DNA from: Geodermatophilus sabuli
GTDB taxonomy: Bacteria > Actinomycetota > Actinomycetes > Mycobacteriales > Geodermatophilaceae
Length of the DNA: 64,000 nucleotides
Reading direction: 5' to 3'
Assembly: GCF_010686765.1 (NCBI RefSeq)
Contig: NZ_JAAGWF010000029.1
Location: 1-64,000 of the forward strand
Positions 1 through 64,000 of the stretch are shown here, in pieces. The notes beneath the pieces were generated by a model, which saw only the letters and a program-made list of their open reading frames with translations, ran no database searches and had not been told where the DNA came from. Each line of letters begins with the position of its first letter. Within the stretch, counting starts at the first letter, position 1. A program made the position numbers and the translations under genes.

Positions 1-51
1 CAGGCTGCCCACGTGATCGGCACGGAACGGCGGCCCGGAGGAATCGGTCAT
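1..51 (-). CDS. N-terminus of methionine-synthase-like protein (partial)
   Basis: Seventeen codons run off the left edge, starting at the ATG at 51. The peptide contains F-R-A-D-H-V-G-S-L. In my recollection this opening is typical of cobalamin-independent methionine synthase relatives (YxjG/YxjH type, UROD/MetE-like fold), which use a methyltetrahydropteroyl-polyglutamate donor or related thiol chemistry. Only the N-terminus is visible, so the catalytic zinc ligands cannot be checked and the exact substrate is unknown. Confidence 0.55.
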   Translation of the reverse strand, partial: MTDSSGPPFRADHVGSL

Positions 52-92
52 GCCGCAAGCTTGCTCGACCCGCCCCCGCCCGCACCACCCGC

Positions 93-638
93 TCAGCCCT
101 CCGGCGTGGGGACCACCAGCCGCTCGGGCCCGGCCGGCGCGAACGGTCCCACGACCCACTCAGCGAGGGCGTAGACGAGCAGCCCGGGGACGATGGCCAG
201 CGCCGGGGGGACGACGACCGGCGCGGCCAGCACCGAGACGGCCAGCACCCCGGGGGCGCTGTACGCCCACCCCGGCCGCCGCAGCGCGGAGGTCAGCGCA
301 CCCCAGCGGACGCCGGCCCACATGAGCCACCGCCGGAGCACCGGCACGCCGCTCTCCCGCATGACCCGCCGGAAGAGGCCGTCGGCCTGCCGGGAGGTCA
401 CCGCGCCCGAGCGGATGCCCTCGGTGCACAGCCAGTCGTGCAGGACCGCGGCGAGGGTGAACGCCCCGAACCGCGGGACCAGCCAGGTGACCAGCCGCGG
501 CACGGTGGCGAAGTCGGTGCGGAAGCCGGCCGGGACGACGAAGCGGTCCCGGTTCCCCCGGTAGACCAGCGGGTCGACGACCGCCCAGGTGGCGGCGTCG
601 ACCCGCCGGACGACGAGCTCGGCGGACTCGAAGGGCAC
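93..638 (-). CDS. DUF1353 family protein
   Basis: This 181-aa protein has the DUF1353 signature: an early V-P-x-G-F-x-T-D-F-A-T-V-P-R segment (about residues 36-49) followed by A-A-V-L-H-D-W-L (about 63-70) and a later R-R-W-L-M-W-A-G-V-R-W-G segment. The last third is hydrophobic (about residues 128-165) and could hold one or two membrane segments. DUF1353 proteins occur in phages and bacteria with no established activity; the conserved His-Asp suggests a metal site, which is inference. It stands alone, downstream of the molybdoenzyme operon on the same strand. Confidence 0.75.
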   Translation of the reverse strand: MPFESAELVVRRVDAATWAVVDPLVYRGNRDRFVVPAGFRTDFATVPRLVTWLVPRFGAFTLAAVLHDWLCTEGIRSGAVTSRQADGLFRRVMRESGVPVLRRWLMWAGVRWGALTSALRRPGWAYSAPGVLAVSVLAAPVVVPPALAIVPGLLVYALAEWVVGPFAPAGPERLVVPTPEG

Positions 639-663
639 GGCCGGCCCCTACCCGGGCCGTCCC

Positions 664-2961
664 TCAGACACCCGTGATGTGCTCCGGGCGGATCGGCACC
701 CGGCGCAGCGGCCGGCCGCAGGCGTCGCGGACCGCGGCGGCGACAGCGGGCCCCGAGGAGATCGTCGGCGGCTCCCCCACACCGCGGACCCCGTAGGGCG
801 CGTGCGGGTCGGCGTACTCGAGCACCTCCACCTGCATCGGCGGCATGTCGAGGATGGTGGGCAGCAGGTAGTCGGTGAACGACGGGTTCCGCACGTGCCC
901 GTCGGTCACCACGACCTCCTCCATCAGCGCGAGCCCCATGCCCTGGGCGGACCCGCCGTGGATCTGCCCGACGACGGCGTCGGGGTTGATCGCCCTGCCG
1001 ACGTCCTGCGCGGTGTCCAGCGCGACCACCTTGACCAGGCCCAGCTCGACGTCGACGTCGACCACCGCCCGGTGGGCGGAGAAGGCGAACTGCACGTGCG
1101 CGTCGCCCTGCCCGGTCTCGGGATCGACGGCATGGGTGGGCCGGTGCCGGTACTCCCGGGTCTCCTCGACCGCGTCGTCGCCCAGGACGTCGGCCAGCCC
1201 GGTGAGCACCTCACCTCCGGGGCCGACGACCTCCTCCCCGTCCAGCCGCAGTCCGGTCAGCGGCCGGTCGAGGGCGACCGCCGCGCGCTGCAGCACCGCC
1301 GTCCGCACCGCTGCGCACGCGGCCTGGACCGCCCCGCCGGTCACGTAGGTCTGACGGGACGCCGAGGTGGACCCCGCGGAGCCGACGCTGGTGTCGGCCG
1401 GGACGACGACGACCTGCTGTACGCCCAGCTCGGTGCGGGCGATCTGCTGCTGGACGGTGACCAGCCCCTGGCCGACCTCGGCGGCGGCGGTGTGCACCGT
1501 CGCCACGGCCTCGCCGCCGGTCACCTGCAACCGCACCCGGGCGGTCGAGTAGTCGTCGAACCCCTCGGAGAAGCCGACGTTCTTGTAGGTGACCGCGTAG
1601 CCGATCCCGCGCCGCACGCCCTCGCCGTGGGTGGTGTTGCCGACCGCTCCCGGGAGGGCGCGGATGTCGGAGGTGTCCGCCGGCGGGGGCAGCGGCAGCG
1701 CGGCGACCCGGTCGAGCAGCTCGGCGACCGGCGCCGCGGAGTCGATGACCTGGCCGGTGATGTTGCGGTCGCCCTCGCGCAGGCCGTTGCGACGCCGGAT
1801 CTCCACCCGGTCGACCCCGACGGCGTCGGCGAGGGAGTCCATCAGCGCCTCGTGCGCGAAGGCCGCCTGCACGCAGCCGAAGCCGCGCATGGCCCCGCAC
1901 GGCGGGTTGTTGGTGAACACCCCGTAGGCGTCCACCGTCACGTTCGGGATGCGGTACGGGCCCAGGCCGAGGGTGCCGGCGTTGCCGACCACCGCGCCGG
2001 TCGAGGAGGCGTAGGCACCGCCGTCGAGGAGCACCGTCGCCCGCGCGTAGACCAGCGTGCCGTCGGGCTCCGCGCCGAACTCGTAGCTCAGCCACGCCGG
2101 GTGCCGGTGCACGTGACCGTAGAAGGACTCCTCCCGGCCGTAGCTCATCTTCACCGGCCGGCCGGTGCGCAGGGCCAGCAGGCAGGCGTGCACGTGCACC
2201 GAGAGGTCCTCCCGGCCGCCGAACGCGCCGCCGACGCCGGCCAGGGTGACCCGCACCTTCTCGGGCGGCATGCCCAGGGCCAGGCAGATCTGCCGCTGGT
2301 CGACGTGCAGCCACTGGGTGGCGACGAAGAGGTCCACGCCGCCGTCCTCGGCCGGGACGGCGAGCCCCGACTCGGGCCCGAGGAACGCCTGGTCCTGCAT
2401 GCCGACCTCGACGTCCACGCTCACCACCACCGGCGCGGTCCGCCCCTGCTCGCCGCGACGCAGCGGCAGGTGACGCACCAGGTTGCCGCCGGGGTGGACG
2501 GGCGGGGCGTCCTCGTCCAGGGCCCGGCGGGGGTCGGTGAGCGCGGGCAGCACCTCGTAGTCGACGCGGATGCGGGCGGCCGCGCGGCGGGCGGTCTCGG
2601 GGTGGTCGGCCGCCACCAGCGCCACCGGCTCGCCCTCGTAGCGGACGACGTCGGCGGCGAGCACCGGCTGGTCGGCGTGCTCGAGGCCGAAGGCGTTCTC
2701 CCCCGGGACGTCGTCGGCGGTGAGGACGGCGGTCACGCCCGGCACGGTGAGCGCCTCGGTGACGTCGATCCGGCGGATCCGGGCGTGCGGGTGCGGGGAG
2801 CGCAGCGTGACGCCCCAGACCATGTCGTCGTGCCACAGGTCGCTGGCGTAGGCGAACTCGCCGGTGACCTTGAGCGTGCCGTCGGGGCGCTGGGCGTCCT
2901 CCCCCACCCGCCCGGCGCCGAGGCGGCCGGTGGCCCTGGCGTCGGTCTCGACGGCGGTCAT
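664..2961 (-). CDS. Xanthine dehydrogenase family, molybdopterin-binding subunit
   Basis: The 765-aa large subunit of a xanthine dehydrogenase/aldehyde oxidase type molybdoenzyme hydroxylates purines or aldehydes using Mo-pterin. Visible family marks are G-G-A-F-G-G-R-E (FGG loop), M-R-G-F-G-C-V-Q (pterin contact) and G-V-R-G-V-G-E-P-P near the C-terminus, whose Glu matches the catalytic base. The ATG at 2961 overlaps the stop of the 2Fe-2S subunit gene by 4 bp, so the three subunits are probably translationally coupled. The substrate cannot be decided from sequence: no purine-catabolism genes and no XdhC-type maturation gene are visible nearby. Confidence 0.9.
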   Translation of the reverse strand: MTAVETDARATGRLGAGRVGEDAQRPDGTLKVTGEFAYASDLWHDDMVWGVTLRSPHPHARIRRIDVTEALTVPGVTAVLTADDVPGENAFGLEHADQPVLAADVVRYEGEPVALVAADHPETARRAAARIRVDYEVLPALTDPRRALDEDAPPVHPGGNLVRHLPLRRGEQGRTAPVVVSVDVEVGMQDQAFLGPESGLAVPAEDGGVDLFVATQWLHVDQRQICLALGMPPEKVRVTLAGVGGAFGGREDLSVHVHACLLALRTGRPVKMSYGREESFYGHVHRHPAWLSYEFGAEPDGTLVYARATVLLDGGAYASSTGAVVGNAGTLGLGPYRIPNVTVDAYGVFTNNPPCGAMRGFGCVQAAFAHEALMDSLADAVGVDRVEIRRRNGLREGDRNITGQVIDSAAPVAELLDRVAALPLPPPADTSDIRALPGAVGNTTHGEGVRRGIGYAVTYKNVGFSEGFDDYSTARVRLQVTGGEAVATVHTAAAEVGQGLVTVQQQIARTELGVQQVVVVPADTSVGSAGSTSASRQTYVTGGAVQAACAAVRTAVLQRAAVALDRPLTGLRLDGEEVVGPGGEVLTGLADVLGDDAVEETREYRHRPTHAVDPETGQGDAHVQFAFSAHRAVVDVDVELGLVKVVALDTAQDVGRAINPDAVVGQIHGGSAQGMGLALMEEVVVTDGHVRNPSFTDYLLPTILDMPPMQVEVLEYADPHAPYGVRGVGEPPTISSGPAVAAAVRDACGRPLRRVPIRPEHITGV

Positions 2962-3428
2962 GGCCGCGCCTGCCGGGAGGCGGCCAGCCGGACGGCGTCG
3001 AGGATCTTCTCGTAGCCGGTGCAGCGGCACAGGTTCCCCGCCAGCGCCTCGCGGATCTCCGGGTCGGTGGGCCGCGGCACCCGGGCGAGCAGGTCGGAGG
3101 CCATCACCACCAGCCCGGGCGTGCAGAACCCGCACTGCACGGCGCCGGCCTCCACGAACGCCTGCTGGACCGGATGGAGCCCGTCGGCGCCGGAGAGGCC
3201 CTCGACCGTGGTCACCGAGCGGCCGATCGCCTGGCCGGCCGCGACCAGGCAGGCGCACACCGGCTCACCGTCGAGGTGGACGGTGCAGGAGCCGCACTCG
3301 CCCTGCTCGCAGGCGTTCTTGGCGCCGGGCAGGCCGAGGCGCTCGCGCAGGAGGTAGAGCAGGCTCTCGCCGGGCCAGACGTCGTCGGCCACCTGCTCGG
3401 TGCCGTTGACGGTGGTGACGACGCGCAT
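2958..3428 (-). CDS. Xanthine dehydrogenase family, [2Fe-2S] subunit
   Basis: The 156-aa small subunit carries two [2Fe-2S] clusters. The N-terminal plant-ferredoxin-type cluster motif reads C-E-Q-G-E-C-G-S-C with a fourth Cys at C-A-C, and the C-terminal cluster reads C-G-F-C-T-P-G followed by C-R-C-T-G-Y. It relays electrons from the molybdenum subunit to the FAD subunit. Length is normal for separately encoded small subunits. Its ATG at 3428 shares one base with the stop of the FAD-subunit gene, and its stop overlaps the start of the Mo subunit. Confidence 0.93.
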   Translation of the reverse strand: MRVVTTVNGTEQVADDVWPGESLLYLLRERLGLPGAKNACEQGECGSCTVHLDGEPVCACLVAAGQAIGRSVTTVEGLSGADGLHPVQQAFVEAGAVQCGFCTPGLVVMASDLLARVPRPTDPEIREALAGNLCRCTGYEKILDAVRLAASRQARP

Positions 3429-4288
3429 CAGGCGGCCCTCCTCAGGTCGTCCCAGGCCCAGGTCGCGGCGCGGCGGGCCATCACCGCAAGGGAGTGCCGG
3501 CGGTAGGCCGCGGTGCCGCGGACGTCGTCGATGGGCGAGGCCGCCGCGGCCACCCGCTGCCCGAACTCGGCGGCCACCGTCCCCGGCAGCGGCCCGCGGG
3601 AAGCCCAGTCGAGCTCGCCGGCGAGGAACTCCTCGGCCTCGGGCGCCCGGCGCGGGGTCGGGGCGGCCGAGCCGATGCCGGTGCCCACGGCGTGCCGGTC
3701 GGGGTGCAGGGCCAGGGCGAACGCCGACACCGCGATCACCATGGCGTTGCGCGTGCCCACCTTGCAGAACTGCTGCGGGCCGGCCGCCCGCGGCACCAGG
3801 ACGGCGGCGATCAGCTCGTCGGGGGCCAGGACGCTGCGCTTGACCCCGGTGTAGAACTCGGCGACCGGCACCCGGCGGGCTCCGCGCGCGGCCGACGCCA
3901 CCTCGACCTGCGCGCCCGCGGCGAGCAGCGGCGGATGCGCGTCGCCGGCCGGGGACGCCGAGCCGAGGTTGCCGCCGACGGTGCCCCGCGCCCGGATCTG
4001 CGGGGAGCCCACCGTGCGGGCCGCCATCGCCAGGCCGGGCAGCTGGGTGCCCAGGTCGGTGATCACCCGCGCGTACGGAACGCCGGCGCCCAGGCGGACG
4101 GCGTCGCCGTCGGTCGCCCACTCCCGCAGCTCGGCGATCCGCGTCAGGTCCAGCAGCGCACCGGGCCGGCGACGGTCGAAGTTGAGGTCGACCATCACGT
4201 CCGTGCCACCCGCGATCGCCAGCGCGTCGGGCCGCTCGGCGCGGGCCGCCAGCGCGTCCCCCCAGGTCGTCGGCTGAAGGAAGTCCAT
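3428..4288 (-). CDS. Xanthine dehydrogenase family, FAD-binding subunit
   Basis: The 286-aa medium subunit starts M-D-F-L-Q-P and contains I-A-G-G-T-D-V-M and T-V-G-G-N-L-G-S-A-S-P-A-G-D, the two glycine-rich FAD-contact loops of the CO-dehydrogenase flavoprotein family. The start at 4288 is chosen because AGGGGG lies just upstream; an in-frame extension to 4393 lacks family similarity. It is the first gene of the three-gene operon (4288 down to 664) and passes electrons from the iron-sulfur subunit to NAD or oxygen. Confidence 0.9.
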   Translation of the reverse strand: MDFLQPTTWGDALAARAERPDALAIAGGTDVMVDLNFDRRRPGALLDLTRIAELREWATDGDAVRLGAGVPYARVITDLGTQLPGLAMAARTVGSPQIRARGTVGGNLGSASPAGDAHPPLLAAGAQVEVASAARGARRVPVAEFYTGVKRSVLAPDELIAAVLVPRAAGPQQFCKVGTRNAMVIAVSAFALALHPDRHAVGTGIGSAAPTPRRAPEAEEFLAGELDWASRGPLPGTVAAEFGQRVAAAASPIDDVRGTAAYRRHSLAVMARRAATWAWDDLRRAA

Positions 4289-4400
4289 CGGTCCCCCTCG
4301 TCGTCCCCCGCGGTCGGCACCAGCACTGTGCACGAGGAACGTGACGAGCAGGGACCAGCGCGTCGCGGGCCCTGGCGAGGACCGCGACTCCACCCGGACG

Positions 4401-4440
4401 CCCGTCGGCGGCGCCCCCCACGGGGACCGCCGCCGACGGG
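4401..4440 (-). terminator. 12-bp stem hairpin after the nucleotidase gene
   Basis: CCCGTCGGCGGC (4401-4412) pairs perfectly with GCCGCCGACGGG (4429-4440) around a 16-nt loop, starting 8 bp beyond the stop of the minus-strand nucleotidase gene. There is no U-tract, as is common for high-GC actinobacterial terminators. It separates that gene from the molybdoenzyme operon. Confidence 0.75.
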
Positions 4441-4448
4441 TCGGAGGG

Positions 4449-6191
4449 TCAGACGGTGCCGATCCGGTCCAGGGCGGGGGCGGCGACCGGCGAGTTCGCG
4501 CCGAGGTAGGCGGTGAACGCGTCCAGGTCGATCGGGCCGGTCACCGGGTCGGTCCCGCCGGTGAGCACGGAGAACCCGTCCCCGCCGCCGGCGAGGAAGT
4601 TGTTGACCGTGACCCGGTAGGTGCCCTCGGCGGTCACCGGCTGGCCGCCGATGGTCACGGTGGAGTCGACGACCCGGGTACCGGTGCACGGGTCGGCGTC
4701 GGCGGGGGCGGCGACCCCGGCGGGGTCGACGTCGTAGGAGACGGTCGCCGACGCGTAGAGCACCTTGGCCTCCTGGAACTGCTCCTCCAGCACGCAGTTG
4801 AGCTGCGCGCCGGTCAGGTCGAGGGTCACCAGGTTGTTGGCGAAGGGCTGGACGGTGAAGGCCTCCTCGTAGGTCACCTCGCCGGCGAGCAGGTCGGCGC
4901 GCACACCGCCGGGGTTCATGAACGCCGCTACCGCACCCTCCCCGGTCGTGGCCGCCAGCTGGGCGTCGGCGATGACGTTGCCGAGGGTCGACTCCGCGCC
5001 CGCGTCCAGGGGCTCCTGCGTGCGGGTCAGGTCGACGGCGGCCGTGCCGACGACCTCGCTCGCGATCGGGCCCAGCGCCTCGCGGTAGCGCGCGATCAGC
5101 TCGGTCTGCACCGGGTCGGCGGGCACGTCTCGGGTCACGACCACGTTCTCCGCACTGGCCGTGAGCACGTCACCGGTGCGCCGGTCGATCGACAGGTCGA
5201 TGTCGGTGACCAGCCGGCCGAAGGAGCTGCCGCTGGTGACCAGCTTGCCGTCGATGTCGCAGTTGTAGGCCTGGTGGGTGTGCCCGCTGGCCACGACGTC
5301 GATCGCGTCGCTCATGCCCTCGGCGATCTCGACGACGGGGCCGGTGAGACCGGTGCAGCCGTTGACGTCCCAGGCGTTCTCCCCGCTCTGGACGCCGCCC
5401 TCGTGCAGCAGGACGACGATGGCCTCGACGCCCTGCGCCTGCAGCTCGGCGGCGTAGCGGTCGGCCGTCTCGATCTCGTCGAGGAACTCGAGCCCCGCGG
5501 TGCCCTCCTGGCTGACGATCGCGCCGGTGCCCTCGAGGGTCATGCCGATGAAGCCGATCCGGACGCCCCGGACCTCCTCGATCGCGTAGGGCGGGAGCAG
5601 CGGCTCCTGCGTCTCGGTCACGAACGCGTTGGCCGACAGGTACTGGAAGTCCGCCCCCTCGTACGGCGTGCCGTCCGCGCACCCGTCGACCGGGTGGCAG
5701 CCGCCGTCCTGGATGCGCAGCAGCTCCTCGGCGCCCTCGTCGAACTCGTGGTTGCCGACGCTGGCGTAGTCCAGCCCGGCCAGGCCGAGGGACTCGATGG
5801 TCGGCTCGTCGTGGAAGGCGGCCGACAGCAGCGGCGAGGCGCCGATCAGGTCCCCGGCCGCGACGGTGATCGTGTCGTCCTCCTTCTGCTGCTGCGCCAG
5901 CTGGGCGAGCTGGGTGGCGAGGAACTCCGCGCCGCCCGCGTCGACGGTCTGGGCGGTGCCGTCGGCGGCGACGCCGGTCTGGATGCGCCCGCTGGACCCC
6001 GACGGCGGCTCGAGGTTGCCGTGGAAGTCGTTGATCGCCAGCAGCTGCACCTCGACCGGGTCCGGGCCGGCATGGTCGGGGCGGTGCTGGGGATGCGCGG
6101 AGGCAGGCAGCGCGCCCACCACGGTCAGCGCGGCCAGCGTGGTGGTGGCGGCGGCCGTGACGGTCGCGCGCTGCAGGGCGGTTCGGGGCAT
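4449..6191 (-). CDS. Secreted 5'-nucleotidase / metallophosphatase (UshA-like)
   Basis: This 580-aa exported enzyme should remove phosphate from nucleotides or sugar nucleotides outside the cell. An N-terminal signal peptide (about residues 1-32) ends in A-L-P-A-S-A-H. The calcineurin-like domain follows with I-N-D-F-H-G-N-L-E, G-D-L-I-G-A-S, G-N-H-E-F-D and G-H-T-H-Q; a C-terminal 5'-nucleotidase domain with N-P-G-G-V-R-A-D and N-N-F-L-A-G-G-G-D-G-F completes it. No LPXTG or membrane anchor is visible at the C-terminus, so release is likely. GGAG precedes the ATG at 6191. Confidence 0.9.
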   Translation of the reverse strand: MPRTALQRATVTAAATTTLAALTVVGALPASAHPQHRPDHAGPDPVEVQLLAINDFHGNLEPPSGSSGRIQTGVAADGTAQTVDAGGAEFLATQLAQLAQQQKEDDTITVAAGDLIGASPLLSAAFHDEPTIESLGLAGLDYASVGNHEFDEGAEELLRIQDGGCHPVDGCADGTPYEGADFQYLSANAFVTETQEPLLPPYAIEEVRGVRIGFIGMTLEGTGAIVSQEGTAGLEFLDEIETADRYAAELQAQGVEAIVVLLHEGGVQSGENAWDVNGCTGLTGPVVEIAEGMSDAIDVVASGHTHQAYNCDIDGKLVTSGSSFGRLVTDIDLSIDRRTGDVLTASAENVVVTRDVPADPVQTELIARYREALGPIASEVVGTAAVDLTRTQEPLDAGAESTLGNVIADAQLAATTGEGAVAAFMNPGGVRADLLAGEVTYEEAFTVQPFANNLVTLDLTGAQLNCVLEEQFQEAKVLYASATVSYDVDPAGVAAPADADPCTGTRVVDSTVTIGGQPVTAEGTYRVTVNNFLAGGGDGFSVLTGGTDPVTGPIDLDAFTAYLGANSPVAAPALDRIGTV

Positions 6192-6343
6192 CAGCTCTCC
6201 AGGCGGTGGCGGGCAGCGGACCGTTCCCGGTCCGGGTCCGACCTTCGCGGCCGGACGTGAACGCGCGGGGACGGCGGTGCCGCCGTCCGGACAACTCACC
6301 GTGCGCGGAGCGGACCGGTCCGTCAAGGGGGCCTCGGGAACGG

Positions 6344-7192
6344 TCAGCGGGTGCGCTCCTCGACCATGCGCGCGGCGACGCGGCGGATCCGCCCGGTCTG
6401 GCGGGAGAGCACCAGGTCGAGCAGCCGGTTCACCGGCGGGACCTCCCCCAGGCGGGCCAGCCCCATCCACCGCGGCACGGCGACGGTCCTCGACCACGGC
6501 GAGGTCAGGCAGCCGGCGATCTGTGCGGCCACCCGGTCGGCCTGGATGCCGGGGGACAGCCGCCCGGGGGCGTCGGCGTCCGAGGCGGGTGGGGAGCCGT
6601 GCCCGCGGGCCAGCCACTCGGTCGCCACCGGCCCGGGGTTGACCGTGTGCACCCGCACACCACGGGCGCTCACCTCCCGCCGCAGCCCCGACACGAAGCC
6701 GTGGACGCCGGCCTTGGTGGCGGAGTAGACCGTCAGCGGGGGCACCTGCGACCACGCCGCCGCCGAGGCCACCGTGACCACGTCGGCCCGGCCGCGCGCC
6801 GCCGCCGACGCCAGCAGGTGCGGCAGGGCCAGCCGGGTCAGCTCGATGACGCCGGTGAGGTTGAGCGCGACCAGGCGCTCGACCGCGTCGCCGGGCATGT
6901 CCTCCACCAGGCCGGCCCAGCCGAGGCCGGCGTTGAGGACGACGGCGTCGAGGCGACCGTGCGCCTCGAGCACCTCGGCCAGCAGGCGGGCGCGGTCACC
7001 GGCGTCGGCGACGTCGGCCACGACCCCCGTGACGCCGTCCCACCCGGCGAGGGCCTCGGCCAGCCGGTCCCCGTCGCGGGCGCAGGTGACCACCCGCGCC
7101 CCGTCCCGGGCCAGACGGGCCACCGTGCTGCGGCCGATGCCGGCGCTGCCGCCGGTGACGAGGACGACGCGGTCCTGGGTGCGTGGGCTCAT
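6344..7192 (-). CDS. Short-chain dehydrogenase/reductase
   Basis: This 282-aa SDR has the cofactor loop T-G-G-S-A-G-I-G-R-S (about residues 14-23), an N-A-G segment and the catalytic Y-S-A-T-K (YxxxK) motif, with serines in the expected upstream strand. An Arg-rich loop after the second beta strand would fit NADP(H), which is inference. The tail after about residue 245 is longer than in minimal SDRs. The gene is monocistronic, divergent from the iron redox enzyme gene at 7268, so the 75-bp gap must hold both promoters. Substrate unknown. Confidence 0.85.
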   Translation of the reverse strand: MSPRTQDRVVLVTGGSAGIGRSTVARLARDGARVVTCARDGDRLAEALAGWDGVTGVVADVADAGDRARLLAEVLEAHGRLDAVVLNAGLGWAGLVEDMPGDAVERLVALNLTGVIELTRLALPHLLASAAARGRADVVTVASAAAWSQVPPLTVYSATKAGVHGFVSGLRREVSARGVRVHTVNPGPVATEWLARGHGSPPASDADAPGRLSPGIQADRVAAQIAGCLTSPWSRTVAVPRWMGLARLGEVPPVNRLLDLVLSRQTGRIRRVAARMVEERTR

Positions 7193-7267
7193 CCTCGTGT
7201 CCTACCCCGGAGGGACATCACACGCCCCTGGCGCATCGAGTGGCCAGGTGGTGGGCATGGTCAGGGG

Positions 7268-8278
7268 ATGCAGTTGCCCGAGCCCCGGGGCCCGCTCACC
7301 GCCGCCCTGCGCGCCGACCTCCTCGGTGGCGTCCTGTCCCCCGCCACCGTCGAGCTGGCGCGGCGGACCGCCGTCGCGTCGGCCGAGCCACTCGTCGACG
7401 ACGACCTGCAGCTGGCCCTGGCCGTGTGCTACGAGCTGCACTACCGCGGCTTCGACGAGATCGACGACGCGTGGGAGTGGGACCCGGCCCTGCTCGGCCT
7501 GCGGGCGCACCTGGAACGCCGGCACGCCGGGGCGCTGCGCGACCTGGTCGGCGAGCTGCCGGTCACCGCGGAGCCGGTCGACGAGCAGCTGGCGGCGCTG
7601 ATCGCCGCCGACGACGGGCCGTCGCTGTCGTCCCACCTCGCCCGTCACGGGACGCTCGAGCAGTGGCGGGAGTACCTGACGCTGCGGTCGGTCTACCACC
7701 TCAAGGAGGGCGACCCGCACACCTTCGCCATCCCCCGCCTGACCGGCCGGGCCAAGGCGGCGATGGTGGAGATCCAGGCCGACGAGTACGGCGGCGGCGA
7801 TCCCGCACGGATGCACAGCGAGCTGTTCGCCGGGCTGATGCGCGACCTGGACCTCGACGCCGGGTACGGCGCGCTCTGGGACGCCGCACCCGCTCCGGCC
7901 TTCACCTCGACGAACACGATGTCGCTGTTCGGCCTGCACCGCCGGTGGCGGGGCGCCGCTCTGGGACACCTCACCGCCGTGGAGATGACCTCGTCCGAGC
8001 CCTCCCGCCGGTACTCGGTGGGCCTGCGGCGGCTGGGGTTCGGCGAGTCCACCCGCGTGTTCTACGACGAGCACGTCGAGGCCGACGCCGTCCACGAGCA
8101 GATCGCCGCGGTCGACATGTGCGGCTCGCTCGTGGCGGCGGAGCCCGCCCTCATCGGCGACGTCCTGTTCGGTGCGGCGTGCTCCCTCGCCGTCGACGGC
8201 CTGACCGCCCGGCACCTGCTGGGCGCCTGGGAGTCCGGCGGGACCGGCCTGCACCGGCGGCGCCCGCTGGCTGCCTGA
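7268..8278 (+). CDS. Iron-containing redox enzyme family protein (heme-oxygenase-like fold)
   Basis: This 336-aa helical protein resembles the actinobacterial iron-containing redox enzymes of the heme-oxygenase-like diiron superfamily. Family-like segments are Y-E-L-H-Y-R-G-F near the N-terminus, [10 protein letters not shown] with a following H-S-E-L-F, and late [10 protein letters not shown], which together supply Glu/His/Asp iron ligands. The ATG at 7268 sits directly after AGGGG, an unusually tight spacing, so the exact start is uncertain. Related genes often neighbour a CDGSH iron-sulfur gene; here the CDGSH gene lies 1.7 kb on, past a chemoreceptor gene. Confidence 0.75.
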
Positions 8279-8438
8279 GCCGCCACCGGACCGCGCCGGA
8301 CCGGATCGGCACCGGCCCGACTGCAGTCCGGCCGTCGCCTGCCGATGGTCTGCAGGACACCACCGGGAGGGTGCGGACGCCGGACCACCGGCCCCTCCAC
8401 GCCCGGTGCCCACCCGTCCCGGACCACGGAGGACCTCC

Positions 8439-9989
8439 ATGTGGCGGCGTAGCGATGCCCCCAGCCCGACCGCGCCGCAGCCGATGCCCCGGGACGTCGA
8501 GGCGCTGGAGCAGGTGCTCGCCGTCCTCGACCAGGGCGTCTCCAGCGAGACCGATGCGCACGTCAAGGTCCTCACCGCGCTCGTCGGCGCCCTCGACATG
8601 GCCTACGGCGCCGTGTGGCTGCCCGACGCCGAGGGCACCTTCCGGTTGCAGGCCGAGGTCGGCGAGCTGGCCCCGGCGATGGCGAAGCGCTGGCCCGCCG
8701 GGACGGGCATGACCACCCGCGACGGGTTCGGCGGCCAGGCGGTCCGGGACAAGGCCGAGGTGGTCTGCGACGGGACGTCGGACCGCACCGCCTGCCACCG
8801 GTGGGACAGCGCGGCCGCGGCCGGCGCCCGGCGCGGCTGCTTCCTCCCCGTCATCGAGGCCGGCCGCGTCGTCGCGCTGCAGGAGTACCACACCCGCGGC
8901 GACCTGCCCTTCTTCGGCGGGCGGGCGGAGAAGTGGAAGGCGATCTCCCGCGTCGCCGCGCACGCCCGGCGCCAGGCGCTGACCGCCGGCCAGCTCCGGG
9001 AGACCCTCGACGACCGCGAGGCGGTCACCACCGTCGTCAGCAAGGTCGGGGAGGCGCAGGACGAGGCGTCGGCGCTGCGCACCGCGCTCGAGACGGTGCG
9101 GACCGCGTTCGGCTGGGCGTACGGCTCGTTCTGGGCGCTGGACCAGGCATCCGACGTGCTGCGGTTCAGCGTGGAGTCCGGCTCGGCCGGTGAGGAGTTC
9201 CGGAAGGTCACCCTGGGGGCCAGCTTCGCCGAGGGCGTGGGCCTCTCCGGCCGCGCGTGGCGCGCCCGGGACCTGGTGTTCGTCCGGGACCTCGCCGAGG
9301 TCACCGACTGCGTGCGGGCCCCCGCCGCCCAGCGGGCCGGCGTCCGCTCGGGCGTCTGCTTCCCGATCATGGCCGACGGCCAGGTGGTCGGGACCATGGA
9401 CTTCTTCGCCACCGAGACCATCGACCTGTCGGAGTCCCGCGCCTCGGCGCTGCGCAACGTGCAGCAGCTGGTCTCCCAGCGGCTGGACATCCTCCGCCGG
9501 GCCGAGGCCGACGCCGCCAACTCGCGCGCCCTGCTCGAGACCGTCGCCCGGCTCCGCGACGCCGCGGCCGACGCCGGGCGGGTGGCCGAGAGCGCCGTGG
9601 GCAAGGCGTCGTCGATGACCGCCGAGGTGGAGGCCCTGGGGCGGGCCTCGGCGTCGGTCAGCGACGTCATCCGGATCATCTCCTCGATCGCCGACCAGAC
9701 CAACCTGCTCGCGCTCAACGCGACCATCGAGGCCGCCCGCGCCGGCGAGCTGGGCCGCGGCTTCGCCGTCGTCGCCGGCGAGGTCAAGGACCTCGCGCGG
9801 GAGACCGCCGCGGCCACCCAGCGGGTGTCGACCCAGATCACCGGCATCCAGACCAGCACCAGCTCGGTGTCGGCCGGCATCCACGCCACCAGCGAGGTGA
9901 TCGGCCAGCTCGACGCCGTGCAGGCCCGGATCGGCGAGGTGCTCGAGGAGCAGGAGCAGATGGCGAAGGCGTTCGAGGCGCGCCGCTGA
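8439..9989 (+). CDS. Soluble methyl-accepting chemotaxis-like protein with two GAF domains
   Basis: This 516-aa cytoplasmic signalling protein has two GAF sensor domains (about residues 35-190 and 205-345) and a methyl-accepting signalling domain (about 365-516). The signalling tip contains [20 protein letters not shown], the CheA/CheW-contact hairpin. There is no membrane segment. A strong GGAGG lies upstream of the ATG at 8439. No che genes are visible in the window, so whether it acts in chemotaxis or in another CheA-type pathway is open. The GAF domains may bind a small ligand or sense redox state; several Cys residues are present. Confidence 0.88.
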
Positions 9990-9995
9990 GCCGGT

Positions 9996-10316
9996 CTACG
10001 CGGGGTCCGGCCCCGGGGCGGCGCCGTCGCGCGGGATGCGGGCGGCCGGGCGGGGCCGGGCCGGTGCGCTGGGCGCACTGAACCCGGCCCGCTTGTGCGT
10101 GCCGTCGCAGAAGGGCTTGATGCCGGACTTCCCGCACCGGCACAGCGCGACGGTGCCGCGGCCGGGGTCGATCGGCGATCCGTCCTGGTCCACCAGCCGG
10201 AAGTCCCCGCGGACGATCAGCGGACCGTCCCGGTAGGGCGTGATGGTGGCACCGCCCCCGGGGGCCGGCGCGTCGTCCTCGGCCGGGTCCGGCGGGGCGG
10301 GGGAAGGGCGCGACAC
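9996..10316 (-). CDS. CDGSH iron-sulfur domain protein
   Basis: This 106-aa protein has a single CDGSH-type cluster motif: C-R-C-G-K-S-G-I-K-P-F-C-D-G-T-H, giving the three Cys and one His that hold a labile [2Fe-2S] cluster (mitoNEET-like). The GTG start at 10316 is preferred over an upstream ATG at 10349 because GGGAGGAG lies immediately upstream of it. The gene converges on the chemoreceptor gene with only 6 bp between stop codons. Confidence 0.88.
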   Translation of the reverse strand: MSRPSPAPPDPAEDDAPAPGGGATITPYRDGPLIVRGDFRLVDQDGSPIDPGRGTVALCRCGKSGIKPFCDGTHKRAGFSAPSAPARPRPAARIPRDGAAPGPDPA

Positions 10317-10385
10317 GCTCCTCCCCTGCCCAGCCGGGTCCGGCCGCACACGCCGGTCACCCGGCCGGTCGGTGGGCGGGACGGG

Positions 10386-10682
10386 TCAGCGCGGGTCCTC
10401 GCCCCAGCGCAGCAGCGAGGCCGTGAGCGGGTGCTCGGCCGCGAACCTGTCGGCGGCCCGCCCGTGCGGGTGCGCCGACCGGGCGGGACGGTCGGGGTGC
10501 CGACCTCCCTCGTCGCAGCGCGAGTGGCTCAGGTAGTGCTGGAGCGCCGCCGCCGGATCGACCCGGCGACCGCGGGCGGCCACGTCGTGCCGGGCCTCCC
10601 ACTCGGCCATGAGCTTCTCCGCTGCTGACATGACGGCCGGTTCCCTCGCGGACCGCGGCGAGTCGGGTGCCGTGCTGCTCAT
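10386..10682 (-). CDS. Small conserved-looking protein of unknown function
   Basis: The predicted 98-aa soluble protein begins at an ATG (10682) preceded by GGAGGGAGAGG, which makes translation likely. It contains a helical segment with E-K-L-M-A-E-W-E-A-R-H-D and a later C-D-E-G-G-R-H-P-D-R stretch with one Cys and several His. No signal peptide, membrane helix or family I recognise. It lies between the CDGSH gene and the aquaporin gene on the same strand. Confidence 0.6.
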   Translation of the reverse strand: MSSTAPDSPRSAREPAVMSAAEKLMAEWEARHDVAARGRRVDPAAALQHYLSHSRCDEGGRHPDRPARSAHPHGRAADRFAAEHPLTASLLRWGEDPR

Positions 10683-10765
10683 CGCCTCTCCCTCCCAGGA
10701 CCCCCCGGGTGCCCCTCCATGGTCCGCCCGGTCGCCGCCCCCGGGCAAGGCCCGCCCGCCGGTGC

Positions 10766-11575
10766 TCACCGGCTGGGCTGCGACCGGGCCCCGCGCTCGT
10801 CGGGAGAGGCCTCCCGCGACGTCGGGACGGCGTCGGCCGGCAGCTCGGCGCCGGTGCGATCGGCGGGGAGCGGACCGGTCGCGGCCTGCTCGGACACCAG
10901 CGGGACGGCGAGCACCCGCGCCACCAGGACGGCCAGGACGGCGCCCACCAGCGGTGCGACGAGGAACAGCCACACGTGCGCCAGCGGGTCTCCGCCGGCG
11001 AACAGGGCGGGGCCCAGCGAGCGGGCCGGGTTGACCGACGTGCCGGTCAGCGGGATGCCGACCAGGTGCACCGCGGTGAGGGCCAGGCCGATCGCCAGGC
11101 CCGCGAAGCCCGGTGCCGTCGCCTTCCCCGTGACCAGCAGGATGACGAGGACGAACGCGAAGGTGAGCAGCACCTCGAGGACGAAGGCGCCGCCGGCGCT
11201 GATGGTGGCGCCCCAGTCGTTGCTGCCCAGCGACCCGGTCTGGTCGGTGACGTCGCCGAAGGAGCTGGTCAGGAGCCGCAGCAGCGCGGCACCGGCGATG
11301 CCCCCGGCGAACTGGGCCGCCCAGTAGGCGCCGGCCTCGGCCACGGTCATCCCGCGCGAGAGCAGGACGCCCAGGGTGACCGCCGGGTTGACGTGGCAGC
11401 CGGAGACCGGGCCGATCCCGTAGGCCAGCGCGAGCAGCACCAGGCCGAAGGCCAGGGCCACGCCGGTCGGACCGAGCTGCTCGAAGCCGGCCACGGCCGA
11501 GCCGACCGCGACGAACACGAGCAGGGCGGTACCGAGGAACTCGGCGACCACGGAACGAGTGAGGTTGGCGGACAC
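10766..11575 (-). CDS. aqpZ: Aquaporin / MIP family channel
   Basis: This 269-aa membrane channel has six hydrophobic helices and both NPA boxes: G-C-H-V-N-P-A-V-T-L and T-S-V-N-P-A-R-S-L. The residues flanking the second box resemble water-selective aquaporins rather than glycerol facilitators, so the AqpZ label is reasonable but not proven. A charged tail of about 40 residues follows the last helix. The GTG at 11575 is supported by GGAGGT upstream. Confidence 0.85.
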   Translation of the reverse strand: MSANLTRSVVAEFLGTALLVFVAVGSAVAGFEQLGPTGVALAFGLVLLALAYGIGPVSGCHVNPAVTLGVLLSRGMTVAEAGAYWAAQFAGGIAGAALLRLLTSSFGDVTDQTGSLGSNDWGATISAGGAFVLEVLLTFAFVLVILLVTGKATAPGFAGLAIGLALTAVHLVGIPLTGTSVNPARSLGPALFAGGDPLAHVWLFLVAPLVGAVLAVLVARVLAVPLVSEQAATGPLPADRTGAELPADAVPTSREASPDERGARSQPSR

Positions 11576-11693
11576 GGGCGACCTCCGCGACGACCGCACA
11601 CGCTCCCCCGTGCCACCCGGCGGCGGCCGCGATGCGGGCGGGGTCCAGGCTGGCAGGGACCGGTCCGGCCCCACCAGGGCACTTCGGCGGCGG

Positions 11694-14600
11694 TCAGGGA
11701 CCGGTCGGCTCCAGCCCGTAGAACACCTGCTCCACGACGGCGCGCGCGCGCCGGGTGGTCCGCCCGTACTCGTCGAGGAAGTGCCCCGGGTCGGCGTCGG
11801 CGCCCAGCAGGCCGCTGGCACGGGCGACGCCGGCCAGCTCGACCCCGGGCCGCGGCAGCTGGTCGCTGGGCCTCCCGCGGACCAGGAAGACGGCGTTGCG
11901 CGCCCGGCTGGCCATCTCCCACGCCGTCTGCAGGGCCGCGGCCTGCTCGCCGTCGAGGAGGCCCGCCTCGAGCGAGGCGGCCAGCGCGCCACCGGTCGAC
12001 TGCACCCGGAGCGCCGGCACCTCGGCGGCGTGCTGCAACTGGAGCAGCTGCGCGGTCCACTCGACGTCGGCCAGCCCGCCCCGGCCCAGCTTGGTGTGCG
12101 TGGCCGGATCGGCGCCGCGCGGCAGCCGCTCCCGCTCCACCCGTGCCTTGATCCGCCGGATCTCGGCCACCTGCTCGGCGGACAGGCCGCCGTCGGGGTA
12201 GCGGATCGGGTCGACGAGCTCCACGAACGCCGCCCCGAGGTCCGCGTCGCCGGCCACGGGGACGGCCCGCAGCAGGGCCTGCACCTCCCACACCGACATC
12301 CACCGCTCGTAGTACTCGCGGTAGGAGGACAGGCTGCGCACCAGCGCGCCCTGGCGGCCCTCGGGCCGTAGGTCGGCGTCGACCTCGAAGGCGGGGTCGG
12401 GCGCGGGCGCGGCGAGCAGCTGGCGGAGCGTGTGTGCGACCGCGTTCGCCGCGGCGGTCGCCTCGGACTCCTGCGCGCCCGGCCGCGGCCGGTGCACGAA
12501 CAGCACGTCGGCGTCGGACCCGTAGCCCATCTCGGCGCCGCCGAGGCGGCCCATGCCGATGACGGCGATGTCGGTGGGGACCGCGGCCGGTTCGATGCCG
12601 GCCTCGGCGGCGTGCGCCCGGAGGGCGGCGTCCAGCCCGACCTGCAGGGTGGCGACGGCGATGTCGGTCAGCGCCCGCCCGACCTGGGTGATGTCGAGCA
12701 TCCCGAGCAGGTCCGCGGCCGCGACCCGCAGCAGCTCCGAGCGGCGCAGCCCGCGCAGCACCCGGACCCCCTCCTCCGGGCCGCTGGCCCGCGCGGCCGC
12801 CTGCTGCCAGGCGCCGGTCAGGGCGGTGGCCGTGCGCGGCTGCAGCTGGGCGTCGTCGGCGAGGATCCGCATCGCCTCGGGCGTGCGGGTCAGCAGCGAG
12901 GCGACGTACTGGCTGGAGCCCAGCAGCTGGGCCAGCCGCTCGGCGACCTGCCCCTCGTCCCGCAGCAGCCGCAGGTACCACTGGTTGCCGCCGAGGGCCT
13001 CGCTGACCTTGCGGTAGGCCAGCAGCCCGGCGTCGGGATCGGCGCAGTCGGCGAGGGTCTGCAGCACGACCGGGAGCAGGTACTTCTGCATGGACGCCGA
13101 CCGGGACACCCCGCCGGTGAGCGCGGTCATGTGCCGCAGGGCGCCGTCCGGGTCGGCGAACCCGAGCGCGCGCAGCCAGTCGCCGGCGGCCTGGGAGCCC
13201 AGCTGCGCCTGCTCCCCGGGGACGCGGGCGACCGCCGACAGCAGTGGCCGGTAGAACAGCTTCTCGTGCAGCCGGCGCACCTCGCGGGTGTGCAGCGACA
13301 GCTCGGCGTCCAGGACGTCGACGGCCTCCCCGCGGTGGTCGGGCTTGTAGCCCAGCGAGCGGGCCAGCCAGCGCAGCTGCTGCTCGTCGGTGGGCAGCAG
13401 GTGGGTGCGGCGCAGCCGGAGCAGCTGCAGCCGGTGCTCCACGGTGCGCAGGAACCGGTAGGACGCGATCAGCGTGGCGGCGTCCTCGCGGCCGACGTAG
13501 CCACCGGCCGACAGCGCCGTGAGCGCGGGGAGGGTGCCGCCGACCCGCAGCGAGGGATCGACCCGGCCGTGCACGAGCTGGAGCAGCTGGACGGCGAACT
13601 CCACGTCGCGCAGGCCCCCGCGACCGAGCTTGAGCTCGCGCTCGGCCTGGGCGGGCGGGATGTTGGCCACCACCCGGCGGCGCATCGCCTGGACCTCGCC
13701 GACGAAGCCGGGCCGGTCACCGGCCTTCCAGACCAGTGGCCACAGCTCCTCGACGTAGCCGCGGCCGAGGTCGGGGTCGCCGGCGACCGGACGCATCTTG
13801 AGCAGCGCCTGGAACTCCCACGTGCTGGCCCACTGCCGGTAGTAGGCCGCGTGCCCGGCGAGGGTCCGGACCAGGGCTCCGGCCTTGCCCTCGGGGCGCA
13901 GCGCGGCGTCGACCTCCCAGGCGGCCTCCCGGCAGATCCGCATGAGCGCGGCGGCCACCCGGGTCGCGCTGGACAGCGCCGGCGCCTCCGGCTCGTCCGG
14001 GTCGACCGGTTCGGCAACGAAGACGACGTCGACGTCGCTGACGTAGTTGAGCTCGCGGCCGCCGGTCTTGCCCAGCGCGATCACCGCCAGCCGGCAGGCC
14101 GCCGCGTCGGCCGGCTGCTCGGCGACGGCCAGCGCCAGCCCGGCGGTGAGGACGGCGGCGGCGATGTCGGCCAGCTCCGCCGCGGCCTCCTCGGCGGCCA
14201 GCCCCTCCCCCAGGTCACGGCCGGCCAGCGACAGGATCGCCCGCCGGTAGGCCAGCCGCAGCGCGGCCACCCGCCTGGGCCCGGCGTCGGGCGCCGCCTT
14301 CCCCAGCCGCACACCCCACGGCGGGTCGTCGGGGTCGGCGCCCACGGCCACCAGCATCTGCCGCTCCAGCGCCTGCGGGGTGGGCCGGTACGGGCCGCGG
14401 CCGTCGTCGTCCAGGACGGTCCAGTCGCCCGGTTGCGCGCCCAGGTGGTCGGCGAGCCCCGAGCTCGCACCGAGCACCGCGAGCAGCCGTCCGCGCAGCG
14501 GCGCCGAGCCCCGGAGCCGGGCCAGCAGCGCCGCCGCCGAACCACCGGTGGGGTCGGCCTCGTCCAGCGCCGCGACCAGCCTGCGCAGGGAACGCACGGC

Positions 14601-14798
14601 GAGGTCGGGGTCGCCGGTGCGGGCCAGCGCGGACACGACCGGGCCGGCCTCGGGGTCCGCCGGCTCGTTGCGCTCCAGGTCCCACAGCCCCATGGCCGGC
14701 TCCGACAGCAGCCGGGCCGCCCGCTCGCCGTCGAGGAAGCCGAACCTCGCCAGCCGGACCACCGCCCGGCGCGGGACCTCCGGCGCGTCCGCCGTCAC
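11694..14798 (-). CDS. glnE: Glutamine synthetase adenylyltransferase / deadenylase
   Basis: This 1034-aa bifunctional enzyme adds and removes AMP on glutamine synthetase. Both nucleotidyltransferase cores are visible: G-G-R-E-L-N-Y-V-S-D-V-D in the N-terminal half and G-G-A-E-M-G-Y-G-S-D-A-D in the C-terminal half, each followed by a D-L-R-P-E-G segment. The length fits actinobacterial GlnE. The GTG at 14798 overlaps the amidotransferase stop by 4 bp. glnE next to glnA2 matches the Mycobacterium tuberculosis order, supporting assignment. Confidence 0.95.
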   Translation of the reverse strand: MTADAPEVPRRAVVRLARFGFLDGERAARLLSEPAMGLWDLERNEPADPEAGPVVSALARTGDPDLAVRSLRRLVAALDEADPTGGSAAALLARLRGSAPLRGRLLAVLGASSGLADHLGAQPGDWTVLDDDGRGPYRPTPQALERQMLVAVGADPDDPPWGVRLGKAAPDAGPRRVAALRLAYRRAILSLAGRDLGEGLAAEEAAAELADIAAAVLTAGLALAVAEQPADAAACRLAVIALGKTGGRELNYVSDVDVVFVAEPVDPDEPEAPALSSATRVAAALMRICREAAWEVDAALRPEGKAGALVRTLAGHAAYYRQWASTWEFQALLKMRPVAGDPDLGRGYVEELWPLVWKAGDRPGFVGEVQAMRRRVVANIPPAQAERELKLGRGGLRDVEFAVQLLQLVHGRVDPSLRVGGTLPALTALSAGGYVGREDAATLIASYRFLRTVEHRLQLLRLRRTHLLPTDEQQLRWLARSLGYKPDHRGEAVDVLDAELSLHTREVRRLHEKLFYRPLLSAVARVPGEQAQLGSQAAGDWLRALGFADPDGALRHMTALTGGVSRSASMQKYLLPVVLQTLADCADPDAGLLAYRKVSEALGGNQWYLRLLRDEGQVAERLAQLLGSSQYVASLLTRTPEAMRILADDAQLQPRTATALTGAWQQAAARASGPEEGVRVLRGLRRSELLRVAAADLLGMLDITQVGRALTDIAVATLQVGLDAALRAHAAEAGIEPAAVPTDIAVIGMGRLGGAEMGYGSDADVLFVHRPRPGAQESEATAAANAVAHTLRQLLAAPAPDPAFEVDADLRPEGRQGALVRSLSSYREYYERWMSVWEVQALLRAVPVAGDADLGAAFVELVDPIRYPDGGLSAEQVAEIRRIKARVERERLPRGADPATHTKLGRGGLADVEWTAQLLQLQHAAEVPALRVQSTGGALAASLEAGLLDGEQAAALQTAWEMASRARNAVFLVRGRPSDQLPRPGVELAGVARASGLLGADADPGHFLDEYGRTTRRARAVVEQVFYGLEPTGP

Positions 14799-15535
14799 GG
14801 TACGGGGACCGGAGCGCCGGCGCCCGCACGGACCAGGTCGGCGAAGCGGGCCGCGAACGGCGCCCACACCTCGGCGAGGTCGGGATGGACCGCCTCCGCC
14901 CGGTCGGCCACGGTGTCCGCGTCGAACGGCGTGGCCGCGACCCCCACGGGGTCGCTGTGCGCCCACCGCCGCACCGTCTCCGGGTCGGTCTCGACGTGGA
15001 ACTGCAGCGCATAGGCGTGCCGGCCCAGCCGGAAGGCCTGGTGCGGATACCGCGGGCTGCTGGCGAGGAGGGTCGCCCCGGGCGGCAGCTCGGCGATCTC
15101 GTCGTGGTGCCACTGGACGACGTCGGGCGACAGCGGGACCGGCCCGAACAGCGGGTCCCGGTCTCCGGCGTCCCGCTTGGCGACCAGGGCCGCCCCCACC
15201 TCGGGTCCGTCCACACCCACCCCCACCCGGCCGCCGCCCACCTGGGCCATCAGCTGGGCGCCCAGGCAGATGGCGAGGGTGGGCACGTCTCCGGCCAGCG
15301 CCGCGGCGAGCAGCGACCGCACCCCGACCAGCTCCGGGGCGACGTCCTCCGGGTCCACCGACGACTGCGGCCCACCCAGGACCAGCAGCCCGTCGTGCCC
15401 GGTGAGGTCGGCCGGGAGGGGGTCCCCGGCGTCCAGGTGCCGCTCGTCCAGCTCCAGTCCCGCCGCCCGCAGCCAGTCACCCAACCGGGCGGGCGGAGCG
15501 GTGTCGCTGGGCACGACGACGAGCAGCCGGGTCAC
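14795..15535 (-). CDS. Class I glutamine amidotransferase
   Basis: This 246-aa stand-alone class I GATase resembles GMP-synthase-type amidotransferases. The nucleophile elbow reads A-I-C-L-G-A-Q-L and the catalytic His lies in Y-A-L-Q-F-H-V-E-T, with a downstream acidic residue. It should hydrolyse glutamine or a gamma-glutamyl compound. Its stop overlaps the glnE GTG, so the two are probably translated together, and glnA2 is about 100 bp upstream. The coupling suggests a role in glutamine turnover, which is inference; the acceptor is unknown. Confidence 0.85.
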   Translation of the reverse strand: MTRLLVVVPSDTAPPARLGDWLRAAGLELDERHLDAGDPLPADLTGHDGLLVLGGPQSSVDPEDVAPELVGVRSLLAAALAGDVPTLAICLGAQLMAQVGGGRVGVGVDGPEVGAALVAKRDAGDRDPLFGPVPLSPDVVQWHHDEIAELPPGATLLASSPRYPHQAFRLGRHAYALQFHVETDPETVRRWAHSDPVGVAATPFDADTVADRAEAVHPDLAEVWAPFAARFADLVRAGAGAPVPVP

Positions 15536-15580
15536 GTCACCGAGCCTAGTTGCCCGCGCGCACCGTGCCTGCGCCGGAGC

Positions 15581-15634
15581 GGCCCTCCTGCAGGGGCCCG
15601 CCGAGCGTGCGGGCGGTGGGGGGCAGGAGGGTCC
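15581..15634 (-). terminator. Nested hairpin after glnA2
   Basis: CCCTCCTGC (15583-15591) pairs with GCAGGAGGG (15623-15631), and inside the loop GCCCGC pairs with GCGGGC. The structure lies 5 bp beyond the glnA2 stop on the minus strand and could stop or attenuate transcription before the GATase-glnE pair. Part of it also resembles the block at 27889-27945. Confidence 0.5.
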
Positions 15635-15638
15635 TCTC

Positions 15639-16988
15639 TCACAGGCCGGGGAGGTAGCGGGTCAGCTCCCAGGGGGTGACGTGCTGCCGGTAGGTGTTGA
15701 ACTCGGCCCACTTGTTGCGCAGGAAGAACTGGAAGACGTGCTCGCCGAGGGTCTCGGCGACCAGCTCGCTGCCCTGCATCGCGGTCAGCGCCTCGCCGAG
15801 GGACACCGGCAGGTCCTCGTAGCCGGCCACCCGCCGCTCGGTGTCGGTGAGCGACCAGACGTCGTCCTCGGCCTCCGGCGGCAGGTCGTAGCCCTTCTCG
15901 ATGCCCCGCAGCCCGGCGGCCAGCAGGATCGCGAAGGTGAGGTAGGGGTTGCACGCGGAGTCCGGCGACCGGACCTCCACCCGGGCCGACTGCGCCTTGC
16001 TCGGCTTGTACTCCGGGACGCGGATCAGCGCCGACCGGTTGGCCCGGCCCCACGTCGCCGCCGTCGGCGCCTCGGTGCCGGCCAGCAGCCGGCGGTAGGA
16101 GTTCACCGTCTGGTTGGTGACGGCGGTGTACTCCTTGGCGTGCACGAGCAGCCCGGCGATGAACTGCCGGGCGGTCCTGGACAGCTTGATCGGGTCGTTG
16201 GGGTCGTGGAAGGCGTTGCGGTCGCCCTCGAACAGCGACAGGTGCGTGTGCATCGCCGAGCCGGCCAGGTCGGTGAACGGCTTGGGCATGAAGGTGGCGT
16301 GCACGTCCTGGGCCAGCGCCACCTCACGGACGACGTGCCGCAGCGTCATGATGTTGTCGGCCATGGACAGCGCGTCGGCGTAGCGCAGGTCGATCTCCTG
16401 CTGGCCCGGCGCGACCTCGTGGTGGCTGAACTCCACCGAGATGCCCATCGCCTCCAGCGCGAACACCGCCTCCCGGCGGAAGTCGTGCGCCACGTTGTGC
16501 GTGGACAGGTCGAAGTAGCCGCCGTTGTCGGCCGGCTGCGGCGGGCTGCCGTCGGTGGGGAGGTCCTTGAGCAGGAAGAACTCCACCTCGGGGTGGGTGT
16601 AGAAGGTGAACCCCATGTCGGCGGCCTTGGCCAGCGTCCGCCGCAGGACGTGGCGGGGATCGGCCCAGGACGGCGACCCGTCGGGCAGCGTGAGGTCGCA
16701 GAACATCCGTGCGGTGTCGCTGGGCCGGCCCTTGCTCGCCGGCATCACCTGGAAGGTGCCGGGATCGGGCTTGGCCAGCATGTCGGACTCGTAGACCCGC
16801 GCGAAGCCCTCGATCGCCGAGCCGTCGAAGCCGATGCCCTCGGCGAACGCGGCCTCGATCTCGGCGGGCGCGACGGCCACCGCCTTCAGGTAGCCCGAGA
16901 CGTCGGTGAACCACAGCCGCACGAAGCGGATGTCGCGTTCCTCGAGGGTGCGCAGGACGAACTCCTGCTGCCGGTCCATGCTCGCCAT
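15639..16988 (-). CDS. glnA2: Glutamine synthetase, GlnA2 type
   Basis: This 449-aa type I glutamine synthetase of the short form matches the roughly 446-aa actinobacterial GlnA2. Active-site segments include H-P-E-V-E-F-F-L, H-H-E-V-A-P-G-Q-Q-E-I-D, N-Q-T-V-N-S-Y-R-R-L and N-R-S-A-L-I-R-V-P. The C-terminus ends W-E-L-T-R-Y-L-P-G-L and does not show the usual adenylylation loop of GlnA1, so regulation by the adjacent GlnE may target another synthetase; this is inference. The ATG at 16988 gives M-A-S-M-D-R; a second ATG lies eight bases on. Confidence 0.93.
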   Translation of the reverse strand: MASMDRQQEFVLRTLEERDIRFVRLWFTDVSGYLKAVAVAPAEIEAAFAEGIGFDGSAIEGFARVYESDMLAKPDPGTFQVMPASKGRPSDTARMFCDLTLPDGSPSWADPRHVLRRTLAKAADMGFTFYTHPEVEFFLLKDLPTDGSPPQPADNGGYFDLSTHNVAHDFRREAVFALEAMGISVEFSHHEVAPGQQEIDLRYADALSMADNIMTLRHVVREVALAQDVHATFMPKPFTDLAGSAMHTHLSLFEGDRNAFHDPNDPIKLSRTARQFIAGLLVHAKEYTAVTNQTVNSYRRLLAGTEAPTAATWGRANRSALIRVPEYKPSKAQSARVEVRSPDSACNPYLTFAILLAAGLRGIEKGYDLPPEAEDDVWSLTDTERRVAGYEDLPVSLGEALTAMQGSELVAETLGEHVFQFFLRNKWAEFNTYRQHVTPWELTRYLPGL

Positions 16989-17844
16989 GATCGCGTCCAG
17001 TCGTTTCCGGGGTGTGACGTCGTCCCCAGCCTGCCCTGTCGGGGCCCGGGACCGCAGGGAGGGCACGCCCGGACCCGCCTCAGGGGACGAGCTCCTCCAG
17101 CGGCACGCCTGGATCGGCGAGCCGGTCCCGGTGGGCGTCGTCGTGGACGTGCAGAACGACGAGGCGGCCATCGGCCAGATGGCGCAGGCGTCGCTGCGGT
17201 CGGGCATCAGGAAGAGCGGCTCGACGACGAGAAGTCCCAGTGGGAGCGGCTCAACCAGGGCTCGAGCTGATGAGAACAACGCGGCCGTCGACTGGGGCGT
17301 CAGATCGACCGCGTGGACATCAAAAGGCCACCCTGCCCGAGTCGATGAAGCGGTCGATTTCCCGCCGGGCCAGGCCGAGTGGAAGCACCGGTCACGGGTA
17401 ATCACCGCCGAGGAGGAACTGCAGTTCCCGGAAAGGCTGGAGCAAGCCGCGGCGGTGATAGCAGCCGGCCTGCCGCCCGGGAACTGCGCCTGCTGAAGAC
17501 GATGGTCGAGATTGCGGAGCTCGACGGTCACCCTCCCTTTCTCGGGCGAGTTGCTGCCCTTCCTGGAGCACGCCGCTCTCCCGGGGGTGAAGGCACAAAG
17601 CGCGCCCGGGCGGTGAACGGCGTGCCGCTCCCGCGGGCGACGCCCCTGACGGAGAGAACCCTCCTGTCCCCCGTGGGGCGCCCCGTCCTACTCGTGAGAA
17701 CCCCTACCACTCGCGAGCTGACGATGGGGCCCTGCACGGGCGCCAGAGTTCGGGGCAGCGCCCTGAACGGGCCGGGTGCGGAAGCGGGACGCAGAGTCCA
17801 GCACCGCGCGCTGCGGCAAGCAGAGGTCCACCGCCCAGCCAAAG
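16989..17844. other. 856-bp gene-poor stretch with decayed sequence
   Basis: No intact gene can be supported here. Every open frame lacks family similarity or a credible ribosome site. A stretch near 17080-17205 still reads like the end of a protein on the minus strand. The sequence after about 17250 becomes less GC-rich and leads into the inserted receptor gene. I read this as debris at one edge of the insertion between glnA2 and nadE. Confidence 0.55.
17080..17205 (-). pseudogene. Possible C-terminal gene remnant
   Basis: One minus-strand frame reads L-R-H-L-A-D-G-R-L-V-V-L-H-V-H-D-D-A-H, then L-P-type residues E-E-L-V-P and a stop at 17080-17082. The alternation of hydrophobic and charged residues looks like real protein, but upstream the frame loses this character and no start is visible. 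I cannot name the family. It may equally be chance. Confidence 0.3.
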
Positions 17845-20433
17845 CTACTTCTTTCGCCGTCCCCCCCGACTTCCCTTCCTCGCCTTTCGGCTTCTACCGC
17901 CACTGCGCGAAGGGCCACCATGCCCGTTAGCGCGGCGCAGAGCGTCCGCGGCAGCACGGCCGCGACCCAACCGCGCTAGAAGCGGCGACAGCATCTGTGC
18001 TGCATGTTCGTGCCCGAAGTTCATCGCCCTGCGGTAGGCATGCTCGGCTTCGTCGAACCGCTGTTGACGCTCGAACGACCAGCCCATCACACAAGCAGCA
18101 TGCGCATGCTCGCCCTCGGCAAAGGCTTGGACCAACCACCCCCTTCCCTCTTCATGATCACCTCTTGAGCACAAGACTTCACCCAGCTCGCAGGCGGCCT
18201 CGAGGCTCCCGCCGCGGGCGGCCTGCTCAAGACGCATGACGGCCTCATCAGGCCTATCCTCAATATAGAGCTGGCCTAATCGAAAGGCCGCCACGTTGTC
18301 ACCAGCGTCTGCAGCAGCAACCCACCAGTACTCGGCCTCACGCTCTCGCCCGAGACCCTCAAGACTTTGGGCCATCAAACCATTCGCTAGCGCCTCACCG
18401 CCCGCCGCAGCCCGCCGGAAGCACTCCGCGGCTTCATCGAGTTTGTTACTCCCGAGCAGGAACTTGCCCAACTCGTATGCCGCCGCCGAATCACCTTCGT
18501 CGACCGACAAGCGCAACAGCGCGACACCCTCCTCCTGGCGCCCATTGTCCAATAGCATCGCCCCCAACAGGGCACTCGCTCCAGAGCTATCGATGCTGGC
18601 GGCCTTCCGATACCAGCTCTCGGCGTGATCAATGTTGCCCTCCTTCCGGAAGTATGCGCCTAGGTTGAGATGAGCGTTAAGGTCGCCACGACTGGCTGCA
18701 TCCTCCCACAAAGGGATGGCCTCATCCGCGCGCCCAGAGTCTGCCAGCAACCCTGCTAAGGCCACCCCTGCACCCCAATCGCCGTTAGCGAGCGCACCTC
18801 TCAAGTACGTCTCCGCCTCCTCCCGGCGACCAGCTTCAGCCAGCAGTTCCGCATAGCTGTAGTAGATGTCACTACGCCCTTCGAGGGACCGCTCTGCCGA
18901 ACTGATGCGCTTGTGCCAAGACTCAGCCTCTCGAAGGCGGCCTCGCCGTCGCAGCAGCAGGGCAAGGTGGAACATTGCGTGTTCATCGCCCCGCCCAGCC
19001 GCCATTTCGAGATAGCTAGCCGCCTCGTCTAAGCGCATCTGGGCCTCAAGCAGAAGAGCGAGTCGAGTCGCCGATTCGTTATCGCCTGCATTAGCCCCGC
19101 GAGTAAGCCACTGTTCCGCCTCATCGAAGCGCATTTCGCGTTTCAAGAGTTCAGCTAACGCGATAAAGGCAGCCGCCTCGCCCGACTCAGCAAGAGCAGC
19201 CCAACAGCGTTCCGCGTCCGGGATGCGACCACTACCCTGTGCGGCAAGAGCAACCCGGGCGAGCAGTCCTGAATCACTTAGCGCGAAGTCGATGGAGTCA
19301 GACCATATAGCGTTCGGAACAGGCTCAACAGAACGTTCACGGACATAGGAGTCGACTAGGTACTCGAAGACCGCAGTCTCACCACTTTTCTGCCCCGGCA
19401 GCAGCAGACTAGTGATTCCAGAGCGGAGCTCTGTGGCCCAAGCCATGCCCTGCTCGAACGAGGAGGGCCTTAGGATAGTTCCGCCCGCTTTTGTCAAGTA
19501 TGACTCGTGGGCGGTTGACAACATTTCGACGGGGATGCCCTCAGTCAAGCCCGCCCTGGCGAAGTCGACTGCTGCAGCGACAATCGCAGCGCCAGTGGCA
19601 GCTGCACCTGTCGCGGCTCGCGCAAGCCGCCATTCTCGGTATAGCTTAGGTCCTGATGTCAGATATTCAGAAACGCCGAATTGATCGCCATGCGTCGACG
19701 CGTCCAACAGACGACTGTCACCGGAAGCGCGGGCACGTTCAAGTTCGGCTCGAGACCACAATCGATCGACGACGACAACTTCCGCCTGATTCAGCAGGTG
19801 TTCATTGGACGTGAGGTCGTGCCCGTGAACATCGGGATTTCCCGACCGTTCATTAACGGGCCCCGTAAGCCGCCTGTACTGCTCCTCGCGCATGGTGCCG
19901 AGAACTACCACCCGAGCCGCCTGGAAGCGCGACAGCATTGAGGGCCGCAGACCTTCTGGCACCATATAGCGCTCCGCATCATCCAACCAGACGACCACGT
20001 CGCTTGAAATCCCCGTGAGACCCAGAACGGAGTCGCTCAAGTGCCTAGGGCTGTCGGGAATGAAGACTCTGCGATCAGGAAAGACCCCCACCATAGCTTC
20101 ATGCAAGGCGCGAGTCTTCCCGGCCGTGGAATGTCCTACAAGGAGGATAAATCCGCCATGTCGACCCGCCCGCTCGAGCGAGCGTCGAAGATTTTCATCG
20201 AAGTCTCGAGATACATAAACGGGAAGCTCTTGGTCGCCCAACGAAGCCGACCGGTGAACTCCGAGTGCTAGTGGCGCCGAGTCACGGGCGCGAGGGCACG
20301 CGTCAAGCGGCACAGTCCACGGGACTAGTGCGTTCTCTAGGCCAAAGTACCCGCGTTCGACGTTGAACTGATACCCCGCGTCCTGTTGGTATACCCGGCC
20401 GGCACCGGTCGCGAAGCCGTGCTGCTCAACCAC
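17845..20433 (-). CDS. P-loop NTPase with N-terminal amyloid-like motif and Sel1/TPR-like repeats
   Basis: This 862-aa protein has three parts. Residues 12-24 hold G-R-V-Y-Q-Q-D-A-G-Y-Q-F-N, nearly the same motif as the C-terminus of the upstream 137-aa protein. Residues about 75-330 form a P-loop NTPase with Walker A G-H-S-T-A-G-K-T (100-107) and Walker B D-V-V-V-W-L-D-D (145-152). From about 390 to 830 there are roughly a dozen 35-37 residue helical repeats, each with D-E-A-E or E-E-A-type turns (Sel1/TPR-like). A basic tail ends the protein. Base composition is clearly lower in GC than flanking genes. The layout resembles NLR/STAND-type immune receptors, with repeats as sensor and motif as signal relay; that function is inference. 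Start GTG 20433, 31 bp after the upstream gene. Confidence 0.8.
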   Translation of the reverse strand: MVEQHGFATGAGRVYQQDAGYQFNVERGYFGLENALVPWTVPLDACPRARDSAPLALGVHRSASLGDQELPVYVSRDFDENLRRSLERAGRHGGFILLVGHSTAGKTRALHEAMVGVFPDRRVFIPDSPRHLSDSVLGLTGISSDVVVWLDDAERYMVPEGLRPSMLSRFQAARVVVLGTMREEQYRRLTGPVNERSGNPDVHGHDLTSNEHLLNQAEVVVVDRLWSRAELERARASGDSRLLDASTHGDQFGVSEYLTSGPKLYREWRLARAATGAAATGAAIVAAAVDFARAGLTEGIPVEMLSTAHESYLTKAGGTILRPSSFEQGMAWATELRSGITSLLLPGQKSGETAVFEYLVDSYVRERSVEPVPNAIWSDSIDFALSDSGLLARVALAAQGSGRIPDAERCWAALAESGEAAAFIALAELLKREMRFDEAEQWLTRGANAGDNESATRLALLLEAQMRLDEAASYLEMAAGRGDEHAMFHLALLLRRRGRLREAESWHKRISSAERSLEGRSDIYYSYAELLAEAGRREEAETYLRGALANGDWGAGVALAGLLADSGRADEAIPLWEDAASRGDLNAHLNLGAYFRKEGNIDHAESWYRKAASIDSSGASALLGAMLLDNGRQEEGVALLRLSVDEGDSAAAYELGKFLLGSNKLDEAAECFRRAAAGGEALANGLMAQSLEGLGREREAEYWWVAAADAGDNVAAFRLGQLYIEDRPDEAVMRLEQAARGGSLEAACELGEVLCSRGDHEEGRGWLVQAFAEGEHAHAACVMGWSFERQQRFDEAEHAYRRAMNFGHEHAAQMLSPLLARLGRGRAAADALRRANGHGGPSRSGGRSRKARKGSRGGRRKK

Positions 20434-20464
20434 ACTGCCGCCTCACTCCTAGCTCCTTCATGTT

Positions 20465-20878
20465 TCAGGAGTTGTACTGAACGCCCTTGCCCTGCTGATA
20501 TACGCGGCCATCGCTGGCCGCATTAGCGGTCATGTTGATGTTGTCTCCTTGAATTGAGCCTGCCGATGCCTTGTTTAAGTCCTCGACCATGGCGCGGAGA
20601 GTGTCGGCCAACTGTGGATTCCTATTGAGTTGACGTCGAATCCGCGCGCCCCACTCGATGGCGTACTCTTGCGCCACCTTCTCACGGCCGTCTAGCTCGA
20701 TCGACATGAGATCATCTCGTACATCAACGATTTCGCTGACCGCAGATGTCTCGATGGCAGTGTCGGTCGAGAAGAATTTCGCCAGTAAGGCCTTCGCGCG
20801 TTCCCAGGCATCGGTCGTCAACGCATTGATCAACGTTGTGCCGGCACTTGACGCAAGTGCTGCAAGTTCAGCATCCAT
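20465..20878 (-). CDS. Small helical protein with C-terminal amyloid-like motif (candidate Bell-type effector)
   Basis: This 137-aa protein has an N-terminal helical region (about 1-105) with hydrophobic A-L-A-S-S-A-G-T-T-L-I-N-A-L, then T-D-A-W-E-R-A-K. Its C-terminus contains I-Q-G-D-N-I-N-M-T and G-R-V-Y-Q-Q-G-K-G-V-Q-Y-N (124-136), shared with the N-terminus of the next protein. From memory, actinobacterial proteins of this layout are described as Bell-domain proteins carrying bacterial amyloid signalling motifs (BASS), proposed relatives of HeLo/MLKL cell-death bundles. That assignment needs a profile search. It is the first gene of a two-gene operon. Confidence 0.75.
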   Translation of the reverse strand: MDAELAALASSAGTTLINALTTDAWERAKALLAKFFSTDTAIETSAVSEIVDVRDDLMSIELDGREKVAQEYAIEWGARIRRQLNRNPQLADTLRAMVEDLNKASAGSIQGDNINMTANAASDGRVYQQGKGVQYNS

Positions 20879-21211
20879 GTGTCCTCCAGTCGTCCGTGTC
20901 GCAAGTCAACGTTACCCGCGCGGTAGGGACCAGGCATGACAGCAGCGACGTGTCTGGGGAGATTGATACTCTTTTCATGACTCCCTCGACAGCTGCCTCC
21001 ACAGCACGAGCTTGGCGGCGGTCCTGCCATGTCTATGGGACGTCGCGCCGTAGGCGAGCTCGGCCAGGGCCATGGACTCGGGACGTGCCTGTCGGGTCCA
21101 TCGCTCCGGCGGCAAGACGTCGCCCTCGGCTACGAATGGAGCGCCACACTTAACCAGCCCGCCTGCATCCCCGCCTGGCCCGGCGCCGGAGTCGGCGGCC
21201 AGGATGGACCC
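20879..21211. other. Intergenic edge of the inserted module and nadE leader
   Basis: This 333-bp stretch holds the divergent promoters of the receptor/effector pair and of nadE. Composition rises back to high GC toward nadE. A minus-strand frame in its middle resembles a worn gene end (see 20975-21145). No tRNA, insertion-sequence end or clear direct repeat is visible here. Confidence 0.45.
20975..21145 (-). pseudogene. Possible C-terminal remnant of an oxidoreductase
   Basis: A minus-strand frame ends with A-L-A-E-L-A-Y-G-A-T-S-H-R and T-A-A-K-L-V-L before a stop at 20975. This faintly resembles the last helix and strand of zinc-type alcohol dehydrogenases/quinone reductases (L-A-E-A-x-x-A-H ... 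G-K-x-V-L). The similarity is weak and no upstream portion survives, so this is only a suggestion. Confidence 0.22.
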
Positions 21212-23047
21212 GTGACCTCTCCCGCACCGGTCCAGCTCCGGGTGGCCCTGGCCCAGGTCGACACCCGCGTCGGCGACCTCCCCGGCAACGCCGAGCTGGT
21301 GACCCGGTGGACGGCGAAGGCGGCCGAGGCCGGCGCGCACCTCGTCGTCTTCCCCGAGATGACGCTCACCGGGTACCCGCCCGAGGACCTCGTGCTCAGG
21401 GAGTCCTTCGCCCGCGCCAGCGAGCACGCCGTCGTCGACCTGGCCGCCACGCTGGCCGACCAGGGGCTGGGCGGCACCGCCGTCGTCGTCGGCTACCTGG
21501 CGCACACCGACGCCGGCGCCCCGGGGCCCGACGAGGGCGAGGAGACCGAGGACGACGACCTCCCCGGCGACGCCAACCCCCGCTCCGGGTCGCCGCGCAA
21601 CGCCGCGGCCCTGCTGTACGGCGGCGAGGTCGTCGTCCGCTACTACAAGCGGCACCTGCCCAACTACGGCGTCTTCGACGAGGCCCGCTACTTCGTGCCC
21701 GGCACCGAGCTGCCCATCGTCCGGCTGCACGGCATCGACGTGGCGCTGACCGTCTGCGAGGACCTGTGGGTCGAGGGCGGTCCGTGCGGTGTCGCCGGCC
21801 AGGCGGGGGTCGACCTCGTCGTCTCCCCCAACGCCTCGCCCTACGAGCGGGCCAAGGACGACCTGCGGCTGCCGCTGGTCCGCCGCCGCGCCGCCGAGGC
21901 GCGGGCGACGGTCGTCTACTGCAACCAGGTCGGCGGCCAGGACGAGCTGGTCTTCGACGGCGACTCGATGGCGGTGGCCCCCGACGGCGAGCTCCTGGGC
22001 CGGGCGCCGCAGTTCGTGGAGCACCTGCTGACCGCCGACCTGACCATCGACCCGTCCTCGGTGCCGGAGCGGCGCGCCGGCCGGATCGGTCCGATGACCG
22101 TCACGCGGCACGTGCTCTCCGAGCAGCCGGTGCCGGCGTTCGAGACCAGGGCGCCGGCCATCGCCACGCCACTGGAGGACTGCGAGGAGGTCTGGCGGGC
22201 GCTGGTGCTGGGCCTACGGGACTTCATCGACAAGAACGGCATGCCCTCGGTCGTGCTCGGCCTCTCCGGGGGCATCGACTCGGCGGTCTGCGCCGCCCTC
22301 GCCGTCGACGCCCTCGGCCCCGACCGCGTGCACGGCGTCGGCCTGCCGTCGAAGTGGTCCAGCGAGCACTCCCTCGCCGACGCCGCGGACCTCGCCGAGC
22401 GGACCGGGCTGCACTACTCCGTCGTCCCGATCGCGCCGATGGTCGACGCCTACCACGGCTCGGTCGAGCTCACCGGTGTCGCGGCGGAGAACCTGCAGGC
22501 GCGGGTGCGCGGGACGCTGCTCATGGGGCTGTCCAACCAGTCGGGCCACCTGCTGCTCACCACCGGCAACAAGAGCGAGATCGCGGTCGGCTACTCGACG
22601 CTCTACGGGGACTCCGCCGGGGGGTTCGCCCCGATCAAGGACGTCCTGAAGACCCTGGTGTGGGACCTGGCCCGCTGGCGCAACGCCGCCGCCCGCGAAC
22701 GCGGCGAGACCGAGCCGATCCCGGCCAACTCGATCGACAAGCCGCCGTCGGCCGAGCTCGCCCCCGGCCAGGTCGACACCGACTCGCTGCCCTCCTACGA
22801 GGAGCTCGACGCGGTCATCGCCGACTACGTCGACCGCGACCTCGGCATGGCCGACCTGCTAGAGCGCGGCCACGACCCGGAGATCGTCGCCCGCGTGCTC
22901 CGGCTCATCGACACCGCGGAGTTCAAGCGCCGGCAGTCGGCGCCGGGAACGAAGATCAGCCTGAAGGCGTTCGGCCGGGATCGGCGGCTGCCGATCACCA
23001 ACCGCTGGCGGGAGAGCCTGCCCAGCGTCCGCGAGGGAGCGTCATGA
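21212..23047 (+). CDS. nadE: Glutamine-dependent NAD+ synthetase
   Basis: This 611-aa enzyme makes NAD+ from deamido-NAD+ with glutamine as nitrogen donor. The N-terminal nitrilase-like glutaminase shows the Glu-Lys-Cys triad in V-F-P-E-M-T, Y-Y-K-R-H-L-P and T-V-C-E-D-L-W. The C-terminal synthetase has the pyrophosphatase loop [10 protein letters not shown]. Start GTG 21212 places the conserved L-R-V-A-L-A-Q strand at the N-terminus. A 20-residue acidic insert (about 108-128) is longer than I would expect. Followed directly by a mini-frame and panB. Confidence 0.93.
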
Positions 23048-23082
23048 GCGAGGTCGCGAGTCCGGCGGAGGAGAGGGCATGA
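23044..23082 (+). CDS. 12-codon mini-frame bridging nadE and panB
   Basis: An ATG overlapping the nadE stop (ATGA at 23044) opens a 12-residue frame, [12 protein letters not shown], whose stop overlaps the panB ATG (ATGA at 23079). GGAGGAGAGGG inside it is the panB ribosome site. It may carry ribosomes from nadE to panB rather than make a useful peptide. The first three residues equal those of PanB, so it may be a small duplication. Confidence 0.3.
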
Positions 23083-23909
23083 GCGAGTCGGTCGTCTACG
23101 GCGGGACGTCGTCCACCCGGGTCCGGGTGCACCACCTGCACCAGGCCAAGGAGCGCGGCGAGAAGTGGGCGATGCTCACCGCCTACGACACCGTGAGCGC
23201 CACGGTGTTCGAGGAGGCCGGCATCCCGGTGCTCCTGGTCGGCGACTCGGCCGGCAACGTCGTCCTCGGGCACAGCAGCACCGTGCCGGTCACCGTCGAG
23301 GACATCCTGCTGCTCACCAAGGCGGTGACCCGGTCCACCCGGCGGACGCTGGTGGTGGCCGACATGCCGTTCGGCAGCTACGAGGCCGGCCCCGAGCAGG
23401 CGCTGGCCACCGCCGTCCGGCTGATGAAGGAGGGCGGGGCCCAGGCGGTCAAACTGGAGGGCGGCGTCCGGGTGGCCGGGCAGATCCGCAAGATCACCGA
23501 GGCCGGGATCCCGGTGATGGCGCATATCGGGTTCACGCCGCAGAGCGAGCACGGCCTGGGCGGTTTCCGGGTGCAGGGTCGCGGCGCCGGCGCCGAGCAG
23601 CTGCTCGCCGACGCGCACGCGGTGCAGGAGGCCGGGGCGTTCGCCGTCGTCCTGGAGATGGTGCCGGCCGAGATCGCCGGCCAGGTCACCAAGGAGCTGG
23701 CGATCCCGACGGTCGGCATCGGCGCCGGGGTGGAGTGCGACGCGCAGGTGCTCGTCTGGCCCGACATGGCCGGGTACACCGGCGGGCGGGTGCCGAAGTT
23801 CGTGAAGCGGTACGCCGACCTGCGTGCCGAGCTCCTGCGGGCGGCCCGGGAGTACGCCGACGACGTCCGGCAGGGCACCTTCCCCGGCCCCGAGCACTCC
23901 TTCGAGTAG
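23079..23909 (+). CDS. panB: 3-methyl-2-oxobutanoate hydroxymethyltransferase
   Basis: This 276-aa enzyme starts pantothenate/CoA synthesis by adding a hydroxymethyl group from methylenetetrahydrofolate to ketoisovalerate. Family segments: [42 protein letters not shown] and I-G-I-G-A-G, which include the metal-binding Asp residues and the catalytic Glu. Full length. GGAGGAG lies upstream of the ATG. panB close to glnA2 and glnE is also seen in M. tuberculosis. Confidence 0.96.
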
Positions 23910-24027
23910 CCGCCCGGGCGGGTTGCCGGCGTTCCTCGCGGATGGCCGGCCCGGCAGCGCCGGCAGCCCGCGAGGACGGCCCGCACACCCCTTGCGCCCG
24001 GTCGGCGCCGGGGACCAGCCTGGCCCG

Positions 24028-25134
24028 GTGCGCGTGCTCGTGGTCGCCTCGCCGCTGACCGGGCACATGCTGCCGCTGGTGCCCCTGGCCCAGGCGCTGC
24101 AGGACGCGGGCCACGAGGTGGTGGTCGCGACCTCCGGTGACGGCCTCGCGGCCTGCCCGCCGGGGCTGTCCCCCACCGACGTGGCACCGGGTCTGCGGCT
24201 GGGCCCGCTCTTCGCCGGGATCATGCTGCGCCGGCCGCGCCTCGCCCGCCGGGAGATGGCCGGCCGGGGGGACACCACGGCCGTGGGGCTGCTCTTCGCC
24301 GCCGTCGGGACGCGGATGGCCGACGGCGTCGTCGCCCTCGCCGACCGGATCGCCCCCGACCTGGTCGTGCACGAGTCCCTGGCCTCGGCCGGCGTGGAGG
24401 TCGCCGCCCGCCGCGGGGTGCCCGCCGTCGTCGTGGACGCCTCCCTCTACGACGCCCGGGTGCTGCGCGCGGCCGTCCTGGCCCACCACGGACCGGCACG
24501 CCGGCTGGGCACGGTGCCGGAGCCGGCCGAGGTGCTCACCACCGCGCCGCCGAGCCTGGTCGGCCCGCGCTCCGGGCGGCCCATGCGGTTCGTGCCGACG
24601 ACCCCCGAACGGCCGTGGGACGAGCGCTTCGCGCGGCCCGGCGACCGCCCGCGGGTGCTGGTCAGCCGGAGCACCGTCGCCGATCCGCGCCCCGACCGGC
24701 TCATGGGCACCGTCGCCGCCGTCGCCGGGGGCACCGGTCTCGACGTCGTCCTCGTCCGGCCGGACCGCCGGGTCAGCCGCCGGCCGCTCCCCCTCGGCGT
24801 CCGGACGTCGGACTGGCTGCCGTTCCCGCTGGTGTTCCCGGCCGCGGCGGGCGTGGTCCACCACGGCGGGGCGGGCACCGTGCTGACCGCACTGGCCGCC
24901 GGGGTCCCGCAGCTGGTCGTCCGCGGTGCCGGCGACCGCCGCACCAACGCCGAGTACGTGGCCGCGCGGGGCGCGGGGCTGGCCGTCGACCTCGAGCACC
25001 TCACCGGCGAGCTGCTGCAGCGGCTGGTCGGCGACCCGGCGCTGCGGGCGGCCGCCGGCGAGGTGGCGGCGGAGATCGCCGCGATGCCGCACCCGGCCGA
25101 GGTGGTCCCGGCGCTCGAGCGGCTGGCCGGCTGA
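24028..25134 (+). CDS. Glycosyltransferase, GT1/MGT type
   Basis: This 368-aa GT-B enzyme has an N-terminal domain beginning V-L-V-V-A-S-P-L-T-G-H (acceptor side) and a C-terminal donor site with H-H-G-G-A-G-T-V-L-T-A-L-A-A-G-V-P-Q, the UGT-like signature. Such enzymes glycosylate lipids or small hydrophobic metabolites using nucleotide sugars. GTG 24028 is chosen to place the first beta strand at the N-terminus. It converges on the NADP reductase gene with 3 bp between stops. Acceptor unknown. Confidence 0.85.
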   Translation: MRVLVVASPLTGHMLPLVPLAQALQDAGHEVVVATSGDGLAACPPGLSPTDVAPGLRLGPLFAGIMLRRPRLARREMAGRGDTTAVGLLFAAVGTRMADGVVALADRIAPDLVVHESLASAGVEVAARRGVPAVVVDASLYDARVLRAAVLAHHGPARRLGTVPEPAEVLTTAPPSLVGPRSGRPMRFVPTTPERPWDERFARPGDRPRVLVSRSTVADPRPDRLMGTVAAVAGGTGLDVVLVRPDRRVSRRPLPLGVRTSDWLPFPLVFPAAAGVVHHGGAGTVLTALAAGVPQLVVRGAGDRRTNAEYVAARGAGLAVDLEHLTGELLQRLVGDPALRAAAGEVAAEIAAMPHPAEVVPALERLAG

Positions 25135-25137
25135 GCC

Positions 25138-25833
25138 TCAGACGTCGGTGACGCGGATCCCGGCGTGCACCTTGTACCGGCGGTTGACCGAGACCAGGTT
25201 GACCGTCAGCGCCTCGACCTGGCGCGCGTTGCGCAGCCGGCCGGCGTAGACCCCCCGCATGCCCGGCAGCCGGCCGGCGAGCGCCTGCACCGTGTCGGTC
25301 GCCTCCCGGACGTCGCCGACGACCATGACGTCACCGTCGATGGTCGGCCGGGAGAGGTCCTCCAGCAGCACCGCCGACAGGTGGTGGAACGCGCCGACGA
25401 CGTGCGAGTCCGGCAGCAGCGCCGCCGCCTGCTGCGCGACGCTGCCCTCGGGGACGTCGACCGCGTGCGCACCCAGCTCGTCGAAGGCCATCGGGACGAC
25501 GCAGTCCACGACGACCTTCCCGGCCAGGGGCGTGGCCAGTTCGGCGAGGGTGTCGGCGTGCCCGGCGAAGGGGACCGCGACGATGACCAGGTCGGCGGCA
25601 CCGGCGACGTCGACGTTCGAGCCGCCCTGCACCGACACCTCCACACCGGCCGCCGCGGCGGCGGCCCGGGTGGCGACCTGCTCGGCCACCTCGCCGGCGC
25701 GGGCGGCGTCCCGCGAGCCGAGCAGGACCCGCTGTCCGGCGGCGGCCAGCCGGACGGCCAGCCCGCGCCCCTGCGGACCGGTCCCGCCGAGCACGCCGAC
25801 GACCAGGTCCTCCACGGAACGTCCGTCACTCAC
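25138..25833 (-). CDS. F420-dependent NADP reductase family (NPDG)
   Basis: This 231-aa reductase has the Rossmann start V-G-V-L-G-G-T-G-P-Q-G-R-G-L (about 12-25) and L-G-S-R-D for NADP phosphate binding, plus V-I-V-A-V-P-F and D-C-V-V-P typical of the NPDG_F420 family. It should exchange hydride between F420 and NADP. The start is GTG. No F420 synthesis genes are in the window, so F420 use is inferred from the family. Confidence 0.88.
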   Translation of the reverse strand: MSDGRSVEDLVVGVLGGTGPQGRGLAVRLAAAGQRVLLGSRDAARAGEVAEQVATRAAAAAAGVEVSVQGGSNVDVAGAADLVIVAVPFAGHADTLAELATPLAGKVVVDCVVPMAFDELGAHAVDVPEGSVAQQAAALLPDSHVVGAFHHLSAVLLEDLSRPTIDGDVMVVGDVREATDTVQALAGRLPGMRGVYAGRLRNARQVEALTVNLVSVNRRYKVHAGIRVTDV

Positions 25834-25915
25834 CAGGCCACCTCCGCGACCGCCGGACCCCCCGGCGTCCGGCCGATCATGCCCGGCCCCCGGGGGCGGC
25901 CCGCCGGGGGCCGGG

Positions 25916-26098
25916 TCAGTCGTCCTTCCAGGCCCGGTCCTCGGCGGTCAGCTCGGCCTCCCGGTCGGCCACCGACTGCAGCGCGTGCGCGGCCTCCTCG
26001 CGGGTGGCGTACGGGCCGAGCCGGTGCCGTTCGGCGCATCCGTCCCGGTCCTCGACGGTGTGGTGCTTGAGGCAGTAGAACCACGGTCCCTGCGCCAT
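25916..26098 (-). CDS. 60-aa conserved-looking actinobacterial protein
   Basis: A strong GAGGAGG precedes the ATG at 26098. The peptide contains W-F-Y-C-L-K-H-H-T-V-E, a Cys at residue 21 and G-P-Y-A-T-R-E-E-A-A-H-A-L, reminiscent of a SPOR-like turn-helix. No membrane helix. I recognise the overall pattern as a common small actinobacterial hypothetical but know no function. Two Cys and paired His could bind metal. Confidence 0.75.
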   Translation of the reverse strand: MAQGPWFYCLKHHTVEDRDGCAERHRLGPYATREEAAHALQSVADREAELTAEDRAWKDD

Positions 26099-26158
26099 GT
26101 GCGACCTCCTCGTGCTGCTGTCCGGCCTCCCACCCTGCCACCGCCGTGGCCGCAGGGT

Positions 26159-26638
26159 TCAGCCGTCGACCATGACCTGGTCGTGCCGGGCGTAGAACGC
26201 CGTCATCTCCTCCGGGGTGGGTCGGCGTCCGCTGCGGCTGAGCTCGGCGAGTTCGGCGAAGAACTGCTCGCGTGCGATCCCGGGGGTGAACAGGATGAGG
26301 AAGTCGGCCGGCTCGTCCCCGTCCTTGCGGAAGCCGTGGGCCCCGCGCTCGTGGGCGATGGCGAAGTCGCCCGGTCCGCGGGCCTGCCAGCGGCCGTCCG
26401 CGTACAGGGTCAGCTGCCCGGAGAGCACGTAGAAGGACTCGGAGAACGTCTGGTGGTAGTGCGGCGCGGCGCCCGGACTGCGCGGATCGAGCCGGTACTC
26501 GACCAGGCCGAACCGGCCGGCGGTGGCCGCGCCGGGCGCCACCATCCGCAGCGCGCCGCCACCGGCCGGGACCAGCGGGTGGTCGGCCAGGCCGCGGACG
26601 TCGACCCGGCCGGGCTGGGGGTAGGACACGGACCCCAC
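26159..26638 (-). CDS. Cupin domain protein
   Basis: This 159-aa single-cupin protein shows the two motifs as A-P-H-Y-H-Q-T-F-S-E-S-F-Y-V-L-S-G and P-G-D-F-A-I-A-H-E-R-G-A-H, giving the His/His/Glu/His metal set. A C-terminal helix (T-P-E-E-M-T-A-F-Y) follows. Probably a small sugar- or ligand-binding or dioxygenase-like protein; substrate unknown. Start GTG 26638; diverges from the diguanylate cyclase gene. Confidence 0.85.
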   Translation of the reverse strand: MGSVSYPQPGRVDVRGLADHPLVPAGGGALRMVAPGAATAGRFGLVEYRLDPRSPGAAPHYHQTFSESFYVLSGQLTLYADGRWQARGPGDFAIAHERGAHGFRKDGDEPADFLILFTPGIAREQFFAELAELSRSGRRPTPEEMTAFYARHDQVMVDG

Positions 26639-26712
26639 CCTCGCACCGGGGCAGGGACGGCGCGACCCTCCGTCGCGGGCGGCCCGGCGTCACGCACGGT
26701 CACGGCACGACG

Positions 26713-27888
26713 ATGGCCCACCAGGAGCCGTTCGTGCGTCATGCTGTCGGCGTGATCGTGGAGCCGGCCTCGCACCTGCGTGTGTCCGACTCCGCGGCCG
26801 GCAGTCGCGGGCCGGAGCACCGGTTCGCCGCGCGGACCCTCGCCGCACTCACCTTCCTCGGCGGGCTGGTCGGCTCCGTCAACCTGTTCGTCGACGGCAC
26901 CCTGCACGAGGGTGCGACCCGCACGTTCTACGTCGTCGCGATGGTGGCCTGCCTGGTCGCCGCGGCGCTGCTGACGGTCCGCCAGCGGGCCGGCCGCTGG
27001 ACGACGTTCGGCCTGGTCCTCCTGGGCGACCTCGTCTACGTCATCGTCGTGGTCGGGGTGTCCCAGCCCGGGTACGTCCCGCCGCTGGTGCTGCTGTTCC
27101 CGGCCTTCGTCGCCGCCTGGTTCCTCGGCCCCTGGATGGTCGGCGCGAGCATGCTGGCCACGGCGGTGGCGTGCTGGGTGGCGATGGTGCACACCTACGA
27201 CGGGCTGGTGCTGATCGCCGTGCAGGCGGCGGTGAACGCCGGCGTGCTGGCCGCGGCCTGCCTGGGCGTGTACGTGCTCCGCCGCCGGGTGCAGCGGCTG
27301 CTCGCGGCCACCCAGGCGCTGTCCCACCAGGACCCGCTCACCGGGCTGGCCAACCGCCGGTACCTGATCGAGCAGGCGCCGAGGGTGTGGCGGCAGGCCC
27401 GACGCGAGGGGTCCCGGGTCGCCGCGATGGTGCTCGACCTCGACCACTTCAAGCGGCTCAACGACACCCACGGGCACGCGGCCGGTGACGCCGTGCTGAA
27501 GGCCGTGGCGGTGTCCCTGTCGGCCACCGTGCGCCCCAGCGACGTCCTCGCCCGCGTCGGCGGCGAGGAGCTGATCGTGCTGGGGCTGGTGAGCGACCCG
27601 GCCGAGGCCGGCCGGCTGGCCGAGCGGCTCCGGACGGCGGTCGCGGCCAGCCGCACCGCCGACGGGCACTCGGTGACCGCGTCGATCGGGATCGCGCTGA
27701 GCAGCCCGGTGGACGGGGAGACCGCCGCGGACGCGATGTGGCGGCTGGTCGACCGCGCCGACGGCGCCATGTACGAGGCGAAGCAGGCCGGTCGCGACCG
27801 GGTGGTCGCCGTCCTCCCCCGCCAGCGCACGGTGCGCCTGCAGGACAACCACCCGATGCCCGGCACCGTCTCGAGCGACCCCGCCTGA
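26713..27888 (+). CDS. Membrane diguanylate cyclase (GGDEF)
   Basis: This 391-aa protein has five to six membrane helices (about residues 42-195) and a C-terminal GGDEF domain (about 210-370) that makes cyclic di-GMP. The active loop reads R-V-G-G-E-E-L with upstream L-D-L-D-H-F-K-R-L-N-D-T-H-G-H, all catalytic residues present. No R-x-x-D inhibitory site is seen just before the loop. Translation may start at the ATG 26713 or a GTG at 26752; the first lacks a good ribosome site. Confidence 0.88.
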   Translation: MAHQEPFVRHAVGVIVEPASHLRVSDSAAGSRGPEHRFAARTLAALTFLGGLVGSVNLFVDGTLHEGATRTFYVVAMVACLVAAALLTVRQRAGRWTTFGLVLLGDLVYVIVVVGVSQPGYVPPLVLLFPAFVAAWFLGPWMVGASMLATAVACWVAMVHTYDGLVLIAVQAAVNAGVLAAACLGVYVLRRRVQRLLAATQALSHQDPLTGLANRRYLIEQAPRVWRQARREGSRVAAMVLDLDHFKRLNDTHGHAAGDAVLKAVAVSLSATVRPSDVLARVGGEELIVLGLVSDPAEAGRLAERLRTAVAASRTADGHSVTASIGIALSSPVDGETAADAMWRLVDRADGAMYEAKQAGRDRVVAVLPRQRTVRLQDNHPMPGTVSSDPA

Positions 27889-27945
27889 GAGAGGACCCCG
27901 TCCTCCCCACCCTTCGCAGGCTCGGGGCGGGACCCGGGAGGGGGC
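27889..27945. repeat. Post-stop GC-rich block resembling one after glnA2
   Basis: Directly after the cyclase stop comes GAGAGAGGACCC followed by CCTCCCCACC and GGGGCGGGACC. The minus strand just after glnA2 (15641 downward) reads GAGAGAGGACCCTCCTGCC in the same position relative to the stop. Both can fold and may act as terminators, or may be copies of a dispersed intergenic repeat. Confidence 0.35.
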
Positions 27946-28006
27946 CGTACGGGGAGCCCCCCACGCTCGACCGGTGCGGACGCCGGTTGTCTGCTTCGCT
28001 GTCGGC

Positions 28007-29317
28007 ATGACGCTCGTGGCGCCCGACCCGGCACGCACGGTGCCGCTGCCGTTGCGTGAGCAGGCCGACGTCCGCGACCGGTGGCTGACCCAGCGCCTGC
28101 TCGACCTGCTGCCCGGCCTCATGGACCGCGCCGGGATCGACCTGTGGCTGGTCGTCGGCCGCGAGTACAACGAGGACCCCGTGCTCGCCACCCTGCTGCC
28201 CGCGACGTGGCTGTCCGCGCGGCGCCGCACCATCCTGGTGCTGCACCGCAGCGATGACGGCGTGACGGCGGCGGCGGTGTCCCGCTACCCCGTCGGCCAG
28301 TTCCTCCCGGCCTGGTCCCCGGTGGACGGCGAGGGCGGGGCGGCCGGGCAGTCGCAGTGGGCGGAGGTGCGCCGCATCGTGGAGCAGGCCGCACCGCGGC
28401 GGATCGGCATCGACGTGTCGGCCGACTTCGCGCTGGCCGACGGCCTCTCGCACACCGAGTTGCAGCAGCTCACCGAGGCGCTGGGGCCCTTCGCCGACCG
28501 GCTGGTGTCGGCCGAGGACCTCGCCGTGGGGTGGCTGGAGACCCGGCTGCCCGAGGAGATCGCCGTGCTGGACCGGCTCAACCGGCTGGTCCGCGAGGTG
28601 GTGGAGGAGGCCTTCTCCCCCGCCGTCCTCACGGTCGGCGAGACGACTGCCACCGACCTCGCGTGGTGGATCCGGCAGCGCTTCGCCGACCTCGGCGTGG
28701 AGCCGTGGTTCCACCCGCTCGTCGACCTGCAGCGGGCCGGGGTGTCCCCGGTGGAGGAGCGCGGCGTCCTGCTGCCCGCCGTCCCCTACGACGTCCCGGT
28801 GGAGCCGGGTGATCTCGTGCACTGCGACGTCGGCCTGTCCAGCCTCGGGCTGAAGACCGACAGCCAGCGCACCGGCTACGTCCTGCGGGCCGGCGAGGAC
28901 GACGCCCCGGAGGGGCTCCGCCGCGCCCTGGCGGCGGGCAACTGCCTGCAGGACCTGACGACGGCCGAGCTCCGGCCCGGCCGCACCGGCAACGAGGTGC
29001 TGGCCGCCGCCCGGGCCGCCGCGGCGGCCGCGGGCATCGACGGCGACATCTACTCCCACCCGGTCGGCTTCCACGGCCACGGGGCCGGGCCGGCGATCGG
29101 CCTGTGGGACGAGCAGGGCGGCGTCCCGGGCGCCGGCGACCGGGTGCTCCACCCCGACACCGTGTACGCCCTCGAGTTGTCCGTGCGCGTGCCGGTGCCC
29201 GAGTGGGGCGGGCAGCCGGTCCGGATGGCGCTGGAGGAGGGCATCGCGCTGACCGCCGAGGGGGTCCACTACCTCGGCGACCGGCAGACCGACCTGGTGC
29301 TCGTCCCCGGCGGCTGA
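28007..29317 (+). CDS. M24 family metallopeptidase-like (Xaa-Pro peptidase fold)
   Basis: This 436-aa protein has a creatinase-like N-terminal domain and a pita-bread C-terminal domain: D-L-V-H-C-D-V-G-L (first metal Asp), H-P-V-G-F-H-G-H-G-A-G-P (His) and Y-A-L-E-L-S-V and M-A-L-E-E-G-I (Glu). The second metal Asp of the usual D-x11-D pair appears as L-K-T-D-S-Q-R-T-G-Y, which is plausible. It likely cleaves Xaa-Pro or related small substrates in the cytoplasm. ATG 28007 is preferred to an upstream GTG. Confidence 0.82.
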   Translation: MTLVAPDPARTVPLPLREQADVRDRWLTQRLLDLLPGLMDRAGIDLWLVVGREYNEDPVLATLLPATWLSARRRTILVLHRSDDGVTAAAVSRYPVGQFLPAWSPVDGEGGAAGQSQWAEVRRIVEQAAPRRIGIDVSADFALADGLSHTELQQLTEALGPFADRLVSAEDLAVGWLETRLPEEIAVLDRLNRLVREVVEEAFSPAVLTVGETTATDLAWWIRQRFADLGVEPWFHPLVDLQRAGVSPVEERGVLLPAVPYDVPVEPGDLVHCDVGLSSLGLKTDSQRTGYVLRAGEDDAPEGLRRALAAGNCLQDLTTAELRPGRTGNEVLAAARAAAAAAGIDGDIYSHPVGFHGHGAGPAIGLWDEQGGVPGAGDRVLHPDTVYALELSVRVPVPEWGGQPVRMALEEGIALTAEGVHYLGDRQTDLVLVPGG

Positions 29318-29322
29318 GGGAG

Positions 29323-29368
29323 GGCCACCCTCCTCGCACGCTGCGCACGGGTCCCCCGACGGGTGGCC
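29323..29368. terminator. Hairpin between convergent genes
   Basis: GGCCACCC (29323-29330) pairs with GGGTGGCC (29361-29368) between the stops of the M24 gene and the ChaB-like gene. The loop is 30 nt and there is no U-tract. It could end transcription from both sides. Confidence 0.4.
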
Positions 29369-29369
29369 G

Positions 29370-29798
29370 CTATTTCGCGCGGGCCTTGCGCGTCCGCTTG
29401 TCGTTCGCCTTCTGGATCGCCTCGACGAGCTGCTTCTTCTTCATCGTCGACCGGCCGGAGACGTCGAGCTTCTTCGCCAGCTCGAGCAGGTGGCTCTTGG
29501 AGGCGTTGGCGTCGACGCCGCCCTTGGTCGGCCGGTCGGTGTCCCGGCCGCCGGCCGCCCGGGCGTCGGAGGGCCCCTTCTTGCCACCCTCCTTGCGCGC
29601 CCAGCGGTCGCCCACCTTCTCGAAGCTGTGCTTGACGGCTGCCCACGCCACCTGGTTGGCCCGACGCTCGTCGTCGTAGGAGTCCATGGCGGAGTCGTGT
29701 GCCTTCGCGAAGGTGCGCTGGGCCTTCTTGGGTGACCGCCGCAGGGTGCTGGGCAGCTCGTCGGCCTTGGCGGTGCCCTTCTTCGTCGTCTTCGGCAT
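29370..29798 (-). CDS. ChaB-like protein with C-terminal Rho-N/SAP-like domain
   Basis: This 142-aa basic protein begins with a ChaB domain: L-P-S-T-L-R-R-S-P-K-K-A-Q and T-F-A-K-A-H-D-S-A, then A-W-A-A-V-K-H-S-F-E-K. The C-terminal 40 residues (S-K-S-H-L-L-E-L-A-K-K-L-D-V-S-G-R-S-T-M) match a Rho termination factor N-terminal-like helix-extended-loop-helix that binds nucleic acid. GGGGGG precedes the ATG at 29798. Function unknown; the name ChaB derives from a proposed cation-transport regulator, which is not established here. Confidence 0.85.
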   Translation of the reverse strand: MPKTTKKGTAKADELPSTLRRSPKKAQRTFAKAHDSAMDSYDDERRANQVAWAAVKHSFEKVGDRWARKEGGKKGPSDARAAGGRDTDRPTKGGVDANASKSHLLELAKKLDVSGRSTMKKKQLVEAIQKANDKRTRKARAK

Positions 29799-29859
29799 GC
29801 CGGCCCCCCTACCCCGGACGGCCCCCGGGACCACATCCTCCGGTACGGCCGGCACCCGA

Positions 29860-30240
29860 TCAGGCGAATCCGGACCAGTGCGCTCGTTCGGCCGCCGTCA
29901 TCGCCCGGCTGGAGTCGGAGGCGAAGTCGAACGCCACCATCACCACGTCGGCCCGGATGGCGACCTCGCCGTCCTGCACCAGCTCCTGGCGGACGGTGAA
30001 CGACTTCGTGCCCAGCCGGGTGACCGTGCCGCGCACGCACAACCGCTCGCCGACCCGGTAGTACAGCTGGCGCAGGTAGTCGACCTCGAGCCGGGCGAGG
30101 ATCAGCCCGCCGTCCTCCCGGAGCCCCTCGCCCATCGCCAGCCGGGCGTCCTCGAGCAGGCTCAGCGCGCGGGCGTGGTTGACGTGGCCGAGGGAGTCCG
30201 GGTCCGACCAGCGCAGCTGGACGGCGTGCTCGTGGACCAC
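29860..30240 (-). CDS. Acyl-CoA thioesterase, 4HBT/hot-dog fold
   Basis: This roughly 126-aa hot-dog protein is of the YbgC/FadM kind: L-R-W-S-D-P-D-S-L-G-H-V-N-H-A-R with the catalytic-type Asp and the G-H-V-N signature, then a long helix and strands. I place the start at GTG 30240, two bases past the stop of the preceding gene; an ATG at 30282 would overlap that gene by 41 bp. Last gene of a four-gene operon. Confidence 0.8.
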   Translation of the reverse strand: MVHEHAVQLRWSDPDSLGHVNHARALSLLEDARLAMGEGLREDGGLILARLEVDYLRQLYYRVGERLCVRGTVTRLGTKSFTVRQELVQDGEVAIRADVVMVAFDFASDSSRAMTAAERAHWSGFA

Positions 30241-30241
30241 G

Positions 30242-30472
30242 TCAGGGCTGGTCGGCGGTCTCGGCGGACTGCCGGTGGGCACCCTGGGCGTCGTCGGGGT
30301 CGGCGTGCACCGTCCGTTCCTCGGACTCCGCGAGGATGATCTCGGCCGCCACCTCCTCCATGCCGCTGCCGTGCAGGTCCTCCTCCTCGGGCAGCAACTG
30401 GGCCCGCGTCTGGATGTTGTCCTCGGTGACGTTGGCCAGCGCCTCGGCGCTGGGCTCCTTCATGGAGGGCAT
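30242..30472 (-). CDS. 76-aa acidic protein of unknown function
   Basis: The predicted peptide is acidic and hydrophilic (E-D-N-I-Q-T-R-A-Q-L-L-P-E-E-E-D-L-H-G) with no membrane helix. It starts one base after the stop of the DUF2795 gene and ends next to the thioesterase start, so it sits in a tightly packed operon. No recognised family. Confidence 0.6.
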   Translation of the reverse strand: MPSMKEPSAEALANVTEDNIQTRAQLLPEEEDLHGSGMEEVAAEIILAESEERTVHADPDDAQGAHRQSAETADQP

Positions 30473-30473
30473 G

Positions 30474-30731
30474 TCAGAACCGCTGCTGTTCGGTGCCGAT
30501 GCCCAGGGCCTGGGCGACCTCCTGCACGTTGGTGAACTCCTGGCCCTCCGGCAGCCGGCGCAGGTCGGCCAGCACCCGGTCGGGGGCGTTGCCCTCCTGT
30601 GCCTTCGACACGAGCGTGTCGCGGTCGGCGGGCCACACCTCCTTGCCGAGGGCCTCGGCGATCGCGGCGCGGCGTTCGACGCCGCCCGCGGTGGTGCCGG
30701 GAGACGTGGCGGGCTGGTGCGGATCGGTCAT
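30474..30731 (-). CDS. DUF2795 domain protein
   Basis: This 85-aa protein has the DUF2795-type helical pattern, with W-P-A-D-R-D-T-L-V-S-K-A and P-D-R-V-L-A-D-L-R-R-L-P, followed by E-F-T-N-V-Q-E-V-A-Q-A-L-G. GAGGAG lies upstream of the ATG. Such proteins are abundant in actinobacteria with no known activity. It is second in the operon led by the baeRF-type gene, 25 bp away. Confidence 0.75.
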   Translation of the reverse strand: MTDPHQPATSPGTTAGGVERRAAIAEALGKEVWPADRDTLVSKAQEGNAPDRVLADLRRLPEGQEFTNVQEVAQALGIGTEQQRF

Positions 30732-30756
30732 CGTCGCTCCTCGTGGACGGGGGTGG

Positions 30757-31887
30757 TCAGTTGGCCGACGGCGTGGAGGCGTCGGTGTACCGCAGGATGG
30801 CGGCGACCGCGGCGTCCTCCGGCATCGCGGCCCGCGGGACGACGACCACGCCGGCGCTGGTGGCGACGGCAGCGGCGAGCAGGGCCCGGTCGGCCGGGAC
30901 GACGGTGCCGTGGTCGCCGAGGGCGTCCATGTCGTGCTGGTCGACGCCGAGTTCCAGCGGTGAGCCGCCCACCAGCAGGGTCGCCTCGTCGTGCTGGTCG
31001 GCCAGCACGAGCGTCTCGACCTGGCCCTTCCGCAGCGCCTCGACGACCGACGGGGTGCCGGTGACCGCCAGCCCGTGTGCGCCGGCGGACTGGATCTTCT
31101 CGAGGGCGTCGGCCTCGGCGTACGCGTCGTGCTCGGCGACCAGCTCGGTGGCCCGCTGGTCGACCGGCTCGCGGTCGGCGCCGGCGGCCCGCCCCCCCTC
31201 GTCCATGGAGACGATGAGGTCCTTCCACAGGTCGCTGGCGCGGTCGAGGAGGATCTGCCGGGCCCTCGTGTCCCCGGCCATCAGGACGAAGCGCGGGGAG
31301 AGCCGGCGCACCATCGAGGCGATGTGCGAGGCGACGTCGTCGGCGTTGTGGACCCACTTGTTCTCGGCGTTGTGCTGGTAGCGGTGGTGGGCCCAGCCGC
31401 CGCCCTGGAACTTGCGGATCTGGAAGCCGTCGCCCTCGACCTGCTGCTCCTCGCCCTCCTGCCCGGGCATCCCGACGTAGGTGATGTCCGCGCCGACCCG
31501 GTCGGTCAGGACGACGATGTGCGGCACGCGGCCGGGCAGCTGGCGCAGCACCGGCAGCAGGTCCGGCTGCGGCGACCACTCGGCCACCGTCTGCCGCGGG
31601 ACGTCGATCAGCGGCTGGTCGAGCACGACCGCGCCGTCGGCGGCGACGACGAGCGCACGACCCCGCAGGGTGCCGATGTCCCCGCCCTCGTTGGCCTCCA
31701 GCAGCGTGGCGCGGACCGCCTCGACGACCGCCTCCGGGGCGCCCTGCTCGCGGAGGCGCTCGGTGATCGCCCGGACACGCAGCTCGACCTCGGTGTCGGC
31801 GTTCTCGGTGATGTGCGTGACGTCGGCGCACACGGTCGCGTAGGGGCCGGCGGCGCTGAAGACGGGCTCCAGGAAGGACACGTCCAT
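30757..31887 (-). CDS. baeRF (Rv2629-like) eRF1/Vms1-fold protein
   Basis: This 376-aa protein matches the actinobacterial Rv2629-like group: an N-terminal domain, then a central segment Q-G-G-G-W-A-H-H-R-Y-Q-H and a C-terminal eRF1-like domain with V-E-T-L-V-L-A and V-V-P-R-A-A-M. Bacterial release-factor-like (baeRF) proteins are thought to act on ribosome-bound peptidyl-tRNA or in dormancy; in M. tuberculosis Rv2629 belongs to the hypoxia regulon. The role here is inference. The ATG 31887 begins an operon of four genes running to 29860. Confidence 0.78.
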   Translation of the reverse strand: MDVSFLEPVFSAAGPYATVCADVTHITENADTEVELRVRAITERLREQGAPEAVVEAVRATLLEANEGGDIGTLRGRALVVAADGAVVLDQPLIDVPRQTVAEWSPQPDLLPVLRQLPGRVPHIVVLTDRVGADITYVGMPGQEGEEQQVEGDGFQIRKFQGGGWAHHRYQHNAENKWVHNADDVASHIASMVRRLSPRFVLMAGDTRARQILLDRASDLWKDLIVSMDEGGRAAGADREPVDQRATELVAEHDAYAEADALEKIQSAGAHGLAVTGTPSVVEALRKGQVETLVLADQHDEATLLVGGSPLELGVDQHDMDALGDHGTVVPADRALLAAAVATSAGVVVVPRAAMPEDAAVAAILRYTDASTPSAN

Positions 31888-32027
31888 GGGGTGGAACCAC
31901 TCCTCGATCGCTGGCGGAAGACGAGACGTCGGGGCCCTGGCCGGGCACTCCCGCCTCCGCCGCCTACCCACCGGACGCCCCGTCACACCCGGTGTCGGAT
32001 CCGCGGGCCGAGGGTAGGCGGGCTGCC

Positions 32028-32372
32028 ATGACCGAACACGACCAGCTGCCGCTGCCCGACTACGACCACCTGCCGGTCGACGGCCTCGCCTCGCGGATCC
32101 GCACGCTGGACGCCGCCGGCCTGCAGACGGTGCTCGAGTACGAGCGCGCCCACGCCAACCGGCTGCAGGTGGTGACGATCATGGAGAACCGCCTCAGCTC
32201 GCTGCGGGAGGGCGCCCAGCCCTCCGGTGGCGACCCCGCCGCCCCTGCCGCCGACGACCCCGCGCACGCCGCCGGCGGATCGAAGGTCTCCGAGGCCACC
32301 AGCGGCCCCCCGGTGAACCCGCCGTCCCAGGGCGACCCGACCAACCCGGCCCAGCCGCGCAGCACCGGCTGA
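32028..32372 (+). CDS. 114-aa actinobacterial protein with disordered tail
   Basis: The first 65 residues are ordered: L-P-L-P-D-Y-D-H-L-P-V-D-G-L-A-S-R-I-R, then L-D-A-A-G-L-Q-T-V-L-E-Y-E-R and an amphipathic helix to residue 63. The rest is Pro/Ala/Ser-rich and probably disordered. I recognise the first block from many actinobacterial hypotheticals, but know no function. A strong bidirectional terminator follows. Confidence 0.75.
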   Translation: MTEHDQLPLPDYDHLPVDGLASRIRTLDAAGLQTVLEYERAHANRLQVVTIMENRLSSLREGAQPSGGDPAAPAADDPAHAAGGSKVSEATSGPPVNPPSQGDPTNPAQPRSTG

Positions 32373-32378
32373 GCGGCA

Positions 32379-32438
32379 CCCGTGCGCATCCGCCGATCCG
32401 CCGATCCGCCCCGCACGGGGTCCACGGATGCGCACGGG
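32379..32438. terminator. 14-bp perfect hairpin between convergent genes
   Basis: CCCGTGCGCATCCG (32379-32392) pairs perfectly with CGGATGCGCACGGG (32425-32438). The 32-nt loop includes three copies of CCGATCCG-like sequence. It lies exactly between the stop of the 114-aa gene and the stop of tadC, so it should end both transcripts. Confidence 0.85.
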
Positions 32439-32441
32439 ACC

Positions 32442-33329
32442 TCATTCGCTGAAGGCGCCGACGATGTCGAGGGCCGCTGGCCCGAGGAGCACGATGAACA
32501 ACGTGGGCAGGATGCACAGGATCAGCGGGAAGATCACCTTCACCGGGATCTGCATGGCCTTCTCCTCGGCCCGCTGACGCCGCTTGAGCCGCATCTCCTG
32601 GGCCTGGGTGCGCAGCACGTCGGCGATCGACACCCCGTAGACGTCGGCCTGCACCACCGCCCGGATGAACCGGGCGAGGTCGGGGACGGCCGTGCGCTCG
32701 GCCAGTGACAGGTAGGCCTCGCGTCGAGGCTGCCCCACGGCGATGTCCTGCAGCGTGCGCACCAGCTCCTCGGCCAGCGGCCCGCGGCCGTTGCGGCCCG
32801 CCCGCGCCATCGCCGACTCGAACCCCAGCCCGGCCTCGACCGCGATGGTCATCTGGTCGAGGGTGTCGGCCAGCTCCAGCGCGATCGCCGCCTGTCGCTC
32901 CTGGCCGCGGCTGTACAGCAGCAGTTCGGGCACCACGTAGGCCACGCCGGTGGCGACGAGGGCGACGAGTGCGGTCAGCAGTCCCGGGCGGGCGGTGAAC
33001 ACCAGGAGGCCCAGCGCGACCGCCAGCGCGGCGAGGACGAGCTTGGCGGCCACGAGCCGGGGCAGCGGCCAGGCGGCCGGGCGGCCGGCGGCACCGGCGA
33101 GGCGGTCCAGCCGGGCCGCCGTGCCCGACGGGGTCAGCGCCCTCGCCAGCCCGGACAGCAGCCGCGACCGGCGCCGGTCGGCGACAGGGGCGGCGAGGTC
33201 CAGTCCCCGGGTCAGGTTGGCCCGCGCCGTGGCGACGGCCTCCTGCGGGCGGGCGAGCAGGGCCCAGCCCAGCAGTGGCAGGGCGAGGGCGAGTCCGACG
33301 GCGCCGGCGAGCACGGGAACGGGGAGCAT
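32442..33329 (-). CDS. tadC: Tad pilus inner-membrane platform protein TadC
   Basis: This 295-aa protein of the type II secretion F family has N-terminal and central hydrophobic helices, then the cytoplasmic T2SSF helix bundle (A-D-T-L-D-Q-M-T-I-A-V-E-A-G-L-G-F) and a C-terminal membrane helix (V-I-F-P-L-I-L-C-I-L-P-T). With TadB it forms the platform on which TadA drives pilin insertion. Its ATG at 33329 shares a base with the tadB stop. Last gene of the Tad cluster. Confidence 0.9.
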   Translation of the reverse strand: MLPVPVLAGAVGLALALPLLGWALLARPQEAVATARANLTRGLDLAAPVADRRRSRLLSGLARALTPSGTAARLDRLAGAAGRPAAWPLPRLVAAKLVLAALAVALGLLVFTARPGLLTALVALVATGVAYVVPELLLYSRGQERQAAIALELADTLDQMTIAVEAGLGFESAMARAGRNGRGPLAEELVRTLQDIAVGQPRREAYLSLAERTAVPDLARFIRAVVQADVYGVSIADVLRTQAQEMRLKRRQRAEEKAMQIPVKVIFPLILCILPTLFIVLLGPAALDIVGAFSE

Positions 33330-34270
33330 CAGAACCGGATCTCCACGGTCTTCCTCAGCCACAGCCCGCCGCCGGTCAGCAGGACGACGGCCGCGCCGAT
33401 CATCAGGTGACCGGCCAGGCTCGAGGTGAACGCGGCCAGGTACGCCGCGTTGGTGACGGCCAGGAAGCCGACGATGCCGAACGGCAGCGCCATCAGGACG
33501 ACCGCGGACAGCTTCCCCTCCGCCGAGAGCGCCTTCACCTGCCGCCGGATGGCGTTGCGCTCCCGGATGGTGCGCCCGACGGTGTCGAGCACCTCGGCCA
33601 GGTTGCCGCCGACCTCGCGGTGGATGGCGATCGCCTGGGCGGTCCACCGGAAGTCGTCGCTGTCCATCCGCTCGGCCATCTCGTCGAGGGCCTCGCCGAG
33701 GTCCCGCCCGACCCGGGTCTCGTTGACGAGCCGGGCGAACTCCTCCGAGGTGGGGGCCGCGGCCTCGGCCGCGACCGAGTCCACCGCACGCAGCAGGCTG
33801 TGCCCGGCACGCAGGCTGCTCGCCATGAGCTGCAGCGAGTCGTCGAGCTGGTCGGCGAAGGCCGCCTGCCGCCGCGCCCGGCGCAGCGACACCAGCACCT
33901 TGGCGCCCACCGACGGGACGACGCCCAGCACGAGGCCGAGCAGCACGCCGCCAGCCAAGAACCCGCCTGCGCCGGCGACGACGGTGGCCAGGCCGACCAC
34001 CAGCGCCAGGTCGGCCAGGGTGATCGTCATGCCGGCCCGCTCCAGGGCGGCCGTCCCGCCAGCCAGGTGGCCGCGCTTGACCAGCACCTTCTGCACCGCC
34101 GCACCCGCCGCCGCCGATGCGCTGGTGAGCGCCGAGGTCGGCGGGGCCACCGACGGGTCCAGCCGGGACAGCGGGACCCGTCGATGCCCGGCGGGCAGCA
34201 CGACCAGGGCGAGGACCAGCAGCCCGCCGGTGACCGCGAGCAGCCCGGACAGCAGCAGGGCCGACGACAT
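33329..34270 (-). CDS. tadB: Tad pilus inner-membrane platform protein TadB
   Basis: This 313-aa T2SSF protein is the partner of TadC. Visible are an N-terminal helix, a double helix at about 85-125, the cytoplasmic segment L-D-D-S-L-Q-L-M-A-S-S-L-R-A-G-H-S and E-V-G-G-N-L-A-E-V-L-D-T, and two C-terminal helices. The ATG at 34270 shares a base with the tadA stop. Confidence 0.9.
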   Translation of the reverse strand: MSSALLLSGLLAVTGGLLVLALVVLPAGHRRVPLSRLDPSVAPPTSALTSASAAAGAAVQKVLVKRGHLAGGTAALERAGMTITLADLALVVGLATVVAGAGGFLAGGVLLGLVLGVVPSVGAKVLVSLRRARRQAAFADQLDDSLQLMASSLRAGHSLLRAVDSVAAEAAAPTSEEFARLVNETRVGRDLGEALDEMAERMDSDDFRWTAQAIAIHREVGGNLAEVLDTVGRTIRERNAIRRQVKALSAEGKLSAVVLMALPFGIVGFLAVTNAAYLAAFTSSLAGHLMIGAAVVLLTGGGLWLRKTVEIRF

Positions 34271-35715
34271 CACGACCACCCCCGCCGAGGCGCCTCGGCC
34301 ACCCCGAAGACCCGCGGGGACAGCGCGATCCCCAGCTCCGCGAAGCGGTCGGTGAACCGCGGCCGGACCCCGGTGGGCACCGGCTTGCCGAGGAACCGCC
34401 CGGCCGCGTCCACGCCCGCGGAGTAGTCGAAGAGGAAGGCGTCCTGCAGGGTCACGGTCTCCCCCTCCATGCCCTGCACCTCGGTGACGTGGGTGACCCG
34501 CCGGGTGCCGTCGCGCAGCCGGGTCAGCTGGACGACGACGTCGACGGCGGAGGCGATCTGCTCACGGATCGCGCGCAGGGGCAGGTCCATGCCGGCCATG
34601 AGGACCAGCGTCTCGAGCCGCGCGATGGCGTCCCGCGGCGAGTTGGCGTGGACCGTCGACAGCGACCCGTCGTGGCCGGTGTTCATCGCCTGGAGCATGT
34701 CCAGGGACTCGCCGCCACGGCACTCCCCGACCACGATCCGGTCGGGGCGCATCCGCAGCGAGTTGCGCACCAGGTCGCGGATGGTGACGGCCCCCTTGCC
34801 CTCGATGTTCGGCGGCCGGGACTCGAGCCGCACGACGTGGTCCTGCTGCAGCTGCAGCTCGACGGCGTCCTCGATGGTGACGATCCGCTCGTCGTCCGGG
34901 ATGAACGAGGACAGCACGTTGAGCAGCGTCGTCTTCCCGGTGCCGGTGCCGCCCGACACGATGATGTTCAGCCGCGCCTCGACGCAGGCGTGCAGCAGTT
35001 CGGCCATCTCGGGCGAGAGGGTGCCGAAGCCGATCAGGTCGTCGACGCCGAACGGGTCCTTCGAGAACTTGCGGATGGTCAGCGTCGACCCGCTGAAGGC
35101 CAGCGGCGGGATGATCGCGTTGACCCGGGAGCCGTCGGCCAGGCGGGCGTCCACCAGCGGCGACGACTCGTCGATCCGCCGTCCGACCCGGGAGACGATC
35201 CGGTCGATGACCCGGCGCAGGTGCTCCTCCGAGGTGAACCGGGCACCGGTGCGCAGCAGCTTGCCGCCCTGCTCGACGTAGACCATCTCCGGGCCGTTGC
35301 ACATGATCTCGGTGACGGTGGGGTCCTCGAGCAGCCGCTGCAGCGGGCCGAAGCCCAGGACGTCGTCGGCGAGCGTGGCGGTCAGCCGCTGCCGCTCCTC
35401 GGCGCTGAGCGGGACCTTCTCCTCGTCCACGACCTCGTCGAGCTCGCCGAGGACGATCACCCGCAGTTGCTCCTCGGACAGCGACGGGTCGTTCATCCGG
35501 CCGCCCATCCGCTCGAACAGCGCCTTGACGACCCGGTCCTTGAGGCGGGCGAGGGCGTCGGTGGGCGCCGCCACGGTGGCCGTTCTGGGCGCGGGGGCGG
35601 CGGCGGCCGGCTGCGGCGCGGCCGGTGCGGCCGGCGCGGCGAGGGGGGCCGGCGTGACCGTCTCCGGCGCGGAGTGGCGGCCCTGGGCGGCGGCGAGGCG
35701 GGCGGCCAGGGTCAC
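34270..35715 (-). CDS. tadA: Tad pilus assembly ATPase TadA (CpaF)
   Basis: This 481-aa hexameric secretion ATPase powers Flp pilus assembly. After an Ala/Pro-rich N-terminal linker come I-M-C-N-G-P-E-M-V-Y-V, Walker A G-G-T-G-T-G-K-T-T, an Asp box (I-E-D-A-V-E-L-Q), Walker B region I-V-V-G-E-C-R-G-G-E and the His box T-G-H-D-G-S-L-S-T-V-H-A. GTG 35715 overlaps the tadZ stop by 4 bp. Confidence 0.95.
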   Translation of the reverse strand: MTLAARLAAAQGRHSAPETVTPAPLAAPAAPAAPQPAAAAPAPRTATVAAPTDALARLKDRVVKALFERMGGRMNDPSLSEEQLRVIVLGELDEVVDEEKVPLSAEERQRLTATLADDVLGFGPLQRLLEDPTVTEIMCNGPEMVYVEQGGKLLRTGARFTSEEHLRRVIDRIVSRVGRRIDESSPLVDARLADGSRVNAIIPPLAFSGSTLTIRKFSKDPFGVDDLIGFGTLSPEMAELLHACVEARLNIIVSGGTGTGKTTLLNVLSSFIPDDERIVTIEDAVELQLQQDHVVRLESRPPNIEGKGAVTIRDLVRNSLRMRPDRIVVGECRGGESLDMLQAMNTGHDGSLSTVHANSPRDAIARLETLVLMAGMDLPLRAIREQIASAVDVVVQLTRLRDGTRRVTHVTEVQGMEGETVTLQDAFLFDYSAGVDAAGRFLGKPVPTGVRPRFTDRFAELGIALSPRVFGVAEAPRRGWS

Positions 35716-36902
35716 GACGCCGCCCGGTGCTTGGCGCGGTACCGGCCGGGCTGGACCAGCGGGGTGGCGGCGAAGCGGGCGACCAGCCGGCGCAGCTCCT
35801 TGACCACCGGGTCCCGGCGGCCGCTGGCGATGATCGGCACGCCCTGGTTGGTCGAGGGCGGCACGGCGGCCGACCGCGGCAGGACGACGTCCACGCCCGT
35901 GCCGATGGCCGTCTCGACGTCGCGGACCGACAGCCCGCCCCTGGGGTCGGCCAGGTTCATGACCACGTGCCGCCCGGCGGGGATCATGCACAGCTCGCGG
36001 AGCACGTCGAGCTCCTTGCGCAGCCCCCGGACCCCGGGCACGTCCATGCTGCTGAGCATCACCACGTCGGTGGCGCGGTCCAGGGCCGCGAGGGTCTGCT
36101 CGGACAGGCCGGGTGCGGTGTCGACGACGACGTAGCGGAACTCGCGGGCCAGCGCGGCCAGCAGCCGGGTGACGTCGGGACCGGTGACGGCGTCCCCGGC
36201 GGCGGGCGACTCCGCCCCGCACACCGCGTAGAGGCCGCTGGGGTGCTGGGTGAGGAAGGTCTTGAGGACCATCGTGTCCTCGCTGGCCGGCCCGTGGACG
36301 GCGTCCGGCAGGGTGTACTCCGGCAGCAGCCCGAGAGCCGACGCGACGTCGCCGAACTGGACGTCGAGGTCCACGAGGACGGTGGACTGCGGCGCCGCGG
36401 CGGTCAGCCCCACGGCCAGGTTGGTGGCGACGGTCGTCTTGCCCACGCCGCCCTTGGGCGAGGCCACCGTGATCACCCGGCCGGTGTAGCTGGCCGTCTC
36501 CTGCGTCGGGCGGAGCACCCGGCGGCGGCCCGCGGCGGCCGATCCGGCCCGGTCCACGGCGGCGGCGATCTCGGCCGGTCCCGCGGTGGGCGGGAGCAGG
36601 TCCCGGATGCCGGCGCGCATCGCGGCCTGCCACAGCTCCGGGGAGGGCTCGGCCACGAGCACGACGCTGATGCCCGGGCACTGGACGTCCAGCCGCCCGG
36701 CCAGGGTGAGCACCTCGGCCTGGGGGGCCAGGGTCCCGATCAGCAGCACGTCGGGCAGCTCGCCGTCGACGAGCTGCTCGAACAACCGGGTGGGGTCACC
36801 CGGGAGGCGGCCCGGCGGCAGCGCGTGGACGTCGCCGTCCACCGCGTCCTGCACCCGCCGGGTCAGCTCCGCGTCGGCGCCGGCCAGCACGACCCGGCTC
36901 AT
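35712..36902 (-). CDS. tadZ: Tad pilus localisation ATPase TadZ (CpaE)
   Basis: This 396-aa protein has an N-terminal receiver-like domain without a full phosphorylation site and a C-terminal MinD/ParA ATPase: S-P-K-G-G-V-G-K-T-T (deviant Walker A), V-L-V-D-L-D-V-Q-F-G-D and V-V-V-D-T-A-P. CpaE/TadZ proteins place the pilus machine in the cell. Its stop overlaps tadA, and its start is overlapped by the cpaB stop. Confidence 0.92.
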   Translation of the reverse strand: MSRVVLAGADAELTRRVQDAVDGDVHALPPGRLPGDPTRLFEQLVDGELPDVLLIGTLAPQAEVLTLAGRLDVQCPGISVVLVAEPSPELWQAAMRAGIRDLLPPTAGPAEIAAAVDRAGSAAAGRRRVLRPTQETASYTGRVITVASPKGGVGKTTVATNLAVGLTAAAPQSTVLVDLDVQFGDVASALGLLPEYTLPDAVHGPASEDTMVLKTFLTQHPSGLYAVCGAESPAAGDAVTGPDVTRLLAALAREFRYVVVDTAPGLSEQTLAALDRATDVVMLSSMDVPGVRGLRKELDVLRELCMIPAGRHVVMNLADPRGGLSVRDVETAIGTGVDVVLPRSAAVPPSTNQGVPIIASGRRDPVVKELRRLVARFAATPLVQPGRYRAKHRAAS

Positions 36903-37642
36903 GAGTAGTCCTTCCCGTAGACGGTGACCTGGGTGAGGACCTCCGTGCCCGCCGTGTCGACGTCCTCGGGCTCCAGCGCGAGCCAGAGGGTGCCGTGCTC
37001 GATGCCGAAGACGACGCCCTCGGCCTGCTCGGCCCGCAGCGCGAGGGTCACCAGGAGGCTCTGGGAGGGCACCGCTCCACCGGCCGAGGCGGTGTCGGTG
37101 CCGGCGTCCGCGGGGGCGGGCGCCCCCTGCACCTGGGTGACCAGCACCCGGTGCAGCACGCCGTGCGTGGCCGCCGTCCCGTCCTCGAACTCCAGCGAGA
37201 CGTAGACACCGACGGTGTCACCGGCGGCCAGTCGCCCGCCGACGGCCCGCTGCGGCTCGAGCAGCACGGTCAGCTCCGACGTACCCGCAGGCGCGGCGAT
37301 GGTGCCCGGGGCGAGGAGGTCCCCGGGCACGGCGAACCGCGCCGTCAGCAGCTGCTCGCCGGGCTGGAGGTCGACCGTGGCGACCTGCCCGGCGAGCGAC
37401 TCCAGGTCGGTCACCGCGCCCCCGGGCACCGCCTTGACCGGCAGCAGCTCGGTGCGGACGGCGTCGGCCAGCGCGTCGGCCGGCGTCCCCTCCGGGACGA
37501 GCCGGTCGACGACGAGGACCTCGGTCGTGCGCACCCCGGCCAGGGCGCGCGCGTCGGCGCCCCGGACGTAGGCCAGCAGCACCGCGGTGCCGGCGACCAC
37601 GAGCACCAGGGCCGCGGCGGCGGCGAGCAGTCGGCGTCTCAT
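36899..37642 (-). CDS. cpaB: Flp pilus assembly protein CpaB/RcpC-like (SAF domain)
   Basis: This 247-aa protein has one N-terminal membrane helix (about 5-25) then a SAF domain: V-L-V-V-D-R-L-V-P-E-G-T and V-D-L-Q-P-G-E-Q-L-L. The exported domain may help the pilus cross the wall; Gram-positive Tad systems have no secretin, so its role differs from RcpC in proteobacteria. Overlaps tadZ by 4 bp. Confidence 0.85.
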   Translation of the reverse strand: MRRRLLAAAAALVLVVAGTAVLLAYVRGADARALAGVRTTEVLVVDRLVPEGTPADALADAVRTELLPVKAVPGGAVTDLESLAGQVATVDLQPGEQLLTARFAVPGDLLAPGTIAAPAGTSELTVLLEPQRAVGGRLAAGDTVGVYVSLEFEDGTAATHGVLHRVLVTQVQGAPAPADAGTDTASAGGAVPSQSLLVTLALRAEQAEGVVFGIEHGTLWLALEPEDVDTAGTEVLTQVTVYGKDYS

Positions 37643-37650
37643 GGGAGCCC

Positions 37651-38625
37651 CTATCGGATGAGTCGGAGGACCCAGGCGCCCATGGAGGGCGCGCCGGGGC
37701 CGTAGCTGAAGGCGTCGGAGGTGTCGACGAAGCGGGTGAAATAGCCGGAGATGCAGCGCTCGCTGCCGCTGCAGGGGCTGCCCGAGCGGTACTGGCCGGC
37801 GAAGTGGTAGCCGGTGATGGTGAAGGCCGCGTAGCCGTGCACGTGGTACCAGGCGTGGCTGCCGTTGCTGCCGGCCTCGTCGAAGATCGGGAGCAGCACC
37901 GTGCGCCCGACCAGTGCGGCCAGGTCAGCGGGGGCGCAGCCCTTCGACGGGTTGTTGCCCGGCTCGGAGTCGAACCGGTCGCCGACCGAGCTGGTCGCGC
38001 GGCAGGTGTTCCCGCCGTCGGTGACCAGCCAGCCGAAGCCCCCGGGCACGAACTGGCGCGAGGGGCCGGTGCAGCCCGTGTCGCTCTTCTTGGGCAGCAG
38101 GATGGTGCGCTCGGTCGTGGTGGACGGCAGCCCGCCACCGGTCTGCGCGGCCCACTCGCACCAGGAGAAGATCAGCGGCAGGGCCGCTGTCCCCGCGCTG
38201 GGTGCCCCCCAGGCGACCGTCGCCGTGGCCTGCACCTGGGTGGCGTCGTGGCCGAGGACCGGCGCGAACCAGTGCTCGGTCGGCGTGCTGCCGGTGACCG
38301 TGACGCTCGTGGGGTCGCTGCCCAGGACCGGCGGCGCCGCGGTGGCGTCCCCGAGGTTGGCGTCCACGAGGGCCTGCGCGGTCCCCCGCATGTCCCCGCA
38401 GGCACCGCGGGCGCAGTCCCGTGCGACGGCGAGCGCCGCGGCGTCCGCGGCGGTCTGCAGCCGGGCCCGCTCGGCGTAGAGCCCGCCGACGTCGACGGCG
38501 ACGGCGGTGAAGCCGAGGAGCGGCACGAGCAGGAGGACGAGCAGCACGGCGGATGCCCCGTGCTCGTCGGCTGCCCGGCGCCGCACCCGTCCGCGGAGCC
38601 GGTCCCGGAGGGTCAGCCGCTGCAC
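37651..38625 (-). CDS. TadG-like pilus-associated protein
   Basis: This 324-aa protein has a TadG-like N-terminal segment (H-G-A-S-A-V-L-L-V-L-L-L-V-P-L-L-G) as membrane anchor, followed by Y-A-E-R-A-R-L-Q-T-A-A-D-A-A-A-L-A. A long exported region with six or more Cys and many aromatic residues follows, suggesting disulphides and perhaps surface exposure. GTG 38625 lies inside the end of tadE (13-bp overlap). Confidence 0.82.
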   Translation of the reverse strand: MQRLTLRDRLRGRVRRRAADEHGASAVLLVLLLVPLLGFTAVAVDVGGLYAERARLQTAADAAALAVARDCARGACGDMRGTAQALVDANLGDATAAPPVLGSDPTSVTVTGSTPTEHWFAPVLGHDATQVQATATVAWGAPSAGTAALPLIFSWCEWAAQTGGGLPSTTTERTILLPKKSDTGCTGPSRQFVPGGFGWLVTDGGNTCRATSSVGDRFDSEPGNNPSKGCAPADLAALVGRTVLLPIFDEAGSNGSHAWYHVHGYAAFTITGYHFAGQYRSGSPCSGSERCISGYFTRFVDTSDAFSYGPGAPSMGAWVLRLIR

Positions 38626-39011
38626 CGCATGACCCCCGTACCGGTCAGGTCGACGCTCGCGCCGAAGAAGTCGGTGAGGAAGGGCTTGGGGTAGCTGATG
38701 GTCACCCGCACGTTCGTCGTGCCGCCGCCGGTCATGGGGCAGGCCGCGGGTGTGATGGCGATCTGCCCGTTGGTGATCGCCGGGTCCAGCGTGGGTGCGG
38801 CGTTGCGCACGGCGGTACGGGCCGCTGCCGGGTCGTTCTGCAGCGCCATGGCGCGGGCGCCCTCGCGGGCCGCGGCCGAGAGCGTGCCCTGGACCTGGAA
38901 GGCGTGGCCGAACTCGGCGATGCCGAGGACCAGGACGATCAGGAGGGGCACGATCATGGCGAACTCCACGGCGGCGGCACCTCGCTGGTCGTCGCGCGGT
39001 CGGTCGCGCAT
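38613..39011 (-). CDS. tadE: TadE-like minor pseudopilin
   Basis: This 132-aa protein has the TadE helix: R-G-A-A-A-V-E-F-A-M-I-V-P-L-L then I-V-L-V-L-G-I-A-E-F-G, with the Glu at +5 after the expected prepilin cleavage. AGGAGGGAA lies upstream of the ATG at 39011. Minor subunit of the Flp pilus, probably processed by the peptidase at 39521-40195. Confidence 0.88.
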   Translation of the reverse strand: MRDRPRDDQRGAAAVEFAMIVPLLIVLVLGIAEFGHAFQVQGTLSAAAREGARAMALQNDPAAARTAVRNAAPTLDPAITNGQIAITPAACPMTGGGTTNVRVTISYPKPFLTDFFGASVDLTGTGVMRCSG

Positions 39012-39112
39012 CGGTTCCCTCCTCTCGAGAGCGGGCGTTCCAGTGCGGGCGGCGCGTGCAGCGGCGCAGCGGTCCCCGGGGGCGGGGACCGCTGCGCCGT
39101 GGGCGGAACCGG

Positions 39113-39316
39113 TCAGAGACCCGACAGGGTGTTGCCGATGTCGTTGAAGAGGCCGGACAGCTGGTCCTCGAGGAAGATGACCGCGGTGATGATCGCGACG
39201 GCGATCAGGCCGACCATGAGGCCGTACTCGACGGCGGTGGCGCCCTTCTCCTCCCGCTCCAGGCGGTCCTTGGCGAGGGAGACGAGGGTGACGAGGGTCG
39301 CGAGGGGGTTGAACAC
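39113..39316 (-). CDS. flp: Flp pilin, major subunit
   Basis: This 67-aa prepilin has E-E-K-G-A-T-A-V-E-Y-G-L-M-V, where cleavage is expected after the Gly and the mature protein keeps Glu5-Tyr6, then a hydrophobic helix (G-L-I-A-V-A-I-I-T-A-V-I-F-L). GTG 39316 is chosen because AGGAG precedes it. There is a single pilin gene, separated by 100 bp from tadE and 200 bp from the peptidase gene, allowing its own promoter and high expression. Confidence 0.93.
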   Translation of the reverse strand: MFNPLATLVTLVSLAKDRLEREEKGATAVEYGLMVGLIAVAIITAVIFLEDQLSGLFNDIGNTLSGL

Positions 39317-39520
39317 GGGCTGCTCCTGGGGGGATGCGCCGAGCCGGTCCGGATCGGGCGATCCGGCCTTGCGGCAGTGGGAGTCGTGTCGGTCCCCGGC
39401 GCCGCCGGCTTGAGCCCCGTGCACCCGATCGGTCGACCCGCGCCCGTCTCCCGGGTGACCGCCCGGGCTCGTCCTCACCCTGCGCGACCGGCGATCTGCG
39501 CCTGCCGTCGTGAGCGCTGC

Positions 39521-40195
39521 TCAGCCGAGGACGGCGACCCACCCCACGGCCAGCGCCGTCCCGGCCAGCAGGGCCGGGCCGAACGGCAGCTCGCCACGGA
39601 GCCCGATCCGCCGGAACGCGAGCAGCCCGAGCGCCACCACGGCCTGGACGACGAACCCGGCGACCGCGCCCAGCAGCACCGCTCCCCAGCCCAGCCATCC
39701 CAGGTACAGCCCGAGCAGCGCGGCCAGCTTCACGTCACCCATCCCGAGCCCGCCGGGCGAGATCAGCGCGAGGGCGAGGAAGGCGGCGAAGAGGACGACC
39801 GAGCCGAGGGCCGCTCGCAGCAGCGCCGGCCAGGCGCCCTCTGCGGCCGCCGCGACCAGGAGCAGAGCAGCACCGGCACCGAGAGCGGGGAGCACGACCC
39901 GGTCGGGCAGCAGCCGGTGCTGCAGGTCGACGATGCCGAGCAGCACGCCGGCACCGGCGAGGAGGAGGAAGGCCGGCAGCTCCCAGGACGGCCCGAAGGC
40001 CAGGCCGGTCACGCCGAACAGCAGCGCTGTGCCGGTCGCCACGACCGGCGGGTGGCCGGCGACCGCGCCCGGCGCGACGACGTCGCGGAGCCCGGCGTCA
40101 GGAGCCCAGGGGAAGCGGCCGGCGGCGCGGCCGGCCAGTGTGCCGACGAGCAGTCCCAGGACGGCGGCGGCGAGCGCGACGGCGAGGTCGGTCAC
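39521..40195 (-). CDS. Prepilin peptidase (TadV/CpaA-like)
   Basis: This 224-aa membrane aspartyl protease has both catalytic Asp sites in G-I-V-D-L-Q-H-R-L-L-P-D and G-L-G-M-G-D-V-K-L-A. It lacks the cysteine-rich N-methylation domain of larger type IV prepilin peptidases, as TadV-type enzymes often do. GTG 40195 has GGAGA upstream. First gene of the Tad cluster on the minus strand. Confidence 0.9.
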   Translation of the reverse strand: MTDLAVALAAAVLGLLVGTLAGRAAGRFPWAPDAGLRDVVAPGAVAGHPPVVATGTALLFGVTGLAFGPSWELPAFLLLAGAGVLLGIVDLQHRLLPDRVVLPALGAGAALLLVAAAAEGAWPALLRAALGSVVLFAAFLALALISPGGLGMGDVKLAALLGLYLGWLGWGAVLLGAVAGFVVQAVVALGLLAFRRIGLRGELPFGPALLAGTALAVGWVAVLG

Positions 40196-40308
40196 CGGGT
40201 CTCCGCTCGCACGGCGGTCACGATGGCACAGGGACCGGCCGCCACCCGGGAACGCCACCCACCCCGATCGGGTGGATCGCCTGCCGTGGGCCCTCGGGCG
40301 GCGTGCGC

Positions 40309-40920
40309 TCAGCCGCCCAGGACCCAGAACCGCTCGCCTCGCTCGGCCGCCAGCTGCGCCAGCAGCTCCCGGTGGATCTCCCGCACGCGGGCAGGGGTGA
40401 CGACCTCCGCGGGGTCGACCTCCTCGACCTGCAGGCTGGTCTCGTCCTCGTAGAGGTTCTCCCCCATCAGCCGGGCCCGGTCGTCGTAGGGCCAGAGGAA
40501 CACCTGGCGGCTGGACACGTGGTAGGTCCGCTCGGGGTCGTCCACGTCGTACCCGACCGCCCGCAGGTCCGCGCCTCGGGCCACCTGGTGGAAGGTGAGC
40601 TCGTCGGCCACGCCCCAGTCCGCCACGGCGATGAGGTCGTCGGAGTTCCACAGCACCGAGTCCCCGACGCTCCGGTAGAAGGCCAGGACGCCGTCCTTGC
40701 CCTCGATGACCGCCGGGTGGGCGCCCCAGGTCACCCGGTAGACCGGGTGGTCGACCATCATGTCCGGCGCCATGATCGCGTCGAACTCACCGGCGCCCTC
40801 CAGGTGCACGTGCCGCCACCAGTTGAGCAGGATGGCCCGCTGCAGCGGCTCGGTGGTGCGCTCCAGCAGCCGCGCGGTCGGGACCATGCAGTCGTACACG
40901 CCCTGTTCGAAGCGCTTCAT
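40309..40920 (-). CDS. NTF2/SnoaL-like fold protein
   Basis: This 203-aa protein has the NTF2-like pattern: an N-terminal helix, M-A-P-D-M-M-V-D-H-P-V-Y, G-K-D-G-V-L-A-F-Y-R-S-V and F-L-W-P-Y-D-D-R-A-R-L-M-G-E-N-L-Y. Such proteins bind or transform small molecules; no catalytic assignment can be made. The ATG at 40920 diverges from the stressosome operon, with about 116 bp between them for two promoters. Confidence 0.78.
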   Translation of the reverse strand: MKRFEQGVYDCMVPTARLLERTTEPLQRAILLNWWRHVHLEGAGEFDAIMAPDMMVDHPVYRVTWGAHPAVIEGKDGVLAFYRSVGDSVLWNSDDLIAVADWGVADELTFHQVARGADLRAVGYDVDDPERTYHVSSRQVFLWPYDDRARLMGENLYEDETSLQVEEVDPAEVVTPARVREIHRELLAQLAAERGERFWVLGG

Positions 40921-41036
40921 CGTCGTCGGCTCCCCGGTCGGAACGGTCCCCTGGCACCCCCGACGCTGCTCCGCCCCGGCACTCGGGACAAGGGGCGGCG
41001 TCGTCCAGCGAGCCATGGCCTGCTCCCGGGCGTAGC

Positions 41037-42128
41037 GTGCCGCGGGTGGCGGCGGTCGAGCCGGTGGGCACCCCCGGTGAGGAGAGCGGGCCCGCCGGTG
41101 TCGCGGACCTGATCCCGCTGGTCCGCCGCATCGTGGCCGCCCGCGTGCCCGACCCGGCCACCGCCGACGACCTGGTGCAGGAGACGCTGGCCCGCGTGCT
41201 CGCCGCCGCCGAGCGGGTGGAGCCGGGCATGCTGGAGCCGTACGCCATCGTGACGGCCCGCAACGTCGTCGCCTCGATGTGGCGGGAGCAGGACCGGCAG
41301 CGGCGGCACCAGCACCGCGTGGTCGACCTGCGGCCGCCGGAGGCCCCCGACGAGGACGTCCTCGCCGCCGAGGACCGCGCCGCCGTGGCCGAGGCCCTCA
41401 CCCGGCTCTCGGACCGCGAGCGGGAGACGCTGCTCGCCCACGAGGTGTCCGGGCAGGACACTCGGTCGCTGGCCGCCGAGCTGGGGTCGACCGCCGGCGC
41501 GGTGGCCGCCCAGCTCAACCGCACCCGCGCCCGGCTGCGGGTGGAGTACCTGCTGGTGTCCGAGCGGGTGGAACCGCCCACGGAGCGGTGCCGGCCGGTG
41601 CTGCTGGCGCTGTCCAGCGGGGACCGCCGGCGCCAGCGCGAGGTGGACGCCGCCCGCCACCTGCTCGAGTGCGACGTGTGCGCCCGGTTGTCGGCGCCGC
41701 TGCTCGGCCGGGGCCGGCGGGCGAGGGACGACGAGCTCCGGGTGCCGGTCCGGACCGACGCCGACATCGTCGCCGCCCGGCAGGCCGCCCGGGAGCTGGC
41801 CACCAAGCTGCGGTTCTCGCCCACCGACATCACGCTGATCGCCACCGCCGTCTCCGAGGTGACCCGCAACATCGTGCGCTTCGCCGACTCCGGCGAGGTG
41901 GTGGTGGCGGCGCTGGAGGAACCGCGGTGCGGCATCTCCATCGTCGCGCGGGACGCCGGCCCGGGGATCCCCGACGTCGAGCGGGCACTGCAGGACGGCT
42001 ACAGCACCTACCAGGGGCTCGGGCTGGGACTGCCCGGCGCGCGGCGGCTGATGGACGAGTTCGCGGTGGTCTCCGAGACCGGCCGTGGCACGACCGTGAC
42101 CATGACCAAGTGGCGGGGAGACGCATGA
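41037..42128 (+). CDS. Fusion of sigma factor, zinc-finger motif and RsbT-type switch kinase
   Basis: This 363-aa protein joins three modules. Residues about 21-90 resemble ECF sigma region 2 (D-D-L-V-Q-E-T-L-A-R-V) and about 115-168 region 4 (L-T-R-L-S-D-R-E-R-E-T-L-L and an HTH). Cys185, His208, Cys212 and Cys215 form an anti-sigma-like zinc motif (H-x3-C-x2-C). Residues about 240-363 are RsbT: E-V-T-R-N (N box), D-A-G-P-G-I (G1) and G-L-G-L-G-L-P-G-A-R-R-L (G2), with G-T-T-V. RsbT kinases phosphorylate RsbS/RsbR and then bind an RsbU phosphatase. The fusion would tie stressosome release to a sigma unit. Start GTG 41037 or 41046. Overlaps the RsbR gene by 4 bp. Confidence 0.88.
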   Translation: MPRVAAVEPVGTPGEESGPAGVADLIPLVRRIVAARVPDPATADDLVQETLARVLAAAERVEPGMLEPYAIVTARNVVASMWREQDRQRRHQHRVVDLRPPEAPDEDVLAAEDRAAVAEALTRLSDRERETLLAHEVSGQDTRSLAAELGSTAGAVAAQLNRTRARLRVEYLLVSERVEPPTERCRPVLLALSSGDRRRQREVDAARHLLECDVCARLSAPLLGRGRRARDDELRVPVRTDADIVAARQAARELATKLRFSPTDITLIATAVSEVTRNIVRFADSGEVVVAALEEPRCGISIVARDAGPGIPDVERALQDGYSTYQGLGLGLPGARRLMDEFAVVSETGRGTTVTMTKWRGDA

Positions 42129-43033
42129 CCAGGAACGAGGACCCGATCGTGACCACGGCCCCCATGGACGTGACCCGCCTCCTCGACGAGGACGACCTGC
42201 TGCCGCAGCTCGTGGCGCACCTGCGCGAGCACCGCACCCGGCTGCGCCAGGAATGGGCGGCGCGGATCCAGCAGGCGCACCTGCTGCAGGCGATGACCGC
42301 CCAGGAGATGGCGGCCGAGACCACGCTGGTCTACGACAACTACGTCGAGGTCCTGGAGACCGGGAGCGTCGAGGCACTGCAGGACTACGCCCGCGACCTG
42401 TCCGAGCGGATCATCCCGCGGGGCGTGGAGACCCACGAGGTCGTGGGGATCGTGCTGCTGCTGCGCGACGTCCTGGCGCGGTCGCTGTTCGAGAAGTTCC
42501 AGCGCGACCTGCCGCTGCTCAACCGCGTGCTGGACGCCTACGAGCCGGCCGCCAACCGGATCGCCAACACCGTGGCGGTCAGCTTCGTCGACGAGCGGGA
42601 GCGGGTGATCCGGCAGCAGCAGGACTCGATCCGGGAGCTGTCCACGCCGGTCCTGCCGGTCCGCGAGCGGCTGCTGATCCTGCCGATCATCGGCGTGCTG
42701 GACCGGGAGCGCGCGCGGCAGGTGACGGTGCAGCTGCTCGGGGGGATCCGGAAGCACCGGGCCAAGGTCGTGGTCGTCGACATCACCGGCGTCCCCGACG
42801 TCGACGAGTCGGTCGCCAACCACCTGGTGCGCACCGTCGACGCGTCACGCTTGATGGGTGCGAGCGTCATCATCACCGGGCTGTCCCCCGAGATCGCCCA
42901 GACGCTCGTCACGATCGGGGTCGACCTGTCGAAGATGAACACCATCGGCGACCTGCAGGGCGGGCTCGAGGAGGCCGAGCGCCTGCTCGGGTACACGGTC
43001 ACCCGCAGTGAGAACGGGGCCGGCGGGCCATGA
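42125..43033 (+). CDS. rsbR: RsbR-type stressosome protein (STAS domain)
   Basis: This 302-aa protein has an N-terminal helical non-heme-globin-like or RsbU-N-like sensor region (about 20-160), a linker helix (E-R-E-R-V-I-R-Q-Q-Q-D-S-I-R-E-L) and a C-terminal STAS domain starting T-P-V-L-P-V-R-E-R-L-L-I-L-P. The S/T sites typical of RsbR are plausible in the V-D-I-T-G-V-P and T-V-D-A-S segments. It forms the stressosome shell with RsbS. ATGA overlap with the fusion gene and with rsbS. Confidence 0.9.
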   Translation: MTRNEDPIVTTAPMDVTRLLDEDDLLPQLVAHLREHRTRLRQEWAARIQQAHLLQAMTAQEMAAETTLVYDNYVEVLETGSVEALQDYARDLSERIIPRGVETHEVVGIVLLLRDVLARSLFEKFQRDLPLLNRVLDAYEPAANRIANTVAVSFVDERERVIRQQQDSIRELSTPVLPVRERLLILPIIGVLDRERARQVTVQLLGGIRKHRAKVVVVDITGVPDVDESVANHLVRTVDASRLMGASVIITGLSPEIAQTLVTIGVDLSKMNTIGDLQGGLEEAERLLGYTVTRSENGAGGP

Positions 43034-43419
43034 CCGCCGTCCCCCGGCTGTTCTCGATCCTGCGGCAGGGCCCGTACCTCATCGCCTCGGTGCACACCGC
43101 GCTGGACGACTCTCAGCTGGTGCGCTTCCAGGAGGACCTGGTCCACCGGATCGGTGCCGACCGGGCTCGCGGCGTGGTCATCGACGTGGCCGCGCTCGAC
43201 GTCCTCGACTCGTTCGGCTCCCGGACGCTGCGCGACGTCGCGGAGATGGCCCGGCTGCGCGGCGCGGTGACCGTGATCGTCGGCATCCAGCCCGACGTCG
43301 CGTTCGCCATGGTGGAGCTCGGCATGGACACCGGCTCGGTGCTCACCGCACTCGACCTCGAGGAGGGCCTGGTCGAGCTGGACCGGTGCGTCGCGGCGCC
43401 GCCGGTCGTGCCGACGTGA
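43030..43419 (+). CDS. rsbS: RsbS-type STAS protein
   Basis: This 129-aa single STAS domain contains V-V-I-D-V-A-A-L-D-V-L-D-S-F-G-S-R-T-L-R, with the serine in the D-S-F position that RsbT phosphorylates in this family. It also has G-I-Q-P-D-V-A-F-A-M-V-E-L-G. Scaffold of the stressosome and antagonist of the RsbT module encoded two genes upstream. Overlaps the next gene by 4 bp. Confidence 0.92.
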   Translation: MTAVPRLFSILRQGPYLIASVHTALDDSQLVRFQEDLVHRIGADRARGVVIDVAALDVLDSFGSRTLRDVAEMARLRGAVTVIVGIQPDVAFAMVELGMDTGSVLTALDLEEGLVELDRCVAAPPVVPT

Positions 43420-43691
43420 CCGCGCACGCGGACCTGCTCCGGGACTACCGGTCGGCCTTCCTGCGCCATCTCTCCCGGCACGAGGAGTCCTCGCTCACCG
43501 CCGGCTACCAGCTCGGCCGGGGTGCGCTGGCCGCCGGGCAGAGCCTGCTGGAGGTCGTCCGGGTGCACCACGAGGTGCTGGTCGAGGTCCTGGTCGACGG
43601 CCCGGCCGACGAGGTGCCGGAGGTCGCGCGGGCGGCGTCGGACTTCCTCACCGAGGTGCTCGCGAGCTACGACATGGCGCGGCGCGGCTGA
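43416..43691 (+). CDS. RsbU N-terminal-like domain protein without phosphatase
   Basis: This 91-aa helical protein resembles the N-terminal RsbT-binding domain of RsbU phosphatases: Y-R-S-A-F-L-R-H-L-S-R, E-S-S-L-T-A-G-Y-Q-L-G-R and L-E-V-V-R-V-H-H-E-V-L. There is no PP2C part. It could be a docking partner for the RsbT module released from the stressosome. GTG 43416 overlaps the rsbS stop. Last gene of the coupled operon. Confidence 0.8.
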   Translation: MTAHADLLRDYRSAFLRHLSRHEESSLTAGYQLGRGALAAGQSLLEVVRVHHEVLVEVLVDGPADEVPEVARAASDFLTEVLASYDMARRG

Positions 43692-43782
43692 CGGTCGTCA
43701 TCCCTCGGCGCTCCCGCGTCATGCGCGGCCCTCGAGGGCGTCTTCACCTCGACACCCGGAGGACCACCAGGGGGACGACGAC

Positions 43783-44136
43783 GTGACCACCCGAGGCTCC
43801 ACCGACGACGGCGACCGACTGCGCAGGTGCGGGGCGGTGCGGTCCCCGGCCGTCACCCCCGCGGCCTGCGGGGACCGGGTGCCGCTGGTCCCGGCCCGGG
43901 CGGACCGTCCCGCCGGTGTGCCTCCGCGCCCGGCCGGTCCGGGGGTCATCGAGCAGCTGCGGCAGGCCGCCGTCTACGTCGAGACGGCCGCGGTCCTGGA
44001 GCGGCGCGCCGGCCGGGCGGACAACCCGGCCCTCGCCGCGCTGCTGCGGGAGCGCGCCGACGTGCGGCGGAGGACCGCCGAGCGGCTGCGGGCCACACTC
44101 ACCGGGCGTACCGCCCCACCGGTGGAGGGGATCTGA
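43783..44136 (+). CDS. 117-aa protein with C-terminal helical hairpin, unknown
   Basis: The first half is Pro/Arg/Ala-rich and probably disordered. The second half (about 57-105) forms helices: I-E-Q-L-R-Q-A-A-V-Y-V-E-T-A-A-V-L-E-R and L-A-A-L-L-R-E-R-A-D. Start GTG 43783. It lies 90 bp after the stressosome operon and may or may not belong to it. Unknown family. Confidence 0.55.
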   Translation: MTTRGSTDDGDRLRRCGAVRSPAVTPAACGDRVPLVPARADRPAGVPPRPAGPGVIEQLRQAAVYVETAAVLERRAGRADNPALAALLRERADVRRRTAERLRATLTGRTAPPVEGI

Positions 44137-44140
44137 TGCG

Positions 44141-44305
44141 ATGACCGGCGGGATCTGCGTCGTGCTCGCCATCGTGGCGTGGGTGCTGACGACCAGCGGG
44201 GCGGCGGTCTGGTACGCGCACTGCCTCACCGGGCTCGAGCAGCACCAGCGCCGCCGTCCCGACCGACGGCACCGGTGGGGCGGACACCACTCCGCACCGC
44301 ACTGA
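44141..44305 (+). CDS. 54-aa single-helix membrane protein
   Basis: The peptide has one membrane helix (about residues 4-24, I-C-V-V-L-A-I-V-A-W-V-L) followed by a His/Arg-rich tail with H-Q-R-R-R-P-D-R-R-H-R-W. GGAGGGG lies 11 bp upstream of the ATG, and the gene starts 4 bp after the previous stop. Unknown function; could be a regulatory micro-membrane protein. Confidence 0.55.
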   Translation: MTGGICVVLAIVAWVLTTSGAAVWYAHCLTGLEQHQRRRPDRRHRWGGHHSAPH

Positions 44306-44317
44306 CCGCCGCGGACC

Positions 44318-45838
44318 TCAGGTGCCGCAGAACGTCCGGTAGGGGCCGAAGTCGCCGGGTGCGGGGGCGGCGTAGCGCTCGAGGCCCGGACGCTCGTCGA
44401 AGGGCCGGGCCAGCACCTCGAGCAGCCGGTCGAAGGGCGCCAGGTCGCCGGTGGTCGCGGCGGCGAGGGCCTCCTCGACCAGGTGGTTGCGGGGGATGTA
44501 GACCGGGTTGGACCGGTCCATGACCTCGGCGTCCGGTCCCAGTGTCAGCCACCGCTGAGTCCAGGCATCGAACGCGGCGAGGTCGAGGACCAGGCGGCGC
44601 GCGGGTTCGGCGTCGCCCCGGGCCGCCTCGCCCAGGCTGCGGAAGAAGGTGGTGACGTCGACCCCGTTGGCCTGCAGCAGGGTCAGCAGGTCGTCGGCGA
44701 GGGCGGAGGTGACGGCGTCGTCGAGGCCGTCGGGCAGACCGAGCTTGGCCCGCATGCCCGCCGCCCAGGCGGCGTCGTAGCGCGGGCGGAAGCCCCCGAG
44801 GGCCTCGACCGCGAGGGCCACCGCCTGCTCCTGGTCGTCGGAGAACAGCGGCAGCAGGGCCTCGGCGAACCGGGCCAGGTTCCACTCCGCGGCGAGCGGC
44901 TGGTTGCCGTAGGCGTAGCGGCCGCCCTCGTCGATGGAGCTGTAGACCGTGCCCGGGTCGAACGCGTCCATGAAGGCGCACGGCCCGTAGTCGATCGTCT
45001 CCCCGGAGATCGTCATGTTGTCGGTGTTCATGACGCCGTGGATGAAGCCGACGCACATCCACTGCGCCACGAGCGACGCCTGCGCGGCGACGACCGCCTC
45101 GAACAGCGCGAGGTGGGGGTGGTCGGCGTCCGCGGCGGCTGGATGGTGGCGGGCGATGGCGGTGTCGGCGAGGCGCCGCAGCAGGTCGACGTCCCCGGTG
45201 GCGCGGGCGTACTGGAAGCTGCCCACCCGCAGGTGGCTGCTGGCCACCCGGGCGAGGACGGCGCCGGGCAGCACCGTCTCGCGGCGGATGGCGCGGCCGG
45301 TCGCCACCACGGCGAGGGAGCGCGTGGTCGGGATGCCGAGGGCGTGCATGGCCTCGCTGATGACGTACTCGCGCAGCATCGGTCCCAGGGCCGCGCGCCC
45401 GTCGGCGCCGCGGGAGAACGGCGTCCGCCCGGAGCCCTTGAGGTGCAGGTCGCGGATCCCGCCCTCGGTGTCGACGAGCTCACCGAGCAGCAGTGCCCGC
45501 CCGTCACCGAGCCGCGGGGCGTACCCGCCGAACTGGTGCCCGGCGTAGGCCTGCGCCACCGGCGCGGCGCCGTCCGGGACGGCGTTGCCGACCAGCAGGC
45601 GGACGCCGGCCTCGCTGCGCAGCGACTCGGCGTCCAGGCCCAGGTCCGCGGCCAGCGCCTCGTTCAGCACCACCAGCTGCGGGTCCGGCGCGTCCTCGGC
45701 CTGCCACGGGAGCGACATCTCGGGCAGCTCGCGGGCGAAACGGTCGGAGAGGGTGACGGCTGGAGCCGGTGCGACGGTCACCCCTCCCAGAGCGCGGGCG
45801 ATGCTGTTCCCATTCCCTCCGCCGGACCGGCCGGTCAC
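44318..45838 (-). CDS. selO: SelO-type protein AMPylase
   Basis: This 506-aa pseudokinase-fold enzyme transfers AMP to protein Ser/Thr/Tyr. Marks: [39 protein letters not shown] and D-Y-G-P-C-A-F-M-D. The C-terminus ends Phe-Cys-Gly-Thr: the Cys is third from last, where animal SelO carries Sec-Ser-Ser. The start may be GTG 45838 or a later codon. Transcribed with the GNAT gene 7 bp upstream. Confidence 0.92.
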
Positions 45839-45845
45839 GCCGGCG

Positions 45846-46448
45846 TCACCGGAGGTGCCTGCGCATCACCCAGCGCGGCCGGCCGCCGCTGCGCCCGGTG
45901 GTCGGCGCCGCCCGCTCGAAGCCGGCACGCTCGAACAGCTCCACCGTGCCGACGTAACCGGAGATCACGTCGACCCGGCCGGCGTCGGCCTCGACGGGGT
46001 AGCCCTCGACGACCTCGGCGCCGTGACTCCTGGCGTGGTCGAGGGCGCCGGACAGCAGCCGGTGCATCAGCCCGTGTCCGCGGTAGCCGGCACGCACCAC
46101 GAAGCAGACGGCCACCCAGGTGCCGGGGTCGTCGGGCACCGGGATGGTCCGGGACCCGAGCAGCCGCCGGTGACCGGCGCGGGGTGCGATGGAGCACCAG
46201 CCCGCCACGACGCCGTCCACGTAGACCAGGACCCCGGGACCCGGTTCGGTGGCGCACTCCGCCCGCATGTACGCCGGGCGCTCCCGGTTGGGGACCCGGC
46301 TGTCGCGGTAGGCCATGCACCAGCAGCCCTCGGCGCCGGCGCGCTGGGGGCCGACCACGGTGGCGAAGTCCTCGAAGCGGCCGAGCGCGGGCCGGACGTC
46401 GATGGTCGGCTCGTGGTCGGTGGGGAACCGGGGCCTCGCCGCCACCAC
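45846..46448 (-). CDS. GNAT family N-acetyltransferase
   Basis: This roughly 200-aa acetyltransferase has the acetyl-CoA loop [18 protein letters not shown] and an N-terminal C-W-C-M-A-Y-R-D segment seen in a GNAT subgroup. A tail [14 protein letters not shown] completes the fold. GTG 46448 is inferred; longer frames overlap the ABC permease. Substrate unknown. Confidence 0.82.
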
Positions 46449-46459
46449 GCCGGCCTCGG

Positions 46460-47305
46460 TCAGTCGCGGGAGCGGCGGCGGAACGCCGACACGGCCAGTG
46501 GCGCGAAGACAGCCGTGAGGAGGAGCGACCAGCCGATCGACACCGCGACGGGGTGCTGCAGCGGCCACGCGGCATCCGCCGCCGCCGGTGCGCCGTTGCC
46601 CCAGAGCTCCCGGCAGGCCTGGGTGACCGCGGAGACGGGGTTCCACTCGGCGATGGCCCGCAGCCACGCGGGCATGCTCTCCGGCGGAGCGAACGTGTTG
46701 GCCACGAAGGTCAGCGGGAACATCACCGTGAACATGAAGCCCTGCACGGCCTCCACGGTCCGCATCATCGACCCGACCCAGATGCCCAGCCAGATGAGCG
46801 CGAAGCCGAACAGCAGCAGGAGCAGGAAGGCGAGCAGCCCGTCCACGACGCCGTTGCGGATCCGCCAGCCGATCAGCAGGCCCGTGAGGGCCATGACCGC
46901 CACACCGATGCTGGAGTGGATGAGGCTCGAGATGCTCCGGCCGACCAGGACCGCCGACCGCGCGATGGGCAGGGACTTGAACCGGTCGACGATCCCCTTC
47001 TGCAGGTCGCTGGTCAGGCCCATGGCCACGATGGCGGAGGAGAACACCATGGTCTGGACCATGATCCCGGGGAGCAGGAACTCCTTGTAGTCGGCGCCTC
47101 GCACCGCGATCGCCCCGCCGAAGACGTAGGCGAACAGCAGCACGAACATCACCGACTGCACCGTGACGTCGAGCAGCATCTCCGGCATCCGCCGGATGTG
47201 CAGCAGGTTGCGCCAGACGATGGTCGACGACGCCCGCAGCAGGGTCGGCGGGGAGATGGGCGGCCGGGCGGCCGGCGCCCGGGTCGTGGCCTGGACGGCG
47301 GTCAT
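46460..47305 (-). CDS. ABC-2 type exporter permease (DrrB-like)
   Basis: This 281-aa permease has six hydrophobic helices and the ABC-2 signature region (P-L-T-F-V-A-N-T-F-A-P-P-E-S-M-P), typical of daunorubicin-resistance DrrB relatives. It starts 4 bp inside the ATPase gene end, so the two are coupled. Likely exports a lipophilic compound or antibiotic. Confidence 0.9.
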   Translation of the reverse strand: MTAVQATTRAPAARPPISPPTLLRASSTIVWRNLLHIRRMPEMLLDVTVQSVMFVLLFAYVFGGAIAVRGADYKEFLLPGIMVQTMVFSSAIVAMGLTSDLQKGIVDRFKSLPIARSAVLVGRSISSLIHSSIGVAVMALTGLLIGWRIRNGVVDGLLAFLLLLLFGFALIWLGIWVGSMMRTVEAVQGFMFTVMFPLTFVANTFAPPESMPAWLRAIAEWNPVSAVTQACRELWGNGAPAAADAAWPLQHPVAVSIGWSLLLTAVFAPLAVSAFRRRSRD

Positions 47306-48285
47306 GATGCGACTCCCTCGTTCGTCAGGTCCGCGGCGCCCCCGGCCTCGGCCCGGTGCCCGGTGAGGTGCAGGAAGACGTCGTCCAGGCTCGGCCGGGC
47401 GAGGCCCAGGTCGTCGAGTTCGATGCCGCTGGTCTCGAACACGGCCGCGATACGGGTCATGTCGCCGAGCCCCCCGGCCTGTGCGGTCAACCGCCGGCTG
47501 CCCCGCTCGACGTGCACCTCCGCGGAGCAGGAGCTCATGAGCTCCGCGGCCCGGTCGACGTCCGAGGCGTGGGTCAGGGTGACGACGACGCTGGCCTGGC
47601 CGGCCTGGTCCTTGAGCTGCGTCGGCGTGCCGGCGGCGATGACCCTGCCCTTGTCGACGACGACGATCTCGTCGGCCAGGTGGTCGGCCTCCTCGAGGTA
47701 CTGCGTCGTCAGGACGAGGGTGGTGCCCTCGCTGACCAGCTCGCGCAGGACCGCCCACAGCCCCGACCGGCTCTGCGGGTCCAGGCCCGTCGTCGGCTCG
47801 TCCAGGAAGAGGATCGGCGGTGCCGCCAGGAGGCTGACCGCCAGGTCGAGACGGCGGCGCATCCCGCCGGAGTACGTCTTCGCCATCCGGTCGGCCGCGT
47901 CGACGAGGTCGAAGCGGGCGAAGAGCCGTTCGGTCGCGTCCTTGACGTACTTCCTGGGCAGCCCGTAGAGGCTGCCGATCAGCTTGAGGTTCTCCCGTCC
48001 GGTGAGGATCTCGTCGACGGTCGCCGCCTGCCCGGTGAGACCCATGCTGCGGCGGACCTCGGTCGGCTGTCTCAGGATGTCGAAACCGGCCACCCGGCCG
48101 GTCCCGCTCGTCGGGACGCTCAACGTCGTGAGCATCCGCACGAGAGTGGTCTTGCCCGCCCCGTTGGGCCCGAGCAGACCGAGGACCGAGCCCTCCGGGA
48201 CGACGAAGCTCACCCCGTCGACGGCTCGGGTCGCGCCGAAGTGCTTGGCCAGGTCGATCGCCTCGACGGCCGGTGCGGTGGTCAT
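47302..48285 (-). CDS. ABC exporter ATPase (DrrA-like)
   Basis: This 327-aa ATPase has Walker A G-P-N-G-A-G-K-T-T, signature Y-S-G-G-M-R-R-R-L-D-L-A, Walker B I-L-F-L-D-E-P-T-T-G-L-D and a C-terminal DrrA-type domain (R-P-S-L-D-D-V-F-L-H-L-T-G). ATG 48285. Pairs with the permease downstream; together a DrrAB-like multidrug/lipid exporter. No resistance or biosynthetic cluster is nearby to hint at the substrate. Confidence 0.92.
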   Translation of the reverse strand: MTTAPAVEAIDLAKHFGATRAVDGVSFVVPEGSVLGLLGPNGAGKTTLVRMLTTLSVPTSGTGRVAGFDILRQPTEVRRSMGLTGQAATVDEILTGRENLKLIGSLYGLPRKYVKDATERLFARFDLVDAADRMAKTYSGGMRRRLDLAVSLLAAPPILFLDEPTTGLDPQSRSGLWAVLRELVSEGTTLVLTTQYLEEADHLADEIVVVDKGRVIAAGTPTQLKDQAGQASVVVTLTHASDVDRAAELMSSCSAEVHVERGSRRLTAQAGGLGDMTRIAAVFETSGIELDDLGLARPSLDDVFLHLTGHRAEAGGAADLTNEGVAS

Positions 48286-48429
48286 GCGGGGATCCTGTTC
48301 CTGGGTACCGACAATTCGGGCGCGGGAGTCCTCCGCGCGGTCGTGCGGCCCAGCATGCGGCCCCGAGGCATCGCGAGGGCAAGGCATTTTCCCGTCCCGG
48401 GTCGGCGCGCGAGGCCCACGACACCCTCC

Positions 48430-49044
48430 TCAGACGACGTCGTAGGTCAGGTGCGTCGCGGTCGACGTGGGGACCACGTCCCGCCGGACGAGGGTGCGCG
48501 CCGCTCCACCGGTGAACAGCGGCGTCCCGGCCCCCAGCACGACGGGGGCCAGGTGCAGCCGCAGGACGTCGACCAGCCCCGCGTCGAAGGCCGAGCCGAC
48601 CGTCGCGCCGCCGCCCATGAGCACGACGTCGAGGTCCTCGCCCCGCTGCGAGGACGCCGCCTCCGCGCGCTCCCGAGCGGCGGCGACGGCGTCGGGCAGA
48701 CCGGTGCTCACGAACGTCCAGTCCAGGTCGGTCAGGCGCACCGACCGCGGCGGCGAGCTCGTCACGACGACGAACGCGGGCTTGCCGACCTCGCCGGCGC
48801 CGTAGCCGGTCTGGTCGTCCCAGCCTCCCGGCCCGTCGACCACGTCGAAGAGCCGCCGGCCGAGGACGACGGCGCCCGAGCCGGCGGTCGACTCGCGCAG
48901 CACCCGGCGGTCGTCGGCGTCCTCGGAGAACGCCCAGGTGTGCAGGGCCTCTCCGCCGTCACCCAGACCGTTGTCGGGGCCGGGGTCGGGACCGGTGACG
49001 AAGCCGTCGAGGGAGACCGAGATGTCCGCGATGATCCGAGTCAT
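48430..49044 (-). CDS. RibD C-terminal / dihydrofolate-reductase-fold protein
   Basis: This 204-aa reductase has I-A-D-I-S-V-S-L-D-G-F at the N-terminus, V-V-L-G-R-R-L-F-D-V and V-V-L-M-G-G-G-A-T-V-G, the NADPH-binding loop of the RibD_C family. Substrate unknown. Two relatives are encoded at 50775-51359 and 62488-63039. Confidence 0.88.
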   Translation of the reverse strand: MTRIIADISVSLDGFVTGPDPGPDNGLGDGGEALHTWAFSEDADDRRVLRESTAGSGAVVLGRRLFDVVDGPGGWDDQTGYGAGEVGKPAFVVVTSSPPRSVRLTDLDWTFVSTGLPDAVAAARERAEAASSQRGEDLDVVLMGGGATVGSAFDAGLVDVLRLHLAPVVLGAGTPLFTGGAARTLVRRDVVPTSTATHLTYDVV

Positions 49045-49218
49045 GCGGGGGAAGACCTGCCCCGCCGCCCGGACTCGTCGCTCCGCCGCGACCGATCTGC
49101 ACGACCACCGCACCCGTGCGGTGCGGCCACGCGGTGCCGGCTGCGCGGACCGGCACCCCCTGTGATGCTCAGGGCACCGCGGGACACCACGGGGGCACGC
49201 TTGCGAAGGGACGGACGC

Positions 49219-50685
49219 ATGACGGTCGACACCGGGCACGACGGGAACGGCGGCGCGGGCGAGTACCACCCGGGCCGGCCGGAGGGCTACTCGACCGAGC
49301 GCGCCCTGCGCCTCGAGGAGGCCGGGGTCGCGTTGGGCACGGTGCACGAGCCGGCGCGGGAGACGCCCGTCCACGCGGAGACCGACGTGCTCGTCGTCGG
49401 TGGCGGGCCCGCCGGCTGTGCCGCGGCGATCGCGGCGCGCCGCGCCGGGGCCCGGGTCACGCTGGTCGAGCGGTACAACCACCTGGGCGGGCTGTCCACC
49501 GGTGGGCTGGTGATCTGGATCGACCGGATGACCGACTGGACGGGGTTCCCGGTGATCTCGGGCTTCGCCACCGAGATCCTCGACCGGCTCCCCGCCGACG
49601 CCGTCGCCGGCGCGCCGCGGGAGCTGTGGGGCTCGACCGACCCGGCGCACGTGGAGCACTGGCGGGAGCGTCTCGGCGCGGCCCGCGAGACCGTGACCTG
49701 GTCGCCGATGATCGACCCCGAGTGGCTCAAGACGGTCTCCGCCGAGCTGTTGCACCAGGAGGGCGTGGCGCTGGTGCTGCACTCCTGGGTGGTCGGGACG
49801 ATCCGGGAGGGCCGGACCGTCCGGGGCGTGGTGTTCGAGAGCAAGGAGGGCCGGCGCGCGATCGTCGCCAAGGTGGTCGTGGACGCGACCGGCGACCTCG
49901 ACGTCTGCGCGGGCGCGGGGGCGCCCTACGAGTCCGACGTCAAGAGCGACGACAGCCCCGTCGCGCACACCCTGAACACCGGCTGGTTGTGGGCCGGGGT
50001 CGACTTCGGTCGCTGGCTGGAGTTCCGCAGGGCCGACCCCGGCGGGCACGCGGCGATGATGAGTGCCGCGCGGGAGGCGCTGGGCTACGTCGAGCGTCCC
50101 TTCGTGGGCTGGCGTGACGACGTCGCCCTGTTCCTCGGGCCCCGGCTGTCGGGGTACAGCGGCCTCAAGGCCGCCGACCTCACCGCGGTCGAACTCGAGT
50201 CGCGGCGGCGGATGCTGGCCCATCTCGAGTTCTTCCGTGCGCACGCGCCCGGCTTCGAGCGCGCGTGGCTCATGCTCTCGGCGCCGCAGGTCGGCGTCCG
50301 GCACACCCGCCGGCTGATCGGCCTGCGCAAGATGAGCCGCCCGGACTGGATGGAGGGCATCGTCCACGCGGACGAGATCGGTGTCTCCCCGTCCCCGTCC
50401 CAGAAGTACGCCAACATCTCCGTGCCCTACGGGGCCATCGTCGCGCGGGACCTCGACAACGTCCTCGCCGCAGGACGCCACATCGCCAGCGACCCCGCGA
50501 CCCAGGCCTTCATGCGGGAGATCCCGCAGTGCTGGATGACGGGTCAGGCCGCCGGCGTGGCCGCCGCCCTGACCGTCGCGACCGGCGCGACGACCGCGAC
50601 CGTCGACGTCGGTCTGGTGCAGCGGGAGCTGCTCCGGCAGGGAGCCCACCTCCGGCCGGCCACGGAGCGGGTCCCCGCTCCGTGA
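49219..50685 (+). CDS. FAD-dependent oxidoreductase
   Basis: This 488-aa flavoprotein has the dinucleotide fold V-L-V-V-G-G-G-P-A-G-C-A-A-A-I-A-A (about 59-75), then R-Y-N-H-L-G-G-L-S-T-G-G and a C-terminal A-A-G-R-H-I-A-S-D-P loop closing on FAD. It belongs to the FAD_oxidored (PF12831-like) group, which includes putative dehydrogenases. ATG 49219. Stands alone on the plus strand; substrate unknown. Confidence 0.85.
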   Translation: MTVDTGHDGNGGAGEYHPGRPEGYSTERALRLEEAGVALGTVHEPARETPVHAETDVLVVGGGPAGCAAAIAARRAGARVTLVERYNHLGGLSTGGLVIWIDRMTDWTGFPVISGFATEILDRLPADAVAGAPRELWGSTDPAHVEHWRERLGAARETVTWSPMIDPEWLKTVSAELLHQEGVALVLHSWVVGTIREGRTVRGVVFESKEGRRAIVAKVVVDATGDLDVCAGAGAPYESDVKSDDSPVAHTLNTGWLWAGVDFGRWLEFRRADPGGHAAMMSAAREALGYVERPFVGWRDDVALFLGPRLSGYSGLKAADLTAVELESRRRMLAHLEFFRAHAPGFERAWLMLSAPQVGVRHTRRLIGLRKMSRPDWMEGIVHADEIGVSPSPSQKYANISVPYGAIVARDLDNVLAAGRHIASDPATQAFMREIPQCWMTGQAAGVAAALTVATGATTATVDVGLVQRELLRQGAHLRPATERVPAP

Positions 50686-50774
50686 CGGCGCACCCCTGAC
50701 CCGACGGCGATGAGTTCCGTCGTCGGTCCCGGTCTGTCTCCGCACACCCGGTCGACCGCATCAGGGAGGGCCTC

Positions 50775-51359
50775 ATGACCGCCGTCTACACCTTCGACGT
50801 CTTCTGCAGCCTCGACGGCTTCGGCTCCTACGGTGAGGACGGCGACTGGGGCGGGTACTGGGGCAAGCAGGGCCCCGAGTTCCTCGACCGCCGGCTCGCC
50901 CAGTACGAGCAGCAGCAGCGGCTGGTCCTCGGGGCCCACACCTTCCGGGACTTCACGGAGTACCTCGGCCCCGGCAGCGGGTGGTCCGAGGCAGGCGACC
51001 CGATCAACGCCCGGATGAAGAACATGCCGACGACGGTGGTGTCGACGACGCTCGAGGGGCCCCTCGACTGGCCGGACGCGACCCTCGTCAGCGGCGACGC
51101 CGTCGACGTGGTCACCCGGCTCAAGGAGGAGTCCGAGCTGCCGTTGCGGTCCCACGGCAGCCTGGCGATGAACCGCTCGCTGATGGCCGCCGGCCTCGTC
51201 GACCGCGTCCAGGTGACCATCTTCCCGGTGATCACCGGTCGGACCGGCGAGGCCCCGGTCTTCGGGGGTGCGGCCGACTTCGACCTCGAGCTGCTCGAAA
51301 GTCGGACGCTCGACGGCCACACCCAGGAGCTCGTCTACCGGCCCACCCTGCACGGCTGA
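50775..51359 (+). CDS. RibD C-terminal / dihydrofolate-reductase-fold protein
   Basis: This 194-aa reductase has F-C-S-L-D-G-F-G-S-Y at the N-terminus, L-V-L-G-A-H-T-F-R-D-F and L-P-L-R-S-H-G-S-L-A-M-N-R-S-L, then I-T-G-R-T-G. It differs from the 48430 paralogue in its aromatic N-terminal insert (D-W-G-G-Y-W-G-K-Q-G). GGGAGG lies upstream of the ATG. Confidence 0.86.
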   Translation: MTAVYTFDVFCSLDGFGSYGEDGDWGGYWGKQGPEFLDRRLAQYEQQQRLVLGAHTFRDFTEYLGPGSGWSEAGDPINARMKNMPTTVVSTTLEGPLDWPDATLVSGDAVDVVTRLKEESELPLRSHGSLAMNRSLMAAGLVDRVQVTIFPVITGRTGEAPVFGGAADFDLELLESRTLDGHTQELVYRPTLHG

Positions 51360-51607
51360 GTCCAGCCACCCACTCGCCCCCGTCCTCGACGACGTCACGC
51401 CCTCCGTCGCGGCGACGGGCGTCGTCGCGCTCCTCGGCACGCCACCGAGGTCGCCGGCCTGGTCCGCGACGACCAGCCGACGGAACCCGCCCCGGGGACG
51501 GGCCGTCAGCGCGGACTGACGTCACGGCGCCCGCAGTCCCCCGCCGAGGGAGGGCGACCACCGGGAAGGCGGTGGGCAACGCCGACCGGCTCTCCTACGC
51601 TCGCCGC

Positions 51608-54169
51608 GTGCGACTCCTGGAGCGCGAGCGCCCCCTCGACGTCCTCCTCCACCGTGCGGCGCGCGCCGTCGAGGGCTCCGGCTCGGTCGTCCTCGTGGCC
51701 GGCGAGGCGGGCATCGGCAAGACGGTGCTGCTGCGCGACTTCGTCGAGCGGGTGCGAGAGGAGGCACCACCGCTGTGGGGCATGTGCGACCCGCTGAGCA
51801 CGCCCCGCCCGCTGGGACCGCTGCGCGACGTCGCGGACCAGCTGGGCGGCCCGGTCCCCGGGCTGCTGGGCGGCGCAGCCACCCAGCACGAGGTCTTCGC
51901 GGCGGTGCTGGACGCCCTGCGCACCCGCCCGCGCGTGTTCGTGGTGGAGGACCTGCACTGGGCCGACGAGGCCACGCTGGACCTGGTGCGGTTCCTCGCC
52001 CGCCGCCTCGCCTCCCTGCCGCTGGTCCTGGTGCTGTCCTACCGCGACACGCTGGGGCCCGGCTCCCCGCTGAGCCCCGTCCTCGGTGACCTGGTGTCCT
52101 CGCCGGACGCGCACCGGCTGCAGCTGGCCCCGCTGAGCCGGTCGGCCGTCGCCCGCCTCCTGGACGGGCACGGCCTCGACCCGGCCGACGTGCACCGCAG
52201 GACGGCGGGGAACCCCTACTTCGTCAGCCAGATCCTCGCCCAGCCCGACTCCCCGCTGCCCGAGAGCGTCCGGGACGCCGTGCTGGCGCGCGCCGCCGGG
52301 CTGGCCGCGTCGGCCCGGCACTGCCTCGAGCTCCTGTCGTGCACGCCGGAGCCGGTCAGCGGCGCGCTGCTGGGGGCGCTGGGGGTGTCGCCGACGACGG
52401 TCGGCGTGCTGGCCGGCACCGGCCTGGTCGACCGCCGGGGCCGGGGCGTCGCGTTCCGCCACGAGATCGCCCGGTCCGCCGTCCTCGAGGCCACCGGGCC
52501 CGCCGGGGAACCGGCGTTGCACGCGGCCATGATCGACGCGCTCGAGGCGGTCGGCGGGGATCCGAGCGTGCTGGCCCACCATGCCGTCGCCGCCGGGGAC
52601 GTCCCCCGGATCGTGCGGTACGCCTCCGCGGCCGCGGCCGACGCCTCCCGCTCGGGTGCGCACCGGGAGGCCGTGGCCTCCTACGAGACCGCGCTGCGCC
52701 ACGCCGGGGACGATCCCGGCACCCGGGCCGCCCTGCTGGAGCCGCTGTCCACCGAGCTGTACCTCACCGACCGGCTGCGGGACGCCATCGCGGCCCGGGA
52801 GCAGGCGGTGGAACTGCGCCGTGCGGCCGGAGAGACGGTCGCGGTCGGCATGGGGCACAGCGCGCTCTCCGGCTTCGGCTGGTACGCGGCCGACCGGGCA
52901 TACGCCGAGCGGCACGACCGGGCCGCGCTGGACATCCTGGCCACCGGCGACGACCGGCGGGCTCTGGGCTTCGCCCTCGCCCACCACGCCTTCCTCGCGG
53001 CCCAGCGCGGCGACACGTCGGAGGCGCAGCGGTCCGGGGACCGGGCGGCGCGGATCGCCGACGAGCTCGACGGCGACGTCGTGCTGCGCAGCACCGCCTC
53101 CATGGGGGTCGCGATCGCGCGGCTCGGGGCGGGCGACGTCGCCGCGCGGGCCGACCTGCTCGCAGCCACCGACGTCGGGCTGCGCCACCGCGACGACGAC
53201 CTGGCCACCACGCCGACGAGCAACCTCTGCCACCTCGACGTGGAGCAGGGGCGCTTCGCCGACGCGGAGGAGTCCGTCGCCCTCGCGCTGCGCATCAGCG
53301 ACGAGCGCGACACCCCGATCTGCACCGGATGGCAGCTCGGTGTCCGGGCGCGGCTGCGCTTCCTCCAGGGCCGCTGGCCCGAGGCCGAGGAGGACGCGCG
53401 CGCCGTCCTGCAGTCGGGCGACCTCCCCCTCAGCCACCTGTGGCCGCACCTGGTGCTCGGGCTGCTCTCGGCCCGGCGGGAGGCAGCGCCGGTGAATCCG
53501 CACCTGGACGAGCTGTGGCGGCTGGCGCACCGGCTCGACACCCCGGGGTTGGTCGCGCCCGCGGCGGCCGCGCTCGCCGAACAGGCCTGGATCGCCCGGC
53601 GTCCCGACCCGCGGCTGGACGAGCCGCTGGTGTCCGGGCTGCTCGCGGGGTCGTTCTCCGGCCGGGCGGCCGCGCTCGGCCCGCTGCTGCGGTGGACGCG
53701 GCGCCTCGCCGACGCCGGGGTCCAGCAGGTGGGCCCGCCGGCCCGGCCTCCGGCACCGGCACCGGCACCGGCACTCGAGGACCAGCCCTACGAGCAGGCA
53801 CTGGCGGCGTGGGACGCCGGGGCGACCGACGACCTGCTGGCGGGCCTCGCGGTGCTGGACGGGCTCGGTGCCCGGGCGGTGGCGGCGCTGTTCCGGGCCC
53901 GGCTGCGCGACGCGGGGGTGAGCGGCGTCCCCCGTGGCCGGCTGCCGGCCACGCGGGCCAACCCGGCCGGGCTGACCGCCCGGCAGCTGGACGTGCTGGC
54001 CCTGCTGTCCGACGGCCTGAGCAACGCCGACATCGCCGCCCGGCTGGTGATCTCCCGCAAGACCGCCGACCACCACGTGTCGGCGATCCTCGCCAAGCTC
54101 GACGTCCACTCCCGCGGCGAGGCGGCGGCGGTGGCCCGGCGGCTCGGCGTCCCGGCCCAGCCGGCCTGA
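51608..54169 (+). CDS. LuxR-family regulator with AAA ATPase (LAL type)
   Basis: This 853-aa transcription regulator has an N-terminal ATPase with Walker A G-E-A-G-I-G-K-T and Walker B V-F-V-V-E-D-L-H-W-A-D-E, a long helical TPR-like middle, a short P-A-P-A-P-A repeat linker (about 715-725) and a C-terminal LuxR HTH: L-T-A-R-Q-L-D-V-L-A-L-L-S-D-G-L, then I-A-A-R-L-V-I-S-R-K-T-A-D-H-H. LAL regulators respond to ATP and an inducer. Start GTG 51608 gives the conserved L-L-E-R-E opening. Its target is not evident; the convergent methyltransferase gene lies beyond a terminator. Confidence 0.9.
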   Translation: MRLLERERPLDVLLHRAARAVEGSGSVVLVAGEAGIGKTVLLRDFVERVREEAPPLWGMCDPLSTPRPLGPLRDVADQLGGPVPGLLGGAATQHEVFAAVLDALRTRPRVFVVEDLHWADEATLDLVRFLARRLASLPLVLVLSYRDTLGPGSPLSPVLGDLVSSPDAHRLQLAPLSRSAVARLLDGHGLDPADVHRRTAGNPYFVSQILAQPDSPLPESVRDAVLARAAGLAASARHCLELLSCTPEPVSGALLGALGVSPTTVGVLAGTGLVDRRGRGVAFRHEIARSAVLEATGPAGEPALHAAMIDALEAVGGDPSVLAHHAVAAGDVPRIVRYASAAAADASRSGAHREAVASYETALRHAGDDPGTRAALLEPLSTELYLTDRLRDAIAAREQAVELRRAAGETVAVGMGHSALSGFGWYAADRAYAERHDRAALDILATGDDRRALGFALAHHAFLAAQRGDTSEAQRSGDRAARIADELDGDVVLRSTASMGVAIARLGAGDVAARADLLAATDVGLRHRDDDLATTPTSNLCHLDVEQGRFADAEESVALALRISDERDTPICTGWQLGVRARLRFLQGRWPEAEEDARAVLQSGDLPLSHLWPHLVLGLLSARREAAPVNPHLDELWRLAHRLDTPGLVAPAAAALAEQAWIARRPDPRLDEPLVSGLLAGSFSGRAAALGPLLRWTRRLADAGVQQVGPPARPPAPAPAPALEDQPYEQALAAWDAGATDDLLAGLAVLDGLGARAVAALFRARLRDAGVSGVPRGRLPATRANPAGLTARQLDVLALLSDGLSNADIAARLVISRKTADHHVSAILAKLDVHSRGEAAAVARRLGVPAQPA

Positions 54170-54186
54170 CCGCTCCGGGCGCCCCG

Positions 54187-54217
54187 GCCGCGGGCCCGGA
54201 CGAACCGGGCCCGCGGC
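54187..54217. terminator. 13-bp perfect hairpin, bidirectional
   Basis: GCCGCGGGCCCGG (54187-54199) pairs perfectly with CCGGGCCCGCGGC (54205-54217) around the loop ACGAA; GCCCC/GGGGC extends it. It lies between the convergent LuxR and methyltransferase genes. Confidence 0.88.
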
Positions 54218-54228
54218 TGGGGCGGCCG

Positions 54229-55068
54229 TCAGCTCCGCGTGCGCGCGGTCAGGACCAGGTACTCCCAGTCCATGACCGTGCCGTCGGTGCCGTGGTCGAA
54301 CCGCGCCGCGAGAGCGGTCAGGTCGCGGTCGAGCGCCGCGACCCGCTCCGGGTCGTCGGCGATGTGGCGGTACACCGCGATGGTGGGCCCGTACGCGGTC
54401 TTCCAGTACTCGGCCCACGCCGCGGGTGTCGGGAAGCGATCGCAGGTCAGCGTCTGCCGCCGCGTGACGAGGTCGGTGACCCGGTCGCCGAGCAGTGCCC
54501 GGACGTGGTCCTCGTCGCCCCACAGCACCGCCGGCTGGGCACCGGGCGGCGGCGGGGGCGCGTAGGGCTTCATCGTCCGGAACATGTCGCCGACGAAGCC
54601 CTGCGGGGTCCAGCTGAGGAGGCCGATCGTGCCCCCCGGCCGGCACACCCGGACGAGCTCGTCGGCCGCCTGCTGGTGGTGCGGGGCGAACATGACGCCG
54701 ATGCAGGACAGCACGACGTCGAACGTCCCGTCGTCGTACGGCAGCGCCTCCGCGTCGCCCTCCTCCCACTCGACGTCCACGCCGTGGCGGGCTGCGAACT
54801 CCCGGCCGGCCACGAACAGCTCGGGGGTGAGGTCGCTGGCGACCACCCGTGCCCCGGTCAGCGCGGCCGGGACCGCGGCGTTCCCGGCGCCGGCGGCCAC
54901 GTCCAGCACCCGGTCACCGGGGCGCACCCCGCTCGCTGCGACCAGCTCGGGCCCCAGCTCGGGGATCAGCTCGATGGCCACCGAGGGGTAGTCCCCCAGG
55001 GCCCACATCGCCCGGTGCTTGGCCTTGAGTGCGCGATCGGCGGTGGTGTCGATCGTCTGGGTCATCAT
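54229..55068 (-). CDS. Class I SAM-dependent methyltransferase
   Basis: This 279-aa methyltransferase has motif I V-L-D-V-A-A-G-A-G-N-A-A (about 53-64), then V-A-S-D-L-T-P-E and F-D-V-V-L-S-C-I-G-V-M-F and R-V-C-R-P-G-G. UbiE/Coq5-like. The GGAGA site precedes ATG 55068. It and the SnoaL gene share orientation and both diverge from TetR, so they may be co-regulated. Substrate unknown. Confidence 0.88.
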   Translation of the reverse strand: MMTQTIDTTADRALKAKHRAMWALGDYPSVAIELIPELGPELVAASGVRPGDRVLDVAAGAGNAAVPAALTGARVVASDLTPELFVAGREFAARHGVDVEWEEGDAEALPYDDGTFDVVLSCIGVMFAPHHQQAADELVRVCRPGGTIGLLSWTPQGFVGDMFRTMKPYAPPPPPGAQPAVLWGDEDHVRALLGDRVTDLVTRRQTLTCDRFPTPAAWAEYWKTAYGPTIAVYRHIADDPERVAALDRDLTALAARFDHGTDGTVMDWEYLVLTARTRS

Positions 55069-55274
55069 CGTCTCCTGGTTCGGCGCACCGCGTCGGTGCG
55101 GTGCTGCGGACGAGGAGAACGCTAGGAACGAGGAGGCCCCGGGCTCGACGGGAGAACTCCCCATCTCAGCCGGCGCGGCACCCCATCTCGGGGCCGGCCC
55201 CACCTACGACGGAGCACCGATGGTGGGTCGCTCGCCCGCTGCCGCTCCGGGCCTGGTCGCGGGCGGCCCGGTGG

Positions 55275-55712
55275 TCAACGGGGACGGTCGGCGACCTGTC
55301 CGGTCAGCTGGCGCATGAGGCCGGCGTCGTCGCGGACGGCCCAGTGCTCGACTCCCTTGCCGTCCTGCATGCGGATCATGTGCATCTGCCGGTAGGAGAA
55401 CGTCCGGCCCGTGGCGGCCAGGCCGAAGAAGTCGCCGGTGTGCCGCCCGCTGTGCGTGCAGTACAGGACGACCGTGTCGGCGTCGGTGACCGTGTGGTGG
55501 ATCGTCCACTGCTGGTCGGAGAACGCCCGGGCGAGCAGGTGCATGAACCCGGCCACGCTCCCGAGCCCGGGCGGGGTCCCGGACGGCGCCTCGTGGTTGA
55601 CGAAGTCGGCGCTGACGACCTCGGCGAGGGCGGCCTCGTCGTCGGCCGGGAAGATGTCCTCGAGCACCCGGCGGGCGATCGACGTGATGTCTGGTCCGGC
55701 GGTGGTGGTCAT
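55275..55712 (-). CDS. SnoaL-like polyketide cyclase/ester cyclase family
   Basis: This 145-aa NTF2-fold protein has the SnoaL pattern: D-F-V-N-H-E-A-P-S-G-T, G-F-M-H-L-L-A-R-A-F, then G-R-T-F-S-Y-R-Q-M-H-M-I-R and a late His (V-E-H-W-A-V-R-D). Likely acts on a small ligand. Diverges from the TetR gene with a 76-bp shared control region. Confidence 0.85.
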   Translation of the reverse strand: MTTTAGPDITSIARRVLEDIFPADDEAALAEVVSADFVNHEAPSGTPPGLGSVAGFMHLLARAFSDQQWTIHHTVTDADTVVLYCTHSGRHTGDFFGLAATGRTFSYRQMHMIRMQDGKGVEHWAVRDDAGLMRQLTGQVADRPR

Positions 55713-55788
55713 GACGGCTCCCTCGACAGTGGCGGGGCGTCGACCGGGCGTCGCGCGCCCCTTATTGACGCAAGTAGCATTCTCGCCA
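55713..55788. promoter_or_regulatory. Shared control region of SnoaL and TetR genes
   Basis: This 76-bp gap lies between divergent starts, the usual place for a TetR operator. TTGACG (55765-55770) is a good -35-like hexamer on the plus strand, but it is too close to the TetR ATG for a standard leadered promoter unless that mRNA starts at or near the ATG. The only evident repeat is GGCGTCG/GGGCGTCGCG in direct orientation; no clear palindrome. Confidence 0.35.
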
Positions 55789-56445
55789 ATGTCTGAGGAC
55801 GCAAGACCCCGACGGCGCTACGACGCACCCCGACGCCGGGAGCGTGCCGTGCAGACCCGCCGGCGGATCATCGACGCGGCGACGCGCCTCTTCCTCGACA
55901 GGGGCTACGTCGGGACGACGATCCCAGCCCTCGCCGCGGACGCCGGCGTCTCGGTCGAGACGGTGTACCGCTCCGCGGGCGGCAAGGCCGAGCTGTTGGC
56001 CGCGGCGGTGCAGGCCGCGCTGGCCGGCGGCGCCGAACGCGCCGAGCTGCCCGTCGAGGAGCGCCCCGCGATCCGCAGGGTCATCGAGGAACCCGACCCT
56101 CGCCGGCAGCTGCGGGCCTACGCGGCGACCCAGCCGGGGGTGTGGGGACGGAGCGGCCCGCTCCTGTCCGTCCTCGCGGCCGCCGCCGGGCACGACCCGG
56201 CGCTGGCGGCGCTGCAGGACCGGCTCACGGCCCAGCGGCTCGACGGGCTGCGCCGCTTCGCCCAGCTGCTGCACGACCGGGGAGCGCTGCGCTCCGGCCT
56301 GCCGGCCGATCGGGCGGCGGACCTGCTGTGGACGATCTGCGCGCAGGCCAACTACGACAGCCTCGTCACCCGACGCGGGTGGACGGCGGACGAGTACCGG
56401 ACCTGGCTCGGCGACACCCTGATCAGCTCACTGCTCGAGGGCTGA
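55789..56445 (+). CDS. TetR-family regulator
   Basis: This 218-aa repressor-like protein has an N-terminal HTH: R-R-R-I-I-D-A-A-T-R-L-F-L-D-R-G-Y, then T-I-P-A-L-A-A-D-A-G-V-S-V-E-T-V-Y. A C-terminal ligand domain follows. It probably represses the divergent SnoaL gene and perhaps the methyltransferase gene beyond. Its stop lies 18 bp before the left attachment repeat of the element in rnpB, so it is the last native gene on that side. Confidence 0.88.
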   Translation: MSEDARPRRRYDAPRRRERAVQTRRRIIDAATRLFLDRGYVGTTIPALAADAGVSVETVYRSAGGKAELLAAAVQAALAGGAERAELPVEERPAIRRVIEEPDPRRQLRAYAATQPGVWGRSGPLLSVLAAAAGHDPALAALQDRLTAQRLDGLRRFAQLLHDRGALRSGLPADRAADLLWTICAQANYDSLVTRRGWTADEYRTWLGDTLISSLLEG

Positions 56446-56462
56446 GGCGCCACCCGGTCGGC

Positions 56463-56493
56463 GGGCGACGGACGAGTCGGCCTGTACGCCGGG
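56463..56493 (+). repeat. attL: orphan copy of the rnpB 3' end
   Basis: These 31 bases are identical to 61311-61341 and include 27 bases of the rnpB 3' end (P1 strand and the start of the conserved region). Bases on either side differ between copies, which defines the repeat edges. Confidence 0.9.
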
Positions 56494-56499
56494 AACCGT

Positions 56500-56514
56500 G
56501 ACGGCTTATGTGAC
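56500..56514 (+). repeat. Half-site-like copy next to attL
   Basis: GACGGCTTATGTGAC resembles the second half-site of repeat unit R3 (GACGGCTTGAGGGAC), 12 of 15 bases. It suggests that the cassette array begins right at attL. Confidence 0.4.
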
Positions 56515-56573
56515 CGTCGTTGGTCATCGTTGAATCGCCGCTTGAGCAGCGGTCATGCCGTTGGCGGCATGCG

Positions 56574-56633
56574 ACCACTGCTGGCTGTTTGCGGCCCACC
56601 TGCGGACTCTGTGCGGACTGAGGGCCGCTACAA
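56574..56633 (+). pseudogene. Remnant of a tyrosine integrase 3' end
   Basis: Bases 56601-56621 match 61254-61274, the last codons of the resident integrase, at 20 of 21 positions, and encode A-D-S-V-R-T-E versus A-D-S-V-R-T-D. The upstream stretch also resembles the integrase codons for the residues before it. No other part of an integrase survives here. It implies a second, related integrase once stood near attL. Confidence 0.55.
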
Positions 56634-56656
56634 GGCGACCGATCGCTGCCCGCCGC

Positions 56657-56684
56657 GTGTCTCTGAAGGCGGCCTCAGGGACGC
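56657..56684 (+). repeat. Array repeat R1
   Basis: GTCTCTGA and TCAGGGAC form an imperfect stem (7 of 8) around a 6-8 nt loop. It matches the second half-site type (AGGCGGCCTCAGGGAC). It is the first unit of the series of seven at roughly 260-470 bp intervals. Confidence 0.6.
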
Positions 56685-56712
56685 CCGTGTCCACGGGGCG
56701 ACCGCTCGGGGA

Positions 56713-56904
56713 CTACGGGGCGGCCCTCGGATTCCGGCCCACTGCCTTGCGGCGCTCGTGAGCGACGCTGGCGACTTGCGCGGCGGCGAGGAGGGCAGCA
56801 GAGACCGCCGTCCACCAGACACCCATGATGGCACTGGCCAGGGCAATCACGACGAAGACAGCGATCAACCCCAGACGGACTGGACTCTGCCACGACCGCT
56901 GCAC
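56713..56904 (-). CDS. Cassette protein a: two-helix membrane protein, 63 aa
   Basis: From GTG 56904 the peptide has two membrane helices (L-G-L-I-A-V-F-V-V-I-A-L-A and W-W-T-A-V-S-A-A-L-L-A-A-A) joined by a tight turn, then a basic tail H-E-R-R-K-A-V-G-R. Both ends should face the cytoplasm by the positive-inside rule. Lies alone between R1 and R2, on the strand opposite to the repeat orientation. Unknown function. Confidence 0.6.
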   Translation of the reverse strand: MQRSWQSPVRLGLIAVFVVIALASAIMGVWWTAVSAALLAAAQVASVAHERRKAVGRNPRAAP

Positions 56905-56982
56905 GCCTCGGAGGCTAGGGGACTTGGGCCAGAGTTGGCTGGATGGCAGGGCCGGGCCCACCCGGTCGGGGGCGATCTTCGG

Positions 56983-57047
56983 GTGTCTCTGAGTGGGCCG
57001 CTCAGGGACACGGGCCGGCTGACCTCGAAGGTGGCTTTGGGGACGCC
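56983..57047 (+). repeat. Array repeat R2 (full unit)
   Basis: GTGTCTCTGAG pairs with CTCAGGGACAC (10 of 11) around TGGGCCG; a second half-site AGGTGGCTTTGGGGAC follows about 20 bp on. This is the clearest full unit and serves as the type copy. Confidence 0.75.
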
Positions 57048-57134
57048 TCCACATGCCGCAGGCGCGTTCACCCGTTCAGTGGATGCTTCGTTATCCGGTC
57101 GGCGTCGGAGTCGACGGGGCCCATCCTTAGCGGC

Positions 57135-57335
57135 GTGAGCGAGCGGACTACCTGGTCGGTCGTCACCGCAGCACTGATGATCGGCTGGGCCGTTGCAGTC
57201 GCGCTGCTCTTGGTCGCGTTCACGGACTGGTCAAGCAACACAAAGGTGCTAGTCGCGGCCATCGTCTCGGGTCCGGGAGCGGTGGTAATCCTCTGGCTCC
57301 GAAGGAAGCGGCTGCCGGAGTCGCCTACGCGCTGA
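57135..57335 (+). CDS. Cassette protein b: two-helix membrane protein, 66 aa
   Basis: GTG 57135 opens a 66-aa peptide with helices A-A-L-M-I-G-W-A-V-A-V-A-L-L-L-V and V-L-V-A-A-I-V-S-G-P-G-A-V-V, linked by D-W-S-S-N-T-K, and ending L-R-R-K-R-L. Its stop lies 4 bp before R3. Same topology as its neighbours but no obvious sequence similarity to them. Confidence 0.6.
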   Translation: MSERTTWSVVTAALMIGWAVAVALLLVAFTDWSSNTKVLVAAIVSGPGAVVILWLRRKRLPESPTR

Positions 57336-57338
57336 CCC

Positions 57339-57405
57339 GTCCCTAGGTGGGCCGCTCAGTGACATCTCGGCCGACGGCTGACTGTGAAGACGGCTTGAGG
57401 GACAC
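57339..57405 (+). repeat. Array repeat R3 (full unit)
   Basis: GGTGGGCCGCTCAGTGACA (first half-site) and AGACGGCTTGAGGGACAC (second) with CGGCCGACGGCTGAC between them. It aligns along its whole length of about 65 bp with R2. Confidence 0.72.
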
Positions 57406-57408
57406 GGC

Positions 57409-57657
57409 GTGACTGGTTTCAACGACGTGTTCGTCCGTACCGTCCACCGCATGGAGGGGACTGAGACGTCAATGCGCTGGCGCACCCGGCTCGGCTTCTA
57501 TGTTCTCCTTGCCCTGGTGTGGGCGGTCCTGGCCATCGCGAATTTCAGCCGCGATGCCACCGGCATGGGGTGGGCATGGGTAGCCCTGGCTGGTGCGAGT
57601 GCGTCGCTTGCCGTCTTCAGTTGGACGCGGCTGCGGCGCAACGACCGTGTCTCATAG
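57409..57657 (+). CDS. Cassette protein c: two-helix membrane protein, up to 82 aa
   Basis: The frame opens at 57409; ATGs at 57451 and 57472 are alternative starts, the last giving a 61-aa peptide M-R-W-R-T-R-L-G-F. Helices: Y-V-L-L-A-L-V-W-A-V-L-A-I-A and W-A-W-V-A-L-A-G-A-S-A-S-L-A-V-F, then a basic tail T-R-L-R-R-N-D-R. The stop codon is part of repeat R4. Unknown function. Confidence 0.6.
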   Translation: MTGFNDVFVRTVHRMEGTETSMRWRTRLGFYVLLALVWAVLAIANFSRDATGMGWAWVALAGASASLAVFSWTRLRRNDRVS

Positions 57658-57673
57658 TGGGCCGCTTAGGGAC
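57648..57673 (+). repeat. Array repeat R4
   Basis: GTCTCATAGTGGGCCGCTTAGGGAC: same core as R2 and R3 (TAGTGGGCCGCTTAGGGAC), but the second half-site is not recognisable. It overlaps the stop of gene c. Confidence 0.68.
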
Positions 57674-57884
57674 TAGGAGAGCCCCGATTCTCTCGTTCTA
57701 GCGCCCGCAAGGCGGCGCCCACCAACAAGCCAACAGCAACGGCGCCTCCGTAGCCCTGCCCATCGAAGAGCCAGTCCCATGACGCAGCCGCAATAGCCAG
57801 CACGAGCATGATGGCGATCTGAGGTCGCTTTGACGTCACCGCCGCAGTCTGTGACGCGAGCGACTGCCGCACCATGCGCCTCAT
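57666..57884 (-). CDS. Cassette protein d: two-helix membrane protein, 72 aa
   Basis: Helices I-A-I-M-L-V-L-A-I-A-A-A-S-W-D-W and G-A-V-A-V-G-L-L-V-G-A-A-L-R-A-L with D-G-Q-G-Y between; short charged tail. A second ATG at 57875 preceded by GAGG may be the true start. Reads toward R4, ending within 8 bp of its core; opposite strand to repeats. Confidence 0.55.
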   Translation of the reverse strand: MRRMVRQSLASQTAAVTSKRPQIAIMLVLAIAAASWDWLFDGQGYGGAVAVGLLVGAALRALERENRGSPSP

Positions 57885-57903
57885 CCAAAGGGGTCTCGAC
57901 CGG

Positions 57904-57965
57904 TGTCACCTAGTGGGCCGCTTGGGGGCAACCGGCCGCCTCGACGTGAGGGAGGCTCTAGGAAC
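57904..57965 (+). repeat. Array repeat R5 (full unit)
   Basis: TGTCACCTAGTGGGCCGCTTGGGGGCA followed by ACCGGCCGCC and a worn second half-site GAGGGAGGCTCTAGGAAC. Aligns with R2/R3 throughout. Confidence 0.65.
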
Positions 57966-57968
57966 AGC

Positions 57969-58238
57969 TCAGCCAGTCGGCGCTCGGTGGTCGCGCCCAG
58001 GGTCATCGCAAGTCGCGGCTTGCTCTCGCCGCTGGCGCCGACGACCGATCACCCCTGCCGCGAGTATCACGGCCCAGCTGATCGCCGTCGCGGCCCTGAT
58101 TGCAATGTCGAGGCTGGATCGGTCTTCGGCGAGGACATCTCTGACCAGCAGGCCGATGGTGCCGACGACGAGCACCGCGAGCAGAACTTGGATGCCTGGG
58201 TTAGTGGCGAATCCAGTACTCAGACTCCGCTTGCCCAT
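57969..58238 (-). CDS. Cassette protein e: two-helix membrane protein, 89 aa
   Basis: Helices V-L-L-A-V-L-V-V-G-T-I-G-L-L-V and A-T-A-I-S-W-A-V-I-L-A-A-G-V-I joined by an acidic loop (D-V-L-A-E-D-R-S-S-L-D), then G-R-R-R-Q-R-R-E and a polar tail that includes one Cys. ATG 58238. Lies between R5 and R6, reverse to the repeats. Confidence 0.6.
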   Translation of the reverse strand: MGKRSLSTGFATNPGIQVLLAVLVVGTIGLLVRDVLAEDRSSLDIAIRAATAISWAVILAAGVIGRRRQRREQAATCDDPGRDHRAPTG

Positions 58239-58332
58239 GCGGCCAGCCTAGGAGTCGAAGGCGCGGCGACGTGCCGGGGACCGGGCGCTCACCACAGTGT
58301 GTGCGGTTCCGGCTGTCTCTGGGACACCATCG

Positions 58333-58362
58333 TCATCTCACCCTTGGGCGGCTTAAGTGACA
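58333..58362 (+). repeat. Array repeat R6
   Basis: GTCATCTCACCCTTGGGCGGCTTAAGTGACA: diverged core with GGGCGGCTTAAGTGAC. A nearby CGAGGACGCC may be a worn second half-site. Confidence 0.5.
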
Positions 58363-58483
58363 TTCGTGCGCGAGGACGCCTGGCGCGCCCCGGGGATACG
58401 CGCTCCGTCGTTCACTCGTCTGGTGGACGCTTTTCCCTCGGACTGGCCGTGAGTTGCCCGTCCTCTGTCGGCTGGCCAAAGGT

Positions 58484-58779
58484 GTGGACGTGGAAGACCC
58501 GCCAGACGGCGGCGCACGCCGCCCGTACGAGCAGCAGCCGATCGGATACGCGCGCAGGACCGCGCGGGAGCCAGGGCTTATGCGACAGCGCCGCTGGGAC
58601 CCTTCCTGCTCCGGCAATCGCTCTGGGGCCTCGTGGGGGGCGTGCTGGGTTACGCGCTCGGCGGCTGGGTCTGGGCGTTGATCATGTTCCTCGGCTGGGG
58701 TCTAGCGGCTCTGCCGGTCCGCTGGTGGCTTCGACGGAGGTACGCGAACCGGCACACGGAGCCTCCCGCCAAACCATAA
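58484..58779 (+). pseudogene. Cassette protein f, frameshifted two-helix membrane protein
   Basis: From GTG 58484 one frame gives V-D-V-E-D-P-P-D-G-G-A then A-R-E-P-G-L-M-R-Q-R-R-W-D. At about 58601 the sensible frame changes to F-L-L-R-Q-S-L-W-G-L-V-G-G-V-L-G-Y-A, a second helix W-A-L-I-M-F-L-G-W-G-L-A-A-L-P and a basic tail W-L-R-R-R-Y-A-N-R. One missing base near 58602 would restore a protein of about 98 aa. Either a true decay or a sequencing error. Confidence 0.55.
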
Positions 58780-58798
58780 AAACCTTGGGCGACCGTAC

Positions 58799-58825
58799 TG
58801 TCCCGTAGTGGGCCCCTTGAGGACA
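58799..58825 (+). repeat. Array repeat R7
   Basis: TGTCCCGTAGTGGGCCCCTTGAGGACA: TGTCC and GGACA form the outer stem and TAGTGGGCC the core. Last copy seen; after it the gene density changes. Confidence 0.6.
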
Positions 58826-59170
58826 GACACGGCTCCGTGGCGGACACTCAGCTGACCCAGCCGGCCCGGAACCCTGCGACCTGCTGGGAGATGCGGGCGG
58901 CCACGCCGGAGGTCTAGCCAGCCGATGGCATCGATAGGCGACACAACCCGTCCGAGTGACATAGCGTGATCAGCCGAACCCTGCCGAGGAGACGGCGCCA
59001 CAGTCAGTCTCGCATCCGGTTGATCACAGCCTCGGTGCGCTGCTGCGTTTCGCCTCAAAGGCTTCGCCGCAGAGCCGATAGAGGGAGAGAGTCTCGACGA
59101 TGGCGAGAGCGCTCCCATGACACAAGTCCGTGTCACCTCCAAAGTCTCACAACGACCAACAAGGGACAGA
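58826..59170. other. 345-bp stretch between the array and the DUF4352-like gene
   Basis: No supported gene. No further array repeat. It should contain the promoter of the gene at 59171; an in-frame upstream ATG at 59117 exists but has no ribosome site comparable to AGGGA before 59171. Confidence 0.5.
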
Positions 59171-59992
59171 ATGAGCGATCCGAACGGGGCGCCGGGACCA
59201 CAGCAACCTGCTGGCGGTGGGGAGCAGTGGGCCGCCCAGGCGGCAAACGGTCCACCCCCGCAGTGGCAGGCATCCGTGCCCGCTCCCTACCCCATGCCCC
59301 TTACGGGGGCGCCCTACCTGCCACAGTGGCAACCCGTACAGGCCGGACCTTCGAGCAAGCCATTCTACAAGCAGCCCCTGTTGTGGGTAGCGGTTGCCAT
59401 GGCACTGATCCTTTTTTTAGCGGGGATAGCGGTCGGTCGAGCCAGCATCGACGACGAGGCACCTGTCGCGGCCCCCGCAGAGGCGACTGCGGCCGCAACC
59501 TCGTCCGCGGAGGACAGCCGGTCGTCCACGCCTGCAACCAGCAGTTCCGCACGACCCACCCCGCCCACGTCCACGCCGCCTCCGCCGCCGCCTACGAATG
59601 GCGTCGGCTCAACGGTGGACTTTTCGGGGACCTTGGGAGATGGCAGCCCCGTCGCCGGGTCGGTCACTCTGAACGGTGTACGCCGAGTCAGCGTGGCGGA
59701 GGGGTATGCCTCTGAGGCGCCGACGCACGGCTCATGGCTGGTTATCGACGTGACCATTGCCAGCACGACCGGCACGGTCAACTACAACGCTCTCGATTGG
59801 GAAGCCGCGACGCCTCAGGGGCAGGTTGAGTCTTACGTCGGCGGGGTCCTCGACAATCAACTCCAGCATGGCGAGGTGCAGCCCGGCCGCATCGTTCGGG
59901 GCGAGCTCGCTTTCGACGTGCCAACTGGGCCTGCGTACATCGACTACTCGATCGGCTTCGAGGTGCTGACGACGTTCGAGGTCACCTCTTAA
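59171..59992 (+). CDS. Membrane-anchored protein with DUF4352-like outer domain
   Basis: This 273-aa protein has a Pro/Gln/Ala-rich cytoplasmic part (1-70), one membrane helix (about 73-93, W-V-A-V-A-M-A-L-I-L-F-L-A-G-I), a Ser/Thr/Pro linker with T-P-P-P-P-P-P-T-N and a C-terminal beta domain (about 140-273) with G-S-W-L-V-I-D-V-T-I and L-A-F-D-V-P, as in DUF4352/telokin-like extracellular domains. It is the largest cargo gene of the element. Could sense or bind something outside the cell or at the wall; function unknown. Confidence 0.7.
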   Translation: MSDPNGAPGPQQPAGGGEQWAAQAANGPPPQWQASVPAPYPMPLTGAPYLPQWQPVQAGPSSKPFYKQPLLWVAVAMALILFLAGIAVGRASIDDEAPVAAPAEATAAATSSAEDSRSSTPATSSSARPTPPTSTPPPPPPTNGVGSTVDFSGTLGDGSPVAGSVTLNGVRRVSVAEGYASEAPTHGSWLVIDVTIASTTGTVNYNALDWEAATPQGQVESYVGGVLDNQLQHGEVQPGRIVRGELAFDVPTGPAYIDYSIGFEVLTTFEVTS

Positions 59993-60300
59993 GGGGGGCA
60001 GCGCGTCGCCTCCTCGGTGGGCTCGACGGACATCCCAGGGCGTGGTCGTAGGGGTGCGCTGACCCAGCAGTCACCGTGTGGGCGGCCGGGACGGCGAGGT
60101 ATGCCGCCCCCACGCGAAAGAAGCAGATGTCGACCCGAGACAGGGGCGTGTGCGGCGTTGTCGCGGGAGAGGCTGGGACCGTTGTGACGACGGCCTTTCA
60201 GGCGCTTGTGTACGTGCCCGTCACCCGAACGTGTGGACAGCTACTCCCTGGCTGACTTCGCCGAGAAGTTGACGCCCGTGCGCGCGAACTCTCCAGAGGG
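59993..60300. other. 308-bp stretch ahead of the integrase pseudogene
   Basis: No intact frame. It would normally encode the N-terminal arm-binding part of the integrase and an excisionase, but only scattered short frames remain. Probably decayed. Confidence 0.5.
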
Positions 60301-61287
60301 TCGCCGAGTTCCAGCCGCACGGTAGTGAGTGATCCCGCGGCCGGCCGGGTGACCGTGCGCGAGTACGCGGAGCAGTGGCGGACCACCCAGGTCCATCGAC
60401 CGACCACTGCCGCCCACGTCGAGACGATGCTGCGCCGCCACGTCTACCCCACCCTCGGGGACGAGCGGCTCGGCTCGGTGCTGCCCAGCGACGTCTAGTC
60501 CCTGATCAAGCAGCTGTCCCTCGACCTGGCGCCCGGGACAGTTGGAGTTCACCGCATCCTCGCGGGGATCTTCACGTCCGCCGTCCGCGACCGCCGGATC
60601 GTCGCCTCCCCGTGCGAGGGAACCAAGCTGCCGAGGATCCATCGCAGTCGCATCGAGCCGATGACGCTCGAGGCGGTCGAGGCGGTCGAGGCGGTCGAGG
60701 CGCTGACCGAAGCCTCACCGGAGAGATACCGGGCCCTGGTCACCCTCGCGGCGGGCACGGGGCTCCGGCAGGGCGAGGCCCTCGGGCTCACCGTCGACCG
60801 CATCGACTTCCTGCGCCGGCAGCTGACCGTCGACCGGCAGCTCGTCACCATGCCCGACCGAGCGCCCTACCTCGCGCCACCCAAGACGCAAGCCTCCGTC
60901 CGCGTGGTCCCGCTCCCCACGGTCGTCGTCGACGCCTTGGCGGTGCACCTCGCCACCTGGCCGGCCGCCGAGTTCGTCTTCACCACCGAACTCGGCGACC
61001 CGATCCGCCGCACGGCGTTCTCCGCAGCCGTCTGGCGACCGGCGGTACGGCGTGCCGGGCTCAGCGGCGTCACGATGCACTCGCTGCGGCACTTCTACGC
61101 GAGCCTGCTCATCCGGCACGGCGAATCGGTGAAGACCGTGCAGGCGCGGCTGGGTCACGCGAGCGCCGCCGAGACGCTCGACACCTACAGCCATCTATGG
61201 CCCGACTCGGACGACCGGACCAGGGCTGCCGTCGACTCCGTGTTCGGCCGAGTTGCGGACTCAGTGCGGACTGACGCCACCCACTGA
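60301..61287 (+). pseudogene. int: Tyrosine recombinase/phage integrase, broken
   Basis: The frame encodes the core-binding domain (V-T-V-R-E-Y-A-E-Q-W-R and L-R-R-H-V-Y-P-T-L-G-D) and the catalytic domain (T-G-L-R-Q-G-E-A, H-S-L-R-H-F-Y-A, L-G-H-A-S, Y-S-H), so Arg, His-x-x-Arg, His and Tyr are all present in the right order. An in-frame TAG at 60496-60498 interrupts it at S-D-V-stop-S-L-I-K, where relatives have Gln (CAG). The arm-binding domain is missing. A 9-bp unit is tandemly repeated at about 60669-60702 (E-A-V repeated). A shorter protein from ATG 60661 would hold only the catalytic part. Confidence 0.85.
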
Positions 61288-61310
61288 ACCCATGAGTGCT
61301 GGTCAGCGAG

Positions 61311-61341
61311 GGGCGACGGACGAGTCGGCCTGTACGCCGGG
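61311..61341 (+). repeat. attR: rnpB 3' end
   Basis: Identical to 56463-56493. Here the repeat is continuous with the intact rnpB gene. The integrase reading frame ends 23 bp before it. Confidence 0.9.
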
Positions 61342-61725
61342 TTCTGTCCACGGGCGCCTCGCGGCCTCCCGATGGGCGGTCATCCCTCTAGGCCTGCCGT
61401 TGCCGACAGGCTCGTGCGGTCCACCCGCAGGCATCGGGCGGGCAGCCCTCGAACGCCTGCGCAGGACGGCGGCGGACCGCCGTCCCTCTCGACCTTGCTC
61501 CGGGTGGGGTTTACCGAGCCACACCGGTCACCCGGTGCGCGGTGGTCTCTTACACCGCCGTTTCACCCTTACCAGCGGCGAGCCGCTGGCGGTCTGTTCT
61601 CTGTGGCACTGTCCCGCGGGTCACCCCGGGTCGCTGTTAACGACCACCCTGCCCTGTGGAGCCCGGACGTTCCTCGGCGACGGGGTCTCCCCCGCCGACG
61701 CGACCGCCCAGCCGACTCGTCCGTC
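61315..61725 (-). ncRNA. rnpB: RNase P RNA, class A
   Basis: On the minus strand the 5' part reads GAGGAACGTCCGGGCTCCAC then CAGGGCAGGGTGG, the middle GCCACAGAGAACAGACCGCC and GGTAAGGGTGAAACGG, and the 3' end ACAGAACCCGGCGTACAGG: all universal RNase P RNA segments. The 5' end GACGGACGAGTCGGC and 3' end GCCGACTCGTCCGTC are perfectly complementary (15 bp, P1 helix). About 411 nt, normal for actinobacteria. It matures tRNA 5' ends. It follows the PIG-L gene by some 20 bp on the same strand. Confidence 0.96.
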
Positions 61726-61748
61726 GTGCCGACCAGTGTAGTGGCCGG

Positions 61749-62468
61749 TCAGCCCCAGAAGAGCCGGAAGCCGACCCGGCGCCGCCCGTCCTCGGTCATG
61801 GTGGACATGTCGACGATCTGACGTGCCTGCGACTCGACCGGGTCGTCCGACAGCAGCTCCAGGTACCGGCGGTGCTCGGACAGCGACGCCACCGCCAGCT
61901 CGACGTGGTCGGCGACGTCCACCTCGTGCGGCGGGTCGGTCATCTCGGAGACGGCGATGTACTGCACACCGCTCCACCGCTCCTCGGTCAGGTCGGGGAA
62001 GATCCACTCGTTGGCGGCGTCGGCCACGGCGTCGATCACGCACTGGCCGAGCGCCCGGTGGTCAGCCGAGTTGACGTAGGCCGGGGAGACCCCGGGCGGG
62101 GTCCAGGTCGCGCCGAAGTACCCGGTGACGACGAGCTCCGGCCGGTGCCGGCGGATGGCGGCGGCCAGGTCGCGGCGCAGGTCCGGCCCGGCCACGAGGG
62201 TGCCGTCCCGGTGGTCGAGGAACTCCACCTCGGTCACCCCGACGACGGCGGCCGACCGGCGCTCCTCGTCCTCGCGCAGGGGCCCCGCCTCGTCCGGGTG
62301 CACCCCGGCCATGCCGGCCTCGCCGCGGGTGGCGAGCAGGTAGTGCACCTCCTTGCCGGCCGCCGTCCAGGCCGAGACGGCGGCGGCGATCCCGTACTCG
62401 ATGTCGTCGGGGTGGGCTGCGACGACGAGGGCGCGCTGCCAGTCGTCGGGCATCCGTGCAGGTGGCAT
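61749..62468 (-). CDS. PIG-L family deacetylase
   Basis: This 239-aa zinc-dependent deacetylase has the A-H-P-D-D-I-E-Y motif (about 18-25), a later H-x-x-x motif S-A-D-H-R-A-L-G and T-R-G-E-A-G. MshB/Mca/BshB-like enzymes act on N-acetylglucosaminyl compounds or mycothiol conjugates, so a thiol-related role is possible; substrate not decidable. It is the gene just upstream of rnpB. Confidence 0.9.
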   Translation of the reverse strand: MPPARMPDDWQRALVVAAHPDDIEYGIAAAVSAWTAAGKEVHYLLATRGEAGMAGVHPDEAGPLREDEERRSAAVVGVTEVEFLDHRDGTLVAGPDLRRDLAAAIRRHRPELVVTGYFGATWTPPGVSPAYVNSADHRALGQCVIDAVADAANEWIFPDLTEERWSGVQYIAVSEMTDPPHEVDVADHVELAVASLSEHRRYLELLSDDPVESQARQIVDMSTMTEDGRRRVGFRLFWG

Positions 62469-62487
62469 GGGCGGCAGTCTCCTCCGG

Positions 62488-63039
62488 TCAGGCCGCGGGC
62501 CGGTAGGTCAGCAGCGTGACCCCGACGCGGAACGGTTGCTCGGCCACCCGCTGCAGGGGGACGTCCACGCCATCGGGGAACAGCCGGCGGCCGCGGCCGA
62601 GCACCCGCGGGAAGACGAACAGCCGGTACTCGTCGACCAGCCCGGCGCGGATCAGCGCGTGGCACAGCGTGATGCTGCCGGTGACGCCGATCTCGCCGTC
62701 CGCCGAGTCGCGCAGCGCCCGCACGTCCTCCACCCCGGCGAGGACGCGGGTGTGCTGCCAGTCCGGGTCGGTGATCGTGCGCGAGACGACGTACTTGGTG
62801 ACCTCGTCGAGGTGGCGGGTGACGCCGGTGGTGTCGTCGGTCTGCGCGGGCCAGAACGAGCGCATCTCCTCGAACGTCCGGCGGCCGACCAGGAAGCCGG
62901 TCTGGCCGGCCATGTGCTCCCGCACGACGGCCAGGAGGTCGGAGGTGTCCGCCGCCCCGCTCTGCGGGTCGAACCACCCGCCGGTGGCCTCGACCACTCC
63001 GTCGAGGGTCGTGTTCTGGGTGACGACGAGGTGTGCCAT
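62488..63039 (-). CDS. RibD C-terminal / dihydrofolate-reductase-fold protein
   Basis: This 183-aa reductase has V-V-T-Q-N-T-T-L-D-G-V, F-L-V-G-R-R-T-F-E-E-M and I-G-V-T-G-S-I-T-L-C, the RibD_C NADPH site, and ends V-T-L-L-T-Y-R-P-A-A. Third paralogue in this window. Possibly co-transcribed with the PIG-L gene 19 bp downstream. Confidence 0.88.
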   Translation of the reverse strand: MAHLVVTQNTTLDGVVEATGGWFDPQSGAADTSDLLAVVREHMAGQTGFLVGRRTFEEMRSFWPAQTDDTTGVTRHLDEVTKYVVSRTITDPDWQHTRVLAGVEDVRALRDSADGEIGVTGSITLCHALIRAGLVDEYRLFVFPRVLGRGRRLFPDGVDVPLQRVAEQPFRVGVTLLTYRPAA

Positions 63040-63081
63040 GCCGGGGATGACCCGGCCGGTGCCCGGAACTCATCGCCGCGG

Positions 63082-63777
63082 TCAGCGGCCGGCCACCGCC
63101 AGCAGGAGGGCGGCCAGCTCGTCGGGCGCGCTGACCATCGGGTCGTGCCCGGTCGCCAGCTCGACCACCTCCCACCCCGGCTGCGAGCGCACCAGCTCCC
63201 GGGACGGTCCGATGGTCGGCAGCGCCGGTGCGGGACAGTCGACGAAGGTGCGCGGCCGGGCGGCCCAGCGGCCGACGTCGAAGTCCAGCGGGTCGTCGTA
63301 GACACCCGGCGGCTGGGGCGTCTGCCGCCGCTCGACCCAGTCGGCGTCCGCTCCGGTCAGCCCGTACACCGACGCCGGTGGCGGAGGGAGGAGGCCGTGC
63401 TCCGCGATGGCCGCCCGCCGCTGCGCCGCCACCGCCGGCGGGTTCCGGGTCGACCAGCACTCCCCCGACTCCGAGGGGACGACCGCGTCGACGTACACCA
63501 GCCGGGCCACGACGTCCCCCAGCCGGTCGGCCGCTCCGGTGACCACCATCCCCCCGTAGCTGTGGCCGACCAGGACGGCGTCCCGGCACTCCTCCGCCCG
63601 GACGGCGGTCACGACGTCCTGGACGTGCGTGTCCATCGTGATCGCCGGCGAGAGCTGGTGCGCCCGCTCGCCGAGCCCCGACAGCGTCACCGTGACCACC
63701 CGGTGCCCGGCCGCCCACAGCAGCGGCAGCACCCTGCGCCAGCACCAGGCGCCGTGCACCAGGACGATGTCGGTCAT
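63082..63777 (-). CDS. Alpha/beta hydrolase
   Basis: This 231-aa hydrolase has the oxyanion H-G segment (V-L-V-H-G-A-W-C-W), the nucleophile elbow G-H-S-Y-G-G-M, an acidic residue in V-Y-V-D-A-V-V-P and the late catalytic His in A-T-G-H-D-P-M. It resembles small esterases of the salicylate-binding/hydroxynitrile lyase kind. Substrate unknown. ATG 63777. Confidence 0.9.
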   Translation of the reverse strand: MTDIVLVHGAWCWRRVLPLLWAAGHRVVTVTLSGLGERAHQLSPAITMDTHVQDVVTAVRAEECRDAVLVGHSYGGMVVTGAADRLGDVVARLVYVDAVVPSESGECWSTRNPPAVAAQRRAAIAEHGLLPPPPASVYGLTGADADWVERRQTPQPPGVYDDPLDFDVGRWAARPRTFVDCPAPALPTIGPSRELVRSQPGWEVVELATGHDPMVSAPDELAALLLAVAGR

Positions 63778-63805
63778 CGGCCCATCGTGGCCGGGCGCGG
63801 ACCGG

Positions 63806-64000
63806 TCAGCGAGTCGCGGCCGGGGCGCCGGTGGCCGCGCGGTCCGGTGCGCGGCGGCCGCCACCCGGGGCCTCGGCCCGCACCAGCCAGAGCACCAGCA
63901 GCCCGCCGAGGACCCCGCCGACACCGCTGACGAGGAACACGTCGCGCAGCCCGTCGGCGTACGAGACCGCCACCAGGTTGGCCAGGGCCTCCCGCGTGGA
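63806..64000 (-). CDS. C-terminus of a membrane transporter (partial)
   Basis: Sixty-four residues enter from the right edge: S-Y-A-D-G-L-R-D-V-F-L-V-S-G-V-G-G-V and G-G-L-L-V-L-W-L-V form the last membrane helix, followed by an Arg/Ala/Gly-rich tail to the stop at 63806. The pattern fits the end of a DHA2-type drug exporter of the major facilitator family, but too little is visible to be sure. Confidence 0.55.
   Translation of the reverse strand, partial: STREALANLVAVSYADGLRDVFLVSGVGGVLGGLLVLWLVRAEAPGGGRRAPDRAATGAPAATR

Follow-up and report, generated by a model that had tools for sequence, protein, structure and literature searches.

An array of single-gene cassettes between same-orientation dyad sites at rnpB of Geodermatophilus sabuli, probably part of a cassette-exchange system of the Geodermatophilaceae

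The window studied here is a stretch of 64,000 nucleotides from Geodermatophilus sabuli, in which an array of dyad sites and small genes sits in a small island at rnpB (Table 1). The island is bounded by an exact 31-bp duplication, and the two pieces of its interrupted tyrosine integrase gene were searched separately. The island, the duplication and the adjoining integrase were absent from an earlier sequence-only reading of this DNA.

Table 1. Features of the rnpB island and of its cassette array in the window.
Feature	Position	Strand	Remarks
31-bp copy of the rnpB 3' end, left island end	56463-56493		exact match to 61311-61341
R1, LE dyad, head of array	56657-56684	+	matches 24/26 LE positions
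Cassette gene a, 82 aa	56713-56961	-	relatives in L074 and L137; dN/dS 0.52 and 0.62
R2, RE dyad	56983-57011	+	24/25 RE positions
LE-type dyad after R2	57019-57046	+	19/26
Cassette gene b, 66 aa	57135-57335	+	relatives in L132 and L148; dN/dS 0.41 and 0.42
R3, RE dyad	57337-57365	+	20/25
LE-type dyad after R3	57378-57405	+	20/26
Cassette gene c, 82 aa	57409-57657	+	open frame between sites; 0 relatives among fetched loci
R4, RE dyad	57647-57675	+	22/25
Cassette gene d, 72 aa	57666-57884	-	weak relative in L119 (43 percent), stop inside L119 frame
R5, RE dyad	57903-57931	+	22/25
LE-type dyad after R5	57940-57967	+	18/26
Cassette gene e, 89 aa	57969-58238	-	open frame between sites; 0 relatives among fetched loci
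R6, degenerate junction (spacerless RE followed by an LE-like half)	58313-58362	+	sequence reading; weak model match
Cassette gene f, frameshifted	58484-58779	+	82 percent DNA relative in L073
R7, RE dyad, last site of array	58798-58826	+	21/25
Tyrosine integrase gene of island	60325-61287	+	in-frame TAG at 60496-60498; second piece Phage_integrase 3e-24
31-bp copy within the rnpB 3' end	61311-61341		exact match to 56463-56493
RNase P class A RNA	61317-61719	-

The one-gene units are bounded by two related dyads, RE (GTGTCCC-NN-AG-TGGGCCG-CT-NN-GGGACAC) and LE (GTGTCCCTGA-AGGCGGC-YT-NN-GGGACAC). The sites are 28-70 bp long and diverged in sequence, with a conserved asymmetric spacer and symmetric arms. 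The sequence-only reading had described seven copies of one stem-loop repeat, all in the same orientation. A looser scan of the window recovers five RE sites (at 56983, 57337, 57647, 57903 and 58798), while R1 is of the other type (spacer AGGCGGC) and R6 has no RE spacer; the common orientation stands, the four matches to the repeat core in the array (up to 3 mismatches) being all on the plus strand. The same genome scan finds the core just once elsewhere (C10:22999), and the reversed control pattern gives 0 matches. Also upheld are the two-part structure of R2, R3 and R5, each with a second, directly repeated dyad 36-41 bp downstream, and the six frames between sites, three per strand (a, d and e minus; b, c and f plus), of which f is broken in the window and open in its relative at L073.

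The term stem-loop did not survive. Variable positions in the arms of RE or LE are paired in 154 of 354 cases (permuted mean 149.7, P = 0.32), and because the arms show no base-pair covariation, a stem-loop is not the selected feature of these dyads. The same figure bears on the suggestion that the repeats act in transcription, as terminators or insulators that separate genes, and play no role in mobility: the dyads do lie between genes, and heads of arrays often follow gene ends, but arm pairing is no higher than permuted, the sites keep one orientation whatever the gene direction, the two terminator-like matches near the window array fall off the sites, and contents differ between genomes exactly at the sites. 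We give this suggestion almost no credence. Nor did the repeats look like general terminators scattered over the whole genome irrespective of cassettes, the outcome named beforehand as contrary: 4 of the 6 model matches in the home genome at E<=0.001 fall inside the window array.

The system was found across the Geodermatophilaceae (Geodermatophilus, Blastococcus and Modestobacter), bacteria of soil and rock, where the repeats flank other single genes, as had been predicted. Among 96 family genomes, 68 have RE sites and 28 have none: both LE and RE occur in 56, RE only in 12, LE only in 2 and neither in 26. Such co-occurrence makes it less likely that a terminator already in place serves as the head. 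The fractions that follow describe 81 array sequences hand-picked among the matches listed (six of them, L118, L154-L157 and L169, without any site), with site score thresholds chosen by eye. Site orientation is fixed while gene direction varies: neighbouring sites less than 2 kb apart are on the same strand in 141 of 145 pairs, and the best frames run in both directions (103 plus, 88 minus), although direction and length counts are rough because the codon-position GC score used to choose the best frame of each unit, in place of a gene finder, picked an antisense frame for window unit b. Most arrays examined begin with LE, an isolated LE lying upstream of 45 of the 62 site runs; a primary site at one end is a trait of integrons, though every unit may carry an LE. 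LE is present after 66 of 131 internal RE sites and 30 of 91 last RE sites, over a background of about 5 percent.

There are several arrays per genome, and LE heads occur at many loci. No common gene was recognized around the arrays, the largest group (23 loci) consisting of the rnpB/integrase loci and of shadow frames of GC-rich DNA, nor upstream of the heads, where in many stretches the available sequence was shorter than 5 kb. The largest upstream group consists of tyrosine recombinase genes of several families, which lie within 5 kb of 11 of the 62 heads, two heads sharing one gene. In the single case opened (G085), a lone head turned out to have an RE-like site 421 bp downstream, contrary to the view that such heads are vacant platforms. 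No viral contig had the exact RE pattern, and the matches in plasmids (10 records) and phages (1 record) were all weak and partial.

Whole units were expected to differ between relatives, and at the hutH locus they do. Both flanks of the downstream array are common to all five genomes compared, homology on the left ends where LE does, at its right edge, and the shared blocks are 0.9-4.2 kb apart, the DNA between them being unmatched across the five genomes except for one 52-bp piece. Cassettes that are identical or related also turn up in other genomes, the breaks falling inside LE (L069/L134, 96.4 percent over 1037 bp; L075/L140; L074/window) or inside RE (L116/L153 and L129/L144), and L072 holds a tandem duplicate cassette with a relative at the first position in L144. 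The same cassettes occupy different places, and related genomes differ in the entire content of arrays, the breaks lying within dyads. No clean empty site was seen among the site-free or comparison loci fetched: in four genomes (L177-L180) that are site-free for 3.7-4.0 kb after hutH the alignment reaches only the hutH end, the treZ and paaX loci (L184-L192) are without sites, and two of the ADH loci (L181-L183) have them.

Two other explanations deserve weighing. If the units were small non-autonomous transposons with unlike ends, inserting side by side under a transposase in trans, one could account for the distinct left and right ends of each unit and for an LE at the head of arrays at many loci. 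This is nevertheless unlikely, as no target duplication was noticed, the breaks inside dyads leave one arm behind, the site pairs are nearly all in one orientation, and a transposase search confined to the Y1 (HUH) type found none in 9 of 9 genomes. A route with no dedicated enzyme, in which RecA-type homologous recombination between conserved sites of some other role shuffles the genes, would be in keeping with sites that are repeated and alike and to which no recombinase is assigned; the sites are, however, short and diverged, and neither a conserved asymmetric spacer nor two site types in fixed order is needed for it, so that we find it decidedly improbable.

Purifying selection acts on most of the cassette frames compared, a test that the sequence-only reading had proposed: dN/dS is at most 0.44 in 22 of 28 main-frame pairs, as against 0.79-1.69 in four antisense pairs. 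The other 6 pairs, at 0.51-0.97, count against the cassette reading. The two-helix proteins seen in the window are one cargo class and not a general property, as 41 of 191 best frames have at least 2 hydrophobic stretches in a crude scan. The cassette genes are mostly uncharacterised; a few resemble defence genes.

The absence of an integron integrase, noted for the window, extends to 26 of 26 genus genomes, in which IntI (TIGR02249) stays below its curated cut-off and weaker tyrosine-recombinase matches occur throughout. The attC sites of integrons have the motif RYYYAAC ... GTTRRRY; an attC-like motif was found in 1 of 235 site contexts, versus 0.55 in shuffles. A conserved folded structure of the site, another integron trait, fails as well, the arms showing no covariation. 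A serine recombinase was set aside, with none in the array-carrying closed genome G158 and representatives in the array-free G082 and G028. Matches to PF00589 are present in six of six array genomes (70 in total); 20 stretches, including all four of G074, were compared. One integrase family (L195/L199/L201/L209) occurs in 23 of 68 array genomes versus 3 of 28 others; it was rejected, being missing at E<=1e-30 from the array-rich G157, G013, G022 and G062. Among the stretches compared, the only tyrosine recombinases possibly common to the six genomes are genes that we take to be XerC/XerD-like. This, together with an 11-6/7-11 geometry that resembles dif, is what speaks for XerC/XerD moving the units as in Acinetobacter dif modules; the chances of this seem very slim, since the arms here are symmetric, the best overlap with the suggested Frankia dif sequence is 9/28 for RE and 10/28 for LE (dif sequence from PMC3025954), and our sites keep one orientation, versus the alternating orientation of sites in dif modules (PMC13141974).

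We therefore consider it probable that the window array belongs to a cassette-exchange system of the Geodermatophilaceae, in which each cassette consists of one small gene flanked by an LE-type dyad on the left and an RE-type dyad on the right. The sites found family-wide, the hutH differences and the selection on the frames all support the original proposal of same-orientation recombination sites between which single-gene cassettes, facing either way, can be exchanged with no integron integrase involved. The geometry of the sites would suit a tyrosine recombinase that acts in trans; none is assigned to them. A site-specific recombinase, most likely of this type, would bind the paired arms, with strand exchange within the 6-7 bp spacer or next to it; recombination of like sites (LE x LE, RE x RE) would release the cassette as a circle, and insertion of the circle at a like site would keep site orientation fixed and let the gene face either way. 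Several points count against this model: neither cassette movement nor circles nor a clean empty site came to light, no recombinase was found for the sites and XerC/XerD-like genes alone may be shared by the six array genomes, LE is missing after half of the internal RE sites, and, as to first entry into a new locus, the LE spacer is unlike the RE spacer. Going further, we lean towards an independent, double-strand-site counterpart of integrons in one actinobacterial family, with a putative tyrosine recombinase that would use two kinds of dyad, LE and RE, at each junction, and with one-gene cassettes captured, duplicated and exchanged in either direction across genera and at several chromosomal platforms in each genome.

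With signals of its own and an integron-like layout, the system suggests a distinct route by which genes are gathered and swapped. A system with sites of its own would mean that cassette capture of the array type arose more than once; it would also make accessible a reservoir of small genes, most of them uncharacterised, and give a defined recombinase to look for by simple assay. A literature search, with most subscription papers and preprints outside its scope, found no published account of it.

Array-like capture of cassettes is known from integrons and from Acinetobacter dif modules. As with genomic islands that carry tyrosine integrases, the window array is part of an island at rnpB that has an integrase gene and a 31-bp duplication, and two relatives are similar; the integrases near array heads, however, belong to several families, most heads have none nearby, and the ends of the island do not resemble LE or RE. 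IS200/IS605-type and REP elements share the short dyads at left and right ends, whereas here Y1 is lacking and the arms do not covary. The Acinetobacter plasmid modules (pdif, XerC/XerD) are similar in that single genes or small groups lie between short-spacer sites of the tyrosine-recombinase kind and the modules shuffle; here the arrays are instead chromosomal and family-wide, with same-strand sites and symmetric arms. The authors of IntegronFinder 2.0 report no complete integrons in Actinobacteria (PMC9024848). Unlike integrons, the present arrays number several per genome, carry genes that face both ways and have two dyads at many junctions; like them, they consist mostly of one-gene cassettes of mixed or unknown function, keep the orientation of their sites fixed, begin or end with a distinct site (the LE head here, attI there) and vary in content between relatives.

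The window (contig C12 of genome G000) contains an array of six short frames (a to f) separated by seven junctions (R1 to R7), from position 56657 to 58826. At five of the seven junctions there is a dyad, RE, whose inverted arms flank the asymmetric spacer TGGGCCG; this spacer is lost at the sixth junction, R6, and the first, R1, carries instead the LE dyad, with spacer AGGCGGC. A weaker LE-type dyad follows R2, R3 and R5. Frame f, frameshifted here, is open in another fetched locus, L073. A lone RE dyad (24/25) also occurs in the home genome, at 8992-9020 of L168 (G000:C10), 3' of a ThiF-domain gene that may be a defence locus member, with no strong LE nearby.

The array is housed in a roughly 4.9-kb island at rnpB, whose features are collected in the table below. 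Many genomes of the genus have relatives of the integrase end of this island. In two loci (L145, L147) array sites lie between two copies of the same core sequence. Five more of the fetched loci (L118, L154-L157) align to portions of the island and contain no sites. The island also contains, outside the cassette array, a gene for a membrane-anchored DUF4352 protein (59117-59992; Pfam 4.1e-06).

Features of the window array and of the rnpB island around it
Feature	Position	Strand	Remark
Frames a, d, e		minus	window array
Frames b, c, f		plus	window array
31-bp copy of rnpB 3' end	56463-56493		exact match to 61311-61341
Tyrosine integrase gene	60325-61287		beside island array; interrupted by in-frame TAG at 60496-60498
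rnpB	61317-61719	minus	

The exact RE pattern, in a search from which records of the home genome were possibly left out, was found in 28 stretches of named genomes, all of them Geodermatophilus, Blastococcus, Modestobacter or Geodermatophilaceae bacterium. A search for the core that allowed up to 2 mismatches matched 87 of 146 relatives: by a count from the matches listed, 67 of 86 genomes of the family versus 20 of 60 outside it, where the reversed control gives 55 matches and the core 24. A model built on sequence only (E<=0.001) recognized 68 of 96 family genomes in 8 of 12 genera, with up to 29 matches per genome; six matches pass in the home genome, four of them within the window array. 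The LE pattern was found in 58 of the 96 genomes, with 0 control matches: 56 genomes have both LE and RE, 12 only RE, 2 only LE, and 26 neither.

Array architecture was studied in the window and 80 fetched stretches, with a total of 235 sites; these loci were chosen among the matches listed, and the fractions describe them only. Neighbouring sites less than 2 kb apart lie on the same strand in 141 of 145 pairs. An isolated same-strand LE (the head) stands upstream of 45 of the 62 runs of at least two RE sites; in the other runs LE is inside (2, L139 and L060, in both of which the head was also detected by the RE profile), downstream (1), on the opposite strand (1) or absent. In a separate tally, 62 heads are followed by an RE no more than 4 kb downstream. 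An LE-like half follows 66/131 internal and 30/91 last RE sites; a control stretch gave a background of about 5 percent. Among the 192 units the best frame is on the plus strand in 103, on the minus strand in 88 and missing in one, a rough count based on a codon-position GC score rather than a gene finder. Median G+C is 0.666 for the units versus 0.716 for the fetched stretches.

Sequence comparisons indicate that the cassettes move. Downstream of hutH, both flanks are common to five genomes of one genus (88-95 percent). The left homology stops 25-29 bases past the first LE base in the four genomes with a recognized LE; in G030, where no site is recognized, it stops at the corresponding position. 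Between the shared blocks lie 0.9 to 4.2 kb with no other pairwise blastn match at E<=1e-10, save 52 bp in the variable segment of G030 (L215 2057-2108) that duplicate the hutH 3' end and are perhaps the trace of another integrated element. For G040/G053 the right shared block begins at the last RE; for the other pairs its start lies some 0.1 kb or more past that site. In another four genomes the 3.7-4.0 kb following hutH contain no site, but this spacer has diverged too far to reveal an empty site. Elsewhere, a cassette located at a head in L069 is also found inside the L134 array (96.4 percent over 1037 bp), with identity beginning at the LE spacer and all sequence to the left different; the same pattern is seen for L075/L140 (82 percent) and for L074 and window gene a (77 percent). 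At the opposite end, cassettes common to L116/L153 (88 percent) and L129/L144 (86 percent) are shared up to the RE core, and the linkers beyond differ. One cassette is tandemly repeated in L072 (71 percent), and a relative stands first in L144. For 44 alignments inside arrays of two genomes, 36 of 88 ends coincide with a site, where the null gives a mean of 16 and at most 28 in 1000 trials; we take this enrichment only as support, since conserved sites pull alignment ends towards their borders.

Separately, L069 and L173, from genomes of different genera (G073 and G156), are 100 percent identical over 11,001 bp, reflecting either recent transfer or assembly contamination.

Purifying selection is apparent in most of the cassette frames compared. 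Of 32 frame pairs compared, the four that are antisense to another compared frame have dN/dS of 0.79-1.69; among the remaining 28, values are 0.18-0.44 for 22 and 0.51-0.97 for six. For the window genes, dN/dS is 0.52 and 0.62 (a) and 0.41 and 0.42 (b). Other arrays contain relatives of genes a, b and f, and a weak relative of d; none was found for c and e in the fetched loci. A protein family scan of 145 of 170 chosen frames returned 93 Pfam families, each represented by at most four proteins, and 9 PADLOC families with one or two proteins apiece; the small window proteins had no Pfam match above cut-off.

The sequence-only reading had described the repeats as stem-loops. Arm pairing in 177 RE cores occurs at the rate predicted from independent columns, without excess, and the two variable arm positions pair in 154 of 354 cases versus a permuted mean of 149.7 (P 0.32); the outcome for LE arms was the same. 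attC-like motifs occurred in 1 of 235 site contexts, versus 0.55 in shuffled sequence, and sites acting as RNA or attC hairpins were rejected. Two terminator-like matches near the window array are both off the sites.

As to the enzyme, no IntI exceeded cut-off in 26 genomes of the genus, no Y1 transposase was found in 9, and no serine recombinase in array-carrying G158. Tyrosine recombinases are present in six of six array genomes, with 4 to 29 matches each, and among 20 fetched stretches only an Xer-like pair may link all six. A tyrosine recombinase gene lies within 5 kb upstream of 11 of the 62 heads, where about one is expected from the density in these genomes; this proximity means that arrays favour islands, and names no enzyme for the cassettes. 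A partial RE (0.80 of positions) lies immediately 3' of an integrase gene at L199 962-990 (G040:C9).

Because the sites have like arms and a short conserved spacer, breaks fall inside the dyads, and site orientation is fixed with genes in either direction, we infer that a tyrosine recombinase would act on double-stranded sites; exchange of LE with LE and RE with RE would be enough for the observed breaks. No account of this system was found in the literature searched, which left most subscription papers and preprints outside its coverage. We call the system categorically new, and its recombinase putative. Its mode of action is like that of an integron, yet it does not pass the IntI, attC and folded-site tests; it resembles the dif modules of Acinetobacter (PMC13141974), from which its orientation, arms and location set it apart.
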